NCBI GenBank assembly: GCA_900318565.1
Contig: ONLD01000003.1
Location: 1 to 60,603, forward strand
Direction of reading: 5' to 3'
DNA: 60,603 nucleotides
Source of the DNA: an uncultured Bacteroidales bacterium
GTDB taxonomy: Bacteria; Bacteroidota; Bacteroidia; Bacteroidales; UBA932
Shown here piece after piece: positions 1 to 60,603 of the stretch (positions are counted from its first letter, which is position 1; the number at the start of each line of letters is the position of its first letter). The position numbers were made by a program, and so were the translations under genes. The notes below the pieces were generated by a model, which was given only the letters and a program-made list of their open reading frames with translations, made no database searches and was not told where the DNA came from.

Positions 1-47
1 AGTGAGACAAAAGCGGCAACTGCAAGTGCCTTAACAAGATTGGTCAT
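1..47 (-). CDS. 5' end of an unidentified exported protein (partial)
   Basis: On the minus strand an ATG at 47 opens a frame that runs off the window edge after 15 codons, reading MTNLVKALAVAAFVS. A positively charged start followed by an Ala/Val/Leu-rich stretch looks like the beginning of a signal peptide. The gene lies 50 bases downstream of the LuxR-type regulator on the same strand. Nothing more can be said of its function because the rest lies outside the window. Confidence 0.5.
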   Translation of the reverse strand, partial: MTNLVKALAVAAFVS

Positions 48-97
48 ATAGTTTCGGTCTTATAAATCATCATTTCAATATCTTTGGCCTGCGCACC

Positions 98-1558
98 TCA
101 GACAAGGCCCAGCTCGGAAGCTTTATGCAGCATTTCCGAAACATTCTTCACCTCCATCTTTGCGTAGATACGCTGCCGGTGAGTATTGACCGTATGCACG
201 CTGAGGTGCGCCCGTTCTGCAATTTCTGTAGCCTTGAGGCCCTCGGCGCTCAGACGGATAATCTGGATTTCGCGCTGCGACAGACCGATGTCGGCTATCC
301 TGCGGCTGCGTTCGATGAGCAGATCACCGACATAATCGGCCACGTCGGAGTTGATGGATTCCGCCCGGTCGGAGAGCTCACGGCATTTCTCACGGATAGT
401 GTCCGGAGAGAGGGTGGCGGCATCGGCAGAGAGCCCGGAGATAGCGTCACTCAGGCTGCTGACAGGATTGCGGAGATCCCTTGAAAGCAAATCAATAATC
501 TGCTGCTTGGCTTCGCTCAGACGCTTAAGCTCAAGAGAACGGCGACGGGCTTTGCGAAGCCAGATAGTCACTATTGCAATCACGGCCACAGCCAGCAGCA
601 GGGCCAGCACCAGCAACCAAATCTGATAACGGTTCCTCTCTATCTGCCGCTCCTTCTCCTGGACGGAAAAGCGGGTCTCCATCTCCTGAAGGGTTTCATC
701 CTCCTTCTGCCGAATGTACTTCTGCATCTGAAGCACATAGTCGTCGTGCCTCTCCAACGCCTTCTCAGGCTGCCCTACCCTGGTGTAAAGCCGCACCAGG
801 CGGTCATCAAGAGAGGCTGCAGTCAGATGGTCCGTTTCGGACAGCGTGCCGCGCACCTTCTCGAACCAGTCGATGGCCTCGTCGTTGCGGTCGCCCTGCT
901 GGAACCAGCGGGAACGGAAAAGTATGCCGTTGCGTCTCAGACGCGTAATATCATAGGTATCGGCAATGGCCTGGCCCCGGTCGAGATACTCGCCCGCCGT
1001 GCGGTAAAGCTCCTGGTCTATGGGGTATGACCAGCGGTTCTTGTTGATGTACAGGGAGCCAATGACATAGCAGGCTTCGGCCTCCAGTTCGGGATGGCCC
1101 TCGGAAAGCGAGAGGGCTTCCCGTGCATACTGAAGGCCCTCGTCGTTGCGGTCGGTCTCCGGAGAAATCTGGGCGTATGAACATAGCTTGGCCTTGCTGA
1201 CAAGGATGCCGGCAAGCTCCTCCGTAAAGCCTCGCTCCCGCGCAAGCGACTCGGCCTGCAGAGCCTTCTCCCACGCATCGTCATCACGGCTGGACATAAT
1301 ATCTATGCCCACTATGCAGGAAAGGGCTTTTACCTCACCAAGTGCCGATTGAGACTGACGGGAGAGTTCCAATGCCCGCAGGGCTTTCTCCATTGCCGGC
1401 TCGAATCGCTGCCCGCCCACATCGGCCGACGCCTGCTCCAGAAGGGATGGCAGTTCCGGCGGGAAAGCGGATTCTTCCCGGGGGCCGGAGCAGGCAAAAA
1501 ACCCCGAAAACAAAGCGAGAGCCAGGACTGAGGAGAGTATTTCCACGAACTTTTTCAT
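98..1558 (-). CDS. Membrane-anchored TPR protein with C-terminal LuxR-type HTH
   Basis: A 486-residue probable one-component regulator. It starts at MKKFVEILSS, because the 18 residues upstream do not look like a signal peptide. Residues 1-25 form a signal with a lipobox-like FFAC. An extracytoplasmic part of TPR-like helices runs to about 300. A coiled coil and one membrane segment follow (about 313-335). The cytoplasmic tail ends in a GerE/LuxR helix-turn-helix (about 426-468) containing LSVHTVNTHRQRIYAKM. Between membrane and HTH, LLSRDLRNPVSSL resembles the H-box of histidine kinases, but Arg replaces the phosphoacceptor His and no ATPase domain follows. Inference: an extracytoplasmic signal sensed by the TPRs is passed straight to DNA binding. 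The target is unknown; the exported protein just downstream is a candidate. Confidence 0.8.
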   Translation of the reverse strand: MKKFVEILSSVLALALFSGFFACSGPREESAFPPELPSLLEQASADVGGQRFEPAMEKALRALELSRQSQSALGEVKALSCIVGIDIMSSRDDDAWEKALQAESLARERGFTEELAGILVSKAKLCSYAQISPETDRNDEGLQYAREALSLSEGHPELEAEACYVIGSLYINKNRWSYPIDQELYRTAGEYLDRGQAIADTYDITRLRRNGILFRSRWFQQGDRNDEAIDWFEKVRGTLSETDHLTAASLDDRLVRLYTRVGQPEKALERHDDYVLQMQKYIRQKEDETLQEMETRFSVQEKERQIERNRYQIWLLVLALLLAVAVIAIVTIWLRKARRRSLELKRLSEAKQQIIDLLSRDLRNPVSSLSDAISGLSADAATLSPDTIREKCRELSDRAESINSDVADYVGDLLIERSRRIADIGLSQREIQIIRLSAEGLKATEIAERAHLSVHTVNTHRQRIYAKMEVKNVSEMLHKASELGLV

Positions 1559-1709
1559 TGTAGCAAAAATAAGCAGAAATATGCAGAAATACGCAAAAAT
1601 GTACACAAACATACTATTTCAGTAGGGCCCCGAGGGTAGATTACTGAAAAATCATTAAACAAATAATAAGCAAATTAGAGACATTTGTGTTATCCAAAAA
1701 CACACAGTT

Positions 1710-1874
1710 ATGTTACAATTCAAGAAATCCCATTACGAACGACCATCCACCGGAGTGGTGTATTTGAGAGAAGAGTGTATTGTATGCGCAAGCAATCTGC
1801 GATACAGCATTACCCCCGGCACTTCAGGAGATGATATTGAAGATGTTGAAATCATAAATGGAGGGTCATTCTGA
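1710..1874 (+). CDS. Small ORF (54 aa) translationally coupled to surface lipoprotein
   Basis: A 54-codon frame starts MLQFKKSHYERPSTGVVYL and continues with ECIVCASNLRYSI, ending in an acidic tail. Its TGA overlaps the ATG of the next gene by one base (TGATG), which points to translational coupling. It has no signal peptide. Short ORFs of this style (a basic start, Y-x-x-P-x-T, then a hydrophobic patch with Cys) often precede secreted or surface lipoprotein genes in Bacteroidales, from general knowledge. A second example is present at 13,854-13,979. Function is unknown; it may be a leader peptide or a small partner protein. Confidence 0.6.
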   Translation: MLQFKKSHYERPSTGVVYLREECIVCASNLRYSITPGTSGDDIEDVEIINGGSF

Positions 1875-4800
1875 TGAAAAGAGCATTATACATTATTGCA
1901 ATTGCAGCAACGGCTTTGTCCTGCGTAAAGGAAAGCACGCCTGCAGACAACACGCTGCCTGCAGAGACTTTCGGAGGAAGGGTAATCACAGTAAGCCCGA
2001 TAGCCTCCAAAACCGCCATCAGTGAAAAGCAGGAAGGCGGTTATACCTTTACCTGGAAGGCAGGCGACCAGATAGCTCTGTATGAGTTCGTCTATGAGAA
2101 CCGCGGCAGCGAGGTCGAGAATGCCACTCCCGCCTATGTCTTTTACTCGGAAGCGCTTAAGCAGGATGCGGCGGCAGCCACTTTCACGGTGGACTTGAAC
2201 ACCACGCTCAGCAACCCGGGCGGCGGGAAATACCGTTATGTCGCCGTCTCCCCGAGCAACGCGGATTATTATTGGTCAGACGAAGCTTATTATGCCTATT
2301 GCTGGTCTGATGCTGACGGGAGCCTGCCTGTGCACCCCGTGATAGGACTGCAATTCCCTAACGTGCAGTGCCCCACCGCCACGAGCTTTGACCCCGATAC
2401 TGATATACTGGTATCCAAAGTCACTGCGCTGGAGAGCCGTGCTGACGGGAATATCGACCTCTATTACGCCCGCGTAGGCGGCGTCGTGAAAATGACGCTC
2501 ACAGGGCTGCCTGCGAATGCCTGTTTCCAGTATGCCACTTTGTCCGTCGATGCGGATTTCCCGATTATGGGGCCGTTTGAATACGACGTGGAGCTGGAAG
2601 AGGTGCGGACCTATATGCCATCGTCCGGCGGTCTCCCCGAAGGCGGCGCAGTAGTCGTCCCGCCGGTCGAAGGCGGCGGTATGATATCCCCCTTGAGGAT
2701 TCAACCGCAGGATGTCTATGCTGATGCAGAAGGGAAAGCAGATATCTGGCTGAGGCTGCCCGCCGGCAAGATAGACGAGAAGCTGGAGCTTTCAGTTGAA
2801 GTGATGGATTACGATCCTGCAAACGGCAGCTACGGAGCAGTGCACAGTTACGTAAAGAACGTGGACCTGGCGTCCCTGGGCAAATCCATTACTTTCGCGA
2901 ACGGGAAGATGACAGTGTTCTCCGTGGCTATGGAAAAAGCCCCCGAACTGACGCTCAGCTATACTTACATTGATTCTCAGGGGCAGGAACAGACCAGCAG
3001 TTCCACTTCCGGTCTGTCTGTTGACCCCTACTTCTCGCCGGATGCCGGGACGCTCACGATAGATGTCGACTACACAGGCGACATCTCAGACGTGACCATC
3101 AATGACTCATACTGCGATTGGGCCACGGCTTCGTTCGATCCCGCTACCAGGAAAATCACCCTGCAATATGAGGCGAATCCCACATACGAGACAAGCTACT
3201 CTTCGGCTTACGGCATAGGCACCCGCTACGGCTCCATAGAAGTCAATGCCGGCGCAATCAGCCAGTATGTCTACATCAGCCAGTACAAGCGCGACTTCCG
3301 CAATGTGGGGCAGACCTGGACTGCATATATGCCTTGGTTCGGCGGAGAAGACAGCTCCGAACTCGTGTGCAATTTCACGCCCGACGTTACCTGTGACGAC
3401 CCCTCCGTCAGCTGGACTTTGGAGCGTTTCCAAAACCGGAACTCGCTATGGTGTACCCGCATAAACGTCACGGCCGCGCCGCTGGAGGTGACAGACCGCG
3501 TCATCGATGCCGACATTGTCATAAGCGACCCGCTGAACAGTTCCAAGTCGCTGACCATCAGGATTAAGCGATTCAAAAAGCTGGCGCCCGGAAAGTATTG
3601 GGTGATATCGAAAAACGAAGACTCCTGGCATTCAGTCATTGCCCGGAGGAGCGTTGACGGCGAGGAAGTCATCACCTCCCATACCTTCTCTCTGGAGACA
3701 TCCGAGCAGCCTGCGGCAGCTAAGATGCTTACCCCCAACAGCCAGGGCCTGCTTGCTACGCTTTTCAATTTCGAGCCCATAGAAGGCAGCAACAAATACC
3801 GTATCTACGTCAGCTTCGGACTTGATTCGGAAGGGAAAGAGATCAGACGCTATATGAGAAAGGGCAGCAATATGAGCGACCTCAATCAATTTATCACACA
3901 TAACCAGTACGGGCTCGTACGTCTCAATCCCCTGCAGCCGGACACCTGGTGCGAATGGGATGTGTTTTATGTCGAAGACGTAATCCACGTAGCCTGCGAT
4001 GCGGATTCCAATGGAGACACGAATAAAGTCGGCGTACTCTGTATGGGCGACGCATCTTACACGGGAACAAGCTCCGGAGGCTGTCTTATCGGCTGTTTCA
4101 TCGGCTCATCCCTGAACTACAAAGGCAGTTTCGACTACTACGGCATCTCGGGCGGGAGCGACTTGATGAGAAAATACGAAATCGTTCTCGTGCCGTTTGA
4201 CGAGAATGCGGAGCCTCTTCCGGCAGCCGTGACCGGTGTCAGCGTGGAACCGTCCGAAGTGGCGGTCGACCCAGGCGAGACCGTGCAGCTCAGCGCTGTC
4301 GTCACGCCTGCAAATGCGGCCGACAAATCCGTCACCTGGACCAGCAGCAAGACGACCGTGGCTACGGTTGATGAAAACGGTCTGGTAACTGCCAAAATTC
4401 CCGGAGAGGCCGTTATAACCGCCACGACCACAGACGGTTCCTTTACTGCAACTTGCACCGTGACAGTGAATCCCATCCCGGTTACGGGGGTTGTGCTGGA
4501 CCAGACGTCCGCCGCACTGAAAGTAGGAGAAAAACTGTATCTGAGAGCCGACGTGAAGCCCGAGGACGCGAGCAATAAGACTGTTACCTTTGAGGTTATC
4601 ACCGGCAGGGACGTCATCGAGATGGAAGAAACCGTCTCGATGTACGCTCAATTCAAGGCGGTGAAAGCCGGTCAGGCATACATTCAGGCGACAACCGCCG
4701 ACGGCAGCTTTACGGCTATGTGCCACGTCACGGTCACGGAAGATGTGAAAGTCGAAGAGATTCGTCTCGAGCCCGCAAGCCTGACGCTGGATCCCGGCAA

Positions 4801-5764
4801 GACAGCTGATTACTACAATGGTTTTGAGGCTACAACCAGGCCTTATACTTATAAGGTGTTTCCTGCCAATGCCGCGAATCAGAATATGACAGTAAGTTCA
4901 TCTGATGAGAATATTGTCACCGTAAGCAACCAATACAGCTTCCTGCAGGGAAAATATTATACAATTACAGCCGTAGCCCCGGGAAGCGCTTCCATAACAT
5001 TCGCCGCGGAGGACGGCTCCGGCATATCGGCAGTCCTGCCTGTTACGGTGAATGCTCCGACGGCGGTTGAAAGCATCGCCCTCAGCATAACGGAAAATAC
5101 TGTGTACGAGGGTGAAGAATTCTCTCTTTATCCGGTTTTCACTCCCGCAAATGCCACCAACCAGCAGGTAAGCTGGAGCAGTTCCAACCCGAACGTAGCC
5201 ACCGTTGACGAATACGGGAAGGTGACGGGCGTGTCTGCCGGTACGGCCGTGATTACGGTAACATCGGCCGACGGCGGCTTCACTGCCACGTGCACGGTTA
5301 CTGTGAGTCAGCTGGTGCTGGAGACCTCGGCCACTGTGGATCTCGGTCTTCCTTCCGGGCTCATTTGGGCTACTTGCAATACGGGAGCGACCTCGCCCGA
5401 GGTATTCGGCACATTCACCCCCTGGGCCGACATCGTGCCGAATGAGGGCTGGCAGACTCCTACCAAGGCGCAGTTTGAAGAACTTATTGCCGAGTGTAAG
5501 CAATCAGTCTTGATTTACAATGGCGTCAGGGGGTTGCTCCTCACAAGCCTTGCCAACGGAAATCATCTCTTCTTCCCTATGGCAGGAGCCAACCACAGCG
5601 AGTATGGACCCGTTGGAGAAGGATATTATGTCTTGTTATGGACCGCTACGGAGGATGGTGACAAGGCTTATGTTGCCGAGTACAACGGCCAGACCTTCGA
5701 GGTCAATGAGGCCATAGGCAAGGCAGAACTATCCTGCCCTATGCGGGCCGTGAAGGTGCAATAA
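1874..5764 (+). CDS. Large surface lipoprotein: fimbrillin-like, four Big_2 repeats, FISUMP-like C-terminus
   Basis: A 1,296-residue lipoprotein. The signal peptide ends in a lipobox with Cys17 (TALSC). Residues of about 30-340 resemble Bacteroidales fimbrillin-like domains (SKTAISEKQEGGYTFTWKAGDQIALY is typical of this start, split here only by reading length). Residues of about 355-780 contain beta-rich material that I cannot assign firmly. Four Ig-like Big_2 modules follow at about 783-866, 867-955, 958-1060 and 1063-1148, with signatures such as TPANAADKSVTWTSS and SSNPNVATVDEYGKVTG. The C-terminus (about 1149-1296) has DLGLPSGLIWATCNTG and WTATEDGDKAY, as in DUF1566/FISUMP proteins. Probably displayed on the outer membrane with an adhesion or binding role; the ligand is unknown. 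It is coupled to the small ORF upstream and followed by a terminator. Confidence 0.8.
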   Translation: MKRALYIIAIAATALSCVKESTPADNTLPAETFGGRVITVSPIASKTAISEKQEGGYTFTWKAGDQIALYEFVYENRGSEVENATPAYVFYSEALKQDAAAATFTVDLNTTLSNPGGGKYRYVAVSPSNADYYWSDEAYYAYCWSDADGSLPVHPVIGLQFPNVQCPTATSFDPDTDILVSKVTALESRADGNIDLYYARVGGVVKMTLTGLPANACFQYATLSVDADFPIMGPFEYDVELEEVRTYMPSSGGLPEGGAVVVPPVEGGGMISPLRIQPQDVYADAEGKADIWLRLPAGKIDEKLELSVEVMDYDPANGSYGAVHSYVKNVDLASLGKSITFANGKMTVFSVAMEKAPELTLSYTYIDSQGQEQTSSSTSGLSVDPYFSPDAGTLTIDVDYTGDISDVTINDSYCDWATASFDPATRKITLQYEANPTYETSYSSAYGIGTRYGSIEVNAGAISQYVYISQYKRDFRNVGQTWTAYMPWFGGEDSSELVCNFTPDVTCDDPSVSWTLERFQNRNSLWCTRINVTAAPLEVTDRVIDADIVISDPLNSSKSLTIRIKRFKKLAPGKYWVISKNEDSWHSVIARRSVDGEEVITSHTFSLETSEQPAAAKMLTPNSQGLLATLFNFEPIEGSNKYRIYVSFGLDSEGKEIRRYMRKGSNMSDLNQFITHNQYGLVRLNPLQPDTWCEWDVFYVEDVIHVACDADSNGDTNKVGVLCMGDASYTGTSSGGCLIGCFIGSSLNYKGSFDYYGISGGSDLMRKYEIVLVPFDENAEPLPAAVTGVSVEPSEVAVDPGETVQLSAVVTPANAADKSVTWTSSKTTVATVDENGLVTAKIPGEAVITATTTDGSFTATCTVTVNPIPVTGVVLDQTSAALKVGEKLYLRADVKPEDASNKTVTFEVITGRDVIEMEETVSMYAQFKAVKAGQAYIQATTADGSFTAMCHVTVTEDVKVEEIRLEPASLTLDPGKTADYYNGFEATTRPYTYKVFPANAANQNMTVSSSDENIVTVSNQYSFLQGKYYTITAVAPGSASITFAAEDGSGISAVLPVTVNAPTAVESIALSITENTVYEGEEFSLYPVFTPANATNQQVSWSSSNPNVATVDEYGKVTGVSAGTAVITVTSADGGFTATCTVTVSQLVLETSATVDLGLPSGLIWATCNTGATSPEVFGTFTPWADIVPNEGWQTPTKAQFEELIAECKQSVLIYNGVRGLLLTSLANGNHLFFPMAGANHSEYGPVGEGYYVLLWTATEDGDKAYVAEYNGQTFEVNEAIGKAELSCPMRAVKVQ

Positions 5765-5785
5765 CCAAATCCCTATACAGCAAAA

Positions 5786-5816
5786 CGAGGTCGGCTAAAA
5801 GGGCCGGCCTCTTTTT
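5786..5816 (+). terminator. Rho-independent terminator after the surface lipoprotein
   Basis: A GC-rich hairpin with arms GAGGTCGGC and GCCGGCCTC (one G-T pair) and a short A-rich loop, followed by CTTTTT. It begins about 20 bases after the stop codon at 5,764. Confidence 0.8.
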
Positions 5817-5819
5817 GTC

Positions 5820-5848
5820 TTGAAATACCGAGAAAAGTTATATCTTTG
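5820..5848 (+). promoter_or_regulatory. Bacteroidota-type promoter of the 186-aa secreted protein
   Basis: TTG at 5,820-5,822, an 18-base spacer, then TATCTTTG at 5,841-5,848, matching the -33/-7 consensus TTG...TAnnTTTG. It lies between the terminator and the start codon at 5,887. Confidence 0.6.
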
Positions 5849-5886
5849 CTAAAGGTTTATATATCAATTTTTTGTCCGCATTAGAT

Positions 5887-6447
5887 ATGAAGAAGATCAT
5901 TCTCGGTTTTGCAGCTCTGCTTTGCTGCATTGTTTCAGTCCAGGCTCAGGAAAAGTATTACGGAATCAAGTCCGGGATTGTGAAATCCGTCACAGATGAC
6001 GGGACAAGCACGATTGAGCAGACTGTTTGGTTTGACAACTATGGAGATAAACAGACCACAATCCAGGTTACCAAGATTCCCGGATTCGGTGAGACCAAGA
6101 TGTACATTATATATCTTGGGGACAAGATGTATTCAATCAATGACAATATGAGCGAAGCGCGTGAGTCCCAGAGGCCGCCGCTTAATTTTCTGAATCCATC
6201 CCCCGCTTTCAAGCTTACCGAGCTTGGCAAGGAAAAGGTGCTTGGCAAGGAGTGCACTAAATACAGCTACAAGCAAAAGCAGCTTTTAGGCTCTTCTACC
6301 AACACCGTCTGGGTATGGCAGGGCATCGTGCTCAAGAGTTCTATGAAGCAGGGGAAACGTGAGGTGGTCTTCGAACCCGAAAAGTTCACCCCTAACGCCA
6401 AGATCAGCGGCTCCGTCTTCAACCCTAAGACATACCTGAAAAAATAG
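5887..6447 (+). CDS. Secreted protein, DUF4412-like (weak), unknown function
   Basis: A 186-residue protein starting MKKIILGFAALLCC; the upstream in-frame ATG at 5,872 is less likely because it would put extra residues before the signal peptide. Signal peptide cleavage is likely after VQAQ. The mature part is beta-rich. The stretch LTELGKEKVLGKECTKYSY recalls the 'gKeC.kY' turn seen in DUF4412 proteins, which are periplasmic or outer-membrane associated; this is a weak resemblance. It stands alone between its own promoter and terminator and ends in TAG, which shows that TAG is an ordinary stop here. Confidence 0.65.
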   Translation: MKKIILGFAALLCCIVSVQAQEKYYGIKSGIVKSVTDDGTSTIEQTVWFDNYGDKQTTIQVTKIPGFGETKMYIIYLGDKMYSINDNMSEARESQRPPLNFLNPSPAFKLTELGKEKVLGKECTKYSYKQKQLLGSSTNTVWVWQGIVLKSSMKQGKREVVFEPEKFTPNAKISGSVFNPKTYLKK

Positions 6448-6455
6448 ATGATGCA

Positions 6456-6487
6456 AAAGAAGCCAGGCTACAAGCCCGGCTTCTTTC
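6456..6487 (+). terminator. Terminator between the secreted protein gene and tRNA-Arg
   Basis: Inverted repeat AAGAAGCC..GGCT / AGCC..GGCTTCTT with a 3-base loop (one internal mismatch), with T-runs on the plus side and A-runs on the other. It can end transcription of the upstream gene and, read from the other strand, that of the tRNA. Confidence 0.75.
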
Positions 6488-6488
6488 G

Positions 6489-6560
6489 TAGCCCCACGAG
6501 GAATCGAACCTCGATTTAAAGTTTAGGAAACTTCCGTTCTATCCGTTGAACTATGAGGCC
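6489..6560 (-). tRNA. tRNA-Arg (anticodon CCU)
   Basis: Read on the minus strand the 72-base gene folds as a cloverleaf. The acceptor arm GGCCTCA pairs with TGGGGCT (with G-U wobbles). The D-arm contains GTTCAACGGATAGAAC. The anticodon arm GAAGT-TTCCTAA-ACTTT has CCT at positions 34-36. The T-arm is CGAGG-TTCGATT-CCTCG. The discriminator is A, and CCA is not encoded. It would read the rare arginine codon AGG. It lies just downstream of rpmF on the same strand. Confidence 0.93.
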
Positions 6561-6575
6561 GCGTGCAAGAGCAGA

Positions 6576-6758
6576 TTACTCAGCGCTCTTGACAATGATC
6601 TGACGGCCCCTGTAGTAGCCGCACTCAGGGCATACGCGATGATACATCACGGTAGCGCCGCAGTTGGGGCAGGTTGCCAGGGTGGGTACCGGAGCGAAGT
6701 CGTGGGTACGCCTCTTGTCTCTTCTCTGCTTGGAGAGTTTGTGTTTCGGATGTGCCAT
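6576..6758 (-). CDS. rpmF: 50S ribosomal protein L32
   Basis: A 60-residue protein starting MAHPKHKLSKQRRDKRRTH, as in bL32. A zinc-ribbon is formed by CPNC and CPEC (residues about 30-46). Length is normal for the family. It lies 22 bases downstream of the DUF177 gene, the pairing (yceD-rpmF) commonly found in bacteria, so the two are very likely co-transcribed. Confidence 0.97.
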   Translation of the reverse strand: MAHPKHKLSKQRRDKRRTHDFAPVPTLATCPNCGATVMYHRVCPECGYYRGRQIIVKSAE

Positions 6759-6780
6759 TGTTCTATAATTTAAATATTAC

Positions 6781-7209
6781 TTATTTGCTCAAATACTTTA
6801 TAGTCTCGGGGTTGCACTCCCCTTCCGGATGGACCCGCTGCAGCGGCAGCGCGGTACAAATGTAGTCATATATGTCCTGGCTCAGATCCAACTCGTCCGC
6901 CTCGGGCGTATAGACTTCTTCAAATCCGGTCCGGACCTCAAGGTCCAGATCGTCCAGGCATCTGTCGCAGGGCACGGTCACACGGCCTTCTATGCTGCAC
7001 TGCACTTCGACCGTCGCGCCGTGGTCGGCCACTTTCGCCTGCACCGCTACATCTGCATCCAGAATGTCCGGATTGTCGAATTGTTCAAAGAACGCTTTGT
7101 CCGCTCGCCAGTCGAAAGCTCCTCTCCCGGAAGCCGGACCATTCAGTTTAACTATAAAGGGTTGCAAAGGTAATAATTTTTTTTCAGTTTTAACAATCTT
7201 CGGAGTCAC
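6781..7209 (-). CDS. DUF177/YceD family protein
   Basis: A 142-residue protein of the DUF177 (YceD) family, which in other bacteria is coupled to rpmF and linked to 23S rRNA accumulation. The family signature VTVPCDRCLDDLDLEV with its CxxC is at about residues 82-97, followed by an acidic segment with DLSQDIYDYICTALPL. As called, the start overlaps the end of typA by 20 bases. A later start near LQPFIVKLNG would remove the overlap and match the usual N-terminus of the family, but it would need a non-ATG codon (TTG). Confidence 0.85.
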   Translation of the reverse strand: MTPKIVKTEKKLLPLQPFIVKLNGPASGRGAFDWRADKAFFEQFDNPDILDADVAVQAKVADHGATVEVQCSIEGRVTVPCDRCLDDLDLEVRTGFEEVYTPEADELDLSQDIYDYICTALPLQRVHPEGECNPETIKYLSK

Positions 7210-8998
7210 TATTTCGCTTCCTTGCCAGCGGATCGAGCAGAATCTTGCGAATTCTCATAAAATGAGGCGTCACTTCGACGAATTCATCGTCCTGAATATA
7301 CTCCAGTGCTTCCTCCAGGGAGAACTTGATTGCGGGCGGCAGGATGATCTTCTCGTCGGAGCCGGCGGCACGCACGTTCGTCAGTTTCTTGGTCTTGCAG
7401 ATGTTGATATTCAGGTCGCGCTCGCGGGTATGCTCGCCCACCACCTGGCCGCAGTAAATCTCCTCGCCCGGTTCCACGAAGAAGCGGCCGCGGTCCAGCA
7501 GCTTGTTGATGGAATATGCAACGGCCTCACCTGTCTCGAGAGACACCAGAGAGCCGTTGTTGCGACGCTCTATTTCGCCCTTGTAAGGCTGGTATTCCTT
7601 GAATCTGTGCGCAATCACAGCTTCACCCTGAGAAGCGGTCAGCAAGTTGGAACGCAGCCCCATAAGGCCACGGGTAGGGATTTCAAACTCCAGCAGCGTG
7701 CGGTCCCCGCGAGGCTCCATACGCACGAGGGCGCCCTTGCGACGGGTCGAAATCTCTATGGCGGCGCCCACGAATTCCTCAGGCACCTCGATGCTGAGGT
7801 CCTCGATGGGCTCGCAGCGCTGGCCGCCTATGGTCTTGTCAAGCACCTTGGGCTGGCCCACCTGGAGCTCGAAGCCCTCGCGGCGCATAGTCTCTATAAG
7901 CACGGAAAGATGCAGCACGCCGCGCCCGTACACCACGAAGGTATCTGCCGAAAGGCCAGGCTTGACGCGCAGGGCAAGATTCTTCTCCAGCTCCTTGTCG
8001 AGGCGCTCCTTGATATGGCGCGAAGTGACGTACTTGCCGTCCTTGCCGAAGAAAGGAGAGTTGTTGATGGAGAAAAGCATACTCATAGTAGGCTCGTCGA
8101 TAGCAATCGGGGGCAGGGGCTCGGGATTCTCGAAGTCGGCGATGGTGTCTCCGATTTCGAAGCCGTCAATACCCACCACGGCGCAGATGTCGCCGCAGCC
8201 TACCGACTCCACATTTGTCTTGCCAAGGCCCTCGAACACCATCAGCTGCTTGATCTTCTGCTTCTGCACCACGTCGTAGCGCTTGCAGAGGCTGATCTGG
8301 CTGCCGGTATGAAGCTCACCGCGGGTGATGCGGCCGACTGCGATACGGCCCACGTAAGGAGAGTACTCAAGTGAAGAAATCAGCATCTGGGGCGTGCCTT
8401 CGACCACGGGCGGGGCGGGAATCTCTTCGAGTATGGTATCCAGCAGCGGAGTGATGTTGTCGCTGGGCTGACGCCAGTCGAGCGACATCCATCCCTGCTT
8501 GGCGGAGCCATAGACAGTCTTGAAGTCGAGCTGGTCCTCCGTCGCGTCCAGATTGAACATAAGGTCGAAAACTTCCTCCTGCACCTCGTCCGGGCGGCAG
8601 TTGGGCTTGTCCACCTTATTGATGACCACGATGGGCTTCTTGCCCATAGAAATGGCCTTCTGGAGCACGAAACGGGTCTGGGGCATACAGCCCTCGAACG
8701 CATCGACAAGCAGCAGCACGCCGTCCGCCATATTTAGCACCCTCTCCACTTCGCCGCCGAAGTCGCTGTGGCCGGGAGTATCGATGATGTTGATTTTGAC
8801 TCCTTTGTAGATGACGGAGACATTCTTGGCGAGAATGGTGATGCCTCTCTCCCTCTCCAAATCGTTATTGTCAAGAATGAGTTGTCCGAGATTCTCGGGC
8901 TGGCGCACGAGGTTGGCCTGGTAAATCATCCTGTCCACAAGCGTAGTCTTGCCGTGGTCAACGTGCGCTATGATAGCTATGTTTCTGATTTCTTGCAT
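7190..8998 (-). CDS. typA: Ribosome-associated translational GTPase TypA/BipA
   Basis: A 602-residue GTPase. G1 is AHVDHGKTT (residues about 11-19), the switch I region has RERGITI, G3 is DTPGHSDF and G4 is NKVD; the EF-G-like domains III and V and the BipA-specific C-terminus complete the normal length. TypA binds the 70S ribosome and assists assembly and growth under stress, notably in the cold. The gene begins only 11 bases after a strong terminator hairpin, so it may use read-through from the ompA unit or a promoter I cannot see. It is followed by the DUF177 gene. Confidence 0.97.
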   Translation of the reverse strand: MQEIRNIAIIAHVDHGKTTLVDRMIYQANLVRQPENLGQLILDNNDLERERGITILAKNVSVIYKGVKINIIDTPGHSDFGGEVERVLNMADGVLLLVDAFEGCMPQTRFVLQKAISMGKKPIVVINKVDKPNCRPDEVQEEVFDLMFNLDATEDQLDFKTVYGSAKQGWMSLDWRQPSDNITPLLDTILEEIPAPPVVEGTPQMLISSLEYSPYVGRIAVGRITRGELHTGSQISLCKRYDVVQKQKIKQLMVFEGLGKTNVESVGCGDICAVVGIDGFEIGDTIADFENPEPLPPIAIDEPTMSMLFSINNSPFFGKDGKYVTSRHIKERLDKELEKNLALRVKPGLSADTFVVYGRGVLHLSVLIETMRREGFELQVGQPKVLDKTIGGQRCEPIEDLSIEVPEEFVGAAIEISTRRKGALVRMEPRGDRTLLEFEIPTRGLMGLRSNLLTASQGEAVIAHRFKEYQPYKGEIERRNNGSLVSLETGEAVAYSINKLLDRGRFFVEPGEEIYCGQVVGEHTRERDLNINICKTKKLTNVRAAGSDEKIILPPAIKFSLEEALEYIQDDEFVEVTPHFMRIRKILLDPLARKRNSDSEDC

Positions 8999-9009
8999 CT
9001 TTTCGGAAG

Positions 9010-9041
9010 AAAAAAGGTTGGTCCGCAGGCCAACCTTTTTT
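9010..9041 (-). terminator. Terminator of the ompA unit, directly before typA
   Basis: Perfect hairpin on the minus strand: AAAAAAGGTTGG, 8-base loop, CCAACCTTTTTT. It lies 20 bases after the ompA stop and ends 11 bases before the typA ATG. It could also act as an attenuating leader for typA. Confidence 0.85.
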
Positions 9042-9061
9042 ATAGACTTGACTGTAAGGTA

Positions 9062-10423
9062 TTACTTGCAAAGAAGAACGGTTGCACGGTTCTTCTCGGG
9101 AACCTTGGAGATGCGCTCGGTGTCACCGTACCAGTAGCAAGTGATGCGGGAAGGATCGATGCCGGCTGCGGTCAGAGCCTCGGCTACGATATTGGAGCGG
9201 TTCTCGGAGAGAGCCCAGTTGCCGTCGGCGGTACCGGTCTCACGGTCTGCAAAGCCGCAGAGGATAGCGGTAGCCTCAGGGTTCTTCTTGAGCTTCTTGA
9301 TGAGGTTGTTGATCTTGTAGCGCTCCTGGTTGCGGATGTCATACTTGCCGATGACATAGTACACAACGTTGGAAGACTTCTTGGCAGCCTCGATAGCGTC
9401 GGCAAGAGCCTGGGCCTTGGCAGCCTCGTAAGCGGCCTTCTCGGCGGCAGCCTTCTCGGCAGCGGCCTTCTCGGCAGCCTCGTCAGCGGCTTTCTTGTTG
9501 GCGCGGGCGGCATCGACTGCGTCGTTGAGAGCCTTGGTACCGGCCTTGATGGCGTCGATGTCCTTGGCGTCGATAGCCTTCTTCAGAGCATTGATGGCGT
9601 CGTTGATGGCGGCGACATCCTCAGGGAGGAAGTCATTCTCGGCAAGAGCCTTCTGAGCCCTTTCGATAGCAGCCTTGGCGGCGGCGATAGCGTCAGCAAG
9701 TTCTTTGTCAGCGCGAGCCTGTGCGGCGGCTGCCTGTGCGGCAGCGGCGGCAGCGGCGGCAGCGGCAGCCTCAGCAGCCTTCTTCTTGCCGGCGGCCTGG
9801 CCGAAGTTGAACTTCAGACCGAGGAGAGCGGTGTGCTACCAGTCGCAGTCGAGACCGGCACCGACGTTCTTCTTGGAGTTGAACTTGTCGCTCTGGGCGT
9901 TTGCAGCGTACTCGAGCTCGATGGCGATGAGGTCGGAGAGGCGGATGTCAACACCTGCGCCTGCACGGGCCACGGTGCTGAACTTGAAGCCGTTCCAGTA
10001 GTTGTTGTCTGCGGGAAGCTTGGCCTGCTCTGCACCATTGTTGAAATAACCAACGCCACCGACACCGAGGAACACGTACGGATTGAAGAGACGGCTCTTG
10101 TAACCGAACATATTGCAGATGTCGAAGGTTGCGTCGAGAGCTACCTGGGCGAAGTTGAACTTGTAGCCGTTGTCGATGGTGGCGTACCAACCCTTACCCT
10201 GCCAGCCGGAGATATCGGCACGGAGACCGAAGACGGGGCTGATCTGATATCCGAGGTCGAGAGCGGCGGCGGGAGAGATGAGCTTGCCGAAGTCCGTCTC
10301 ACCGACAGTGTGCGAAGCACCGCCCTTGATGCCCAACTGGAAGCCAGGATAGAACACATCCTGAGCAAATGCGCTCGTTGCAAGAACAAGCACGGAAGTA
10401 ATGACTAAGAATGCTTTTTTCAT
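9062..10423 (-). pseudogene. OmpA-family protein interrupted by an in-frame TAG
   Basis: The 454-codon frame from 10,423 to 9,062 is intact except for one TAG at 9,838-9,836. Codons 1-195 encode a signal peptide (MKKAFLVITSVLVLATSAFAQ split at Ala-Gln) and an eight-stranded OmpA-like barrel (GYQISPVFGLRADISG, FNPYVFLGVGGVGYF). After the TAG the same frame goes on with HTALLGLKFNFG, which looks like the last barrel strand. An Ala/Lys/Glu-rich coiled coil of about 140 residues follows. The C-terminal OmpA domain contains GFADRETGTADGNWALSENR, the peptidoglycan-binding loop. Since frame and domains are conserved on both sides, the cause is a single substitution: a recent nonsense mutation, a read-through codon or a sequencing error. 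A full-length product would tether the outer membrane to peptidoglycan. Confidence 0.8.
9836..10423 (-). CDS. N-terminal OmpA-like beta-barrel fragment, as read up to the TAG
   Basis: This is the portion translated if the TAG terminates: 195 residues with signal peptide and most of an OmpA-type barrel, ending VGAGLDCDW. It lacks the final barrel strand and the peptidoglycan-binding domain, so the truncated product would probably not fold into a stable barrel. See the full interrupted gene at 9,062-10,423. Confidence 0.6.
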   Translation of the reverse strand: MKKAFLVITSVLVLATSAFAQDVFYPGFQLGIKGGASHTVGETDFGKLISPAAALDLGYQISPVFGLRADISGWQGKGWYATIDNGYKFNFAQVALDATFDICNMFGYKSRLFNPYVFLGVGGVGYFNNGAEQAKLPADNNYWNGFKFSTVARAGAGVDIRLSDLIAIELEYAANAQSDKFNSKKNVGAGLDCDW

Positions 10424-10498
10424 ACTATTAAATGATAAATTTTTTAGCTGCTATGTAAATAGTGTGCAATTATACGGAAAATTCGGCAATAATCCAAA

Positions 10499-10535
10499 AA
10501 AAGCCGGGTGCAATTGCATTTTGCACCCGGCTTTT
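10499..10535 (-). terminator. Terminator after the duplicated FISUMP lipoprotein
   Basis: Perfect 15-bp stem with arms AAAAGCCGGGTGCAA and TTGCACCCGGCTTTT and a 7-base loop. T-runs on both strands make it usable in both directions. It lies 24 bases after the stop of the lipoprotein gene and about 75 bases upstream of the ompA start. Confidence 0.9.
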
Positions 10536-10558
10536 GAAAGCCTGAAATCTGTTGCCTG

Positions 10559-13500
10559 TTATTCCTTGACGCAGCGTACTGAGGCTGCAAAGGATCTGCT
10601 CCAGGTCGAATTCAAAACGATGTCACCGTTGCCGCTGCCCCCATAATTGAGGAACATAGCATAACTGTTGGTGCGGGCAGAACTGGCGGCAGTACGGGTC
10701 CATAGCCTGGCATACATACCGTTATGACCTCCAAGTTCACCGCCGGTACGGGCCCGGTACGCTGCAAAAGGATACCAGATATTGCCGCTTCCGAACTCTC
10801 CGCTCAGGTCCATTCCGCGGTTGACGGTATCCCAGGGGTGGGGATTCACGGAAATACCGACCTTATAGGACTCCTCGCCTTTCTTGGGCATAAAAGCCCT
10901 CGTGAAATCGCCGTCCTCTCCGCCCTTGGGGACCCTCCATCCTGCAGGACAAGGGTCGTAGATGGTCTTGACGCCATTGTCGTCCCACAGATTGTCATTC
11001 TTTTCATACATCCAGTCATAATCCTTCTCGGAAGCCCCGGAAATAAACACGGTAGGATTCTTGACAGAGAAGTCGATATTGCCTGAATTGGGAGTGCCGG
11101 CCACATTCGTCTGGTTGGATCCGCTGACCGCCGCAGTCTGGGAGGAAGCGATACCGGCCATAGTGACGAAAGGATCTTTCCTTCCCCACTGATACAGGAG
11201 GCCGAGGGAATGCACGTCGCCCTTTACGGCACTGGTGGCGCCGAGGTTCCTGTCCATAAACACGGGGCCGTCGACCTTGGTGCGGCTCTCGACTACAGGA
11301 TTACCATTGGCGTCCAAGACAGGGATGGGCTTGCCATTGGCGTCCAGGATAGGCTTGCCGTCATTTCCCAACTGATATTTGATAGTCTCAGTCACAATAT
11401 TGTAGGTCTGCTGTGTCGCTTCCGGATTGAAACCGGCGCAGGCCCAGATGTGCCAGCTCCAAAGGATTTCCCCGGTCGCTCCGACGGCACAGATTACGGC
11501 ATTGCCGTTTTTCATCGGACTCAGGACATCGAACGAAATTGTCTTGCGCTCACGGTCGAGGGTCACATTATCCACGACCGGGAGGGTAATGGAATTGGAG
11601 TCGCCATAAGTGGACCACAGAAGCCTTGCAAATACGGGCTCCATTGTCTGCGCGGTACCGTTGCCCTTGATGGAGGCATCGAAGCGGTACTGGCCTGGCT
11701 TGTCCACGATGAAGCAGTTCGCGGGGGCAAGCAGGTTCTCCTGGTCTTTGTCAACGTGCACGGAGCAGGTCGCCTTAGCGGAAGGATTCGCTACGGAAGA
11801 TACGGTAATCGTGCAATCGCCTTCACCGGCGCCCGTGACAAGACCTGTACTGGAGACAGTGGCCACGGCAGCGTTGCTGGTCTCCCATTTGACTTCAGGA
11901 TGGGTTGCGTACGAAGGAGACACGGTAGCTGTCAGTTGCTCAAAACCATAACGCTTGAGGCTGAGGCTCTGCTTATCCAGGGTGATGGACTGGACCTCGA
12001 CCTCGGGAGGGGTAAAGTCGAGCTGGCAGCGGACGTTGAAGCCGCCGGCGCGCTTGGCAGCAACTCTGGTCTGGATGGAATTCTCTGTGCCGAGCATCGA
12101 GAAGTAAGAGCCGTAGATGCCGCTTACTCCTGAGGACCACCAGAAACCGTACCACTGTATCCAGCTTACGACGGAGGTGCTTGCTGAGGCGTCGCGATAA
12201 CCGGTTGCGGGATACCAGATGGAGGGACCCTCGCCAAGAGCATAGCCGTTGTTTTCGCCGGCAAACTCAATGCCTAGCTTCTGACGGTCAAAACTTTTCG
12301 TAATACCGGTCCTGCCACCCAGTGCCTTGTACCAGAAATCAGAATCAGGGACTTTCCATCCGGGAGGACAAGGGTCATACATAGCCCTCTCGGATCCCCA
12401 GAGCTCGTCATTCTGCTGAGGCAGCCAGTCGCCGCTGTTGTCCGACGCATAGATGAAGGTCATAGGATGGGCGACACTGTAGGCCACGGTGGTATTGGCG
12501 GACATAGGCACCAGCGTATGCTTCTCCTCCACGGTCTCCGCGCTTACTGCAAGAGTGGAAGCGCCAAGGAAAGGATCCTTGCGGCCCCACTGGTAGAGGA
12601 AGCCTCTCGAGCCGGGATCGCCGGCCGTAGCATTCGCAGCACCGAGGTTGCGGTCCATCATATAACCGGCGTCGTTGTGGTATTTCTGGGCTGCCTGCAT
12701 TATATCGTAGCCTTCCCAGACCCAGATATGCCAGGTCCAGAGGATATTGCCCTGCTGGTCGCGGATTGCGACAATTGCGCTGCCGTCGTGGACGGTAGTA
12801 ATGTAAACATAATCTTCGCCGTAACTTATATCTGAAACGACACTGCCGGGAGTTATGCTGGTGTCAGTACCGTAAGTCTCCCAGAGTACATCGACGGAGA
12901 AAGGCTCGTCGTAGCTTACAGGAGTAGAGGATGCACCCATATTGACCACCGGGAACTTGTATTCGCCAAGGCCGGGAGCAATGTAGCAGTTGGCTGTAAG
13001 GCTCTCGCCAAGGATAGTGCTGAGATCCACGGGCTCGGGCGCGAAATGTTCGTCGAGCTCTCCCATATCGACAATCTTGTTCTTGGCGATGGTGAAATCG
13101 TTCTTGGACGCGGCGCTGGCAATGCGGGAGCCGTTGCGGTTGAAGCAGCGCACCTCTATACCTCCCTTGTAAGTGCCGGGGAGCAAAGAAACATAGAAAT
13201 ATCCGTCCTTGTCCTGAGTGCTCACTTTGATGGAATAAACAGGATTCTCGCCCGTGAAGGAAGCCGAAGGCTCGCCGGTATTGGAATCGAACATCACTTG
13301 CACGTCACCGCCCAGCTGGGCTTTGGTCCTGCTGTACACGCGGACAAAGGACACGTCCTGGCTCTTTACCTTGAAGCGCAGCATACTGGTAATGTTCCTG
13401 AAGTGCAGCTCAGGGTTCTCCAGGTTGACGGTATGTGCCACGGAGACGTGCGCATCGCCGAAACTGCCGTCCTGGGTGGCCTTTACGACATCTTTCAGTT

Positions 13501-13837
13501 TCATACCGCGCTTACCGTTATTGACCACGGTAGCGCCGTAAACTGCATTTACATACTCCGACGCATCGACGTAGAATTCCGCCGTACGACCGTCCGAGGC
13601 AACCTCCTTGATCTGGGCATCTTCCGAGCCGGAAGTGTAGAAGGCGACTTTGTCTCCGGCCTTCCAGATTGTACCGTTATTAGCATCCAGAGCCGTTTTA
13701 GTCGAAGATTCGAGATAAGCAGTAAAATGGCAAGGGACTCTCTGCCCCCCTGCCTGCTCAGGGTCGATATCCTTTGAGCAAGCGCCAAGGATAAAGGCCA
13801 CTGCGGACAGTGCCGCGAAAATTTTAAATTTTTTCAT
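10559..13837 (-). CDS. Surface lipoprotein with two FISUMP-type modules and a Big_2 domain
   Basis: A 1,092-residue lipoprotein; the start is MKKFKIFAALS with lipobox LGAC, not the ATG 37 codons upstream, which lies inside the small ORF. The first 280 residues or so are fimbrillin-like (STKTALDANNGTIWKAGDKV). Two homologous modules follow, each with an ANC(Y/F)I start, an I-L-W-(T/S)-W-H-I-W strand and MDRNLGA...LYQWGRKDPF. They are separated by a Big_2 domain (LDKQSLSLKRYGFEQLTATV). Both modules end in RCQLDF or RCVKE. The second holds a short imperfect repeat of DANGKPI. Such modules occur in large secreted proteins of gut Bacteroidales and Fibrobacter. Likely displayed on the surface; the ligand is unknown. 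Confidence 0.82.
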   Translation of the reverse strand: MKKFKIFAALSAVAFILGACSKDIDPEQAGGQRVPCHFTAYLESSTKTALDANNGTIWKAGDKVAFYTSGSEDAQIKEVASDGRTAEFYVDASEYVNAVYGATVVNNGKRGMKLKDVVKATQDGSFGDAHVSVAHTVNLENPELHFRNITSMLRFKVKSQDVSFVRVYSRTKAQLGGDVQVMFDSNTGEPSASFTGENPVYSIKVSTQDKDGYFYVSLLPGTYKGGIEVRCFNRNGSRIASAASKNDFTIAKNKIVDMGELDEHFAPEPVDLSTILGESLTANCYIAPGLGEYKFPVVNMGASSTPVSYDEPFSVDVLWETYGTDTSITPGSVVSDISYGEDYVYITTVHDGSAIVAIRDQQGNILWTWHIWVWEGYDIMQAAQKYHNDAGYMMDRNLGAANATAGDPGSRGFLYQWGRKDPFLGASTLAVSAETVEEKHTLVPMSANTTVAYSVAHPMTFIYASDNSGDWLPQQNDELWGSERAMYDPCPPGWKVPDSDFWYKALGGRTGITKSFDRQKLGIEFAGENNGYALGEGPSIWYPATGYRDASASTSVVSWIQWYGFWWSSGVSGIYGSYFSMLGTENSIQTRVAAKRAGGFNVRCQLDFTPPEVEVQSITLDKQSLSLKRYGFEQLTATVSPSYATHPEVKWETSNAAVATVSSTGLVTGAGEGDCTITVSSVANPSAKATCSVHVDKDQENLLAPANCFIVDKPGQYRFDASIKGNGTAQTMEPVFARLLWSTYGDSNSITLPVVDNVTLDRERKTISFDVLSPMKNGNAVICAVGATGEILWSWHIWACAGFNPEATQQTYNIVTETIKYQLGNDGKPILDANGKPIPVLDANGNPVVESRTKVDGPVFMDRNLGATSAVKGDVHSLGLLYQWGRKDPFVTMAGIASSQTAAVSGSNQTNVAGTPNSGNIDFSVKNPTVFISGASEKDYDWMYEKNDNLWDDNGVKTIYDPCPAGWRVPKGGEDGDFTRAFMPKKGEESYKVGISVNPHPWDTVNRGMDLSGEFGSGNIWYPFAAYRARTGGELGGHNGMYARLWTRTAASSARTNSYAMFLNYGGSGNGDIVLNSTWSRSFAASVRCVKE

Positions 13838-13853
13838 AATATCACAGTTTAAG

Positions 13854-13979
13854 TTACCAGTTAAATTCATCAATGCTGTAGTCCTCATTATCACCATCCG
13901 GGCTGTAGCACAGAAGGGAATCCTCGCGGTACCAACAGAGTTCCGCATTGGGAGCTGAATAAATTGCTTCTTTTTTCAT
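13854..13979 (-). CDS. Small ORF (41 aa) preceding the duplicated FISUMP lipoprotein
   Basis: A 41-codon frame starts MKKEAIYSAPNAELCWYRED and ends in an acidic tail DGDNEDYSIDEFNW. It lies 16 bases upstream of the lipoprotein start, with a TAnnTTTG box 6 bases before its own ATG. It has the same position, size and layout as the ORF at 1,710-1,874 (basic start, Tyr-rich patch with Cys, acidic end), although the sequences are not alike. It may be a leader peptide or a small partner of the lipoprotein. Confidence 0.6.
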   Translation of the reverse strand: MKKEAIYSAPNAELCWYREDSLLCYSPDGDNEDYSIDEFNW

Positions 13980-13985
13980 AACGTG

Positions 13986-13993
13986 CAAATATA
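13986..13993 (-). promoter_or_regulatory. -7 box before the small ORF/lipoprotein pair
   Basis: TATATTTG on the minus strand, its last base 6 bases before the small ORF ATG at 13,979. No TTG is visible at the expected -33 position. If this box is used, the transcript would start at or within a base or two of the start codon. Confidence 0.5.
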
Positions 13994-14004
13994 GCATATT
14001 TTTC

Positions 14005-15051
14005 TTATTTGACATACCCGCGGACAAAAGTCTCGATATACGGAATCATAGGAGAATCTGACACGAGAGACAGCTTGAAACGGTTGTTGCCGCCACGCAG
14101 GGCCTCAGAGCGGATAGTGACGGTAATAGGGAGGGTAGCACCGCCCTCCACAACATCAGGATAGTCAAAACTCACTCCAGGCCTGTTGGCAAACATCGAC
14201 TGCACGTGCAGAGGCGTCTCGGAGGAGTTTTTCAGCATCATAGTGATTTCGGCATCCTGTCCGGAGGCTATAGTCCCGAAATCATATTCACGGGCATCCA
14301 GCACGGGGAGGGCGCCGGCATTACGCTGCGCCGAAGACAGGGCGCTGAAATTGTCAGTCTGCACTGCCCTGACATATACCGGCCCCAGGGATTCTCCATT
14401 AGCGACAGGAGTAAAGCTCAATTCAACGCGCCCACGGACCAAGGAATCGGGGAGAAAGTAGTACTTGGCAAAAGTACGGGTATATGGATCCAGGCTTGTA
14501 TGATCAAAAGACAAAATCAGGCCAGGAGAAACATCTTCAATATCAAGGGTTACAGCCTGCTGAGAGAAATTAGCAAGCTCGAAGCGGCCGGTGACTTCAA
14601 CACCGGCGCTGACAAGTCCAAGGTCGATAGGGTCATATTCAAACAAAATATCTCCGCGCTTGTACTTGAAATCGCTTAGAAGCGAAGCGGGTGTCTCGTG
14701 GAAAGAGCCGCTGAAAGAAAGGAAATACGGCTGGGCCTCACCTTCCACGACAACGGTTATCTGCTTGGAAAAAGATTCCTTATAGCGTTCTTTGGTATAG
14801 CGGGCAGACACCACGCCTTTCCCGCCGGGAGGGACAGGATCAGTTGTCCAGGTAAGTTTGGTACAGGAGCAGGAAGCTACTGCATAGGAAATGGTGACCG
14901 GATGGTCGGAAACATTGGTAAAAGGGAAATCACAATCCAATTCACGGTCCTGCGCCGGGTGGTCTCCAAAATCGAAGGATGTCCTTTCGAAGTTGAGAGC
15001 ACCCGACACAGCAACGTGAAGAGTCAACAAAAATGAGATTAAAGCCGTCAA
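14005..15051 (-). CDS. DUF1573-containing exported protein
   Basis: A 348-residue protein with an N-terminal hydrophobic signal (MTALISFLLTLHVAVSGA). Residues of about 20-110 contain a DUF1573 domain: FERTSFDFGDHPAQDRELDC, then VASCSCTKLTWTTDPVPPGG, the CxC motif typical of the family. Two further beta-sandwich segments follow, the last with the DUF1573-like REYDFGTIASGQDAEI. These proteins are common in Bacteroidota periplasms or surfaces and resemble Ig-like folds; no activity is established. The gene overlaps the lipoprotein gene upstream by 4 bases (ATGA), so they are co-translated. Confidence 0.85.
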   Translation of the reverse strand: MTALISFLLTLHVAVSGALNFERTSFDFGDHPAQDRELDCDFPFTNVSDHPVTISYAVASCSCTKLTWTTDPVPPGGKGVVSARYTKERYKESFSKQITVVVEGEAQPYFLSFSGSFHETPASLLSDFKYKRGDILFEYDPIDLGLVSAGVEVTGRFELANFSQQAVTLDIEDVSPGLILSFDHTSLDPYTRTFAKYYFLPDSLVRGRVELSFTPVANGESLGPVYVRAVQTDNFSALSSAQRNAGALPVLDAREYDFGTIASGQDAEITMMLKNSSETPLHVQSMFANRPGVSFDYPDVVEGGATLPITVTIRSEALRGGNNRFKLSLVSDSPMIPYIETFVRGYVK

Positions 15052-15566
15052 GCGAATTCTTTTTTGTTAAGTCTCAAGGCCTTGGGAGCCGGAGAGTTAG
15101 GATTAATACCTTTGGAGAGATCCGCGCTGGGCTGGAACCCGTCCTTGAGGGTGAGATACCAGCGGCCGTCGATCTTTACAGGATTAAATACAAGTTTCAT
15201 ACCACCGTACATACAAACAAGGTCATTGACACCTGGGGTGGAGAAACTGTATCGCACGAGCGACCAGCCTTCCTCGGGCATACGGAGGAAACGGGGACGG
15301 AGGAAATCGCGGGAAGCAAGATCAATACGGTAGAGAACTGCGTTCTCAAGCACATTGATCATATCCAGAGCCTCATCAGTCTTATTGTACTGCACATTCT
15401 CGAAGAACTCCTTTGCAAGGTCCACTACGGCAAGGCTGTCTTCGGCTGTAAGGGAAGCAAGAAACTCGCGCTCCGCATCTGCATAAGTCCGGACCTTAGG
15501 CGAGTTATTACAGGCCGAAAGAAGGAAGCAGAAGAGGAAAGGAAAAACAAATAATCTTATTTTCAT
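15048..15566 (-). CDS. Small lipoprotein of unknown function
   Basis: A 172-residue lipoprotein; the start MKIRLFVFPF was chosen because it leads directly into the hydrophobic segment and lipobox LSAC. The mature part has an Ala/Glu-rich helical region (FLASLTAEDSLAVVDLAKEF) and a C-terminal beta part with KIDGRWYLTLKDGF. The layout recalls small lipoproteins with an NTF2-like fold, but I do not recognise the family. Its stop overlaps the start of the DUF1573 gene. It lies just after the terminator of the collagen-like gene. Confidence 0.7.
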   Translation of the reverse strand: MKIRLFVFPFLFCFLLSACNNSPKVRTYADAEREFLASLTAEDSLAVVDLAKEFFENVQYNKTDEALDMINVLENAVLYRIDLASRDFLRPRFLRMPEEGWSLVRYSFSTPGVNDLVCMYGGMKLVFNPVKIDGRWYLTLKDGFQPSADLSKGINPNSPAPKALRLNKKEFA

Positions 15567-15579
15567 AATAATGTAAAAA

Positions 15580-15606
15580 TGGCGCGCCTCACAGAGACGC
15601 GCCATA
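15580..15606 (-). terminator. Terminator of the collagen-like surface protein gene
   Basis: On the minus strand ATGGCGCG, an 11-base loop, CGCGCCAT then TTTT. It lies 19 bases after the stop at 15,625 and 14 bases upstream of the next gene. Confidence 0.85.
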
Positions 15607-15624
15607 TTTAAAGAACTATATCAA

Positions 15625-18600
15625 TTAGTTTTGATAGTTGTGCTTGGTACCCCAGACAGGGATAACAACGTCGGTATCGAACTCACCCCAAGAGTAGGTA
15701 AGGGTAACCTTGACCTTCAGGTTGAAGTCGAGAGCATAACCCATATTGTTAGCGTACCAGAACTGCCAACCACTGAGTGCATCAAGATTGGTGATGTCAA
15801 TCTCCTTCTTACCGGAAGTAATAGGATTGGTAGGATTGGCAGGATCAATCAGACCAACGATAGCAGCTTTGTTGACAACCTTGAGGGACTCGAAGGCGCC
15901 GCTACCAGGATTCCTCTGGTCGGTCTCGACGGTGTCAAGGTCGACGATGAGTTTCTGGAATCCATAGTAGTCATACCAGTCAACTTCGCAAGTGGCAGCG
16001 TCGGAGCCGGCAGGATAGTAACCCTTGGTATAGGTCTTGGTGGTCTTGTTGAAGGTGAAGATCGGGTAGTTCTGCCAATCGCGGGCGCTGAACAGAGTGC
16101 CGAAAGGTACGCGGGAACCGGTAGCCTCACCATCAACGAGGTGATTCTCCTCAGGGTTGAACTTCAGGTACACGGGACGCAGGAAGCGGACGTGGATGGT
16201 CTCGACAAGCAGTTCGCAATCGGTAGCGACGGTTCCGGCAGCTGCAGGAACTTTAGCAACGATGTCGACGTTGCAGTAGAGCAGGTGCTCGGCAAGTTCA
16301 GGATTCTCAACCTTCTCCTGAGGGTTGGTACCCCAGTTGATGAGTTTCTTGGTCTTGTCGTTGCAAGCGAAGGTGATGATGCCGTCAGGAGTCAGGGTGA
16401 TAGCCTGAGTGCCGTCCCAGTTGAGGGTACCGTCATCGACCTTGGCCCACTTCTTACCATTGACAGTGATGTCCTTGTTGTTGGCGCTGAAGCGATAGGT
16501 GTAGGTAGCACCTGTTACAGCAGTGGTAGTACCAGCCTTGACAATCTTCACGGTGTTCTCGAGCCAATCGTCATCGATGTCCTTATCGAACTCCGTGACA
16601 GGGCGGGAGTTGGAAGCGTCGCCGGGTTTCCAGTGCAGAGGTACGCGGACGTTGTTACGGACGGTAGCCAGACCGAGGTCGGTCTTTGCATCAGCAGCGA
16701 CGTCGCAATCGTTGAACCAGTAAACAGGGTTCTTCTTGATGAAGCTGACAGCAGGCTTGTCACCGATGGTGAAGGTCAGGCCGATGAACACGTGGTCACC
16801 CTTGGTGTTGGTGAAGTGTGCGTAGAGGGTCTGGCTCTTGCCGACACCGATATTCTCAGCCTGAGTCTTGTCAACGGAGAGCTGGAAGATATCGTTCACA
16901 CCAGTGATATCGGCATCGCCGGTGGTAGCAGTATCCTTCACATAGACAATCTTACCGCGGTTGTACTTGGCTGCAGGAGTTGCAGTGGTAAGCTTGTAAT
17001 CGGAGAGGGCGGTGCCGGTCTTGCCTTCGTCGAGGACATAGGTCTTGTCGGCTTCCCAAGTGTAGTTCTTACGGAACTCGTTGAAGGTGATGCCGAGACC
17101 CTGCTCGAGGACCTGGTAGGACATATCATACCACTTGGTCTCGTTTGCGAGGACTTCGCAAGCATAGCCGAGAGGCTCACCGAAGGTCTTGATATTGAAT
17201 CCGTTCACGGTAGGATCGTAAGGAGGCAGAGCAGTCTCGGAGATCTTGATCTTGAAGTAACCTGCGAGGAGGATCTTGCCGCTCTTGTCAACCAGGGTAG
17301 CGAGAACGATAGGACGACGACCGACAGCGGAGATACCTTCGCCGGCATTGTCTTTATTGATCTTCACGACATCCCAACCGGTACCGGCAGCGTTGGTCTT
17401 GGCATAAGCAGGATCAAACACCTTGGTGTCCTTCTCGATGATACCGAATGCATTCTCGGAAGTCACGTTGGAACCGACAGTGTAGTCGATAAGCTCGTAC
17501 TTGAGGTCGAGTTCAGGATATTTGGCCTGAATTTCAGCGAGAGTGGAGATCTTGGTGTCGCCTTCCACGTGCACACCGACGAAGTCGAGAGCGAAAGGAC
17601 CGCCATTGTACTTAACCTCTACGCTTGCAGGGTTCTCGGCAGCCTCACCAGCGGACTCGAAGAGCATCTTCTTACCAGTGATGACAGGAGTGCCGGCGCA
17701 GTCCTTAGCCTGATAGTTCTTGGTGAATGCAAGGTGCTTAAGCGCCTCGGGGGTAGCAACAACAGCTGCGTAGTCGGAGGTGACTATCTTGTTGTCGTTG
17801 GTCTTGTCAACACCGTAGAGGCTGAGCACGGAAACAACCTTCTGGTTTGCGGTAGAAGGGTTGAGCTTGTCAGCGTTCTTGATGGTGAACTTGACAGCAC
17901 CGATGTTGGTGTTCTTGCGGGAGATGCCCTTGAACTCAGCGCTCCAGCCAGCCTCACCTGCGCGGACCTCGACATAGTCGCGGTCGATGCAGTTGAAGCC
18001 CCACTGGCTCACCTGCTCCTCGAACTTGTAAGCCTGAGGATTGATGTGATACTCGGCAGTCTCTTCAGCGCCAAGGCTGTAGAGGTCGGGGTTACGGCCG
18101 ATCAAAGCGGGAGTGGAGGTGTTCTTTGCCTTGACGCTATAGTTACCGGCATCCTCGTAATCAGTACCGGTAGCAGTACCGGCGACAGTCACATACTGGC
18201 CGCCGAGGTAGTGGTAGTACAGGGCCTCGATGCCGCCATAGTAGAACTGAGGGATGGTAACGATGCTGGCGAGAGTAGCCTTGGTGCTGAAAGTGACAGT
18301 ACCATTCTCTGCGCCGTCAACGTTGAAGAGGGTGAGGGTGCTAGCATCCTTGTCCCAGACAGCGGTGACAGGCTTCTTGCCGTCTGCGAAGACAGGCTTC
18401 ACGGTAGCAGGATCCTCGTTGCTCACGAAGCTGAGGACACCATTGACCTCCTTGATTTCCCAGGAGATACCGTCCTTGCCGTCCTCGCCGTCCTTGCCGG
18501 GCTTGCCGGGATCGCCGGGATCGCCTTTCGGACCTTTGTCGCCAGTGGCCTTGTACTCGGTCTTGACGCCGTCAATGTACCAGTAACCGTCGGCACCGAT

Positions 18601-18957
18601 GGTCACGACGCTGCCGTCCTTGCCATCCTTGCCGTTCTTGCCGTTTTCACCGTTGGTACCGTTGGAACCGTTCTTGCCGTCTTCACCGTCCTTGCCGTCC
18701 TTACCATTGGTAATGTTGTAGGTGGTGGTGGTGCCGTTCTTGTTGACGGTCACTGCGACACCGTCGCTGGTAGCCTTGACATCCTGCAGGACAGCGCCAT
18801 TGTCGAACGCAGCCTGGATTTTGTCAAACTTGGTCGTGAGGTCTTTTACCTGCTTAGTCAGGTCAGCGATCTCTGTGCCATAATCTTTGGTACATCCAGT
18901 CAAAAGTGCAGTACCCGCGAGGGCCAGCACAATTGCGAATCTAAAGATTTTTTTCAT
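15625..18957 (-). CDS. Large surface lipoprotein with coiled coil and collagen-like Gly-X-Y repeats
   Basis: A 1,110-residue protein; start MKKIFRFAIVLALAG, two codons after the first ATG. The lipobox is LTGC (Cys23 or so). A coiled coil (IADLTKQVKDLTTKFDKIQ) is followed by a segment of the DUF4988 style. Two blocks of Gly-X-Y triplets come next (about residues 88-115 and 142-165, rich in GKDGKDGEDGKNG). The remaining 900 residues are beta-rich and not assigned. Codon use is strongly biased: codons whose complement is a stop (TTA, CTA, TCA) are absent, leaving the opposite strand open for over 1,100 codons. Bias of this kind usually marks very high expression. With the strong promoter and the long leader, this may be a major surface-layer or stalk protein (inference). 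Confidence 0.8.
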   Translation of the reverse strand: MKKIFRFAIVLALAGTALLTGCTKDYGTEIADLTKQVKDLTTKFDKIQAAFDNGAVLQDVKATSDGVAVTVNKNGTTTTYNITNGKDGKDGEDGKNGSNGTNGENGKNGKDGKDGSVVTIGADGYWYIDGVKTEYKATGDKGPKGDPGDPGKPGKDGEDGKDGISWEIKEVNGVLSFVSNEDPATVKPVFADGKKPVTAVWDKDASTLTLFNVDGAENGTVTFSTKATLASIVTIPQFYYGGIEALYYHYLGGQYVTVAGTATGTDYEDAGNYSVKAKNTSTPALIGRNPDLYSLGAEETAEYHINPQAYKFEEQVSQWGFNCIDRDYVEVRAGEAGWSAEFKGISRKNTNIGAVKFTIKNADKLNPSTANQKVVSVLSLYGVDKTNDNKIVTSDYAAVVATPEALKHLAFTKNYQAKDCAGTPVITGKKMLFESAGEAAENPASVEVKYNGGPFALDFVGVHVEGDTKISTLAEIQAKYPELDLKYELIDYTVGSNVTSENAFGIIEKDTKVFDPAYAKTNAAGTGWDVVKINKDNAGEGISAVGRRPIVLATLVDKSGKILLAGYFKIKISETALPPYDPTVNGFNIKTFGEPLGYACEVLANETKWYDMSYQVLEQGLGITFNEFRKNYTWEADKTYVLDEGKTGTALSDYKLTTATPAAKYNRGKIVYVKDTATTGDADITGVNDIFQLSVDKTQAENIGVGKSQTLYAHFTNTKGDHVFIGLTFTIGDKPAVSFIKKNPVYWFNDCDVAADAKTDLGLATVRNNVRVPLHWKPGDASNSRPVTEFDKDIDDDWLENTVKIVKAGTTTAVTGATYTYRFSANNKDITVNGKKWAKVDDGTLNWDGTQAITLTPDGIITFACNDKTKKLINWGTNPQEKVENPELAEHLLYCNVDIVAKVPAAAGTVATDCELLVETIHVRFLRPVYLKFNPEENHLVDGEATGSRVPFGTLFSARDWQNYPIFTFNKTTKTYTKGYYPAGSDAATCEVDWYDYYGFQKLIVDLDTVETDQRNPGSGAFESLKVVNKAAIVGLIDPANPTNPITSGKKEIDITNLDALSGWQFWYANNMGYALDFNLKVKVTLTYSWGEFDTDVVIPVWGTKHNYQN

Positions 18958-19080
18958 ACACAATTTTTTTAAAAAGTTAATTATTAAAAATTTATATGTT
19001 CTAGGGTTTAGTAACCTTGTTCAAGCGTTTCGCGCACATTTGGGTACAATACCCTCTTGTCCAAGAAACTTATTAACGCG

Positions 19081-19111
19081 CAAATTTATATAGTTTTTTT
19101 TTCTTTTGCAA
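19081..19111 (-). promoter_or_regulatory. Promoter of the collagen-like surface protein
   Basis: On the minus strand TTG (19,111-19,109), a 20-base A-rich spacer, then TAAATTTG (19,088-19,081), a near-perfect Bacteroidota -33/-7 pair. The start codon is at 18,957, which gives a 5' leader of about 120 bases ending in an A/T-rich stretch. Confidence 0.75.
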
Positions 19112-19122
19112 CTATTTTCAGT

Positions 19123-20340
19123 TTATTTTCTTTCTTTTTCGCCAATATAACGCATCAGAACAGCACTTACCACATACAAACCGGCAAGAGTCCAGGCAAT
19201 TCCGGCGTAACCTAGAGGCTCGCGGAGCAATTTTACGAGCAGAGGTCCGACGAACGCCGAAGCCCCCGCGCCGAGGTTGAGTACAGACACCGCGGCGCCC
19301 TTGTCCGACTCCACCAATGAAGGCACCAGGGCCGACAGAGGTACAAAACCGGCAAGGCAGATACACCACAGCGATCCGCAAAGCAGCACGAACCAGTATT
19401 GATTGAGAATCTGGGGCGAATAGTAGAACAGCAGCACGCTGACTGCGCAGCCTATGCATCCGAACCAGGTGACGGTACGGTTCCAGCCAATCTTGTCTCC
19501 AACGATTCCGAACACCAGGTTGAATATTATATTAAATAGGAATATAATGCCCCATATGGAAGCCCATTGGGTCTGCGAGACGCCATATTCGCTCATATAC
19601 AAAGGCAGGAACACGATGAACGCAAACTGCGAGACAGTGTTGATGACGCGGACTATCCCACCCAGCAGCACTTTCGGTTCGCGCCCCATTATGGCAAGCC
19701 CCTTGAAGAGTTCCTTGAACTTGTTGCCTCCTGAAGCTCCCGCTGCTGCGAACTTGTTGTCGGAGGGGCTGCGGTTCACCCAGAGCGCGAATACGGCACC
19801 GATTACTGCAAAGACCAGCGCCGACCAGAGAGTCGGGAGCACGCCGAAGTGGTTGTAGGCATAGATGCCCCAGTAGGCGCCAAGCACGTTGAGCCCCCCG
19901 GTAAACACGAACCAGAACCAGCCCTGGGCCGAGCTCAGCGAGTCCTGTTCCACCCTGTAGGTAATCCACACCATAAAGGTATAGGCAAACAAAGGATAGC
20001 CGAGGCCCTTCACGGCGTAGGTGGCAAGCAGCACCGGATAGTTCATCTGCGCCATACCGATGCCCGCAAAACCGGCCACGCCCGCTACATACAGCAGGAA
20101 GCCGGCAAGCATCGTGCGCTTCACTCCGAAAGTCTCGGCCACGACGCCGGAAAGCCACGAGGACACGGCTACCGTGATGCCGTAAACGGCAAAAATGTCG
20201 GCCGAATTGTAGCCGCAGTCGGTAATGTACTTGCTGAGCCAGGTCTGCTCCACGCCGTCGCCCATCATAAAGACAAGCACGCCCAAAAAGCCCCAGAACA
20301 GCTTTTTCGGCAACCCCGTACGAGTAAAGAAGTCTGCCAT
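19123..20340 (-). CDS. MFS transporter, possibly polyol permease type
   Basis: A 405-residue protein with 12 predicted membrane segments and a loop of about 50 residues between the halves (SPSDNKFAAAGASGGNKFKE). The start FWGFLGVLVFMMGDGVEQTWLS and the segment VYGITVAVSSWLSGVVAETFG resemble the ribitol/arabitol permease branch of the MFS, from memory only. A charged MFS-type loop after the second segment (GVKRTM) is present. It lies 18 bases downstream of a small secreted-protein gene on the same strand. No sugar or polyol enzyme genes are nearby to confirm a substrate. Confidence 0.8.
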   Translation of the reverse strand: MADFFTRTGLPKKLFWGFLGVLVFMMGDGVEQTWLSKYITDCGYNSADIFAVYGITVAVSSWLSGVVAETFGVKRTMLAGFLLYVAGVAGFAGIGMAQMNYPVLLATYAVKGLGYPLFAYTFMVWITYRVEQDSLSSAQGWFWFVFTGGLNVLGAYWGIYAYNHFGVLPTLWSALVFAVIGAVFALWVNRSPSDNKFAAAGASGGNKFKELFKGLAIMGREPKVLLGGIVRVINTVSQFAFIVFLPLYMSEYGVSQTQWASIWGIIFLFNIIFNLVFGIVGDKIGWNRTVTWFGCIGCAVSVLLFYYSPQILNQYWFVLLCGSLWCICLAGFVPLSALVPSLVESDKGAAVSVLNLGAGASAFVGPLLVKLLREPLGYAGIAWTLAGLYVVSAVLMRYIGEKERK

Positions 20341-20358
20341 ATCAGTCAGATGCGAAGA

Positions 20359-20760
20359 TTAGAAATATTCATCGAAGACCTGGTCCAGCTGGGCCCAGTC
20401 CACGTTTCTGATCACCATATAGAACTTGGGAAACTTGAGGCTGAGCTTGACCTTGCCGTCGGGATATTCCTCGATGCTGGCGTCGCCTTCCTTGAAATGC
20501 ATACTCCCCTGTCCCTTGCCCTTGAGCTGGCGGCGGATCTCGGGATAGTACTCATCCCCCACTTCCCTGCGCAGGCTGTTCGGAAGGAATTTATTGAGGG
20601 TCTTGAGCTTGGAAAGCTTCATCGTCAGGTTGATGTCGGCATAGCGGTGCTTGAAGTCGATGAGGGGCTCATCGGCGGAAGCCTTACGCCTCTGGGCAAA
20701 GGCGTCCTGAAAAGGAGCGAGCGTCAAGAGCGCCAGAAGCAGTATCAGAAAACGTTTCAT
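20359..20760 (-). CDS. Small secreted protein of unknown function
   Basis: A 133-residue protein with a signal peptide (MKRFLILLLALLTLAP, cleavage likely near AFAQ). The mature part is basic in its middle (KLSKLKTLNKFLPNSLRREV) and ends with KFPKFYMVIRNVDWAQLDQV. I do not recognise a domain. It is the first gene of a likely two-gene unit with the MFS transporter. Confidence 0.7.
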   Translation of the reverse strand: MKRFLILLLALLTLAPFQDAFAQRRKASADEPLIDFKHRYADINLTMKLSKLKTLNKFLPNSLRREVGDEYYPEIRRQLKGKGQGSMHFKEGDASIEEYPDGKVKLSLKFPKFYMVIRNVDWAQLDQVFDEYF

Positions 20761-20776
20761 TTCGAGTTAAATTGTG

Positions 20777-20807
20777 TAAATTTAGCATTTATTTGACTCA
20801 AATCCAA
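20777..20807 (-). promoter_or_regulatory. Promoter of the small secreted protein/MFS unit
   Basis: On the minus strand TTG (20,807-20,805), 20-base spacer, TAAATTTA (20,784-20,777), one base off TAnnTTTG. An inverted repeat CTCAAA / TTTGAG spans the -33 area and may be an operator. Confidence 0.45.
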
Positions 20808-20826
20808 AATTTGAGCCAAATAAGAA

Positions 20827-20864
20827 TTTGCGCATCCCTGCCCGGTAAGGCGGAGATGCGCAAA
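20827..20864 (-). terminator. Terminator after ppdK
   Basis: Hairpin with arms TTTGCGCATC and GATGCGCAAA and further pairing inside the loop; a T-rich tract follows on the minus strand. It lies 23 bases after the ppdK stop. Confidence 0.7.
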
Positions 20865-20886
20865 CACTAATCTGAAAGGTACCTGA

Positions 20887-23607
20887 CTAGGCGTTCTGCC
20901 TGATTGCAGCCTGGGCCGCAGCAAGGCGGGCGATAGGCACGCGGAAAGGAGAACAGCTGACGTAGTCAACTCCGATGCGGTTGAAGAAAGCCACGGAATC
21001 GGGATCGCCGCCGTGCTCGCCGCACACGCCGCACATCAGGTCGGGACGCTTGCTGCGGCCGCCCTGGATACCGTATTCCACGAGCTTGCCCACAGCCTTG
21101 ACATCGATGGTCTGGAACGGATCTGCGTCGAGAATCTTGTTGCCGAGGTAGTCGCCCATAAAGGTGCCGACGTCGTCACGGCTGAAGCCGAAGGTCATCT
21201 GGGTCAGGTCGTTGGTGCCGAAGCTGAAGAATTCAGCGGTGCGGGCCATACGGTCTGCGGTGAGGGCGGCACGGGGGATTTCAATCATAGTACCGAACTT
21301 GAAGTCCAGCACTTCGCCGGTAGCGGCCTCGACCTCGGTCTTGACCTTCACGCAAATCGCCTTCTGGAAACGAAGCTCGCGCTCGGAAATCGTCACGGGA
21401 ATCATAATCTCGGGCATAGGATGGAGGCCTTCTCTCTGGAGCTCGGCCTCGGCGGTGAAGATGGCCCTGTACTGAGTCTCGGCGATGAGAGGATAAGTCA
21501 CGTGGAGACGCACTCCGCGGTGGCCCATCATAGGGTTCACCTCGTGGAGGTTCTCACCTCTCTTCTCGACGTCACCGACAGAAATTCCAAGCTCGTCGGC
21601 CAGCTCCTTCTCCTTGTCCTTTCCCTTCGGCACAAACTCGTGCAGAGGCGGGTCGAGCAGACGGAACACCACGGGCTTGCCGTCCATAATCTTGAGGGTG
21701 CTCTTCACGGAGGCCTTCATAAACGGCTCCAGCTCGTCAAGGGCAGCCTTACGCTCCTCGTCGGTGCTGGAAAGAATCATCTTGCGGAGCTTTGCAAGAG
21801 GAGTCTCGGAATTCTTTCCGTAGAACATATGCTCGATACGGAACAGGCCGATTCCCTCCGCTCCGAAGGAAAGCGCACGGGCGGCATCTTCAGGGGTGTC
21901 TGCGTTGGTGCGGATGCCCAGGCGGCGGAACTTGTCCACGATTTCCATAAAGCGGATGAAGAGAGGATTCTCGCTGGCGTCCATAGTGTCGAGCTTGGTC
22001 GCATAGACATAGCCCTTGGAGCCGTTCAGGGAGAACCAGTCGCCTTCCTTGAAGGTCTTGCCGCCGAAGCTGACGGTCTTGCCTGCAAGGTTGATCTTCA
22101 TAGACTCGCAGCCCACGATGCAGCACTTGCCCCAGCCACGGGCCACAAGGGCGGCGTGGGAGGTCATACCGCCGCGGGTGGTAAGGATACCTGCGGAAGC
22201 GCGCATACCCTCGATGTCCTCAGGGGAGGTCTCCTCACGGATGAGAATCACCTTGCGGCCGGCGGCAGCTGCTTCCATAGCGGCCTCGGAGGTGAACACG
22301 ATGGTGCCCACGGCTCCGCCCGGAGAAGCGGGAAGACCCTTGGCCACGACCTCGGACTTCTTCTCGGAAGCGGGGTCGAGGATGGGGTGAAGTATTTCGT
22401 CAAGCTGGGCGGGAGAAACCCTCAGCACAGCCTCTTTCTCGTCGATCATACCCTCGGAAAGCATATCCATCGCCATCTGGAGGGCGGCGATGCCGGTACG
22501 CTTGCCGATACGGCACTGGAGCATCCAGAGGTGTCCTTCCTGGATGGTGAACTCGATGTCCTGCATATCGCGGAAATGCTCCTCGAGACGACGGCGGATA
22601 CCGTCAAGCTCGGCATAGACCTCGGGCATTGCGGCCTCGAGAGACTGCAGGTGCTTGTTGTGCTCGGTCTTGGTGGCTTCGTTCAGGGGGTTGGGGGTGC
22701 GGATACCCGCGACCACGTCTTCGCCCTGGGCGTTGATGAGCCACTCACCGTAGAATTTGTTGTCGCCGGAAGCGGGGTTGCGGGAGAACGCCACGCCGGT
22801 AGCTGAAGTCTCGCCCATATTTCCGAACACCATAGACTGGACGTTGACGGCGGTGCCCCAGTCATCGGGAATCTTCTCGATGCGGCGGTAAGCGATAGCC
22901 CTCTTGCCGTTCCAGGACTTGAACACGCCACCGATTGAGCCCCAGAGCTGATCCTGGGCCGTGTCGGGGAATTCCACGCCAAGCACTTCCTTGACCTTCA
23001 CCTTGAACTTCTCGCAGAGGTCCTTGAGCTCGTCGGCGGTGATTTCGGTGTCGGACTTGTAGCCGCGCGCCTCCTTGAGCTCTTCCATCATACGGTCGAG
23101 CTGCTGGCGTATGCCCTGGCCATCCTCGGGCTCGATGCCCTCGGCTTTCTCCATCACGACGTCGGAGTACATCATAATCAGACGGCGGTAGGCGTCATAG
23201 ACGAACCTCGGGTTGCCGGTCTTCTTGATCATTCCGGGGAGAGTGTCGGAGCAAAGGCCTATATTGAGGATAGTATCCATCATACCGGGCATAGAACTGC
23301 GGGCGCCGCTGCGGCAGCTGACCAGAAGGGGATCCTCACGGTCGCCGAACTTCTTGCCCATCAGCTTTTCAGTAGCTGCCAGGGCCTCAGCGACGTCATT
23401 CTTGAGCGCTTCAGTATAGCCGCCGCCGAGCTCGTAGTACTCAGCGCAGCACTCGGTCGTAATCGTAAAACCGGCCGGGACGGGCATCCCGAGTTTGCTC
23501 ATTTCGGCAAGGTTTGCGCCTTTGCCGCCGAGGAGTTCCCTCATTGAACCATCGCCTTCCGCGGTCTTGCCGCCGAAGCGATATACTCTTTTCTTGTTTT
23601 CAAACAT
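20887..23607 (-). CDS. ppdK: Pyruvate, phosphate dikinase
   Basis: A 906-residue enzyme interconverting pyruvate, ATP and phosphate with PEP, AMP and pyrophosphate. The N-terminal ATP-grasp domain starts MFENKKRVYRFGGKTAEGDG and has GGKGANLAEMSKLGMPVPAG. The central phosphohistidine domain has LTTRGGMTSHAALVARGWGK with the catalytic His (about residue 461). The C-terminal TIM barrel has MCGVCGEHGGDP with the catalytic Cys. Length is normal. In anaerobic Bacteroidales it acts at the PEP/pyruvate node, saving energy through pyrophosphate. It is monocistronic, with its own promoter and terminator. Confidence 0.97.
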   Translation of the reverse strand: MFENKKRVYRFGGKTAEGDGSMRELLGGKGANLAEMSKLGMPVPAGFTITTECCAEYYELGGGYTEALKNDVAEALAATEKLMGKKFGDREDPLLVSCRSGARSSMPGMMDTILNIGLCSDTLPGMIKKTGNPRFVYDAYRRLIMMYSDVVMEKAEGIEPEDGQGIRQQLDRMMEELKEARGYKSDTEITADELKDLCEKFKVKVKEVLGVEFPDTAQDQLWGSIGGVFKSWNGKRAIAYRRIEKIPDDWGTAVNVQSMVFGNMGETSATGVAFSRNPASGDNKFYGEWLINAQGEDVVAGIRTPNPLNEATKTEHNKHLQSLEAAMPEVYAELDGIRRRLEEHFRDMQDIEFTIQEGHLWMLQCRIGKRTGIAALQMAMDMLSEGMIDEKEAVLRVSPAQLDEILHPILDPASEKKSEVVAKGLPASPGGAVGTIVFTSEAAMEAAAAGRKVILIREETSPEDIEGMRASAGILTTRGGMTSHAALVARGWGKCCIVGCESMKINLAGKTVSFGGKTFKEGDWFSLNGSKGYVYATKLDTMDASENPLFIRFMEIVDKFRRLGIRTNADTPEDAARALSFGAEGIGLFRIEHMFYGKNSETPLAKLRKMILSSTDEERKAALDELEPFMKASVKSTLKIMDGKPVVFRLLDPPLHEFVPKGKDKEKELADELGISVGDVEKRGENLHEVNPMMGHRGVRLHVTYPLIAETQYRAIFTAEAELQREGLHPMPEIMIPVTISERELRFQKAICVKVKTEVEAATGEVLDFKFGTMIEIPRAALTADRMARTAEFFSFGTNDLTQMTFGFSRDDVGTFMGDYLGNKILDADPFQTIDVKAVGKLVEYGIQGGRSKRPDLMCGVCGEHGGDPDSVAFFNRIGVDYVSCSPFRVPIARLAAAQAAIRQNA

Positions 23608-23643
23608 ATTCTTGTGTGTAACTGATTGTTTCTAAATCGGCCG

Positions 23644-23675
23644 CGAATATAGCATTTATTTTCCGTTAACGCAAA
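23644..23675 (-). promoter_or_regulatory. Promoter of ppdK
   Basis: On the minus strand TTTG (23,675-23,672), 20-base spacer, TATATTCG (23,651-23,644), one base off the -7 consensus. The ppdK ATG is 36 bases further on. Confidence 0.65.
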
Positions 23676-23683
23676 CGGCGGCC

Positions 23684-25057
23684 CTACAGCAGCTTCGCGG
23701 CAAGCTCGGACAGGGCGCTCCTCTCTCCCTTGCGCAGGAACACGTGCTGGAAGAGTTTCTGCCCGGCCAGTTTCTCTGCGATGTGCGACAGGCCGTTCGA
23801 CCACTGGTCGAGATAGGGCTGGTCTATCTGGAACACGTCGCCCGTGAACACCATCTTGGTACCTTCTCCGGCGCGGGTGATGATGGTCTTGATTTCGTGC
23901 GGAGTAAGGTTCTGGGCTTCGTCGATGATGAAGAAGCACTTTCCGAGCGAGCGGCCGCGGATGTAGGCCAGGGGCTCGATGATGAGTTTCTCCATCGAAA
24001 GCATAGAATCAATGCGCTGGGCCTCCCTCGAACCGGGGCGGAACTGCTCCTTTATGACGCCGAGATTGTCCATAAGGGGCTGAAGGAATGGGCTCATCTT
24101 GGATTTCTGGTCCCCGGGGAGGAAACCGATGTCCTGGTTGCCGAGTATCACGGTAGGACGGGAAAGGATAATCTGGTCGTAGTCACGTTCCTGCTCCAAG
24201 GCGCAGGCAAGGGCGATCAAGGTCTTGCCGGTACCGGCGCCTCCCGTAAGGGCTACGAGCTCGCGGGAATGGTCGAGGCAGGCGTCGATGGCCATTTTCT
24301 GCTCATCGTTGCGGGGCCTGATGCCGTAGGCCTCACGGGCCTTGATAAGGACTATACGGTCACGCGCGGCGTCATAGCGGGCACAGACCGTACGGGCGTC
24401 GTCTCCGGCATCCGCGGGCGCGGCTCCGGCGGCGCTTTCCTCCCAGCTGAACTTGAAAAGCTGGTTAGGTTCCGGCTTCGAAGACTGCACCTCATTCCAC
24501 TTCAAGCTGGTCTCCGGACCGTAGCAGAGAGCCTGCATCAGGTCGGACGGGAGGGTGGTGCGGACCACTTCCTGCTGGCGGATTTCCAGCTTTTCCTCTT
24601 CCACCTTGTCGGTCAGGTAGTCCTGTACCGCCATTCCGGCAGCCTTGGCCTTGAGGCGCAGGTTGACGTCCTTGGTCACGAGGGCCACGAAAGTGCCGGG
24701 ATGGGTATCGCGCACCCAGATTGCCGTGGCAAGTATCCTATGGTCCTGGGTGTCGTCCTTGAAAAGGTCCGCGAGAGGCGCCGGGAACGGATGGTTGGGC
24801 TCTACCTTTATCTTTCCGAGTCCCTTGCCTATGGGAATTCCGCCTCCCGCGAAAGACTTTCCGGCGCTGATCTTGTCCAGGTCGCGCATAAAGCCGCGGG
24901 CGTGGTAGGAAAGGGTGTCGTTGCCCTTCTTGAATTTGTCGGCCTCTTCGATTACGGCCGTGGGAATTATGAGATCGTTGTCTTTGAACTGCCTGATTGC
25001 CTTGTGGTCGTGCAGTATGACGTTGGTGTCGAGTACGAAGATTTTAGGTTTGCCCAT
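23684..25057 (-). CDS. PhoH family ATPase with N-terminal PIN domain
   Basis: A 457-residue protein of the PIN-PhoH (PhoH2, YlaK-like) type. The N-terminal PIN domain has FVLDTNVILHDHKA and a conserved acidic NDTLSYHARGF/TKDVNLRLKA region (to about 150). The C-terminal PhoH ATPase has Walker A GGAGTGKT (about residue 275) and Walker B FFIIDEAQNLT. Studied PhoH2 proteins unwind and cleave RNA. It is the last gene of the minus-strand unit that begins with the S9 peptidase, 6 bases after the PurL/AIRS-like gene. Confidence 0.93.
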   Translation of the reverse strand: MGKPKIFVLDTNVILHDHKAIRQFKDNDLIIPTAVIEEADKFKKGNDTLSYHARGFMRDLDKISAGKSFAGGGIPIGKGLGKIKVEPNHPFPAPLADLFKDDTQDHRILATAIWVRDTHPGTFVALVTKDVNLRLKAKAAGMAVQDYLTDKVEEEKLEIRQQEVVRTTLPSDLMQALCYGPETSLKWNEVQSSKPEPNQLFKFSWEESAAGAAPADAGDDARTVCARYDAARDRIVLIKAREAYGIRPRNDEQKMAIDACLDHSRELVALTGGAGTGKTLIALACALEQERDYDQIILSRPTVILGNQDIGFLPGDQKSKMSPFLQPLMDNLGVIKEQFRPGSREAQRIDSMLSMEKLIIEPLAYIRGRSLGKCFFIIDEAQNLTPHEIKTIITRAGEGTKMVFTGDVFQIDQPYLDQWSNGLSHIAEKLAGQKLFQHVFLRKGERSALSELAAKLL

Positions 25058-25063
25058 AGTATT

Positions 25064-26101
25064 TCAGTCTTCCCCTTCAGCGTTCTGCATCAGGGATTCA
25101 AGTATTGTCTGTATGCCGGTCTTGGCGGCGGTGCAAAGGTGCAGGCGGCCGTCGGCCGTGGGGTGTCCGAGCGGATAATAGGCCACGTCCTGGAGCAGGA
25201 ATTCCGCGTCGATGTAGTCAAAATCGGAATCCCGCACCTGAATGACGGCGCCGGGCACTTCGGAGAAGAAGATTCGCACCGGGTCGGTCTCGCCGCAGGC
25301 CTGCATCAGGTCGGAAATATCCGCTCCGCAGCCCACTCCGCCCGCGGTCAGGCGCTTCAGGGCGCTGATCAGACCGCCGTCTCCGACGCTGGCCGCGCTC
25401 AGCAGGACGCCGTCTTCCGAGAGCTCGCGCACCACTTCGAAGCAGTCCATAAAATAGTCCGCGTCGGAGACTTCCGGAGGCGTGCTGCCCCGAAGCCCGA
25501 GCGACTCCGCAAGATGCGAACCGCCAAGACGGTAGTCGGAAGTGTCGAAAGGCACATATACCACCCAGCTCGAAGGGTCCGGGTGCAACTGGTCGTCCAC
25601 GAGCAGGGGCGCTCCGGAAAAGGGCGTCGCGAAACGCACGTCGAACTCGCCTTCTTCGAACCCGTAGCGCCGCAGCGACAGGCGCAGGTTGTCTATATAA
25701 TCGGCCGCCGACTCCACGGATCTGTAGAATGCGGCCAGGTCCCCCACCCTGTCGGGAGCGGCTTTCCATTTGGCCGTAAGGGGAAGGTCGTCAAGCTTGA
25801 AGTTGCCGCTGCGCCACATCGTGTCGATAAGGGCCTCGGCAATGCGGAAGCGCGTATAGGAATCGGCGAAAGGCACCGGCGCGCTGAACTCGGCAGACTG
25901 CACCAAGGACAGATATTCATCTATCTTCGAAGGATCGGGACGTATGGAGCCGGGAGCCGGGTCGAGAGTCTCGTCCAGAAGCGTCCCCTCGGAGGGACGG
26001 CTTTCGGGAGTCTTTTCCAGGATGGACGCAAGAATCTCCGCAGGAGTCAGCTCCTGCGGGATTCCGTCTATCACGAACTTCGAGTTGAACGGCTGAATCA
26101 T
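25064..26101 (-). CDS. AIR synthase/PurL-related protein, divergent
   Basis: A 345-residue cytosolic protein. The middle and end resemble the C-terminal half of PurM/PurL (AIRS-C) domains: LLSAASVGDGGLISALKRL (compare the 'SDGGL...ALAE' of PurL), then GVGCGADISDLMQACGETDP and RIFFSEVPGAVIQV (compare 'LFSE..GR'). Upstream, ADSYTRFRIAEALIDTMWRSG and GGSHLAESLGLRGS also recall PurL. It is far shorter than the full FGAM synthetase (about 1,230 residues in Bacteroidales), lacks the glutaminase domain and is not next to purine genes. It may be a degenerate PurL-like paralogue with a new role. The start at 26,101 is 17 bases after the alpha-2-macroglobulin stop. Confidence 0.6.
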   Translation of the reverse strand: MIQPFNSKFVIDGIPQELTPAEILASILEKTPESRPSEGTLLDETLDPAPGSIRPDPSKIDEYLSLVQSAEFSAPVPFADSYTRFRIAEALIDTMWRSGNFKLDDLPLTAKWKAAPDRVGDLAAFYRSVESAADYIDNLRLSLRRYGFEEGEFDVRFATPFSGAPLLVDDQLHPDPSSWVVYVPFDTSDYRLGGSHLAESLGLRGSTPPEVSDADYFMDCFEVVRELSEDGVLLSAASVGDGGLISALKRLTAGGVGCGADISDLMQACGETDPVRIFFSEVPGAVIQVRDSDFDYIDAEFLLQDVAYYPLGHPTADGRLHLCTAAKTGIQTILESLMQNAEGED

Positions 26102-26118
26102 CCCACAAATATAATAAT

Positions 26119-29100
26119 TTATCGCGACTCTATAGCTTCCCTTCCGTCGTCATTGGCTCTGTAGTGAGGTGCGTACAGAGATTCGATCTCGACGGCAGGC
26201 GTCTGGAAACGTCCGGCCTGGGTCACATAGAAGTCTTCCCTGATGGTAGTATTCTCCTCGGGATAGCTGTCGAACCAGTATTCCGTCTTGTCTGCGAGCA
26301 CGTTGCGATAACCCTGGGGAGTGAAATTCCAGCCTCCGTAGCTAAGCGGTCTGAGCCACCAGCCATAGGAGCCGGACAGCTGCTGCACCGGGCGGAAGGA
26401 CGCGGGACGGGGCACGCTGAGTCGCACGAAACTGCGGTTCTCCTCGTTCCAGATGCGGTACTCGGCGCTGATACGGTCGCCCACATTCAGGATTTCGCCA
26501 TCTTCCAGGGGCTTCCCCTCGCGCAGGAACACCCGCTGCACCGTGAAGCCGTTGCCTGCGGCCTTGACCTCGGGGAAAGGCTTGGTGAAGGTGGAGGAAA
26601 GGAGCACCACCTTCGTCGCAAGCGTCTCGGGCGTGCCGCGCAGCACGGAAGCTATGGCCTCAATGTAGGCGGCATCCTTCTCCCACTGCTGCGTCTCTTT
26701 CTGCACCATAATCCAGAGGCGTATGCCTTCGGCCACCTTGAGGGCCTCGGATGCATAAGAAGCCTTGGATGAGTTCTGTGCGGTGGCGGTCAGCAGGTCG
26801 CAGAGCAGGGAGTGCGCATAAAGCTCGCTCTCCATCAGGCCGCGCCAAGGCATCACCGCGTTGGGATAATAGTAACCGCCGCTGCGGTGTTCGACCGCAT
26901 ACTGGAGCAGCGACTCCACGTCGGCGTCCAGCGAGCGGACAAGGCACTTTCTGACGTTGATGCCCCAAGCCTTGGCAAGAGTCTTGCCTCCAGGCAGCAG
27001 CACGAGCGACTGGAGGGTGCGGAGGCGCCGGGCCTTTGCAAGTATCTGCGCATTGAGACCGCGGGCCTTGGCGGGCACCAGATAAGCCTTCACATCTTTC
27101 TTGAACTGCCTGTACACCTTGCCTGAAGGAGCCTCGAAAGGCACCTGCGGGAACAAGGCGCGGGTCTGGAGGTAGAAGGGCAGCGATATGGAGCCGCACC
27201 ACCAGGGCTTGCCCTCGGATGAGAAGTACTCGGCATCGAGATACTTCACCGCGGCGGCCACGTCTATCTTGCCGGCAGCCTCGTCATCGAGCGAATAGAT
27301 TCGCTGCAGCACGGAGGCCGTGACCACGGGCGAGGACTGCATCCCTTCGAACCAGGAGATGCCGCCGCCTGCGTTCTGGCAGGCCGCTATCTTTTCGAGT
27401 ATCTCGCCCAGGAGAGCATTAGGAAGGCCCTGAGCCCCGAGCCGGCGGGCAATCACGTTGGAGTAGTAGGCTTCGGTGAGGCTCAGCACGTCCCGGCCTT
27501 TGGGCTCGATGGAATCGGGAATGGCCGCGCGAATCATATCTATTATGCTGCGCTCCTGCGGGGTGAGGGAGGACGCATCGACATTGACGAATTCGCTGCG
27601 GAGCATAGCTATGAGCGCGTCCCTGTCGGCACCGGCCTTGAGCAGCGCCGAATGGGCCTCGGTAAGCGTCTGCAGAGGGGTCTCCAGCGGAATCTTCACG
27701 AACATCGCATCGGAGACGGAGTCGGGCTCGTCAGAGACGAAGTTGACCAGCACGCCCATCTCGCTGATGCCGGAAGGCACGTCGATGCAGGCTTCGAACG
27801 GCAGGGAGCCGCCTGAAGGGATGGTCACGTGCGCCGACTTGGTGCCGAGGAGCTTGGAGCTCTTGTGATCGGGGCCGTCATAGAAGCGGATGGCAACCTT
27901 GCCGGACACGGAGTTCTCGAGGTTGTTGGAAAGGGTCGCAAGGCAGGTGTATGCGTCTCCGGCATAGAGGAACTGCGGCTGTACCACGGCCACTTTGACC
28001 GGCAGAGAGACCTTCATCTCGCCGCGGAGCACGGCGTTGGTCATCCCTTCTCCGTGGGCAAAGACCTGCACGTAGAAAGTCGAAAGTTTGTCGCCTCCCT
28101 TGCAGTTAAACTCGACGAGGCCGTCTGCGTCCGACCGCAGATTGGGCTCCCAGGCCATCGTGGCGTTGAAATTGTCGCGCACGTGCACTTCGGGGGAGGC
28201 GGACTCTTCCGCCATCTCTACGGCTCCTATATCATTGGACTCCACTCTTGCGGCGGCTTTGGAGCGCATAACGGCCATCTCGGGCATTGCGCCGCCGAGA
28301 GCCATAGCGTCTTCCGCGTAATTAAAATAGTATCGCGAGCCGGAGAATCCGCACACGTTGCTGTAGCTGATGCGGGGCTCAGGCTTGCGGGCGGGCATCA
28401 CCAAAGGCCAGGTGTTGTGCTCGATGGATTCCGTAGCCTTGTCGAACACTGCGACGGCACATTCGACTCCGGCCTCGCTGCGGATCAGGAACTTGCATTC
28501 CTCTCCGGGGGCGGCCGAATCCACGAAGCGCTCGAACTTGAGCGGCAGCCGGCGTACTATCTGCGGAAGCGCTATCCTGCGGGTGTAGCTGTAGGACCGG
28601 CCGTCACGGAAGAACATCACCATAAGCGACAGGCTTTCAGGATACTCGCTCTTGCGGGAATAGCTGACGGTCTTAAGGGAGCCGTCCTTTGCTCGGACGC
28701 CGTCCAGATAGACAATCTGGTGCTCGAGCACCTGGTTGCCGCTGCCGGAGAGCTCGACCACAGCCCAGACAGGCCCGTTGGTCGCTCCTACCTGCAGGGC
28801 GATGTCAGAGCCGCCCAGCTCCTTGAAGAAGCAGTTCACGGGAAGGTCCAGGGCGGTGTCGTCGTCCGCCGCCTTGACGAAGTTGATGCTCGCCGAGGTC
28901 TTGCGCTGTTCGCCCTCGGCGTCCACAGCCGTAACCACGGCCCTGACCTCGTACAGCCCGGAAGGACTTCCCTTGAGGCTGATGGGCAGGACCTGCTGCG
29001 AGGCAGCCTTGCCGGAGGCGATGACCTTGCCGGCGTAGATGAGATCGTATCTGATTGCCAGGCCCTCACGCGTATAACCGCCGGTCTGGAAATCCACCAG

Positions 29101-31254
29101 AGCGTCATCGTCGCGCACAATCCAGTCTCCGGAAGAGGCCTTGGAGGCCCCGGGAATCAGTTCATAGGAGCCCTTGACGAAATTGCGCACGAGCATCGAA
29201 AGAGGAAGATCCCGGTACACGAGACGGGAAGTCTGGAAATCGAGCGTCTCGCCGCTTGCATCGACCACCCGCACCGAGACGGTATAATAGGAATTGTACA
29301 GATTTTCGGTCGGGAACTCCAGCTCGAACGTGCCGTCAGGGCGGATTGTCAACTCTTTCCGCCCTGCGGTCTTGACAACTCCGCTGACGCTGTAAAAGGC
29401 CCTGGCGCTGCCGAGGGAATGGCCGGAAAGGGACTGCACCTTGCCGCTGACGCGGACCTTGTCTCCGGTAAGATAGAGATTGTCGTCCTCGTCCCATTTC
29501 AGTTCGAAGGTAGGAAGCACGAACTCATCCACACGGATACGGCGGGAGGCAAGCGTACCGCCTTTGGACTTGACTTTTATTGTATAATATCCGCCTCTTT
29601 CTCCCTTGGGGAGAGGGAAACTGCCCCAGACCGAGCCGTATTCATTGGTCTTGAGGGTCTTGCTGTCAATCTCATTGTTTTTGGCGTCGAATAGCAAGAC
29701 CTGCACTTCACCGCCCTCGGGCGCAAGCTTATAAGTATATGTGCCGCTGTAGAGTATGGCTTTGAACTGAACTGTCTCATCCGGGGTGAAGGCGGTGCGG
29801 TCCGTCAGAATCACCGCGTGCGAGTAATCGTAATCCACGACTTCGCGCACCTTTCCCGTCACCAGAGAATTCAGATAGACTTCTTCCGACAGGCGCGTGC
29901 GGCCTCCTTCGACGACGCGGGCGACCAACTTGTACTCCCTCTTCTTCTTCTCAATCCTGTTACGGATGGCGTCAGGAAGCAGCGTATAGCAGTCGAGCGC
30001 CACGTCATCCACGTGCATAAGTTCCAGACCGTCAGCATCATAGAGCAGGAAATCACATTTCTCCAGCGGCTTGCCGGTCTTGAAGTCGGCCACATAAGCT
30101 CCATAACCTATGTTGTCGGCACGAAGAGACACCGAAAGAGTGTGTTTTTCATAACGGACAATCTCTTTGCAATCTCCGGATTTGGCTTCGAGCAGATAAC
30201 TGCCGTCGTCGATGTCAGGAAGAGTCACCTTGACCGTGTCTTTCTTATAGTAGCTCCGGGCCTTGTCGGCCACGGATGCCTGATGGGCCGCAAGGTCTTT
30301 TTTATCTTTTATAATATATTGGAAATCACTGATATTGCGGAGTACGAAAGCGGCTTCGTTGCCGCTGATGCTGCATTCGATACTCTTGCTGTCAAGTTCG
30401 GAAATAAGGCTTTCCACGCCTGTGCAACAATCTGCGATAGCCTTTTCGGAGCCGGTAAATGCCTTGCGGTCCTTTTCGAAAGCGCTGCACTTGTCCCGAA
30501 GGGCCTTGAAATCGGAGGAAGGGGTGGACGATTCACGCTCCATCAGCCTGAATTCATACTGGAGGCGCCTCTGTCTCGCCATCATAGAGACCGCCTTGCC
30601 TTTGTAACTCTCGGCGTAGCGGCCGAAGACGGAGTATGAATCCCTGTCCAGCAGCCTGTCGGCGTCAGTGAACTCTATGAACGCCCCGAAAGGATACCGT
30701 CCGTCGTAATAAGACTTGAGCGGTCCCCTGCCGGAATACAGGTACTGGCTCCACAGGGCGTATTCGTAGTCGTTCTTGACAAGAGGCAGAAGAGCCTCGG
30801 AATACAAGGGACGGGCAAGATAACTGTCCCTGCTATAGAACTCGGGATTAAAGTGCGCGGCAAGGTCTTCTTTGTGGTCTGCAACGAACTTTTCGGTCTG
30901 CTCGCCGGACCACAGGTGCCTGCGGTGGTAGTACACCACCACGCTCTCGCCGAACTCGTCGATATCTTTTTCCATCTGCTGACGGGCTTTCTCACGGTCC
31001 TTCCAGTTGATGGAAGAACGCACCGAGACAGCTTCCTGCACGGCGCAATAGAAATCCCAGGCCAGGTGCCTGGAGACGGCCTCAGCCTTGATGGCTTCCA
31101 GAGCCTTAAGCTGATCCTGCGGCTTGTCAGCCGCTTCGGCCTTTTCGTAGGCTTTCCAGAGGCTGACCAGCGTGTGGCCTTTGGAGTCTTTGGTTTGGGA
31201 GAAGGACATCAGCGACAAAAAGATTAGTGTCAGGGTTAGCGATAACTTTTTCAT
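26119..31254 (-). CDS. Alpha-2-macroglobulin family protein
   Basis: A 1,711-residue exported protein with signal peptide (MKKLSLTLTLIFLSLMSFSQ, split as seen). Residues 20-480 are helical repeats and beta domains. MG2-type segments (VILTDRTAFTPDETVQFKAI; about 480-720) and A2M family signatures around AWEPNLRSDADGLVEFNCKG (about 1,060) follow. A long alpha/alpha toroid region lies at 1,180-1,580. The toroid has GGGISWFEGMQSSPVVTASV where thioester-bearing members have CxEQ; there is no such motif. Thus it belongs to the thioester-less class, which may trap proteases or serve in envelope maintenance. It overlaps folC by 4 bases (ATGA). Confidence 0.88.
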   Translation of the reverse strand: MKKLSLTLTLIFLSLMSFSQTKDSKGHTLVSLWKAYEKAEAADKPQDQLKALEAIKAEAVSRHLAWDFYCAVQEAVSVRSSINWKDREKARQQMEKDIDEFGESVVVYYHRRHLWSGEQTEKFVADHKEDLAAHFNPEFYSRDSYLARPLYSEALLPLVKNDYEYALWSQYLYSGRGPLKSYYDGRYPFGAFIEFTDADRLLDRDSYSVFGRYAESYKGKAVSMMARQRRLQYEFRLMERESSTPSSDFKALRDKCSAFEKDRKAFTGSEKAIADCCTGVESLISELDSKSIECSISGNEAAFVLRNISDFQYIIKDKKDLAAHQASVADKARSYYKKDTVKVTLPDIDDGSYLLEAKSGDCKEIVRYEKHTLSVSLRADNIGYGAYVADFKTGKPLEKCDFLLYDADGLELMHVDDVALDCYTLLPDAIRNRIEKKKREYKLVARVVEGGRTRLSEEVYLNSLVTGKVREVVDYDYSHAVILTDRTAFTPDETVQFKAILYSGTYTYKLAPEGGEVQVLLFDAKNNEIDSKTLKTNEYGSVWGSFPLPKGERGGYYTIKVKSKGGTLASRRIRVDEFVLPTFELKWDEDDNLYLTGDKVRVSGKVQSLSGHSLGSARAFYSVSGVVKTAGRKELTIRPDGTFELEFPTENLYNSYYTVSVRVVDASGETLDFQTSRLVYRDLPLSMLVRNFVKGSYELIPGASKASSGDWIVRDDDALVDFQTGGYTREGLAIRYDLIYAGKVIASGKAASQQVLPISLKGSPSGLYEVRAVVTAVDAEGEQRKTSASINFVKAADDDTALDLPVNCFFKELGGSDIALQVGATNGPVWAVVELSGSGNQVLEHQIVYLDGVRAKDGSLKTVSYSRKSEYPESLSLMVMFFRDGRSYSYTRRIALPQIVRRLPLKFERFVDSAAPGEECKFLIRSEAGVECAVAVFDKATESIEHNTWPLVMPARKPEPRISYSNVCGFSGSRYYFNYAEDAMALGGAMPEMAVMRSKAAARVESNDIGAVEMAEESASPEVHVRDNFNATMAWEPNLRSDADGLVEFNCKGGDKLSTFYVQVFAHGEGMTNAVLRGEMKVSLPVKVAVVQPQFLYAGDAYTCLATLSNNLENSVSGKVAIRFYDGPDHKSSKLLGTKSAHVTIPSGGSLPFEACIDVPSGISEMGVLVNFVSDEPDSVSDAMFVKIPLETPLQTLTEAHSALLKAGADRDALIAMLRSEFVNVDASSLTPQERSIIDMIRAAIPDSIEPKGRDVLSLTEAYYSNVIARRLGAQGLPNALLGEILEKIAACQNAGGGISWFEGMQSSPVVTASVLQRIYSLDDEAAGKIDVAAAVKYLDAEYFSSEGKPWWCGSISLPFYLQTRALFPQVPFEAPSGKVYRQFKKDVKAYLVPAKARGLNAQILAKARRLRTLQSLVLLPGGKTLAKAWGINVRKCLVRSLDADVESLLQYAVEHRSGGYYYPNAVMPWRGLMESELYAHSLLCDLLTATAQNSSKASYASEALKVAEGIRLWIMVQKETQQWEKDAAYIEAIASVLRGTPETLATKVVLLSSTFTKPFPEVKAAGNGFTVQRVFLREGKPLEDGEILNVGDRISAEYRIWNEENRSFVRLSVPRPASFRPVQQLSGSYGWWLRPLSYGGWNFTPQGYRNVLADKTEYWFDSYPEENTTIREDFYVTQAGRFQTPAVEIESLYAPHYRANDDGREAIESR

Positions 31255-32504
31255 ATACTCTCCAAATATGATATGGCTTCCGCCACCACGAAGGTACTTC
31301 CGCCTATATAAACCACCGGGTCGGAGCCCGCAAGGCCGCTGGCGCGGGAAAGAGCCGCGCTGACGCCCTCGGGGACAGTTCCCGACTCCGTAAAGTTAAG
31401 CTTTTTCAATTTCAATGCCAAATCTTTGACTGCCATTGCCCTCGGGGTCCGGGGAGCTACGAGAAACAAACTCGCGTCCGGGGGCATAAGACCGGCAATC
31501 GAATCCACGTCCTTATCTGCCATAGCCCCATAGACCACAAGCAGCGGACGACGGGAAGGACCACTGCCGCGAAGACGCTCAAGCTGCCCGAAATTCGCTT
31601 CCAGAGCCGGCGGATTATGACCTATGTCACAGATAGTCAGGGGCTTTTCGAGCAAGGTCTCCCACCGGCCCCTGAAGCCGGTCTTCCGCGCGGCATCCCT
31701 CAGAGCCAGCGGGCTTTCCGGAGTCTCGTGCAGGATTGAAAGCGCTGCCCATACCGTGCGGAGGTTCTGCAGGAGGCAAGGGCCGGCAAGGTCGAAGAGC
31801 GCCGTATCCGCCTCGGGCATAGGGAAATCCTCGGCATAATACAGCGGAGCTCCCACCCGGGCGGCTACGCTCTCGAACACGGGGCTCGTCTCCGGGTCCC
31901 GCCCCCATACGAGGGCCGGCACGCCGCTTTTGAAAATGCCCGCCTTCTCAGCGGCGATTTCCGCCCTGGTATTTCCGAGCAGGGCGCAGTGGTCGAGGCC
32001 TATGGAAGTGATGATGCTGATTCGGGGGGTGATGATATTCGTGCTGTCGAGCCGCCCGCCAAGGCCCGTCTCGATGACCGCCCAGTCCACAGGAAGCGAG
32101 GCGAACCACTTGAAAGCCATCCCGGTGGTGACCTCGAAGAAGGAAAGCCCTTCCCTGTCGAAACGGCCGAGATAATCAGCCACGGCTTCCTTAGGAATCA
32201 ACTCGTAGCCGCCGGCGCGCACTATCTTGATGCGCTCCCTGAAATCCACCAGGTGCGGAGAAGTATAAAGTCCTGTGCCGTAGCCCTTGAGAGCCAGAGC
32301 CCTTGCAATCAGGGAGCACACCGAGCCCTTGCCGTTGGTGCCGGCCACGTGGACCGAAGGGAAAGAGTCCTGCGGATTCCCGAGGAATGCGGCGTAATCC
32401 TCCATCTGCTCCAGTCCGGGCTTGTAGGCATCGGCACTGAATCCCGCGTTCTGCACGCTGCGGTGCCTCTCGAAGAGGGCCTCCAGAACTGAATCGTAGT
32501 CCAT
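31251..32504 (-). CDS. folC: Folylpolyglutamate synthase/dihydrofolate synthase
   Basis: A 417-residue enzyme of folate metabolism, adding glutamate to (dihydro)folate or pteroate. The start MDYDSVLEALFERH was chosen because it matches the family N-terminus; the frame upstream lies inside the S9 peptidase gene. P-loop HVAGTNGKGSVCSLIA (about residue 47), the omega-loop region with TSPHLVDFRERI, the Mur-ligase lysine region and the C-terminal domain with ICDIGHNPPALEANF are present. Its ATG overlaps the peptidase TGA (TGATG) and its end overlaps the alpha-2-macroglobulin gene start, so the three are translationally coupled. Confidence 0.95.
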   Translation of the reverse strand: MDYDSVLEALFERHRSVQNAGFSADAYKPGLEQMEDYAAFLGNPQDSFPSVHVAGTNGKGSVCSLIARALALKGYGTGLYTSPHLVDFRERIKIVRAGGYELIPKEAVADYLGRFDREGLSFFEVTTGMAFKWFASLPVDWAVIETGLGGRLDSTNIITPRISIITSIGLDHCALLGNTRAEIAAEKAGIFKSGVPALVWGRDPETSPVFESVAARVGAPLYYAEDFPMPEADTALFDLAGPCLLQNLRTVWAALSILHETPESPLALRDAARKTGFRGRWETLLEKPLTICDIGHNPPALEANFGQLERLRGSGPSRRPLLVVYGAMADKDVDSIAGLMPPDASLFLVAPRTPRAMAVKDLALKLKKLNFTESGTVPEGVSAALSRASGLAGSDPVVYIGGSTFVVAEAISYLESI

Positions 32505-34429
32505 CAGAGATAAGTCTCGAAATAGTCGGTCCACTTCAGGTACAGCTGCTCCCTCCAGGGGCCGATGACGTTGTGTTCGCTGCGGGGATACGGATAGTAG
32601 TCGGGAAGAATGTTGTGCTCCACGCAGGACTGGATGAAACTCATTGAGTTGATGGGCAGCACGGTGCCGTCTTCCATACCCTGGCATATGAGGGTGCGGG
32701 CCTTCAGGCGCGGAGCCTTGTCCACGAGCGAGGTCAGCGCAAAGCCCTCGGGGTTGGTCTCGGGATTGTCCATATAGCGCTCGCCATACATTATTTCATA
32801 CCACTTCCAGTCGATTACCGGGCCGCCGCAGACAGCGACCTTGAAGCTTTCGGGGAAGCGTGTGGCAAGGGTCAGGGTCATAAAGCCGCCGTAGCTCCAG
32901 CCGCACACCCCGACGCGTCCGGTGTCCACCCAGCCCTCGGCAATCAGCTGCCGCAGCCCTTCCATCTGGTCGTCAGACTCGGCCTGACCGCAGCGGCGGT
33001 TGAGAGCCTTTTCGAAAGCGGCGCCGCGGTTGTCCGTGCCGCGGTTGTCCTGGACATAAACCACGTAGCCTCTCTGCGCCATCAGCAGCTCCCAGGGGCG
33101 CACGCCGCCGAGCCAGCTGTCGGTAACCATCTGGCTGTGCGGGCCTCCGTACACATACACGATGACGGGATACTTCCTGGACGGGTCGAAGCCCGCGGGC
33201 TTGAAAAGACGGTAGTAGTTGCGATACTGCGGGTCGGCGGAGGGGACGGTGCCCATTTCCACGCTGACCGCAGAGAAGTCTTTCAGGGGATCGGCCGACT
33301 CCTGGAGCAGTTCCACGAGCTTGCCGTCGGCGCTTCGCAGCTCCGTGCGGCCGGGCATATCGACTGCGCTCCAGCGGTCCAGGAACTGCCTGCAGTCAGG
33401 GCTCATAGTGACAGAGTGCCTGCCGGAGCCCTCGGTAAGCCGCTGCGGAGCACCGAAGCGTATCTTGCTGAGTTTCTGCGGCTTCTTTCCGGCAGTAAGG
33501 CGCGTCAGGCGCATACGGAACAGATGGTTCTCGACCGGTGAGACCTCGGCGGAGGTGTAGTACACATATTCCCCGTCGTTGGCCACATAAGCCACGTCGG
33601 CGCTGCACTGGGTCAGGCGCCGTATCCCGCCCTCGAGGTCGCAGAGGTAGAGCTGGCGGTAGCCGTCGCGGTTGTCGGTACGGTAGATGAAGAACTGCGT
33701 GCCCTTGATGAACCACACGCCGTCGCGGGGCTCCACCCAGGCCTCGTTGCACTCTTCCAGGAGGGTGCGGACGAGACGGCCGTCAGATGCGTCGTAAAGC
33801 TGAAGCTTGAGGTGGTGCTGGGCGCGGTCGAGCACCTGCACGAGCAGCTGCCCGCCGTCGGGGGTCCAACTGACGCCGGCTATATACCTGTCATCCTCGA
33901 ATTCATTGATTTTCAATTCACTGAGCACGTGCCCGAGAGTGTCGCACACGCAGAGGTTGACCCGCTCCGAGCTCATCCCGTTCATAGGATACTTTATGCT
34001 CTTGAGGGCTCCGCTGCGGGGCTTGATGTCAAGCAGCGGGAACTCCCCGACGGCGCTCTGGTCCACCCTGTACACGGCCAGCCTGGAGCGGTCGGGCGAA
34101 GGGTACCAGCCCCTGTCGATGCCGAATTCGTTGCGCGAGGGTACAATGCCGTACAGCACCTCCGGATTCGCGGAAGCGGGCAGCACCGGGGTCTTGCGGG
34201 GTCGGGCGGGATATTTGTCGGTCAGGCGGGAGTCTTCCGTGAAGAAGAAAGGCTTCGAGGAAGGGCGTACGTGCCGGCCGTTGATATCTTTACAGGTCAG
34301 CATCTTACCGCCTTCGGAGCCGATGGTGCAGCTCTTCAGCACTGTCCGGTCCGAAGAATTGCTGGCGCCTGCGGGAAGCAGGCAGATGGCGGCGGCCAGG
34401 ATGGCCGCTGGGAGTCTTAAACGTATCAT
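32504..34429 (-). CDS. S9 family (dipeptidyl peptidase IV-like) exported serine peptidase
   Basis: A 641-residue protein with signal peptide (MIRLRLPAAILAAAICLLPAG). Residues of about 60-380 form a beta-propeller (WTPDGGQLLVQVLDRAQHH and similar blades). The C-terminal alpha/beta-hydrolase has YVYGGPHSQMV, nucleophile Ser in GVCGWSYGGFM (about residue 508), Asp in GMEDGTVLP and His in SEHNVIG near the end: a complete catalytic triad. DPP-IV-like enzymes of Bacteroidales release dipeptides in the periplasm for amino-acid use. First gene of a coupled unit with folC. A -7 box lies 7 bases upstream of the ATG. Confidence 0.92.
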   Translation of the reverse strand: MIRLRLPAAILAAAICLLPAGASNSSDRTVLKSCTIGSEGGKMLTCKDINGRHVRPSSKPFFFTEDSRLTDKYPARPRKTPVLPASANPEVLYGIVPSRNEFGIDRGWYPSPDRSRLAVYRVDQSAVGEFPLLDIKPRSGALKSIKYPMNGMSSERVNLCVCDTLGHVLSELKINEFEDDRYIAGVSWTPDGGQLLVQVLDRAQHHLKLQLYDASDGRLVRTLLEECNEAWVEPRDGVWFIKGTQFFIYRTDNRDGYRQLYLCDLEGGIRRLTQCSADVAYVANDGEYVYYTSAEVSPVENHLFRMRLTRLTAGKKPQKLSKIRFGAPQRLTEGSGRHSVTMSPDCRQFLDRWSAVDMPGRTELRSADGKLVELLQESADPLKDFSAVSVEMGTVPSADPQYRNYYRLFKPAGFDPSRKYPVIVYVYGGPHSQMVTDSWLGGVRPWELLMAQRGYVVYVQDNRGTDNRGAAFEKALNRRCGQAESDDQMEGLRQLIAEGWVDTGRVGVCGWSYGGFMTLTLATRFPESFKVAVCGGPVIDWKWYEIMYGERYMDNPETNPEGFALTSLVDKAPRLKARTLICQGMEDGTVLPINSMSFIQSCVEHNILPDYYPYPRSEHNVIGPWREQLYLKWTDYFETYL

Positions 34430-34436
34430 ACAATTA

Positions 34437-34444
34437 CAAAGATA
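34437..34444 (-). promoter_or_regulatory. -7 box before the S9 peptidase
   Basis: TATCTTTG on the minus strand; 7 bases separate it from the ATG at 34,429. A TTG is present 23 bases upstream of the box, a longer spacer than usual. Initiation would be at or next to the start codon. Confidence 0.4.
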
Positions 34445-34489
34445 ATTAAAAATTATTGCTATTTTCGCAAAATTTCATTTGGCGACATT

Positions 34490-35830
34490 ATGAGGAAAAT
34501 TTTGTCATTTCTGGCTGCGGTTATCCTGCCCCTCGCAGCCATCGGCCAGGATAAGGATCCGCTTGACGCAATCCGCCGCGACCCTTGGAAATCCGGTACT
34601 GTATTCTATATGTATGACCACGGCATACCCGCCCAGGCGAAGGCTCCCGCAGGTTACAAGTCATTCTATATCAGCCACTACGGACGCCACGGCGCCCGCA
34701 ACCATTCTTCAAGTTCGGATTTCGACAAAATCTTCCGCCTGTTCACAACGGCCCGGCAGAGAGGCCTGCTGACGGAGCGAGGCGAGGAATTTCTGAAAAT
34801 ATACGAGCCGCTCTACCCGAAGCTCCGCAACTGCGGAGGAGACCTGACTCCCGAAGGAGCCGAACAGCAGTATAAGATAGCCCACAATATGTACAGGGCG
34901 CACCGGCACATCTTCAGTCGGGGAGCACGCATCGACGCGGTCTCCACCACGGTCCCGCGGTGCATCCTGACGATGACGGCGTTCGGAGACCAGCTTCTGA
35001 GGGAGAATCCCAGGCTGCAGATTTCCCTGCAGGCCAGCAACTCCACTATGGCCTTCACCAACCCTTTCAGCCTGTACAATCCCGACGTGCAGCCCACCGA
35101 CGAGGGCTATAACAACAAAAACGCCTGGTGGCAGAAAGACAGCCAGAAGATGTTCGACGAAAAGCTTGACCCGGCCGCAGTGTTCTCCCCGCTCATCAAG
35201 GACCTTTCCCTGCTGGACGAGATTTCCACGCCCCGGAAGCTGGAGGACGCACTTTTTGCCATAGCCGTGAGCGCGCAGTGCAACTCCTTGATTGACAGAC
35301 GGCTTCTGGAGTTCATTCCCATAGAGGAGATTTGCCGCCTGTACGAGTGCCACAACTTTCGCTTCTTCGCCTCGAAGGGCCCGGATACGCTCTACCAGAA
35401 AGGCCGCCAGTGGGCATTCGTATGGCGCACGATGCAGGACATCCTGGACAAGGCCGATTCCGACCTGCAGACCGGGGAGTACGCCGCACGCCTGCGCTTC
35501 GGGCACGACATCATCGTGATGTCGCTCTTCGTGCTGCTGGATATCGACGGCTACAACAAGCCCGTAGGGAGCCTCGATGAGGTCAGCGGCGCCTTCCGTT
35601 CATACGAGTATCCTATGTCCCTCAACACCCAGTTCGTCTTCTATAAAAACCGCAAGGGGGATGTCCTGGTGCGGCTTCTCTACAACGAACGGGACATCGC
35701 CCTGCCCATACCCGACTGCGGCACTCCATATTTCTACCGCTGGCAGGACTTCCGGCAGTACGCCCTCGGGCGCATAGAGAAAGCTAAGCAGATTATCGCC
35801 ACCACCCAGGCCCCTCCGAAAAAGCAATAG
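34490..35830 (+). CDS. Exported histidine-type phosphatase (acid phosphatase/MINPP-like)
   Basis: A 446-residue protein with signal peptide (MRKILSFLAAVILPLAAIGQ; split as seen). The phosphohistidine motif is SHYGRHGARNHS (about residue 63), as in clade 2 of the histidine phosphatase superfamily. The C-terminal proton-donor region has RFGHDIIVMSLFVLL, matching the 'HD' motif. Family members include phytase/multiple inositol-polyphosphate phosphatases and glucose-1-phosphatase; in gut Bacteroides a periplasmic MINPP degrades phytate. Substrate here is inferred only. It is monocistronic and convergent with truA. Confidence 0.85.
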   Translation: MRKILSFLAAVILPLAAIGQDKDPLDAIRRDPWKSGTVFYMYDHGIPAQAKAPAGYKSFYISHYGRHGARNHSSSSDFDKIFRLFTTARQRGLLTERGEEFLKIYEPLYPKLRNCGGDLTPEGAEQQYKIAHNMYRAHRHIFSRGARIDAVSTTVPRCILTMTAFGDQLLRENPRLQISLQASNSTMAFTNPFSLYNPDVQPTDEGYNNKNAWWQKDSQKMFDEKLDPAAVFSPLIKDLSLLDEISTPRKLEDALFAIAVSAQCNSLIDRRLLEFIPIEEICRLYECHNFRFFASKGPDTLYQKGRQWAFVWRTMQDILDKADSDLQTGEYAARLRFGHDIIVMSLFVLLDIDGYNKPVGSLDEVSGAFRSYEYPMSLNTQFVFYKNRKGDVLVRLLYNERDIALPIPDCGTPYFYRWQDFRQYALGRIEKAKQIIATTQAPPKKQ

Positions 35831-35836
35831 AGGTAA

Positions 35837-35985
35837 TCATTCCTGACTGATGTCCGCCTGCAATAGAAGTGGAACGTAGTTCTAAGGGGGTGTCTGAGGG
35901 GCCCTCCCCTCAGTCCCCTGGGGGAGCAGGGGGATTGTAGTCATTCCTGACTGATGTCCGCCTAATAGCGGACATCAGTCAGGAA
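35837..35985. repeat. Palindromic repeat cluster between phosphatase gene and truA
   Basis: A 23-bp sequence occurs twice in direct orientation (35,837-35,859 and 35,941-35,963). Its second copy forms an 18-bp perfect inverted repeat: TTCCTGACTGATGTCCGC (35,944-35,961) and its complement (35,968-35,985), with a 6-base loop holding the truA stop codon. Between the copies are hairpins CTGAGGGG/CCCCTCAG (35,894-35,913) and CCCC/GGGG. The right arm codes for the last residues of TruA (FLTDVR). No U-tract follows, so a simple terminator is unlikely, though it may stop both converging transcripts. Confidence 0.75.
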
Positions 35986-36786
35986 AAGGGCGTGGCCCGG
36001 AGCGGACTCTCCGGCCAGGCTGCGGCGTGACACTTTCACGCCTTCGGACACGTCGGGAGGCAGTATCAGAGCCTCGAACTCCCGCAGCGGACGCCTCCCG
36101 CGCCCGACTTCGAGCAGGGTCCCGACCACCGCGCGCACCATATTCCGCAGGAACCTGTCAGCCTCTATTTCGAAGCGCCAGTAAAGAGCAGGCGAGGCGT
36201 CCGGAAGCGGAGCGTGCAGCACCGGTTCATAGGGCACCCAGCGGGCGTCGTACACGGTGCAGACAGATGTCTTGTTGTCGCCGCCGGACTTTTCGAAACA
36301 GGAAAAATCGTGCGTGCCGAGCAGCAGCTGCGCCGCTTCGTTCATAGCCTCGAAGTCCACTCCCGGGTATCCGAAGAAATAGGAGCAGCGCTCGACGAAT
36401 GGGTCTTTGGCCCTGTGCAGGAAATAAGTATATCGGCGGCGCCTCGCCGAGAAGCGCGCGTGAAACTCCGGTTCCGCAGGCTCTATCGCGCTGACGCTCA
36501 ACGACTTCGGCAGAATAGCGTTCAGCTTGTAGCGCAGCTGCGCGCAGTCAAGCGTCTCCGCCCGCCCCAGCGGCCGGGGCACCGGTCCGTCGAAATCGAA
36601 GTGTGCGACATAGTACGACGCGCTCACGCCGGTATCCGTCCGCCCCGCGCCCGTCACCGGGACAGGCGCGCGAAGCAGAGTCTCCAGTGCTGTTTCCAAA
36701 GTTTCCTGCACCGAAGGAGCGCCGGGTTGAATCTGCCATCCGCAGAACTCCGCCCCGTCATAAGCCATAACTACCCTGTACCGCAT
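35962..36786 (-). CDS. truA: tRNA pseudouridine(38-40) synthase
   Basis: A 274-residue enzyme isomerising uridines 38-40 in the anticodon arm. The start MRYRVVMAYDGAEFCGWQIQ matches the family (the long upstream frame lies in the moxR region). The catalytic Asp is in GAGRTDTGVSA (about residue 52). Later motifs FHARFSARRRRYTYFL and FLRNMVRAVVGTLLEVGRG (RNMVR loop) are intact. A TATATTTG box lies 6 bases before the ATG. The last six codons are part of an 18-bp palindrome. Divergent from moxR and convergent with the phosphatase gene. Confidence 0.95.
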   Translation of the reverse strand: MRYRVVMAYDGAEFCGWQIQPGAPSVQETLETALETLLRAPVPVTGAGRTDTGVSASYYVAHFDFDGPVPRPLGRAETLDCAQLRYKLNAILPKSLSVSAIEPAEPEFHARFSARRRRYTYFLHRAKDPFVERCSYFFGYPGVDFEAMNEAAQLLLGTHDFSCFEKSGGDNKTSVCTVYDARWVPYEPVLHAPLPDASPALYWRFEIEADRFLRNMVRAVVGTLLEVGRGRRPLREFEALILPPDVSEGVKVSRRSLAGESAPGHALFLTDVRY

Positions 36787-36792
36787 ATTTTG

Positions 36793-36800
36793 CAAATATA
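36793..36800 (-). promoter_or_regulatory. -7 box before truA
   Basis: TATATTTG on the minus strand, 6 bases upstream of the truA ATG at 36,786; there is no clear TTG at -33. If used, the truA mRNA would be leaderless or nearly so. Confidence 0.5.
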
Positions 36801-36903
36801 CGAATTTCTTCTCATTCCCCCTTCCGCCCGTGCGGGCACATTTTTTGCAGACATAATACGCGCACACAACACGCAAATAACTGAAATCGAAAAACCAATA
36901 AAA

Positions 36904-37896
36904 ATGGAAAGCGTAAACATTAAAGAACTCAACGACCGCATACAGAAAGAGAGCGGATTCGTGGACATTCTTTCCCTTGAAATGGGCAAGGTCATCGTAG
37001 GCCAGAAGAAGCTTGTAGAGAATCTGATGATCGCCCTGCTTGCCGACGGCCACATCCTACTCGAAGGTATGCCCGGCCTCGCCAAGACCCTTGCAATCAG
37101 CACATTATCCAAAGCCGTGGGCGGCAAGTTCAGCCGTATCCAATTCACCCCGGACCTCCTTCCGGCCGACGTGACCGGCACCCTGATCTATTCCCAGAAA
37201 AAAGAAGAATTCGAAGTGCACAAAGGCCCCATCTTCGCCAACTTCGTGCTTGCGGATGAAATCAACCGCGCCCCCGCTAAAGTGCAGTCTGCCCTGCTGG
37301 AAGCTATGCAGGAGCGTCAGGTGACGCTCGGCGACCAGACCTGGCGCCTCCCCGAGCCCTTCCTCGTGATGGCGACCCAGAACCCGGTCGAGCAGGAAGG
37401 CACCTATCCCCTCCCCGAGGCCCAGGTGGACCGTTTTATGCTCAAGGCCATCGTGGATTACCCCGCCAAGGAAGAGGAGAAACTCATCGTGCGGATGAAC
37501 AACAGCGGCACCTTCCCCCAGCCCAGCCAGGTCGTCTCCCCCGAAGACATAATCCGCGCCCGCAAAATAGTGCGCGAAGTCTATATGGACGAGAAAATCG
37601 AGCGCTACATAGTGGACATCGTCTATGCCACCCGCACCCCGGGCGACTACGGTCTCGGTGAGCTCAAGGGCCTCATCGGCTTCGGCGCATCGCCGCGTGC
37701 CAGCATTTCGCTGAGCCTCGCCGCAAAGGCCTACGCCTTCATCAAGCGCAGGGGCTACGTGATTCCCGAAGACGTGCGCGCCGTCTGCTACGAAGTGCTC
37801 CGCCACCGCATCGGCCTGACCTATGAAGCCGAGGCGGAAAACGTGACCACCGAACAAATCATCGAAAAAGTCATCAACGCAGTAATCGTTCCGTAA
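36904..37896 (+). CDS. MoxR-family AAA+ ATPase of the Bat operon
   Basis: A 330-residue ATPase. Start at MESVNIKELNDRIQ; the long frame upstream overlaps truA and is a shadow. Walker A GMPGLAKT (about residue 59), Walker B FVLADEINRAPAKVQSALLE, sensor 1 VMATQNPVEQEGTYPLPEAQ and sensor 2 region GASPRASISL are present. MoxR proteins act as chaperone-like partners of VWA-domain proteins. It is the first gene of an eight-gene unit; its TAA overlaps the ATG of the next gene (TAATG). Confidence 0.93.
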   Translation: MESVNIKELNDRIQKESGFVDILSLEMGKVIVGQKKLVENLMIALLADGHILLEGMPGLAKTLAISTLSKAVGGKFSRIQFTPDLLPADVTGTLIYSQKKEEFEVHKGPIFANFVLADEINRAPAKVQSALLEAMQERQVTLGDQTWRLPEPFLVMATQNPVEQEGTYPLPEAQVDRFMLKAIVDYPAKEEEKLIVRMNNSGTFPQPSQVVSPEDIIRARKIVREVYMDEKIERYIVDIVYATRTPGDYGLGELKGLIGFGASPRASISLSLAAKAYAFIKRRGYVIPEDVRAVCYEVLRHRIGLTYEAEAENVTTEQIIEKVINAVIVP

Positions 37897-38780
37897 TGGA
37901 CAACGCCACCGAGTTACTCAAGAAGGTCCGCAAAATCGAGATAAAGACCAAGGCGCTCTCGCACCAGATTTTCGCCGGCGAATACCACTCCGCCTTCAAG
38001 GGGCGCGGTATGGCCTTCAGCGAGGTGCGCGAGTACCAGTGGGGTGACGACGTGCGCTCGATGGACTGGAACGTGACGGCCCGCCTGCGCAGCCCCTACG
38101 TGAAGGTATTCGAAGAAGAGAGGGAGCTTACCGTAGTGCTGCTCGTGGACGTGAGCCGTTCGGGCCTCTTCGGCACGGCAGGACAGACAAAGCGCGAGCG
38201 CATTGCCGAAATCGCCGCCGTGCTGAGTTTCAGCGCCATCCTCAACAACGACAAAGTAGGCGCCCTGTTCTTCAGCGACCGCATCGAGAAGTTCATCCCC
38301 CCGAAGAAGGGACGCAGCCACCTGCTGCACATCATACGCGAAATGCTTCAGCTCCAGCCCGAATCCGACGGCACCGACATAGGCGCCGCCCTGCGGTTCC
38401 TCTCGAGCGCCATCAAGAAAAAGTGTACGGCGTTCGTGCTCAGCGATATGATAGACGTCGCCCCGGACGGCACGCCCCGCTACGAAGAAGCCCTCAAGGT
38501 GGCCGCCGGACGTCACGACCTCTCGGTCATCAAAGTCCACGACCCCCGCGAGCAGGGCATAGTGCCCGTGGGCCTCGTCCACATCAAGGACGCCGAAAGC
38601 GGGCGCGACGCGTGGATAGACACGGACTCCCCGAAAGTGCGCAAAGCCTATGCGGAGTGGTTCGCATCCCTGGGCCGCAAGGAAGAGAAGCTTTTCAACA
38701 AGTATCAGATAGACAGTGTAGATATCGCCACCGACCAAGACTACGTCAAGGGCCTGATGGCTCTATTCCAGCATAAATGA
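37896..38780 (+). CDS. DUF58 domain protein of the Bat operon
   Basis: A 294-residue protein with the DUF58 signature FKGRGMAFSEVREYQWGDD followed by VRSMDWNVTAR (about residues 32-62). A VWA-like fold follows, with DVSRS at about 85 retaining the DxSxS form. DUF58 proteins regularly sit between moxR and batA and are presumed partners of MoxR. Its TGA overlaps the next ATG by 4 bases. Confidence 0.93.
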   Translation: MDNATELLKKVRKIEIKTKALSHQIFAGEYHSAFKGRGMAFSEVREYQWGDDVRSMDWNVTARLRSPYVKVFEEERELTVVLLVDVSRSGLFGTAGQTKRERIAEIAAVLSFSAILNNDKVGALFFSDRIEKFIPPKKGRSHLLHIIREMLQLQPESDGTDIGAALRFLSSAIKKKCTAFVLSDMIDVAPDGTPRYEEALKVAAGRHDLSVIKVHDPREQGIVPVGLVHIKDAESGRDAWIDTDSPKVRKAYAEWFASLGRKEEKLFNKYQIDSVDIATDQDYVKGLMALFQHK

Positions 38781-39772
38781 AGTTATTGACAATCATATTG
38801 GCCGCACTTCTGGACATCGTGCCGGGAGGGGATGCAGTCCTGGAGCAGATCCAGAAACGGGACAGCATCCTCATCGCCGACCAGATGCGTTACTCGGTGA
38901 CGGTCAGCGGGATGGACAAGGAAAGCGGGATTTTTCTTCCCGACCTTTCAAAGGCCTCCAACGACACCTTGACAATTCTGGGCGGCTGGCAGCTCGACAC
39001 CCTCTCGGGCGGCCGGGCAGTGCGCTCCCGCAACGCCAAGGCCGCGGACAAGATTCTCCGCAAGCCCTTCGACCTGCGCGCCAGCATCATATTCGTGCCT
39101 TTCGAGGAAGGGCGCTACCAACTGCCTGACATCCCCGTGGTGCGCAGCCGCACCGACCGGGCCGACACCCTCCTTTTCAAGGGCATAGAGATGGAAGTCA
39201 AGACGATGCCCGTTGACACCGCCACCTTCCAGCTCCACGACATCAAGGGACAGATTCAATACCCTGTGACCTTCAAGGAGATGCTGCCCTGGATAGGCGC
39301 AGGCCTGCTCGCGGCGGCCCTGATAGCGCTCCTTGTCTGGCTCATACGGAGGGCGCAGAAGCGCAAGGCCGAAGAAGGCAAGCCCAAGGACCCGGCCTAC
39401 ATCGTGGCCCTGCGCGAGCTTGACAAGTACCGTTCCGACAAATACTGGGCTCCCGAGAAGCAGAAGGCATTCTATTCCGGCATCACCGACGCCCTGAAAT
39501 TCTACATTGACGACCGCTTCGGAGTGGACGCTCCCGAGATGACCACGGCGGAGCTCTTCGACGCCCTGAAGTCAGATAAGGACATCACCCCCGAGATGTT
39601 CTCCTCGCTCAAGGATCTCTTCGAGCGGGCGGATTTCGTCAAGTTCGCAAAGCACGTAGCCACCGACGAGGAAAACGCCGGCGCCCTGCCTCTGGCGGTC
39701 AGTTTCGTGACGACCACCTACCAGGCTGACATAGAAAAGGAAAACGCCGGAGAGGAGGCCGGGAAGGACTGA
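38777..39772 (+). CDS. Bat-operon membrane protein, unnamed
   Basis: A 331-residue protein. N-terminal signal or membrane segment (MKLLTIILAALLDIV), an extracytoplasmic beta-rich part (to about 165), one membrane segment at about 176-193 (AGLLAAALIALLVWLI), and a cytosolic helical part with ALRELDKYRSDKYWAPEKQK and FYIDDRFGVDAPEMTTAEL. The last part resembles DUF4381-type and BatD C-terminal segments. Commonly present in the Bacteroidales Bat operon between the DUF58 gene and batA. Its stop overlaps batA (TGATG). Confidence 0.8.
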   Translation: MKLLTIILAALLDIVPGGDAVLEQIQKRDSILIADQMRYSVTVSGMDKESGIFLPDLSKASNDTLTILGGWQLDTLSGGRAVRSRNAKAADKILRKPFDLRASIIFVPFEEGRYQLPDIPVVRSRTDRADTLLFKGIEMEVKTMPVDTATFQLHDIKGQIQYPVTFKEMLPWIGAGLLAAALIALLVWLIRRAQKRKAEEGKPKDPAYIVALRELDKYRSDKYWAPEKQKAFYSGITDALKFYIDDRFGVDAPEMTTAELFDALKSDKDITPEMFSSLKDLFERADFVKFAKHVATDEENAGALPLAVSFVTTTYQADIEKENAGEEAGKD

Positions 39773-40755
39773 TGTACTTCGAATATCCCAAACTCCTGTG
39801 GCTGCTCGCCGTGCCCGTACTGCTCCTTCTCCACTACCTGTGGATGGAGCTGAAGGGACGCAGGCCGCACCTTCGCGTCTCCACAGGGGCGCCGTGGCTT
39901 GCCGGAGGCACTTCCCCGCTCGCCATCCTGCGGCACCTGCCGATGCTGCTCCGCACCGCCGCGCTCGTGCTCATAGTAGTCGCCATCGCCCGCCCGAGAT
40001 CCAGCACCGAAGTGGAAAAGATTGACACCGAAGGCATTGACATCTCGCTCGCGATGGACGTGTCCACGAGTATGCTCGCCCGTGACTTCAAGCCCGACCG
40101 TATCAGCGCCGCGAAAGACATTGCCATCGAATTCATAGCCCAGAGGCCTTCCGACCGTATGGCCATCGTGGTTTTCGCCGGCGAGAGTTATACCCAGTGT
40201 CCGCTGACCACCGACCGCGCGACCCTCATCAACCTTATGAAGGAAGTGCAGACCGGGCTCATCGAAGACGGTACGGCCATCGGCAACGGGCTTGCCACGG
40301 CCGTAGCCAGGATGAAAGACTCCGACGCCAAGAGCCGCGTCGTAATCCTGCTGACCGACGGCGTCAACAATTCCGGCGAAGTGTCGCCCCAGACCGCAGC
40401 CGAAATCGCCAAGACCTATGGCATAAGGGTTTACACCATAGGCGTAGGGGCCAACGGTATGGCGCCCTACCCAGTAATGACTCCCTGGGGAGTGGAGATG
40501 CAGCAGATGAAGGTCGAAATCGACGAGGACCTGCTGAAGGAAATCGCGTCCGTGACCGGCGGCCGCTACTTCCGCGCCACCGACAACACCAAGCTTTCGG
40601 AAATCTATTCCGAAATCAACAAGATGGAGAAGGCGCGCACCACCATCGACAGTTTCCCGGTCTATAAAGAACTCTTCGGCAAGTATGCCCTGGCGGCTCT
40701 TATCTGCCTGCTGCTCGAGATGCTTGTCCGACTGCTTATAAGGAGGATGCCGTAA
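39772..40755 (+). CDS. batA: VWA domain aerotolerance protein BatA
   Basis: A 327-residue protein. Two N-terminal membrane segments (about 6-24 and 57-78), then a VWA domain (about 85-300) with MIDAS DVSTSMLARDF, a central Thr/Ser loop and LLTDGVNNSGEV, then a C-terminal membrane segment (ALAALICLLLEMLVRLL). Bat proteins were named for an aerotolerance phenotype in Bacteroides fragilis, where later work has questioned a direct role in oxygen tolerance. TAATG overlap with batB. Confidence 0.93.
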   Translation: MYFEYPKLLWLLAVPVLLLLHYLWMELKGRRPHLRVSTGAPWLAGGTSPLAILRHLPMLLRTAALVLIVVAIARPRSSTEVEKIDTEGIDISLAMDVSTSMLARDFKPDRISAAKDIAIEFIAQRPSDRMAIVVFAGESYTQCPLTTDRATLINLMKEVQTGLIEDGTAIGNGLATAVARMKDSDAKSRVVILLTDGVNNSGEVSPQTAAEIAKTYGIRVYTIGVGANGMAPYPVMTPWGVEMQQMKVEIDEDLLKEIASVTGGRYFRATDNTKLSEIYSEINKMEKARTTIDSFPVYKELFGKYALAALICLLLEMLVRLLIRRMP

Positions 40756-41756
40756 TGCTGTACGTTGCGAATCCTGAATATTTCTGGCTGCTGCTGCTCG
40801 TGCCGCTTATCCCCGTAGTGTACGGAATCGTCAGGGCCCTGAGGCACCGCCGCATCCGCAAGTTCGGCGACGAGGCCCTCGTGCAGGCCCTTATGCCTTC
40901 CTGGTCGGGAGCCAAAGGCTGGGTGCGCATCATCCTCTTCACCCTCGCCTTCCTGTGCTTCGTCATAGGCATCGCCCGTCCGCAGATGGGAGCCAAGCTC
41001 AAGGAGCACGAAGCCAAGGGCGCGGAGATTATGATCTGCCTGGACGTGTCCAACTCGATGCTCGCCGAAGACTACTCCCCGTCGCGCCTCGACAGGGCCA
41101 AGCTCGCCATCTCGAGGGCCGTGGACAAGCTGCAGGGCGACCGCATCGGCCTCATCATCTTCGCCGGCACCTCTTTCGTGCAGCTGCCTATTACGACCGA
41201 CTACGTATCCGCCAAGATGTTCCTCGGCAACATCGACACCGGCTCGGTCCCCGTGCAGGGCACAGCCATCGGCGACGCCATACTGACTGCCGCCAAGAGC
41301 TTCAGCGCCCAGAGCGAGAAGAGCCGGGCCATCATAGTCATCACCGACGGTGAGAACCACGAAGACGATGCCGTCGATGCCGCCCGGCAGGCCGCCGAGC
41401 TCGGCATCAAGGTCTATACCGTGGGCGTGGGTTCGCTGCGCGGCCAGCCAATTCCCAAGGACGGGGCGCTGATGAAAGACAGCGAAGGCAACATCGTAGT
41501 GAGCCGCCTGGACGAGACCACGCTCCGCAGGATCGCCGAGGTGGGCGGCGGAGCCTATGTCCACGCCGGCAGCGAAGAATTCGGCCTCGGGCCCATCGTG
41601 GACGACATCAAGAAGATGGAGGCCGAGAAATACAGTTCCATAGTGTTTGAAGAGTACGACGAGCAGTTTATGTATTTCCTGGGAGCGGCGCTAGTGCTGC
41701 TTGCCATCGAGATGCTCATCGGGGAGAGGAAGCACAAAAGGAGGCTATTCGAATGA
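40755..41756 (+). CDS. batB: VWA domain protein BatB
   Basis: A 333-residue paralogue of BatA with the same layout: membrane segments at about 8-25 and 58-76, VWA domain with MIDAS DVSNSMLAEDYSPSRLD and IVITDGENHEDDA, and a C-terminal membrane segment (FLGAALVLLAIEMLIG). It begins LYVANPEYFWLLLLVP, typical of the family. Presumed to complex with BatA in the inner membrane. ATGA overlap with batC. Confidence 0.93.
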   Translation: MLYVANPEYFWLLLLVPLIPVVYGIVRALRHRRIRKFGDEALVQALMPSWSGAKGWVRIILFTLAFLCFVIGIARPQMGAKLKEHEAKGAEIMICLDVSNSMLAEDYSPSRLDRAKLAISRAVDKLQGDRIGLIIFAGTSFVQLPITTDYVSAKMFLGNIDTGSVPVQGTAIGDAILTAAKSFSAQSEKSRAIIVITDGENHEDDAVDAARQAAELGIKVYTVGVGSLRGQPIPKDGALMKDSEGNIVVSRLDETTLRRIAEVGGGAYVHAGSEEFGLGPIVDDIKKMEAEKYSSIVFEEYDEQFMYFLGAALVLLAIEMLIGERKHKRRLFE

Positions 41757-42487
41757 AACGATTGATCAACATATTGTTGCTGCTTTGCGCGATATCCGCC
41801 GGCCTGTCCGCCCAGACTGACCGGAAGGAGGTGCGCGCAGGCAACCGGAAGTTTGCAAAGGGCGGTTTCAAGGAGGCGGAAATCGACTACCGGAAGGCAG
41901 TGGTGAAAGACTCGCTGTCCGTCGCCGGGGCCTACAACCTCGCTTCGACGCTCTACCGCCAGGAAGACTGGGAGGGCGCCGACAAGTCGCTCCAGAGCAT
42001 CAAGGAAGTCGCTCCGGCCACGGAAAACGCCGCCCGCTGGCACTACAACTGCGGCGACGTGGCCCTGCAGAAAAAGGACTACGCAGCGGCGGTGAAGGCT
42101 TTCCGCGAGGCGCTTCTGCTGACTCCGGACGACCTTGACGCCAAGGAGAACTACATCTATGCCAAGAAGATGCTGCAGAACCAGCAGAATGGCGGAGGCC
42201 AGAACCAGGACCAGCAGAACCAGGATCAGCAGCAGAATCAAGACCAGAAAAACCAGCAGGACCAAAATCAGGACCAGAACCAGAATCAACAGGACCAGCA
42301 GCAGAACCAGGACCAGCAGCAACAGGACCAGCAAGGCCAGCAGGGCCAGCAGGAGCAGAAAATCTCCCCCCAGCAGGCCCAGCAGATGCTGAAGGCTATC
42401 CAGGCCAAGGAAAAAGAAACACAGGATAAAGTCAAGAAGGAGAAAGCCCAGATGCTTAAATCCCGCCAGAAAGACAAGAATTGGTAG
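41753..42487 (+). CDS. batC: TPR protein BatC with Gln/Asn/Asp-rich tail
   Basis: A 244-residue exported protein with signal peptide (MKRLINILLLLCAISAGLSA), three TPR-like repeats (about 25-140; YNLASTLYRQEDWEGADKSL, HYNCGDVALQKKDYAAAVKA) and a low-complexity tail built from Q, N and D (about 142-205), ending in a Lys-rich helix. Probably a periplasmic scaffold in the Bat complex. Ends in TAG two bases before the start of batD-batE. Confidence 0.9.
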   Translation: MKRLINILLLLCAISAGLSAQTDRKEVRAGNRKFAKGGFKEAEIDYRKAVVKDSLSVAGAYNLASTLYRQEDWEGADKSLQSIKEVAPATENAARWHYNCGDVALQKKDYAAAVKAFREALLLTPDDLDAKENYIYAKKMLQNQQNGGGQNQDQQNQDQQQNQDQKNQQDQNQDQNQNQQDQQQNQDQQQQDQQGQQGQQEQKISPQQAQQMLKAIQAKEKETQDKVKKEKAQMLKSRQKDKNW

Positions 42488-42489
42488 AA

Positions 42490-45087
42490 ATGAGACGTAT
42501 TGCGACAATACTTATAATGCTTGCCGGCGCCCTGGCCGCTTCAGCCCAGAGCACCATCAAAGTCAACGTGCAGAACCTTGTGGCCGTGGACGAGCAGTTC
42601 AGTGTGACCTTCATCATCGAAGGCGAAGGCAAGCCGTCCTCCTTCAGCTGGGAGCCCGGCAGTGATTTCCAGCTCGTCTGGGGGCCGCAGAAAGGCACCT
42701 CCAGTTCCATCAGCATAATCAACGGCAAGAAGACCCAGTCTTCGCAGACCACCTACACCTACGTCCTGATGCCCCGCACCACCGGCACCTTCCAGCTGCC
42801 GGCCGCCACGGCCACCGTCAAGGGCCAGGAAATCAGTTCCAGGAGCGTCAGCGTGCAGGTCGTCGGCAACGGAGCCCAGCAGCAAGGCGGCTCCCAGCAG
42901 GGCCAGGCCGCCCCGCAGGACAAATCCGGCGCCCAGACCGGGTCCATCCCTTCCGAGGACATTTTCCTGCGGATGAGCGTCAGCAAGACCAAGGCCGTGG
43001 TGGGCGAGACGCTAAGCGCCACCCTTAAGCTCTACCACCGTGTCAACATAGGCGGATTCGAAGACGCCAAGTTCCCTACTTTCAACGGATTCTGGAGCCA
43101 GGAAGTGCAGGCTCCATCCAATATCGAGTTCCACCGCGAGAGCGTGGGCGACCGCATCTACGACGCCGCCGTGCTCCGCAGCTGGACCCTCATTCCCCAG
43201 CAGGCCGGAGAGATTACCATCGACCCTGCCGAGCTTGTGTGCCTCGTCAACGTGCGCACGCAGCACAGCAGTTCCGGAAGCATCTTCGACAGCTTCTTCC
43301 AGGACGACTACCGCACAATACGCAAGAGGGTGACCACCCCCGCAGTAAAGGTGCACGTGTCCAGGATTCCCGCAGGGGCCCCTGCCTCGTTCGGAGGAGG
43401 CGTGGGCAACTTCCGTATGAGCGCCGCGCTGACCCGCGACTCCCTCAAGACCCACGACGCCGCAGCCCTGAAGGTCACCATCACCGGCAAGGGCAATATC
43501 TCGCTGCTTGAAGCGCCCAAGGTGGATTTCCCGCCGGACTTCGAAGTCTATGACATCAAGACCACCGAGTCCGCCGGCAGCAAGACCTTCGAGTATCCCT
43601 TCATCCCCCGCAGCCACGGCGACTTCACCATCGGCCCGGTGGAATACAGCTACTATGATTCCGCCTCCGGCAAGTTCGTCACGCTGCGCAGCGCCGAGAT
43701 GCCCATTCGCGTAGGCAAGAGCGAGGAAGGCGCCCCGGCCCCGCAGGGCAGCGGAGTGCTGACCGTCAACCCCAATCGCAAGGACGTTCGCGACCTGGGC
43801 TCCGACATACGCTTCATATCCACCTCCAGGCCGTCATTCACCAGGAAGGGCTACTTCTTCGCGGGTTCGGGAGCGTTCTGGCTGATTGTGCTGCTGCTCT
43901 CTCTTATCGCAGCAGGAGTGTACTTCGGCATCCGCAGGCTCTCCGCGCGCAGGGCCGACGTGGCCGGCAGCAAGAACAGGGCCGCCACAAAGATGGCCCG
44001 CAAGCGGCTCGCCCTCGCCGGGGATTTCCTGAAAAAAGACCTCTACACGGCATTCTATGAGGAGTTGCATAAGGCGCTGCTGGGCTTCATAGGCGACAAA
44101 CTGAATATACCCGCGGCCGACCAGGACAAAGACACAATCCGCGAGCGGCTGCTCGAAGGCGGCGTGGGAGAAGAGCTCGCAGGCCGCTTCACCGCCCTGC
44201 TCGATGCCTGTGAATTCGCCCGCTACGCCCCGTCGGAAGGTCACGATGCGATGAACGCCCATTTCGAAGGAGCTGTAAACGTGATTTCAGAAATTGATTC
44301 AGTGATGAAGCATAAGACTAAGGGCGGCTCCGGCGCGGCCGCCGTGCTGGCGGTACTGTTGTTGACAGCGCCCGCAGCTTCCCTCTCCGCGCAGGACGCG
44401 CCTGAGAGCCTCTGGGAGCAGGGCGTGAGCGCTTATGGCGAAGCCCGCTGGCAGGATGCCGCCGACGCTTGGAAGCAGATTGCCGACTCCGGGCTCCAGA
44501 GCCCCGTCCTGTACTACAACATAGGCAACGCCTGCTACAAAGGCGGCGAATTGGCCGGCGCAATTCTCTGGTACGAGAGGGCTCTCAAAGCGGATCCTTC
44601 TTATGAAGACGCAAGGGTCAACCTCGCATTCGTGAACCAGCAGATCCAGGACAGGATAGAAGAAGTGCCCGAGTTTTTCCTTGAGGCCTGGGGCCGGAAG
44701 ATGTGCTGGCTGCTGCCCTCAGGGACCTGGGCGGTGCTTTTCCTGCTGCTTTTCGCAGGCACGCTTGCCTGCCTGCTTGTATTCCTGCTGGGTACCGGCC
44801 GGACACGCAAGACAGGCTTCTTCCTCGGGCTTGTCCTCCTGCTCGGCTCCCTGCTCTGCCTGGATTTCGCTTTCTGGCAGCGCAGCGAAGGTCTCAAGCA
44901 GGACAGCGCCGTCGTGATGGAAGCAGTGGCCGAAGTCAAGAGCTCTCCCGGCAGCGGAGTCAACCTTTTCGTGCTTCACGAAGGCACCAAGGTAAAACTC
45001 CTCGAGACCGTGGGCGACTGGCAGAACATAGCCCTCGCCGACGGCCGCCAGGGATGGATTCCCGCCGGCAGCCTTACGGTAATCTAA
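42490..45087 (+). CDS. Fused BatD-BatE protein
   Basis: An 865-residue protein; the start MRRIATILIMLAGALAASAQ gives a good signal peptide and is three codons after the first ATG. Residues 1-600 are BatD-like: two or three beta-sandwich domains, a membrane segment at about 461-480 (WLIVLLLSLIAAGVYFGI) and a cytosolic helical tail (TAFYEELHKALLGFIGDKL). Met606 then starts a BatE-like part: a second signal/membrane segment (AAAVLAVLLLTAPAASLSAQ), TPRs (YYNIGNACYKGGELAGAILW), two membrane segments (about 738-785) and a C-terminal SH3-like domain (KVKLLETVGDWQNIALADG). In related genomes batD and batE are separate. Here one frame runs through without a stop; the BatE part may also start at the internal ATG (44,305). 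Confidence 0.88.
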   Translation: MRRIATILIMLAGALAASAQSTIKVNVQNLVAVDEQFSVTFIIEGEGKPSSFSWEPGSDFQLVWGPQKGTSSSISIINGKKTQSSQTTYTYVLMPRTTGTFQLPAATATVKGQEISSRSVSVQVVGNGAQQQGGSQQGQAAPQDKSGAQTGSIPSEDIFLRMSVSKTKAVVGETLSATLKLYHRVNIGGFEDAKFPTFNGFWSQEVQAPSNIEFHRESVGDRIYDAAVLRSWTLIPQQAGEITIDPAELVCLVNVRTQHSSSGSIFDSFFQDDYRTIRKRVTTPAVKVHVSRIPAGAPASFGGGVGNFRMSAALTRDSLKTHDAAALKVTITGKGNISLLEAPKVDFPPDFEVYDIKTTESAGSKTFEYPFIPRSHGDFTIGPVEYSYYDSASGKFVTLRSAEMPIRVGKSEEGAPAPQGSGVLTVNPNRKDVRDLGSDIRFISTSRPSFTRKGYFFAGSGAFWLIVLLLSLIAAGVYFGIRRLSARRADVAGSKNRAATKMARKRLALAGDFLKKDLYTAFYEELHKALLGFIGDKLNIPAADQDKDTIRERLLEGGVGEELAGRFTALLDACEFARYAPSEGHDAMNAHFEGAVNVISEIDSVMKHKTKGGSGAAAVLAVLLLTAPAASLSAQDAPESLWEQGVSAYGEARWQDAADAWKQIADSGLQSPVLYYNIGNACYKGGELAGAILWYERALKADPSYEDARVNLAFVNQQIQDRIEEVPEFFLEAWGRKMCWLLPSGTWAVLFLLLFAGTLACLLVFLLGTGRTRKTGFFLGLVLLLGSLLCLDFAFWQRSEGLKQDSAVVMEAVAEVKSSPGSGVNLFVLHEGTKVKLLETVGDWQNIALADGRQGWIPAGSLTVI

Positions 45088-45180
45088 GCTCTTTGTTCCC
45101 GACGATATTGCCCGCCTCCGGGGTCGTGTGTAAACAGAAGCCGCGGTTCGGGCCCGAGAAAGCCAATCTCGGGCCCGCGT

Positions 45181-45289
45181 GCATACGGCCGCTGCGGATT
45201 CCTATCTCCCGAGTGCGCAACTGCCCCTTTTGCACACGGCCGCCGCGATGTTCCGACTCCCGTGTGCGCAACTGCCCCCTTTCACACAC
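45181..45289. repeat. Repeat family 1, 51-52-bp pitch, inverted GTGTGC/GCACAC arms
   Basis: About 2.3 units starting at 45,181, 45,232 and 45,284 (acAcACGGCCG in the last). Units join as CCGTGTGC-N15-GCACACGG, with arms at 45,211-45,216/45,232-45,237 and 45,262-45,267/45,284-45,289 (one or two mismatches each). The linker reads GCGATGTTCCGACTC. The layout of short inverted arms around about 15 bases is the same as in the large array, but the sequence is different. Confidence 0.75.
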
Positions 45290-45358
45290 GGCCGCTGCGA
45301 TGTTCCGACTCCAATGAGTGATACAATCTTTTCTTGAGGGCGATTTATGAGAGACACC

Positions 45359-45444
45359 GTGACTAAAGTACAAGAGATGGACCTTCAGTCACGATTTACC
45401 CGTGCTTCCTTGACCGAAAGTACAACCTATGGACCATCAGTCAC
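45359..45444. repeat. Repeat family 3, two units 52 bp apart
   Basis: Two copies of about 34 bp share AAAGTACAA, ATGGACC and CAGTCAC, and are offset by exactly 52 bases (AAAGTACA at 45,365 and 45,417; AGTCAC at 45,387 and 45,439). The first copy has inverted arms GTGACT and AGTCAC with 22 bases between; the second keeps TGAC/GTCA. They lie directly before the 21-unit array. Confidence 0.65.
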
Positions 45445-45475
45445 ACCAGACAACCGGTTCCCACGCATTCCGCGT

Positions 45476-46552
45476 GGTCTCGGTGCTTGAAGTGGGACGA
45501 GACTGTTGGTTTTCGGGGAATCCGAGTGGTCTCGGTGCCGGGGAAGGGACGAGACTACCTATTTCAAGGGAATCCGCGTGGTCTCGGTGTCAGAAGAGGG
45601 ACGAGACTGTCGGTTTCAGGGAAATCCGTGCGGTCTCGGTGCTGAAGGAGGGACGAGACTGCAGGTTTTCGGTGGATTTCGTGTGGTCTCGGTGCTGAAG
45701 GAGGGACGAGACTGCTGATTTCGGGAGAATCCGCGTGGTCTCGGTGCCTGAAGTGGGACGAGACTGCTGATTTCGGGGGATTCCAGGTGGTCTCGGTGCT
45801 GAAGGAGGGACGAGACTGCCGTTTTCCGAGGATTCCGAGTGGTCTCGGTGCCGGGAGAGGGACGAGACTGTCGATTTCCGGGGAATCCGAGTGGTCTCGG
45901 TGCCGAAGGAGGGACGAGACTGTCGGTTTCAGGGAAATCCGAGTGGTCTCGGTGCTTGAAGTGGGACGAGACTGCTGGTTTCGGGGGATTCCAGGTGGTC
46001 TCGGTGCCGGGAGAGGGACGAGACTGTCGGTTTTCGGGGATTCCGAGTGGTCTCGGTGCTTGAAGTGGGACGAGACTGCAGGTTTTCGGGGATTCCGAGT
46101 GGTCTCGGTGCTTGAAGTGGGACGAGACTGCTGGTTTCGGGCGAATCCGCGTGGTCTCGGTGCCGGAAGAGGGACGAGACTGTCGGTATCCGTGGATTCC
46201 GTGCGGTCTCGGTGCCGGGAGAGGGACGAGACTGTCGGTTTTCGGGGATTCCGAGTGGTCTCGGTGCTTGGAGAGGGACGAGACTGCTGGTTTCGGGCGA
46301 TTCCGTGTGGTCTCGGTGCTTGAAGTGGGACGAGACTGCAGGTTTTCGGGGATTCCGTGCGGTCTCGGTGCCGATGGAGGGACGAGACTGCTGATTTCGG
46401 GCGAATCCGTGCGGTCTCGGTGCCAAAGTAGGGACGAGACTATCGGTTTCCAACGATTCCGTGTGGTCTCGGTGCCGGGAGAGGGACGAGACTGCAGGTT
46501 TTCGGGGATTTCGTGTGGTCTCGGTGCCGAAGGAGGGACGAGACCACACGGA
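45476..46552. repeat. 21-unit tandem array, 52-bp pitch, two-armed 28-bp core
   Basis: Units begin (GGTCTCGGTG) at 45,476, 45,528, 45,580, 45,632, 45,685 and then every 52 bases to 46,517; only the 4th step is 53. Each has a 28-bp core: GGTCTCGGTG, 8 variable bases, GGGACGAGAC; both half-sites are invariant in all 21 units and contain the inverted GTCTCG/CGAGAC. The 24-bp linker is a mosaic of a few variants (mostly tcGGTTTTCGGGGATTCCGAGT-like, split by position). The array ends with CGAGACCACACGG, the inverse of the sequence at its left edge (CCGCGTGGTCTCG). A second pairing, CCGAG/CTCGG, spans each linker-core junction when the linker ends CCGAGT. Confidence 0.95.
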
Positions 46553-46656
46553 TTGCGGGTGCCGTGGTGAAGACAGGCCACGGAACTTCTATGCGCGGTC
46601 TTTGCCGCCGGCTTCTACCTGGGGCAGTGGCCGTCCGATAGTGTCTTTGTTCGCCT

Positions 46657-46690
46657 TTTGATGATTATTCCGGAATTTTGATTATATTTG
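46657..46690 (+). promoter_or_regulatory. Promoter of exbB-exbD-tonB
   Basis: TTTG at 46,657-46,660, a 22-base spacer, TATATTTG at 46,683-46,690; the exbB ATG is at 46,712. Spacer is at the long end of the normal range. Confidence 0.6.
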
Positions 46691-46711
46691 TAAGTTAAAG
46701 AATTTATTGAT

Positions 46712-47416
46712 ATGCTACGCTTCTTACTTCAGGCCGACATCGTGGATGCGGTACAGGCCGCTCCGGTCCAGCAGGAAATGTCTTACTCACTTATTGATAT
46801 GGCCGTCAAGGGCGGCTGGCTGATGATTGTGCTTCTGGCGCTTTCCATCGTGGCCATCTACATCTTCGGCAAGAAATGGTGGATGATCCGCCAGGCCTCC
46901 AAGGTTGACAAAGACTTTATGATGGATATCCGCGACTATATCCACGACGGCAAGATCAAGTCCGCAAAGACCCTGTGTTCCAAGTTCGACACTCCCGTTG
47001 CCCGAATGGTGGAGAGCGGCATCGACCGCATAGGCAAGCCCCTCGGAGACATCCAGACCGCAATCGAGAACGTCGGCAACGTGGAAGTGGCCCGCCTTGA
47101 AAAGGGACTTCCCTATCTCGCTATGATAGCCGGCGGCGCCCCTATGATCGGATTCCTCGGCACCGTGATGGGTATGGTCCAGGCCTTCTTCAATATGTCC
47201 CAGGCCGGCAACAACATCGACATCACCCTCCTTTCCAGCGGTATCTACACCGCAATGATCACAACGGTCGGCGGCCTTATCGTGGGCATCATCGCCTACT
47301 TCGGCTACAACTACCTGACCTCGAAGGTGTCCAACGTCGTGTTCCAGATGGAGAGCAGCACCATCGAGTTTATGGATCTTCTGGACGAGCCCGTCGCAAC
47401 TAAAGAAGCAGAGTAA
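46712..47416 (+). CDS. exbB: ExbB/TolQ/MotA-family proton channel protein
   Basis: A 234-residue inner-membrane protein. Membrane segments at about 34-54 (GGWLMIVLLALSIVAIYIFG), 138-160 (MIAGGAPMIGFLGTVMGMV) and 172-200 (SGIYTAMITTVGGLIVGIIA). The family motif GAPMIGFLGTVMGMVQAF is intact. With ExbD and TonB it converts proton-motive force into energy for TonB-dependent outer-membrane receptors. One-base overlap with exbD (TAATG). Confidence 0.95.
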   Translation: MLRFLLQADIVDAVQAAPVQQEMSYSLIDMAVKGGWLMIVLLALSIVAIYIFGKKWWMIRQASKVDKDFMMDIRDYIHDGKIKSAKTLCSKFDTPVARMVESGIDRIGKPLGDIQTAIENVGNVEVARLEKGLPYLAMIAGGAPMIGFLGTVMGMVQAFFNMSQAGNNIDITLLSSGIYTAMITTVGGLIVGIIAYFGYNYLTSKVSNVVFQMESSTIEFMDLLDEPVATKEAE

Positions 47417-47826
47417 TGGCACTCAAGAGAATCACAAAGGCGGATCCGAATATGTCGATGTCGAGTATGACCGACATCGTGTTCCTTCTGCTCATATTCT
47501 TCCTCGTGACTTCGACGCTGGTCAACCCCAACGCCCTGAAGCTCCTGCTCCCGAAGAGCACCGGCCAGGTGGGCGCCAAGGCCACCGTCAGCGTCTCGAT
47601 CAAGGACTGGGGCGAGGACCAGTACACCTACCACATCAACGGAGACGAGACCCCCGTGCCCCTCGAGCAGGTCGAGGACGACCTGGTGGAACTGCTCCAG
47701 ACCGAAGAAGACCCGACTTTCTCCATCTACTCGGACGAAAGCGTACCTATCAGGGAAATCGTGCAGGTGATGAACATCGCCAAGCGCAACCACTATAAAG
47801 TTATACTCGCCACACAACCCGAATGA
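47416..47826 (+). CDS. exbD: ExbD/TolR-family biopolymer transport protein
   Basis: A 136-residue protein with one membrane segment (about 18-38, SMTDIVFLLLIFFLVTSTLV) carrying the conserved membrane Asp (MTDIVFLLL). The periplasmic domain ends IREIVQVMNIAKRNHYKVIL. Partner of ExbB. ATGA overlap with the TonB-like gene. Confidence 0.95.
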   Translation: MALKRITKADPNMSMSSMTDIVFLLLIFFLVTSTLVNPNALKLLLPKSTGQVGAKATVSVSIKDWGEDQYTYHINGDETPVPLEQVEDDLVELLQTEEDPTFSIYSDESVPIREIVQVMNIAKRNHYKVILATQPE

Positions 47827-48605
47827 AACAGTATCTCCGCGAAAGAGGTGAGAGGGAGCGCAACTCCGTGGTGACCGGTATCGCTATGACGCTGGCAGTG
47901 CACATCTGTGCAGCCCTGCTGGTGTCGTTCACCGGCATCAAGTACCTCTATCCGCCGCCCGCAGAGAGCACCTTCCTCCTTGACTTCGAGGAGGAGCTGG
48001 TGGAGCCCGAGCAGAAGAGCGGACGCGAGCCCAGGGGCGAAGACGTGAACAAGGAAGAGCAGATCGAGCTCGTGCAGCGCAGCGAATCCCCCGTCGTCTC
48101 CAAGCGTCCCAACCTGACTCCTGCAGCCAAGCCCGATGACTTCGGCGACGTGGACGTGACCGAGCCGCCCCGCGAGGAAGAGCCCCAGCTGGACCCCCGC
48201 GCCGCATTCCCCGGTATGTCGAAGAAAGACACCACCCTCACGGCTGAGCACGCCGCTTCCGAAGAATCGGCGACCTACAAGCCCGGCCAGCCCAAGGGCA
48301 ACGTACCCACCGGCAACGCCGATGGCAAGCCGAACGCCCACCTGGAAGGCCGCACCGTCGATAAGGCGGGCCTGAAGAAGCCCGTGTATGTCTCCCAGGA
48401 GAGCGGCAAGGTGGTGGTGAAGATTTGGGTGGACCAGTACGGCAAAGTACAGAAAGCCGTGCCCGGAGCCGACGGCACCACCGTGACCGACAAGGCCCTC
48501 TGGACCGCAGCCCGCAACGCTGCCCTCGAGACGGGATTCAATATGAGTTCCAGTGCCCCTGCCCTGCAGGAAGGCACTATTACATATATATTCAACCTAA
48601 AATAA
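47823..48605 (+). CDS. TonB-like energy transducer
   Basis: A 260-residue protein with a cytosolic start (MKQYLRERGERERNSVV), one membrane segment (about 18-38), a Pro/Glu/Lys-rich periplasmic spacer (about 45-180), and a C-terminal TonB-like domain with VVVKIWVDQYGKVQKAVPG and WTAARNAALETGF. It spans the periplasm and delivers the ExbB/ExbD energy to outer-membrane receptors. Last gene of the three-gene unit; rluB follows after 23 bases. Confidence 0.87.
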   Translation: MKQYLRERGERERNSVVTGIAMTLAVHICAALLVSFTGIKYLYPPPAESTFLLDFEEELVEPEQKSGREPRGEDVNKEEQIELVQRSESPVVSKRPNLTPAAKPDDFGDVDVTEPPREEEPQLDPRAAFPGMSKKDTTLTAEHAASEESATYKPGQPKGNVPTGNADGKPNAHLEGRTVDKAGLKKPVYVSQESGKVVVKIWVDQYGKVQKAVPGADGTTVTDKALWTAARNAALETGFNMSSSAPALQEGTITYIFNLK

Positions 48606-48628
48606 TTACCTAGCCAGCATCAATTACA

Positions 48629-49927
48629 ATGGAAGGATTTTCTAAAGACGGCCGCAAACTTAGACCAAGGAAGACTGCAGGAAACTCTGCACACACCGAA
48701 AAAGTTGATTTCCAGTCCGAAGGCGAAAGGCGCCCTTACGGCGAAAGACGTTCTTTCGGAGAGCACAAATCTTATCAGGACCGCCCCCAGAGGCCTTATG
48801 GCGAAAGGCGCCCCTACGGAGAGCACAAACCCTACGGAGAGCACAAACCGAATGGTGAGCACCGCCAGTACGGCTCCCGCCAGGGAGGCCCGGGCGAGCA
48901 CCGCTCCTTCTCCGACCGCCCCCAGAGGCCGTACGGAGAGAGGCGTGATTTCTCGGACCGCCCGCAGAGGCAGTACGGCGAAGACCGCCCTCAGCGCCCC
49001 TACGGTGAGCGCAGGTCTTACGGAGAGCAGAAGCCTTACGGGGACCGCCCCCAGCGCCCCTACAAGAGCGCTTCCTTCAAGGGCAAGCGCCAGGGCAGCA
49101 AGAGCCCGTTCTCCAAGAATTCAGACGAAGGCATCAAGCGTATGATCAACCGCCGCCCGGTGGTGGACCGCAACTACGACGGGCCCGAATACGAGCCCGA
49201 GGTACCGAAGGATGAGGTGCGCCTCAACCGCTTCATCGCCAACTCGGGAGTGTGCTCGCGCCGCGAAGCCGACACCTTCATCCAGGCCGGCTGCGTGACC
49301 GTCAACGGCGAAGTGGTGACCGAACTCGGCACTAAAGTCAACGTGTTCAATGACGACGTGCGCTTCAACGGCGAGCGCCTCAAGGGCGAGACCAAGGTCT
49401 ATCTGGTGATGAACAAGCCCAAGGGCTACGTGACATCCGCCTCCGACCCGCACGCCGACAAGACCGTTATGGACCTCATCAAGGACTGTCCCACACGCGT
49501 GTACCCCGTGGGCCGTCTGGACAAGGCCACGACCGGCGTTCTTATGTTCACCAACGACGGTGAGATAGCAGAGCGCCTGACCCACCCCTCCTACGACAAG
49601 AAAAAGATCTACCAGGTGGCGCTCGACCGCAGCCTCACCCAGGAAGACTACGACAAGATACTGGAAGGCATCACCCTCGGCGACGGCTTCGTGCAGGCCG
49701 ACGAGCTCGAGTTCGTCGATGAAGGCGACCACAGCAAGATCGGCATCGAAATCCACTCCGGCAAGAACCGCATCGTGCGCCGCATCTTCGAATCGCTGGG
49801 CTACACCGTGAAGGCCCTTGACAGGGTGTACTTTGCAGGCCTGACCAAGAAAGGCCTCAAGAAGGGAGCCTGGCGCTATCTTTCAGAGAATGAAGTGAAT
49901 ATGCTCAAGATGGGGGCCTACGTATAA
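48629..49927 (+). CDS. RsuA/RluB-family rRNA pseudouridine synthase with repetitive basic N-terminus
   Basis: A 432-residue protein. Residues of about 30-165 form a low-complexity extension made of RPYGERR, SYGEQKPYGDRPQ and like blocks, rich in R, Y, G, E and P. An S4 RNA-binding domain follows (about 192-250, RLNRFIANSGVCSRREADTF), then the catalytic domain with VGRLDKATTGVLMFTNDGEI, in which Asp of GRLD is catalytic. The C-terminal part RIVRRIFESLGYTVKALDRV is typical. Most likely it modifies 23S rRNA (RluB type; RluB rather than RsuA or RluF is inference). One-base overlap with era (TAATG). Confidence 0.92.
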   Translation: MEGFSKDGRKLRPRKTAGNSAHTEKVDFQSEGERRPYGERRSFGEHKSYQDRPQRPYGERRPYGEHKPYGEHKPNGEHRQYGSRQGGPGEHRSFSDRPQRPYGERRDFSDRPQRQYGEDRPQRPYGERRSYGEQKPYGDRPQRPYKSASFKGKRQGSKSPFSKNSDEGIKRMINRRPVVDRNYDGPEYEPEVPKDEVRLNRFIANSGVCSRREADTFIQAGCVTVNGEVVTELGTKVNVFNDDVRFNGERLKGETKVYLVMNKPKGYVTSASDPHADKTVMDLIKDCPTRVYPVGRLDKATTGVLMFTNDGEIAERLTHPSYDKKKIYQVALDRSLTQEDYDKILEGITLGDGFVQADELEFVDEGDHSKIGIEIHSGKNRIVRRIFESLGYTVKALDRVYFAGLTKKGLKKGAWRYLSENEVNMLKMGAYV

Positions 49928-50808
49928 TGGAGCACCGTTCCGGATTCGTCAACATAATCGGCAACCCCAACGTCGGCAAGTCCACGCTGATGAACGCCCT
50001 TGTGGGTGAGAAGCTTTCGATAGTGACCGCGAAAGCCCAGACCACCCGCCACCGCATTATGGGCATAGTCAACGGCGAGGACTGGCAGATAGTCTATTCC
50101 GACACCCCCGGCATCCTGAAGCCTTCCTACAGGCTCCAGCAGAATATGATGAACTTCGTGGACGGAGCTATCGGCGACGCCGACATCATCCTGTATGTCA
50201 CCGACACCGTCGAGACCCCTGACAAGAACGGAGAATACGTGGAGAAGCTCCAGCGGATTGCGTGTCCCGTCATCGTGGTGGTCAACAAGATAGACATCAG
50301 CACCCAGGAGAAAGTCCTCGGGCTCGAAGGCTGGTGGAAGGAGCAGCTCCCCGGAGCGGAAGTCATCCTCGCCAGCGCCCGGGAGCGCTTCAACCTGGAC
50401 AAAATCCTGGACGCGGTGGTCTCGCGCCTGCCCGTCTGCCCGCCGTGGTTCGACAAGGACGCCTTCACCGACAAGAACCTGCGCTTCTTCGCTTCGGAAA
50501 TCATACGTGAAAAGATTCTCCTCAACTACAAAGAGGAGATTCCCTACTGCTGCGAAGTGGGCATCGAGTCCTTCAAGGAAGGAGAGGAGCGCTACGACAT
50601 CGACGCAGTCATCTACGTGATGCGCGAATCCCAGAAAGGCATAATCATAGGCAAGAAGGGCGCCGCGCTCAAGAAAACCGGCACCCAGGCCCGTATCGAT
50701 ATGGAAGATTTCTTCCAGAAAAAGGTGTTCCTGAGCATTTTCGTGAAGGTGGACCCGGACTGGAGGGAAAACAAACGAGAACTACGCCGCTTTGGCTACG
50801 AAGACTAG
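49927..50808 (+). CDS. era: GTPase Era
   Basis: A 293-residue GTPase needed for 16S rRNA maturation and 30S assembly. G1 GNPNVGKSTLMNALVG (about residue 12), G3 YSDTPGI, G4 VNKIDIS and the C-terminal KH domain GKKGAALKKTGTQARIDMED are intact, with normal length. It lies between the rRNA pseudouridine synthase and parC and ends in TAG. Confidence 0.97.
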   Translation: MEHRSGFVNIIGNPNVGKSTLMNALVGEKLSIVTAKAQTTRHRIMGIVNGEDWQIVYSDTPGILKPSYRLQQNMMNFVDGAIGDADIILYVTDTVETPDKNGEYVEKLQRIACPVIVVVNKIDISTQEKVLGLEGWWKEQLPGAEVILASARERFNLDKILDAVVSRLPVCPPWFDKDAFTDKNLRFFASEIIREKILLNYKEEIPYCCEVGIESFKEGEERYDIDAVIYVMRESQKGIIIGKKGAALKKTGTQARIDMEDFFQKKVFLSIFVKVDPDWRENKRELRRFGYED

Positions 50809-50812
50809 AGTT

Positions 50813-53644
50813 ATGGAAGAAGAGAATCTTGTCACCGAAGAAATCGTCGAAGACGACGACATCGAGGTCGCAGAAGACGCAGAGTCGAGCGGCAAATTCA
50901 ACCGTCTGCTGGAGGGCGACGCCCGCAAGTTCAAACTGTCCGGGATGTTCAAGGACTGGTACCTGGACTATGCTTCCTACGTCATTCTCCACAGGGCCGT
51001 GCCCCACATCGTGGACGGCCTCAAGCCCGTGCAGCGAAGGGTTCTGCACGCTATGTACCGCATCGACGACGGCTCCTACACCAAAGTCGCCAACATCGTG
51101 GGACAGGCTATGCAGTTCCACCCGCACGGCGACCAGTCCATCCTCGGCGCCCTCGTGACCCTCGGACAGAAAGGCTTCACCGTGGACTGCCAGGGTAACT
51201 GGGGAAATATCCTCACCGGCGACGCCAACGCCGCTCCCCGTTACATCGAGGCGCGCCTCAGCAAATTCGCAAAGGAAGTGGTGTTCGACCCCAAGGTGAC
51301 CCCGACGATGAAATCCTACGACGGCCGCAACGACGAGCCCACGGAACTCCCCGTGCGCTTCCCGCTGTTGCTCGCCCAGGGCACCGACGGCATCGGCGTG
51401 GGTCTCGCCTCCAAGATTCTCCCGCACAACTTCAACGAGCTCCTGGACGCCTCCGTGGCCATACTCGAAGGCAAGCCGTTCGAGCTCTACCCCGACTTCC
51501 CGACCGGCGGCTCGGCCGACTGCTCGAAGTATATGAAGGGCAAGAGGGGCGGCAGGGTGAAGGTGCGCGCCAAAATCGAGAAAATCGACAAGAGCACCAT
51601 CGCCATCACCGAAATCCCCTACGGCAAATACACCAAGGACCTCATAGAGTCCATCCTCAAAGCCAAGGACAAGGGCAAGATAAAAATCAAGAAGATAGAG
51701 GATATGACCACCGACAAGGTCGAAATCCTCATCCACCTGCCCGGCGACGTGTCCCCCGACAAGACCATAGACGCGCTTTATGCGTTCACGGACTGCGAGT
51801 GCAACCTCGCCCCGAACGCCTGCGTCATTATGGACGACAAGCCGCAGTTCCTGACCGTGGACGAAATCCTCGAATACAGCACCTACCACACCCGCGACAT
51901 ACTCCTGCACCAGCTGCAGATCCGCCTCGACGAGCTCGAGCGCGACTGGCACTACTCCTCGCTGGAGCGCATCTACTTCGAGAACCGCATCTACAAGATT
52001 CTCGAGCAGGACCAGTCCAGCTGGGATGAGCAGAAGGAGGATACGCTGCGGGCGATGAAGGCCTACGAAGGGACGCTCCGCAGGCCCATCGTGATGGAAG
52101 ACATCGACCGCCTCGTGGACAAGCCCGTGCGCAAGATATCCAAATTCGACGTGAAAGCCGTGGACGAGCGCATCCTCGCCATCGAAGAGGAGATGCAGAA
52201 GGTCCGGGACAACATCGACCACATCGACCGCTTCACCATCGACTGGTTCAAGAGCCTTAAGAAGAAGTACGGCAAGGATTTCCCCCGCCGCACCGAACTG
52301 ACCGGCTTCGAGACCATAGCCGCCACCCGCGTGGTCAACAACAACGCCAAGCTCAGCGCCAACCTCGCAGAGGGCTTCGTCGGCATAGGGCTCAAGCGGG
52401 ACGACGGCGGAGAATTCATCAGCGAGTGCTCCGATATGTCGGAAATCATAGTGATTCGCAAAGACGGCAAATACATAGTCACGAAAGTCTCCGACAAGGC
52501 CTTCTTCGGCAAGGACCTCATCTACGTGGGCGTGTTCAACAGGGGCGACACCCGCACCATCTACAACGTAATCTACCGCGAGGGCAAGACCTCCATATAC
52601 TACGCCAAGCGTTTTGCCGTGACGAGCGTCACACGCGACAAGGAATACGACCTTACCACCGGCCTGGAAGGCTCGCAGATAGTATGGTTCACCGCCAACC
52701 ACAACGGTGAAGCCGAGACCGTGCGCGTACAGCTGCGCCCGAAGCCGAAGCTCAAGAAGACCAGCTTCGAATACGACTTCTCCACTCTCGCCATCAAGAG
52801 CAAGACAGCCCGAGGCAACCTCGTCAGCAAGAACGTCATACAGCGCATCAGCCTGCGCAGCAAGGGCGTAAGCACCATAGCCGGCAAGCAGATCTGGTAC
52901 GACACCGACATCCAGAAGCTCAACGACGAAGGCCACGGCCTGCTGCTCGGCGAGTTCAGCGAGGGAGACAAAGTGCTGGCCGTGTTCAAGAACGGCACGT
53001 TCTACACCACCTCCTTCGACCTGGTGAACCGCTACCAGGGCGACGTGCTGCGCATCGAGAAGTTCGACCCCGACAAGACCTTTACTGCCCTGTACTGGGA
53101 CGCCGGAGTCAAGTCGTTCTATGTCAAGCGTTTCTCCTTCCCCGTCAGCGACAACACCCCTATGAGCTTCATTGCCGAAGGGGCCAAGTCCTACCTCGTG
53201 GAGCTCAGCGACGACCGCCACCCGCAGTACGAAGTCATCTGGAAACTGGAAGACAAGCCCAGCGAGCTGTACAACGCCGAGGAGTGGATTGCAAAGAAGG
53301 GCATAGGCGCCAAGGGCAAGAAGGTCGTGGACAGAGGTGAAGTAAAGAGCGTGCGTTTCGCAGAGCCCCTGCACTACCCCGAAGACGACATAGAGCCCGA
53401 AGAGGCGGAAGCGCCCGAGGAGGAGTCCCTGATACAGGAAGCCCCGGTCACGGAGACCGCCCCCGAAACGGCGGAAGCCCCTGCCGCAGAAGCTCCGAAG
53501 GCAGAAGCTCCCAAGACAGAGAACCCGAAGGCTGAAGCCCCGAAGCCGGCCCCGGCGGTAAAGAAGGGCACGGAAATCAAAATCCCGGAGACCGCTGATG
53601 AAGAACCCATCGAGCTTATCTTCGAAGAACCGACACTATTTTAA
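50813..53644 (+). CDS. parC: DNA topoisomerase IV subunit A (GyrA/ParC family)
   Basis: A 943-residue protein. Start MEEENLVTEEIVEDDD, 4 bases after era; the upstream ATG at 50,792 overlaps era. The breakage-reunion domain has DGLKPVQRRVLHAMYRI, the QFHPHGDQSILGAL segment and catalytic Tyr in AAPRYIEARLSKF (about residue 146). The C-terminal beta-pinwheel region follows (about 510-830). The GyrA box QRRGGKG is not seen, which argues for ParC over GyrA. The tail (about 860-943) is an acidic, Ala/Pro/Glu/Lys-rich stretch, ending ELIFEEPTLF. It decatenates chromosomes together with ParE, which is not in the window. Confidence 0.92.
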   Translation: MEEENLVTEEIVEDDDIEVAEDAESSGKFNRLLEGDARKFKLSGMFKDWYLDYASYVILHRAVPHIVDGLKPVQRRVLHAMYRIDDGSYTKVANIVGQAMQFHPHGDQSILGALVTLGQKGFTVDCQGNWGNILTGDANAAPRYIEARLSKFAKEVVFDPKVTPTMKSYDGRNDEPTELPVRFPLLLAQGTDGIGVGLASKILPHNFNELLDASVAILEGKPFELYPDFPTGGSADCSKYMKGKRGGRVKVRAKIEKIDKSTIAITEIPYGKYTKDLIESILKAKDKGKIKIKKIEDMTTDKVEILIHLPGDVSPDKTIDALYAFTDCECNLAPNACVIMDDKPQFLTVDEILEYSTYHTRDILLHQLQIRLDELERDWHYSSLERIYFENRIYKILEQDQSSWDEQKEDTLRAMKAYEGTLRRPIVMEDIDRLVDKPVRKISKFDVKAVDERILAIEEEMQKVRDNIDHIDRFTIDWFKSLKKKYGKDFPRRTELTGFETIAATRVVNNNAKLSANLAEGFVGIGLKRDDGGEFISECSDMSEIIVIRKDGKYIVTKVSDKAFFGKDLIYVGVFNRGDTRTIYNVIYREGKTSIYYAKRFAVTSVTRDKEYDLTTGLEGSQIVWFTANHNGEAETVRVQLRPKPKLKKTSFEYDFSTLAIKSKTARGNLVSKNVIQRISLRSKGVSTIAGKQIWYDTDIQKLNDEGHGLLLGEFSEGDKVLAVFKNGTFYTTSFDLVNRYQGDVLRIEKFDPDKTFTALYWDAGVKSFYVKRFSFPVSDNTPMSFIAEGAKSYLVELSDDRHPQYEVIWKLEDKPSELYNAEEWIAKKGIGAKGKKVVDRGEVKSVRFAEPLHYPEDDIEPEEAEAPEEESLIQEAPVTETAPETAEAPAAEAPKAEAPKTENPKAEAPKPAPAVKKGTEIKIPETADEEPIELIFEEPTLF

Positions 53645-53656
53645 TATCTATACGTT

Positions 53657-53833
53657 ATGTTAGGAACAATTATCTACATCCTCGGTATCGTTGCCGCAGT
53701 TTGGTGCGTACTTGACATTTTCAAGCACGACAAGCTCGAACTCCTCTGGAAAATAGTCCTGACCGTGGCCGTGCTCGCGACCAGCTGGATCGGACTCCTG
53801 GTTTATTACTTTATCATCAGGCCGCGAATCTAA
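53657..53833 (+). CDS. Small membrane protein (58 aa), phospholipase-D-nuclease-N-like
   Basis: A 58-codon frame starting MLGTIIYILGIVAAVWCVLD with two hydrophobic segments (about 3-19 and 33-52) joined by IFKHDKLELLWKI, which resembles the small PLDc_N (PLD-nuclease N-terminal) membrane family, where W and K/D positions are conserved. It lies 12 bases after parC on the same strand and has a hairpin downstream. Function unknown. Confidence 0.75.
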   Translation: MLGTIIYILGIVAAVWCVLDIFKHDKLELLWKIVLTVAVLATSWIGLLVYYFIIRPRI

Positions 53834-53856
53834 GCCCAAGGGCTTTCCACTCTTGA

Positions 53857-53890
53857 GCCGCAGGTTTCCGCAAGAGAATCTGCGGTTTTG
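53857..53890 (+). terminator. Probable terminator after parC and the small membrane protein
   Basis: Stem GCCGCAG/CTGCGGT with a 16-base loop followed by TTTTG; it lies 24 bases after the small gene's stop and just ahead of the ABC promoter. Confidence 0.5.
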
Positions 53891-53908
53891 AATTTTGATA
53901 AAATTATA

Positions 53909-53938
53909 TTGCAAAACAATAAAAATATATTATATTTG
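53909..53938 (+). promoter_or_regulatory. Promoter of the ABC/TolC export operon
   Basis: TTG (53,909-53,911), 19-base A/T-rich spacer, TATATTTG (53,931-53,938): a textbook Bacteroidota promoter. The first start codon is at 53,982. Confidence 0.8.
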
Positions 53939-53981
53939 CGAAAAATTAGAGTGGAATCATTATTGTAGTAAAAGAGCCGTT

Positions 53982-54704
53982 ATGCTGATAGAACTCCGAG
54001 ACGTAAACAAGACCTACTACGGCGCGCAGCCCCTGCACGTGCTGAAAGGCATAGACCTCTCCATCGACCGGGGAGAGTTCGTGTCCATAATGGGGGCATC
54101 CGGCTCCGGCAAATCGACCCTGCTCAACATCCTCGGCATCCTCGACAACTACGACACCGGCGAATACTACATCGACGGGCGCCTCATCAAGGGCCTGAGC
54201 GAGAAGCAGGCAGCCGACTACCGCAACCGCCTTATCGGATTCATCTTCCAGTCTTTCAACTTGATAGGTTTCAAGACAGCGGTCGAGAACGTGGAACTTC
54301 CGCTCTTCTACCAGGGCGTAGGCCGCCACAAGCGCCACGAGATGGCTATGCACTACCTCGAAAAGCTCGGCCTTGCCAACTGGGCCGGCCATTACCCCAA
54401 CGAAATGTCCGGAGGTCAGAAGCAGAGGGTCGCCATCGCCCGCGCCCTCATCACCTCCCCTAAAATCATCCTCGCCGACGAGCCCACCGGAGCCCTCGAT
54501 TCCAGGACCTCCGAGGAAGTGATGACCCTGCTGGGGCAGCTCAACCGCGAGGAAGGGGTCACGATAATCGTAGTCACGCACGAAAGCGGCGTCGCCAACT
54601 GCACCGACAAAATCATCCATATCAAGGACGGCATCATAGGCCGGATTGAAGACAACCGGGAGCACCGCTCCTCTATGTTCGGCACCGAAACCATAATGAA
54701 ATGA
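53982..54704 (+). CDS. ABC transporter ATPase, MacB/LolD type
   Basis: A 240-residue ATPase. The start MLIELRDVNKTYYGAQPLHV was chosen because it matches the family; the frame upstream includes the promoter. Walker A GASGSGKST (about residue 42), Q-loop FQSFNL, signature MSGGQKQRVAIARAL (about 140), Walker B ILADEPTGALD and the H-loop VVTHE. It pairs with the two permeases that follow. 4-base overlap with the first permease. Confidence 0.94.
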   Translation: MLIELRDVNKTYYGAQPLHVLKGIDLSIDRGEFVSIMGASGSGKSTLLNILGILDNYDTGEYYIDGRLIKGLSEKQAADYRNRLIGFIFQSFNLIGFKTAVENVELPLFYQGVGRHKRHEMAMHYLEKLGLANWAGHYPNEMSGGQKQRVAIARALITSPKIILADEPTGALDSRTSEEVMTLLGQLNREEGVTIIVVTHESGVANCTDKIIHIKDGIIGRIEDNREHRSSMFGTETIMK

Positions 54705-55966
54705 GAGACGTCTTCACGGAAATATGGGAGAGCGTACGGCGCAACAAACTGCGCACCACCCTGACCGGCTTCGCGGTGTCGTGGGGCATTTTTATGCTCA
54801 TCGTGCTGCTCGGAGCCGGCAACGGGCTGATGAACTCGTTTATGATGGGCGGCAGCGGCTTCTCCACCAACTCCGTGTCCGTGGGCGGAGGCTGGACATC
54901 CAAACCCTACGACGGCTACCGCCAGGGCCGCAGGATCAAGCTTGACGACGGCGACATAGCCGCCACGGCTTCCGAGGCATTCGCGGACCACGTGGAGGCA
55001 GTGACCGCCACGGTCGGCACCTCCGCGACCGTGAGTCTCGGCAAGAAATCCTTCTCCGGCTACATTGACGGCCAGTATCCTGCAATCAAGGAGATGTCGA
55101 AGATAGAAATCCGGACCGGGCGCTTCCTCAACGACAAAGACATAGCAGAGAAGCGGAAAGTCGTCGTCCTGCCGGAAAACACGGCCGAGAACCTGCTGGA
55201 AAACGGCCAAAGCGCAGCCTCGCTCATAGGACGAAATGTCAAAATCGGCAGCCTGGCATTCACCGTGGTCGGCATCAGCAAATCGGACCGAATGCGCAAC
55301 GACAATCTCCTCTACGCGCCCTTCACCACGGTCAAGACCGTCTATGGCAAAGGGCAGGAAATCGGCGGTATCACATTCTCCACCAAGAACTTGCGCACCG
55401 AAGCCGACAACGAAGACTTCGAGCGCCGCTACAAGGCCGTCATCAACCAGCGGCACCACGCCGCCCCCGATGACGAAAGGGCCATCTGGGTATGGAACAG
55501 GGCCCATCAGGACGTGCAGATGCAGAAAGGGCGCGGAATCCTCAGCACGGCGCTGTGGATAATAGGCCTGTTCACCCTCCTGGGCGGCATCGTGGGTGTG
55601 AGCAACATTATGCTCATCACCGTCAAGGAGCGCACGCACGAGTTCGGCATACGCAAAGCCATAGGAGCCAGCCCCTGGAGCATCACCAAGCTGATTATCG
55701 CCGAGAGCGTGTCCATCACGGCCTTCTTCGGCTACCTCGGGATGTTCCTCGGGATGCTCGCCTGCACCATCCTGGACAAGACGCTCGGACAGGCCACGAT
55801 GGCCGTCGGAGACGAACAGATAGCTATGCTGGTCAACCCCACAGTCGGGCTTGACACAGCCCTCGAAGCGACCCTCGTGCTGATAGTAGCCGGCACCATC
55901 GCGGGGCTCTTCCCCGCCCGCAGGGCCGCACAAGTCAGACCCATTGAAGCCCTGCGTTCGGAATGA
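54701..55966 (+). CDS. MacB-type ABC permease 1
   Basis: A 421-residue permease with an N-terminal membrane segment (about 18-42), a MacB-type periplasmic domain (about 45-275) and a C-terminal FtsX domain with three membrane segments; GVSNIMLITVKERTHEFGIR marks it. The last motif, FPARRAAQVRPIEALRSE, is typical for the C-terminus. It overlaps the ATPase and the second permease by 4 bases each. Together they probably form a heterodimeric transporter of the mechanotransmission type. Confidence 0.92.
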   Translation: MRDVFTEIWESVRRNKLRTTLTGFAVSWGIFMLIVLLGAGNGLMNSFMMGGSGFSTNSVSVGGGWTSKPYDGYRQGRRIKLDDGDIAATASEAFADHVEAVTATVGTSATVSLGKKSFSGYIDGQYPAIKEMSKIEIRTGRFLNDKDIAEKRKVVVLPENTAENLLENGQSAASLIGRNVKIGSLAFTVVGISKSDRMRNDNLLYAPFTTVKTVYGKGQEIGGITFSTKNLRTEADNEDFERRYKAVINQRHHAAPDDERAIWVWNRAHQDVQMQKGRGILSTALWIIGLFTLLGGIVGVSNIMLITVKERTHEFGIRKAIGASPWSITKLIIAESVSITAFFGYLGMFLGMLACTILDKTLGQATMAVGDEQIAMLVNPTVGLDTALEATLVLIVAGTIAGLFPARRAAQVRPIEALRSE

Positions 55967-57210
55967 GATTCGACATTGATTCATACCGCGAAATCGCCGA
56001 TTCCCTCGTGCGCAACAAGAGCAGGAGCCTGCTGACGGGCTTCGGCGTGTTCTGGGGCATCTTTATGCTACTCTTCCTTATGGGCGGAGGCGACGGGCTC
56101 AAGCAGCTGATTTCCTCCAACTTCGAAGGCTTCGCGACCAACACCGCCATAATGGTCAGCACCACCACCACAAAGCCCTACAAGGGGCTCAAGAAAGGCA
56201 GATACTGGCAGTTCACCTACACCGACGTGGCCCGCATCAAGGCGATGATGCCGGAACTCGAGACCGTGACGCCCATCGTGTCCAACTGGGGACAGGAGGC
56301 CGTCAACGGCACCAACACCGTCAGCGCCAACATCAAGGGCGTATATGCCGACTACTGCCGCATCGAGGAGCCGCGCCTCAAGTACGGCCGCTACCTCAAC
56401 GAGTCCGACATTGCCCAGGAGCGCAAGGTCTGCGTCATCGGCAAGCGCATCTACACCAGCCTCTTCCCCGCCGGAGGCGACCCCTGCGGCACCTTCATAA
56501 AGGTCGGCCCAGTGTACTACCAGGTCGTCGGGGTGGACGTCAGTTCGGGCAACATCAGCATCAACGGCAGCGCCGACGAGACAGTGTCCGTGCCGCTCCC
56601 CGTTGCCCAGAAAGTGTACCACCGGGGCGCCGTCGTGGACCTGCTGTGCGTGACCGGCCGCAGCGGAGTGAGAATCTCCGACGTGGAGCAGAAGATGCGC
56701 CAGATAGTCTCCCGCGAGCACACGCTCGACCCCACCGACAAGCAGGCCATAATGGTGATCAACACCGAGCAGATGTTCGCGTTGATAGACAATCTGTTCA
56801 CGGGGGTCAACTTCCTCATCTGGCTGGTGGGGCTCGGCACCATACTCGCCGGCATCATCGGGGTCAGCAACATTATGATGGTCACGGTGCGTGAGCGCAC
56901 CACCGAAATAGGCATCAGGCGCGCTATCGGTGCCACGCCGCGCGACATCCTGAGCCAGATTATCCTGGAGAGCATCTCGCTGACGACGGTAGCAGGCTCC
57001 TTCGGAATCATATTCGCCGTGCAGCTGCTGAGGCTCACGGAAAAGATAGTGAACTCCCGTCCCGATGCCGCACCGGTGGAGTTCCAGATAGGCTTCTGGA
57101 CCGCAATCGGCGCCGTGCTGATGCTGTCCGCCCTAGGAGTCGTGGCCGGACTCGCCCCAGCATCCCGGGCGATGTCCATCAAACCGGTGGATGCAATGAG
57201 AGACGAATAA
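55963..57210 (+). CDS. MacB-type ABC permease 2
   Basis: A 415-residue paralogue of permease 1, with start MRFDIDSYREIADSLVRNKS, periplasmic domain (about 45-270) and FtsX domain with GVSNIMMVTVRERTTEIGIR (three membrane segments). Ends PASRAMSIKPVDAMRDE. Translationally coupled to permease 1; 15 bases before the adaptor gene. Confidence 0.92.
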   Translation: MRFDIDSYREIADSLVRNKSRSLLTGFGVFWGIFMLLFLMGGGDGLKQLISSNFEGFATNTAIMVSTTTTKPYKGLKKGRYWQFTYTDVARIKAMMPELETVTPIVSNWGQEAVNGTNTVSANIKGVYADYCRIEEPRLKYGRYLNESDIAQERKVCVIGKRIYTSLFPAGGDPCGTFIKVGPVYYQVVGVDVSSGNISINGSADETVSVPLPVAQKVYHRGAVVDLLCVTGRSGVRISDVEQKMRQIVSREHTLDPTDKQAIMVINTEQMFALIDNLFTGVNFLIWLVGLGTILAGIIGVSNIMMVTVRERTTEIGIRRAIGATPRDILSQIILESISLTTVAGSFGIIFAVQLLRLTEKIVNSRPDAAPVEFQIGFWTAIGAVLMLSALGVVAGLAPASRAMSIKPVDAMRDE

Positions 57211-57225
57211 TAAACATTCCAGATA

Positions 57226-58332
57226 ATGAAACGCATAGGCAAGTACATCATTTTCGCACTGATAGGAGTGCTCTTCATCGGGACCTTCGTGTTCCTCTTC
57301 AAGAACTCCCGTCCCGAGCAGGTACTCTACCAGGAGCACGAGGCCACCGTGGGCAGCATCCTCCGCACCACAGTCATCACAGGCAAGATAGAGCCCCGCA
57401 ACGAGGTCAACATCAAGCCCCAGATCAACGGCATCATCTCCGAGCTGCGCAAGGAAGCCGGCCAGATGGTCAAGGAAGGCGAGGTCATAGCCAAGCTCCG
57501 CGTCATCCCCGATATGAATTCGCTGAGCTCCGCCCAGTCAAGGGTGCGGCTCGCTGAAATCAATCTCAAGCAGGCCAAGACCAACTACGACCGCGAAAAG
57601 GCCCTCTGGGACAAGCATCTTGTCAGCGACGAAGAGTTCGAGCAGGTCAGCCAGGCCTACAACCAGGCGAAAGAAGAAAAGAATGCCGCCCAAGAGTCGC
57701 TCGAGGTCATACGCGACGGCGTGTCCTCGTCCAACGCCACCGGCAGCTCCACCCTCGTGCGTTCTACCATCACCGGCCTGATTCTCGACATCCCGGTGAA
57801 GGTGGGCAATTCCGTCATCCAGGCCAACACGATGAATGACGGCACCACCGTAGCCACCGTGGCGGATATGGGCGACCTCATCTTCGACGGCAACATCGAC
57901 GAGACCGAGGTCGGCTCCCTCGTGGAAGGGATGCCTATGCACATCACCGTCGGAGCCCTGCCCGGCTACAGCTCCGAGGCCGCCCTGGAGTACATTTCCC
58001 CGAAGGCCGTCGAGAACAACGGCGCCAACCAGTTCGAAATCAAGGCTGCGGTGCAGGTAACGGCCGGCCACAAGATACGTTCCGGCTACAGCGCCAACGC
58101 GGAAGTCGTGCTGGAGAAAGCAGACAGCGTGCTGACGATTCCCGAAAGCGCGCTGGAGTTCAGCTCCGACAGCACATTCGTGTACCGTAAGACGGCAGAC
58201 GGAGAGTTCGAGCGCACTTTGGTGGAGACCGGCCTCAGCGACGGCCTCAGCATAGAGGTGCGCTCAGGCCTGAAGCAAGGCGACATCGTACGCGGCACCC
58301 GCATCATCAACCAGGAAGGAGGAAAGAGATGA
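57226..58332 (+). CDS. MacA-like periplasmic adaptor (HlyD/RND-MFP family)
   Basis: A 368-residue protein with an N-terminal membrane anchor (MKRIGKYIIFALIGVLFIGT), a barrel-sandwich domain split by a coiled coil (TGKIEPRNEVNIKPQINGII; helical hairpin AEINLKQAKTNYDREKALWD), and C-terminal beta-barrel domains with GYSANAEVVLEKADSVLTIP. It links the permeases to the TolC channel. 4-base overlap with the next gene. Confidence 0.92.
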   Translation: MKRIGKYIIFALIGVLFIGTFVFLFKNSRPEQVLYQEHEATVGSILRTTVITGKIEPRNEVNIKPQINGIISELRKEAGQMVKEGEVIAKLRVIPDMNSLSSAQSRVRLAEINLKQAKTNYDREKALWDKHLVSDEEFEQVSQAYNQAKEEKNAAQESLEVIRDGVSSSNATGSSTLVRSTITGLILDIPVKVGNSVIQANTMNDGTTVATVADMGDLIFDGNIDETEVGSLVEGMPMHITVGALPGYSSEAALEYISPKAVENNGANQFEIKAAVQVTAGHKIRSGYSANAEVVLEKADSVLTIPESALEFSSDSTFVYRKTADGEFERTLVETGLSDGLSIEVRSGLKQGDIVRGTRIINQEGGKR

Positions 58333-59651
58333 AACGCATAGCCCTCTCACTCGCCGCACTGGTTCTGTCCTGCGCCGCAGCACTGGGACAGCAGGCCCCC
58401 TGGAGCCTGTCCGACTGCATTTCCTACGCCCTGGACCACAACCTGACCCTGAAGCAGAGCGGCCTCACCGTGCAGCAGCGCGAGGTGGAGCTGAGCACAG
58501 CCAGAGGCAGGCGTTTGCCGAGCTTGAGTGCCGGCGCCTCCGAGAATCTCTCTTTCGGCCGCGGTCTCACGGCCGACAACACATACTCCAACTCCAACAC
58601 CACCTCCACGTCCTTCAGTCTAGGCACCGACGTGCCTCTGTTCCAGGGCTTTGACATCAACAACGGCATCAAGCTCGGGCGGCTCAACCTGGAAGCGGCG
58701 ACGGCCGACCTGGAGAAGGCCCGGGACGACATCCGCGTGGCCGTGGCCCAGGCCTATGTGCAGATACTCTACGACCAGGAGTTGCTGAAAGTCGCTGCCG
58801 CACAGGTGGAGCACGACGCCGCACTGCTGGAGCAGGTACGGGAGCGGCTCGCGGCCGGCAAGGTCAGCGAGGCCGAAGTCTCCGCACAGCAGGCGACCCT
58901 CGCCCAGAGCCGCCAGAGCGAAATTCAGGCCCGTGGAAACTTGCAAATCGCCCTGCTCGAGCTCACCCAGCTGCTGGAACTCCCCTCGCCCGAGGGCTTC
59001 AGCATCGTCACGCCTGAGGTCGGAGACCCGTCGCAGGTGCTCCTGATGAGCCCGGAGGCCATTTTTGCCGAGGCCGTGCAGATTAAGCCTGCCGTAGAAT
59101 CAGCCAGGATAGGGGTGGATTATGCCAAGGTAGGCATCGACAGGGCCAAAGGAGCCTTCCTTCCTTCGCTCTCACTCTCGGGAGGACTCGGCACCAACTA
59201 CTACACCAATTCCAAGATGTCCTCCGACTCTTTCGGTGAGCAGATGCGAAACAATTTCAGCCAATACGTGGGGCTCAACCTCAGTATTCCCATCTTCCAG
59301 CGATTCTCCGCCCGAGGTCAGCTGCGCAGCGCGCAAATCAATTACGAAGACAGGCAGATCCAGCTGGAGAGCGTGAAGAAGTCGCTCTACAAAGAAATCC
59401 AGCAGGCCTACTACAACGCCGTCGGCGCCCAGGCCCGATACTCCGGGAGCAAGGAGGGAGAAGAAAGTGCACGGGTGCACTACGAACTGACTGAGGAGAA
59501 ATTCCGGCTCGGTAAAGCCGGCATCGCCGACTACAACGACGCCCGAAATGCCTGGCTCAAAGCCGCCTCGGAGCACATCCAGGCCCGCTACCAGTGTCTC
59601 TACCAGGCCAAGCTTCTGGACTTCTACCGCGGAGAAGAGCTCAAATTCTGA
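58329..59651 (+). CDS. TolC-family outer-membrane channel
   Basis: A 440-residue protein with signal peptide (MKRIALSLAALVLSCAAALG) and the two repeated helical-hairpin halves of the OEP family (WSLSDCISYALDHNLTLKQS; later KPAVESARIGVDYAKVGIDR). Outer-membrane duct of the export complex. Last gene of the operon; the substrate of the exporter (peptide, antibiotic, lipoprotein) cannot be told. Confidence 0.93.
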   Translation: MKRIALSLAALVLSCAAALGQQAPWSLSDCISYALDHNLTLKQSGLTVQQREVELSTARGRRLPSLSAGASENLSFGRGLTADNTYSNSNTTSTSFSLGTDVPLFQGFDINNGIKLGRLNLEAATADLEKARDDIRVAVAQAYVQILYDQELLKVAAAQVEHDAALLEQVRERLAAGKVSEAEVSAQQATLAQSRQSEIQARGNLQIALLELTQLLELPSPEGFSIVTPEVGDPSQVLLMSPEAIFAEAVQIKPAVESARIGVDYAKVGIDRAKGAFLPSLSLSGGLGTNYYTNSKMSSDSFGEQMRNNFSQYVGLNLSIPIFQRFSARGQLRSAQINYEDRQIQLESVKKSLYKEIQQAYYNAVGAQARYSGSKEGEESARVHYELTEEKFRLGKAGIADYNDARNAWLKAASEHIQARYQCLYQAKLLDFYRGEELKF

Positions 59652-59683
59652 GAGGCGGCGCGAAGAGGCGCTGGAGCCAAAAG

Positions 59684-60484
59684 CTAGAAGACGAAGGCGT
59701 TCTTGAAAACGAGATAGAATTTGTTTTCAAGGTACTTTACCTGCAAGCCGGAAAGCATTGAGTTCGGGCCCGCAGTGGACGTCCTTATTCTCATTCCCAA
59801 TTCCGCGCTGCCGTAAAAGCCCCATTTCACGACTTCCGCGCCTGCGGAGACTCCGACATAGGGCGTAAGCATACTGTCAAGGAAAGAGTACTTCACGTCG
59901 GCGAACACGGGGAGCCTGAGGAATGTAGGCTCAAACGGCGCGGAAAGGTTCAAGCCCCCGCCAAAAGCCCAATGATAATCCCGGTTGTATTCTACAGTAA
60001 GGCCCACATCCACGACGGGGCCATCGCCCTGAACAAACCCTGCGCCAAAATCGTAGAATGCCGTATAAGACATCTTACCCTTCAGGGCGTCAGCGTATCT
60101 TGCCGTCCTCCAATTGTAAGGATAGCGCCTGGCCGCAGTACCGGCGACGTACAGAGGAAGCCCGAGGGAGATGACCGCACCTCCGAGCGGAATCCCAAGT
60201 GCTGCGTATTCAGCCATAATAAAAGTTACTAAAAGCCCGTCCAGCAGCGAAACCGCTTCGTTTTGTAAGGCATATATAAGCGGGACGATGGCAATAGACG
60301 CAGGAATCACGGCGCTGCCGACCAAAATGTCTCCCAGCCCCAATGCAGAGGCGACTTTCCCCTGACCGGGATTCCGGTAAAGCGTATCCTGGGCCGCCCC
60401 GGCCTCAGGCAAGGGCTCCTGCGCATTGACACTCAGGCAAGGCAGCAAGAGCAGCATCAATAATATGACAAATGTCCGTTTCAT
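59684..60484 (-). CDS. Predicted outer-membrane beta-barrel protein
   Basis: A 266-residue protein with signal peptide (MKRTFVILLMLLLLPCLSVN), a hydrophobic helical part (about 45-115; ASIAIVPLIYALQNEAVSLL) and a C-terminal half of alternating strands (TVEYNRDYHWAFGGGLNLSA, TPYVGVSAGAEVVKW) ending in aromatic Phe (NAFVF), as in outer-membrane barrels. No family recognised. It faces the TolC gene, with no terminator visible between them. Confidence 0.65.
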   Translation of the reverse strand: MKRTFVILLMLLLLPCLSVNAQEPLPEAGAAQDTLYRNPGQGKVASALGLGDILVGSAVIPASIAIVPLIYALQNEAVSLLDGLLVTFIMAEYAALGIPLGGAVISLGLPLYVAGTAARRYPYNWRTARYADALKGKMSYTAFYDFGAGFVQGDGPVVDVGLTVEYNRDYHWAFGGGLNLSAPFEPTFLRLPVFADVKYSFLDSMLTPYVGVSAGAEVVKWGFYGSAELGMRIRTSTAGPNSMLSGLQVKYLENKFYLVFKNAFVF

Positions 60485-60525
60485 ACACTATAAACCCGCT
60501 ACAGTGTAAACATCCGAACAAGTAC

Positions 60526-60583
60526 GACTGTCAGTTTGCCTTAGTGGGATGTAACTTTGCCCCACTGATACAAACTGACAGTC
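60526..60583 (+). promoter_or_regulatory. Operator-like inverted repeat around a -7 box
   Basis: 13-bp perfect inverted repeat, GACTGTCAGTTTG (60,526-60,538) and CAAACTGACAGTC (60,571-60,583). Nested inside are AGTGGG/CCCACT (60,543-60,548 and 60,561-60,566) and a -7 box TAACTTTG (60,552-60,559). The next start codon is at 60,586. Regulator binding or a hairpin in the leader are both possible. Confidence 0.6.
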
Positions 60584-60585
60584 AT

Positions 60586-60603
60586 ATGATAACGCGAGAA
60601 CAA
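60586..60603 (+). CDS. 5' end of an unidentified gene (partial)
   Basis: ATG at 60,586 opens MITREQ and runs off the window. It lies right after the inverted repeat and promoter box. Too short to identify. Confidence 0.35.

Follow-up and report, generated by a model that had tools for sequence, protein, structure and literature searches.

What produces, and what keeps in register, a tandem array whose units repeat at an almost exact 52 bp in the genome of an uncultured Bacteroidales bacterium? The whole stretch of DNA that was analysed, hereafter the window, was 60,603 nucleotides long, and the array (45476..46544, forward strand) consisted of 21 REP-like units arranged head-to-tail. Each unit carried the core GTCTCGGTG-N8-GGGACGAGAC, with the inverted repeat GTCTCG/CGAGAC lying inside the half-sites and 15 bases between its arms. 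A search with the pattern GGTCTCGGTG-N8-GGGACGAGAC returned 21 exact matches in the window, the first base being at 45476 and the last at 46544, and neighbouring matches started 52 bp apart in 19 cases and 53 bp apart in the remaining one (45632 to 45685). The half-sites were the same in 21/21 units, while variation was found in the centre and the linker. The array could also be recovered by TRF, with a period of 52, 20.7 copies and 80% matches. The 21-unit array with near-exact pitch and invariant half-sites reported in the preliminary description is real. In all likelihood it is part of a variant form of the known RAYT/REP system, one in which the spacing is unusually exact.

The draft genome (2.31 Mb in 104 contigs, 96.5% complete) contained 58 occurrences of the exact core. 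When a 19-base core was searched with up to three mismatches, 88 matches were obtained (77 exact, nine with one mismatch, one with two and one with three), and the three-mismatch match, located on another contig, looks like a chance hit. The reversed control pattern of the 19-base core gave no match genome-wide against 87 matches at up to two mismatches, so the recurrence of the core is beyond chance. Of these 87 cores, 86 were units of ten arrays, and the other one stood by itself as a stray copy on contig C42. Three of the arrays were located on C27 and one each on C29, C30, C33, C39, C40, C42 and C74, making eight contigs, and they ranged from 3 to 21 units. All ten were oriented head-to-tail, and REPIN-type units, in which two REPs are inverted, were seen in none of them. 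Dispersal in intergenic DNA, as in REPtrons, was apparent from the ten arrays on eight contigs, the window array lying between two conserved genes; for the other nine the intergenic check was rough, being based on longest ORFs, some of which crossed the repeats themselves. Array orientation could be compared with GC skew only at values near zero and of mixed sign. Contigs C40 and C74 terminated within arrays of this unit; those two array lengths are therefore minimal, and the repeats probably broke the assembly there.

Genome-wide, adjacent units were 52 bp apart in 75 of 76 steps. Departures from the consensus, counted as differences and not as independent events, amounted to 11/1653 in the core and 826/2871 outside it, so that variability in the core was some 40-fold lower than elsewhere in the unit. 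In neutral DNA, more length changes than one would be expected beside 826 differences. The strong conservation of the half-sites and a pitch far stricter than the linker sequence, both noted in the preliminary description, are thus borne out over the whole genome. Unrelated spacers of the CRISPR type were not seen among the linkers, which agreed with their consensus at 2045/2871 non-core positions, unlike in a CRISPR array.

A candidate enzyme could be identified on C27. The gene (C27:27661-28512) encodes a RAYT-related Y1/HUH transposase of 284 aa, which matched Pfam Y1_Tnp with 25.3 bits (cut-off 23) and was the sole match to that family in the genome at E 0.001. Arrays of the unit flanked it on both sides (27446-27577 and 28584-29443), ending 83 bp ahead of its ATG and resuming 68 bp past its stop, the arrangement of a gene flanked by its repeat family that characterizes REPtrons. 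The HUH motif and catalytic tyrosine expected of a REPtron enzyme were also present, H50, H52 and Y110 being invariant in 61/61 sequences and N49 conserved in 98% of the transposase sequences; H52 and Y110 were 58 positions apart, and the tyrosine motif read YxxMN. Both Y1_Tnp and NCBIfam REP_Tyr_transpos were matched at E 0.01 by 21/21 scanned clade members, the C27 protein itself scoring 31.2 bits (E 1.7e-7) against REP_Tyr_transpos, which is under the 80-bit equivalog cut-off. The C-terminal half contained D220, Q265 and R268 among its invariant residues and looks helix-turn-helix-like, a feature that the Pfam scan did not confirm in this half. The single C27 sequence matched no solved structure, and a profile search of solved structures gave weak matches to one ribosomal protein (E 0.11) and five transposase sequences (E 0.18-0.7).

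The protein search revealed six homologous stretches in the genome, including C27, which carries the one full-length member of the close clade found there; the best paralogue was 43% identical. An IS200/IS605 insertion sequence was considered and rejected, as near-identical transposase copies were not found in this draft, from which copies may be missing. Four of the five stretches other than C27 (C85, C91, C50 and C29; that on C85 is cut by the contig end) had nearby repeats of other sequence with a lag of 51 or 52, and the fifth, a fragment on C9 of 34 codons with stops, had no such repeat within 6 kb. Three more distant transposases of the same genome matched none of the NCBIfam families.

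The spacer that holds the window array (45088..46711) was 1624 bp long and lay between two genes of the same strand. Upstream was an 868-aa ORF (42481..45087, forward strand), the end of which was used for synteny, and downstream a gene (46712..47416, forward strand) that we take to be ExbB/TolQ-like, which was matched in 60/61 genomes of the genus, one of them at only 32% identity. The downstream gene was recovered at 30 loci, 29 without our own, and the upstream gene was found within 1.5 kb in 7/29; at the other 22 it was not seen within that distance, so these loci are uninformative on an empty site. The matching spacers of the seven relatives measured about 50, 50, 55, 81, 132, 170 and 402 bp, against 1624 bp here; neither half-site was found in them, so the array was absent in 7/7. 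The exact core was likewise found in 0/60 relatives, and in the close relative L124 the region was rearranged or the downstream gene reversed in the locus. In a broad set of contigs, from which near relatives may have been excluded, the only match in other genomes was a single unit in a Nitrospirae contig, which by our own estimate is about the chance level for 20 fixed bases. The preliminary description had suggested a chromosome-organising or segregation site, and had named absence from close relatives and from long-read assemblies of this organism as what would speak against its reading. Of these, the absence from relatives is what the search found, in exact cores and in spacers alike, and it tells against a site of that kind.

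Other repeats shared the spacer. Two hairpins, GTGACT...AGTCAC and TTGACC...AGTCAC, were located 51-52 bp apart at 45359..45444 (forward strand), and TRF detected 2.6 copies of another 52-bp unit with GTGTGC...GCACAC arms at 45180..45312 (forward strand). A strict pattern for the GTGACT family matched the window copy only. Because the GTGACT/AGTCAC stem resembles that in the flank of the C85 fragment, repeats belonging to more than one transposase seem to have gathered in this spacer. On C33 (L016 3475-3680), the four-unit array was immediately followed by yet another repeat, about 52 bp in length and with arms GGGTGT...ACACCC. Two repeats of a different nature were seen elsewhere in the window: 9/18-bp repeats at 18470-18702 within a minus-strand ORF of 1112 aa, Gly-X-Y-like by eye, and an imperfect 33-bp repeat with CAG/AAC codons where a coding region ends (42200-42352).

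The pitch could be followed beside related transposases in other genomes. With the single protein as query, a homologue was detected at E 0.001 in 193/299 genomes drawn from the family, and 120 loci among the matches listed were compared, 60 from the close clade, whose members were about 40-51% identical to the C27 protein, and 60 more distant. Among the matches listed, a 51/52 repeat occurred within 1 kb at 39/60 close-clade loci, leaving 21/60 without one, versus 2/60 distant loci (Fisher 1.3e-13). When ungapped self-matches were counted around the first 60 genes (40 close and 20 distant), lags of 51/52 accounted for 28 repeats over the 152 kb that lay no further than 1.3 kb from the genes, compared to one over the 412 kb beyond 4 kb at the same loci (binomial tail 2.6e-15; again among the matches listed). 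The best lag between 45 and 60 was 51 or 52 in 37/41 loci, the rest being 48, 50, 50 and 58. The repeat unit sequences differed from locus to locus at this pitch. Since the 51/52 pitch recurs with other repeat sequences, the spacing is either selected or mechanistically fixed. A random-walk simulation of the pitch was set aside as circular, its loci all having been preselected for 51/52.

A quick tree with 125 rows gave an SH-aLRT of 100 to the group formed by the close clade and two of the genome's own sequences (62 rows), and placed three remoter own sequences on long branches. On the tree, a minimum of 11 switches between pitches of 51 and 52 was counted. The distant-clade loci among the matches listed displayed scattered lags (73, 74, 84, 81, 104 and others), and whole helical turns as a general rule were rejected on these mixed lags. 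Tandem repeats of 73 bp (three), 74 bp (one) and 84 bp (one) were observed at the distant loci L113, L115, L118, L187 and L107. A clade profile matched 1/395 genomes over the phylum at E 1e-20, namely this genome, and 2/247 over the order at E 1e-15, this genome and one of its genus. The phylum, order and family samples differ in thresholds and queries, and the broad samples are poor in family genomes; read with this limit, the close transposase group looks like a lineage-specific elaboration.

With 51/52 bp amounting to about five turns of the helix, the units might form a helically phased platform on which the RAYT or a host factor binds double-stranded dyad sites cooperatively along one face of the DNA, shaping or silencing the chromosome. 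The nearly invariant core, the single length change beside so many differences outside it and the recurrence of the pitch with other sequences are all in its favour. However, the exact core is missing from all 60 relatives and the array from all seven informative sites, the lags of the distant clades are not all whole turns, and the pitch switched repeatedly between 51 and 52, with a spread that slow drift might also give. We consider such a platform unlikely. A minisatellite growing by replication slippage or unequal crossing over, with the transposase nearby by coincidence, would suit the head-to-tail units, the range of array sizes and the contigs that end inside arrays; it leaves unexplained the ten dispersed arrays, the flanking of a single transposase gene by two of them, the recurrence of the pitch at 39/60 related genes among the matches listed and the roughly 40-fold lower variability of the core, and is in our judgement very improbable as a full account. 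Within the RAYT explanation, too, changes in array length may well owe something to slippage.

The units near close-clade genes often shared a hairpin with a variable stem around a 15-base loop that starts with TCC or GTCC. Among the matches listed, this hairpin was found at 37/62 close loci and not at 25/62, and at the 40 loci with long flanks it was present in 23/40 compared to 15/103 control windows (Fisher 9e-7). The scan used 9-pair stems with at least seven paired and wobbles counted as half, and the controls were the outer windows of the same loci; as the hairpins were chosen for pairing, their complementarity is no independent evidence of covariation. For stems of at least 7/8 pairs with motif-start loops, the close genes among the matches listed gave 55 hairpins with loops of 15 (expected 11.8), 43 with loops of 17 (7.2) and 20 with loops of 13, against 7.1 expected from the outer regions. 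The distant genes among the matches listed gave ten at a loop of 17 (versus 4.6) and three at 15 (versus 4.1). In units from 44 loci defined without regard to pairing, perfect stems of at least 6 bp were commonest at odd loops of 15-19 (18 loci for a loop of 15, 24 for 17 and 19 for 19), a spread indicating that the loop length is less sharp without the motif.

As expected of a REPtron, the repeat was specific to its transposase. Stem distance and transposase distance were correlated over 37 loci, near-identical orthologues included (Mantel rho 0.226, p 0.0005), and also when only pairs below 60% identity were considered (rho 0.148, p 0.005). The hairpin of genome G301 occurred in 1/20 genomes, with eight exact copies in G301 (four at the transposase and four elsewhere) and none in the 19 others. 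The GT[AG]G foot of REPtrons was found in 1/32 clade hairpins, the 37 minus five near-identical orthologues, and that one was the unit of this genome; there, GT[AG]G stood directly 5' of the 6-bp stem in 0/86 units and overlapped the first stem base in 48/86. CGTC spanned the stem/loop edge in 16/32 clade hairpins. Within the unit family, pairing beyond the 6-bp stem was not above shuffles. Folded as DNA, the strand with the TCCC loop, which is the loop of the clade, was no better than shuffles (z -0.11), and the opposite strand was better (z -2.19). The alternative that the array is transcribed, be it as a small RNA, a site of RNA processing or a block of terminators, could draw on the inverted repeat with its 15-base loop and on this better-folding strand, but it is the least credible of the explanations considered, given that 45050-46720 yielded no match to Rfam models up to E 1 and no terminator-like or sigma-70-type promoter-like site (shuffles 1.8 and 0.4).

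The RAYT explanation is preferred: with a probability of roughly 0.8, the array consists of tandem REP-like hairpins served by the RAYT-type Y1/HUH single-strand transposase encoded on C27. The C27 gene between its two arrays, the exact pitch, the gene-specific stems and the array-free relatives establish association, specificity and lineage-specific presence. In the proposed mechanism, the RAYT would recognise a folded single strand through the stem and the loop-proximal bases, cut each unit at a fixed place and then join the strands. Arrays would grow and shrink by whole units of 52 bases, and other intergenic sites could be seeded with new arrays. TnpA_REP is described as cutting single-stranded DNA next to its hairpin, after which the strand can be rejoined (PMC8266576); if the same cut-and-join chemistry acted on hairpins in tandem, arrays would gain or lose entire units, which would account for an exact pitch within them. 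The pitch may be maintained by the need for two adjacent hairpins to fit within a single enzyme assembly, or by excision that always releases one unit. The 51/52 unit beside many transposases could reflect either descent from one ancestral unit or a requirement imposed by the enzyme assembly, and slow drift may fit too. A bolder proposal, which we offer tentatively and at odds well short of even, is that lineage-restricted RAYTs with a long C-terminal part assemble on hairpins five turns apart, and that this assembly copies the arrays by whole units and also lends them a function in the cell, the protein setting the pitch while the stems change. The multiplication of REPs is still poorly understood, according to the abstract of PMC8266576. 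Here, a single clade supplies dozens of natural enzyme/hairpin pairs in which the loop is fixed and the pitch nearly so while the stems differ, which makes recognition and array growth directly testable.

Several components of this system have published counterparts, namely REP/RAYT itself and Bacteroidetes RAYTs with atypical structures (PMC6006769), tandem REP arrays (PMC3116915) and CGTC palindromes (PMC3733652). A close likeness is to the REP/RAYT (TnpA_REP) REPtrons as described in the main text of PMC6006769, where a Y1/HUH gene stands between its own palindromic repeats, with dispersed copies and a repeat specific to its transposase. Unlike in those REPtrons, there is no clade-wide GT[AG]G foot here, the common part being the loop (TCC...), the units are in tandem at a pitch of 51/52, and the 284-aa protein does not reach the NCBIfam equivalog cut-off; that main text uses neither the word tandem nor the word array. 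Subclass 2.6 (RAYT group 5) of the Bacteroidetes, described in the same source, shares the phylum, atypical structures beside the gene and copies elsewhere, but it has a median of 179 aa, a HuH-Y distance of 82 and the motif YIH[QN]NP, compared to 284 aa, 58 and YxxMN here.

Tandem organisation is known from the REP/REPIN arrays of Pseudomonas fluorescens SBW25, which include ordered tandem REPs and REPIN clusters adjoining RAYT genes (PMC3116915), and from the BIMEs of E. coli, which are frequent as tandem copies (PMC8266576). In those accounts the arrays consist of inverted pairs or combine two REP types spaced 72 and 112 bp, and most REPINs are single, whereas one unit type is used here, head-to-tail, with 86/87 copies in arrays. 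The GTAG- and CGTC-tagged repeats (PMC3733652) are also short dispersed palindromes, and CGTC is shared, at the stem/loop edge in our clade. In the tagged repeats as reported there, CGTC is terminal, loops are mostly 4-5, stems 8-9 and head-to-tail dimers negligible, in contrast to the loop of 15 and the exclusively head-to-tail order observed here. The BrickBuilt MITE of Porphyromonas gingivalis (PMC4596501) is likewise an intergenic tandem repeat at several genomic places; it has a 23-nt unit without spacers in a MITE with leader and tail, and its abstract draws no link to a RAYT. In the literature covered, mostly the main text of papers open without subscription, no description was found of a RAYT system that combines a conserved loop with a 51/52-bp pitch, nor of a RAYT in Bacteroidales. 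On these comparisons, the loop-conserved RAYT hairpins at a pitch of 51/52 bp are best read as a new form of the known REP/RAYT system.
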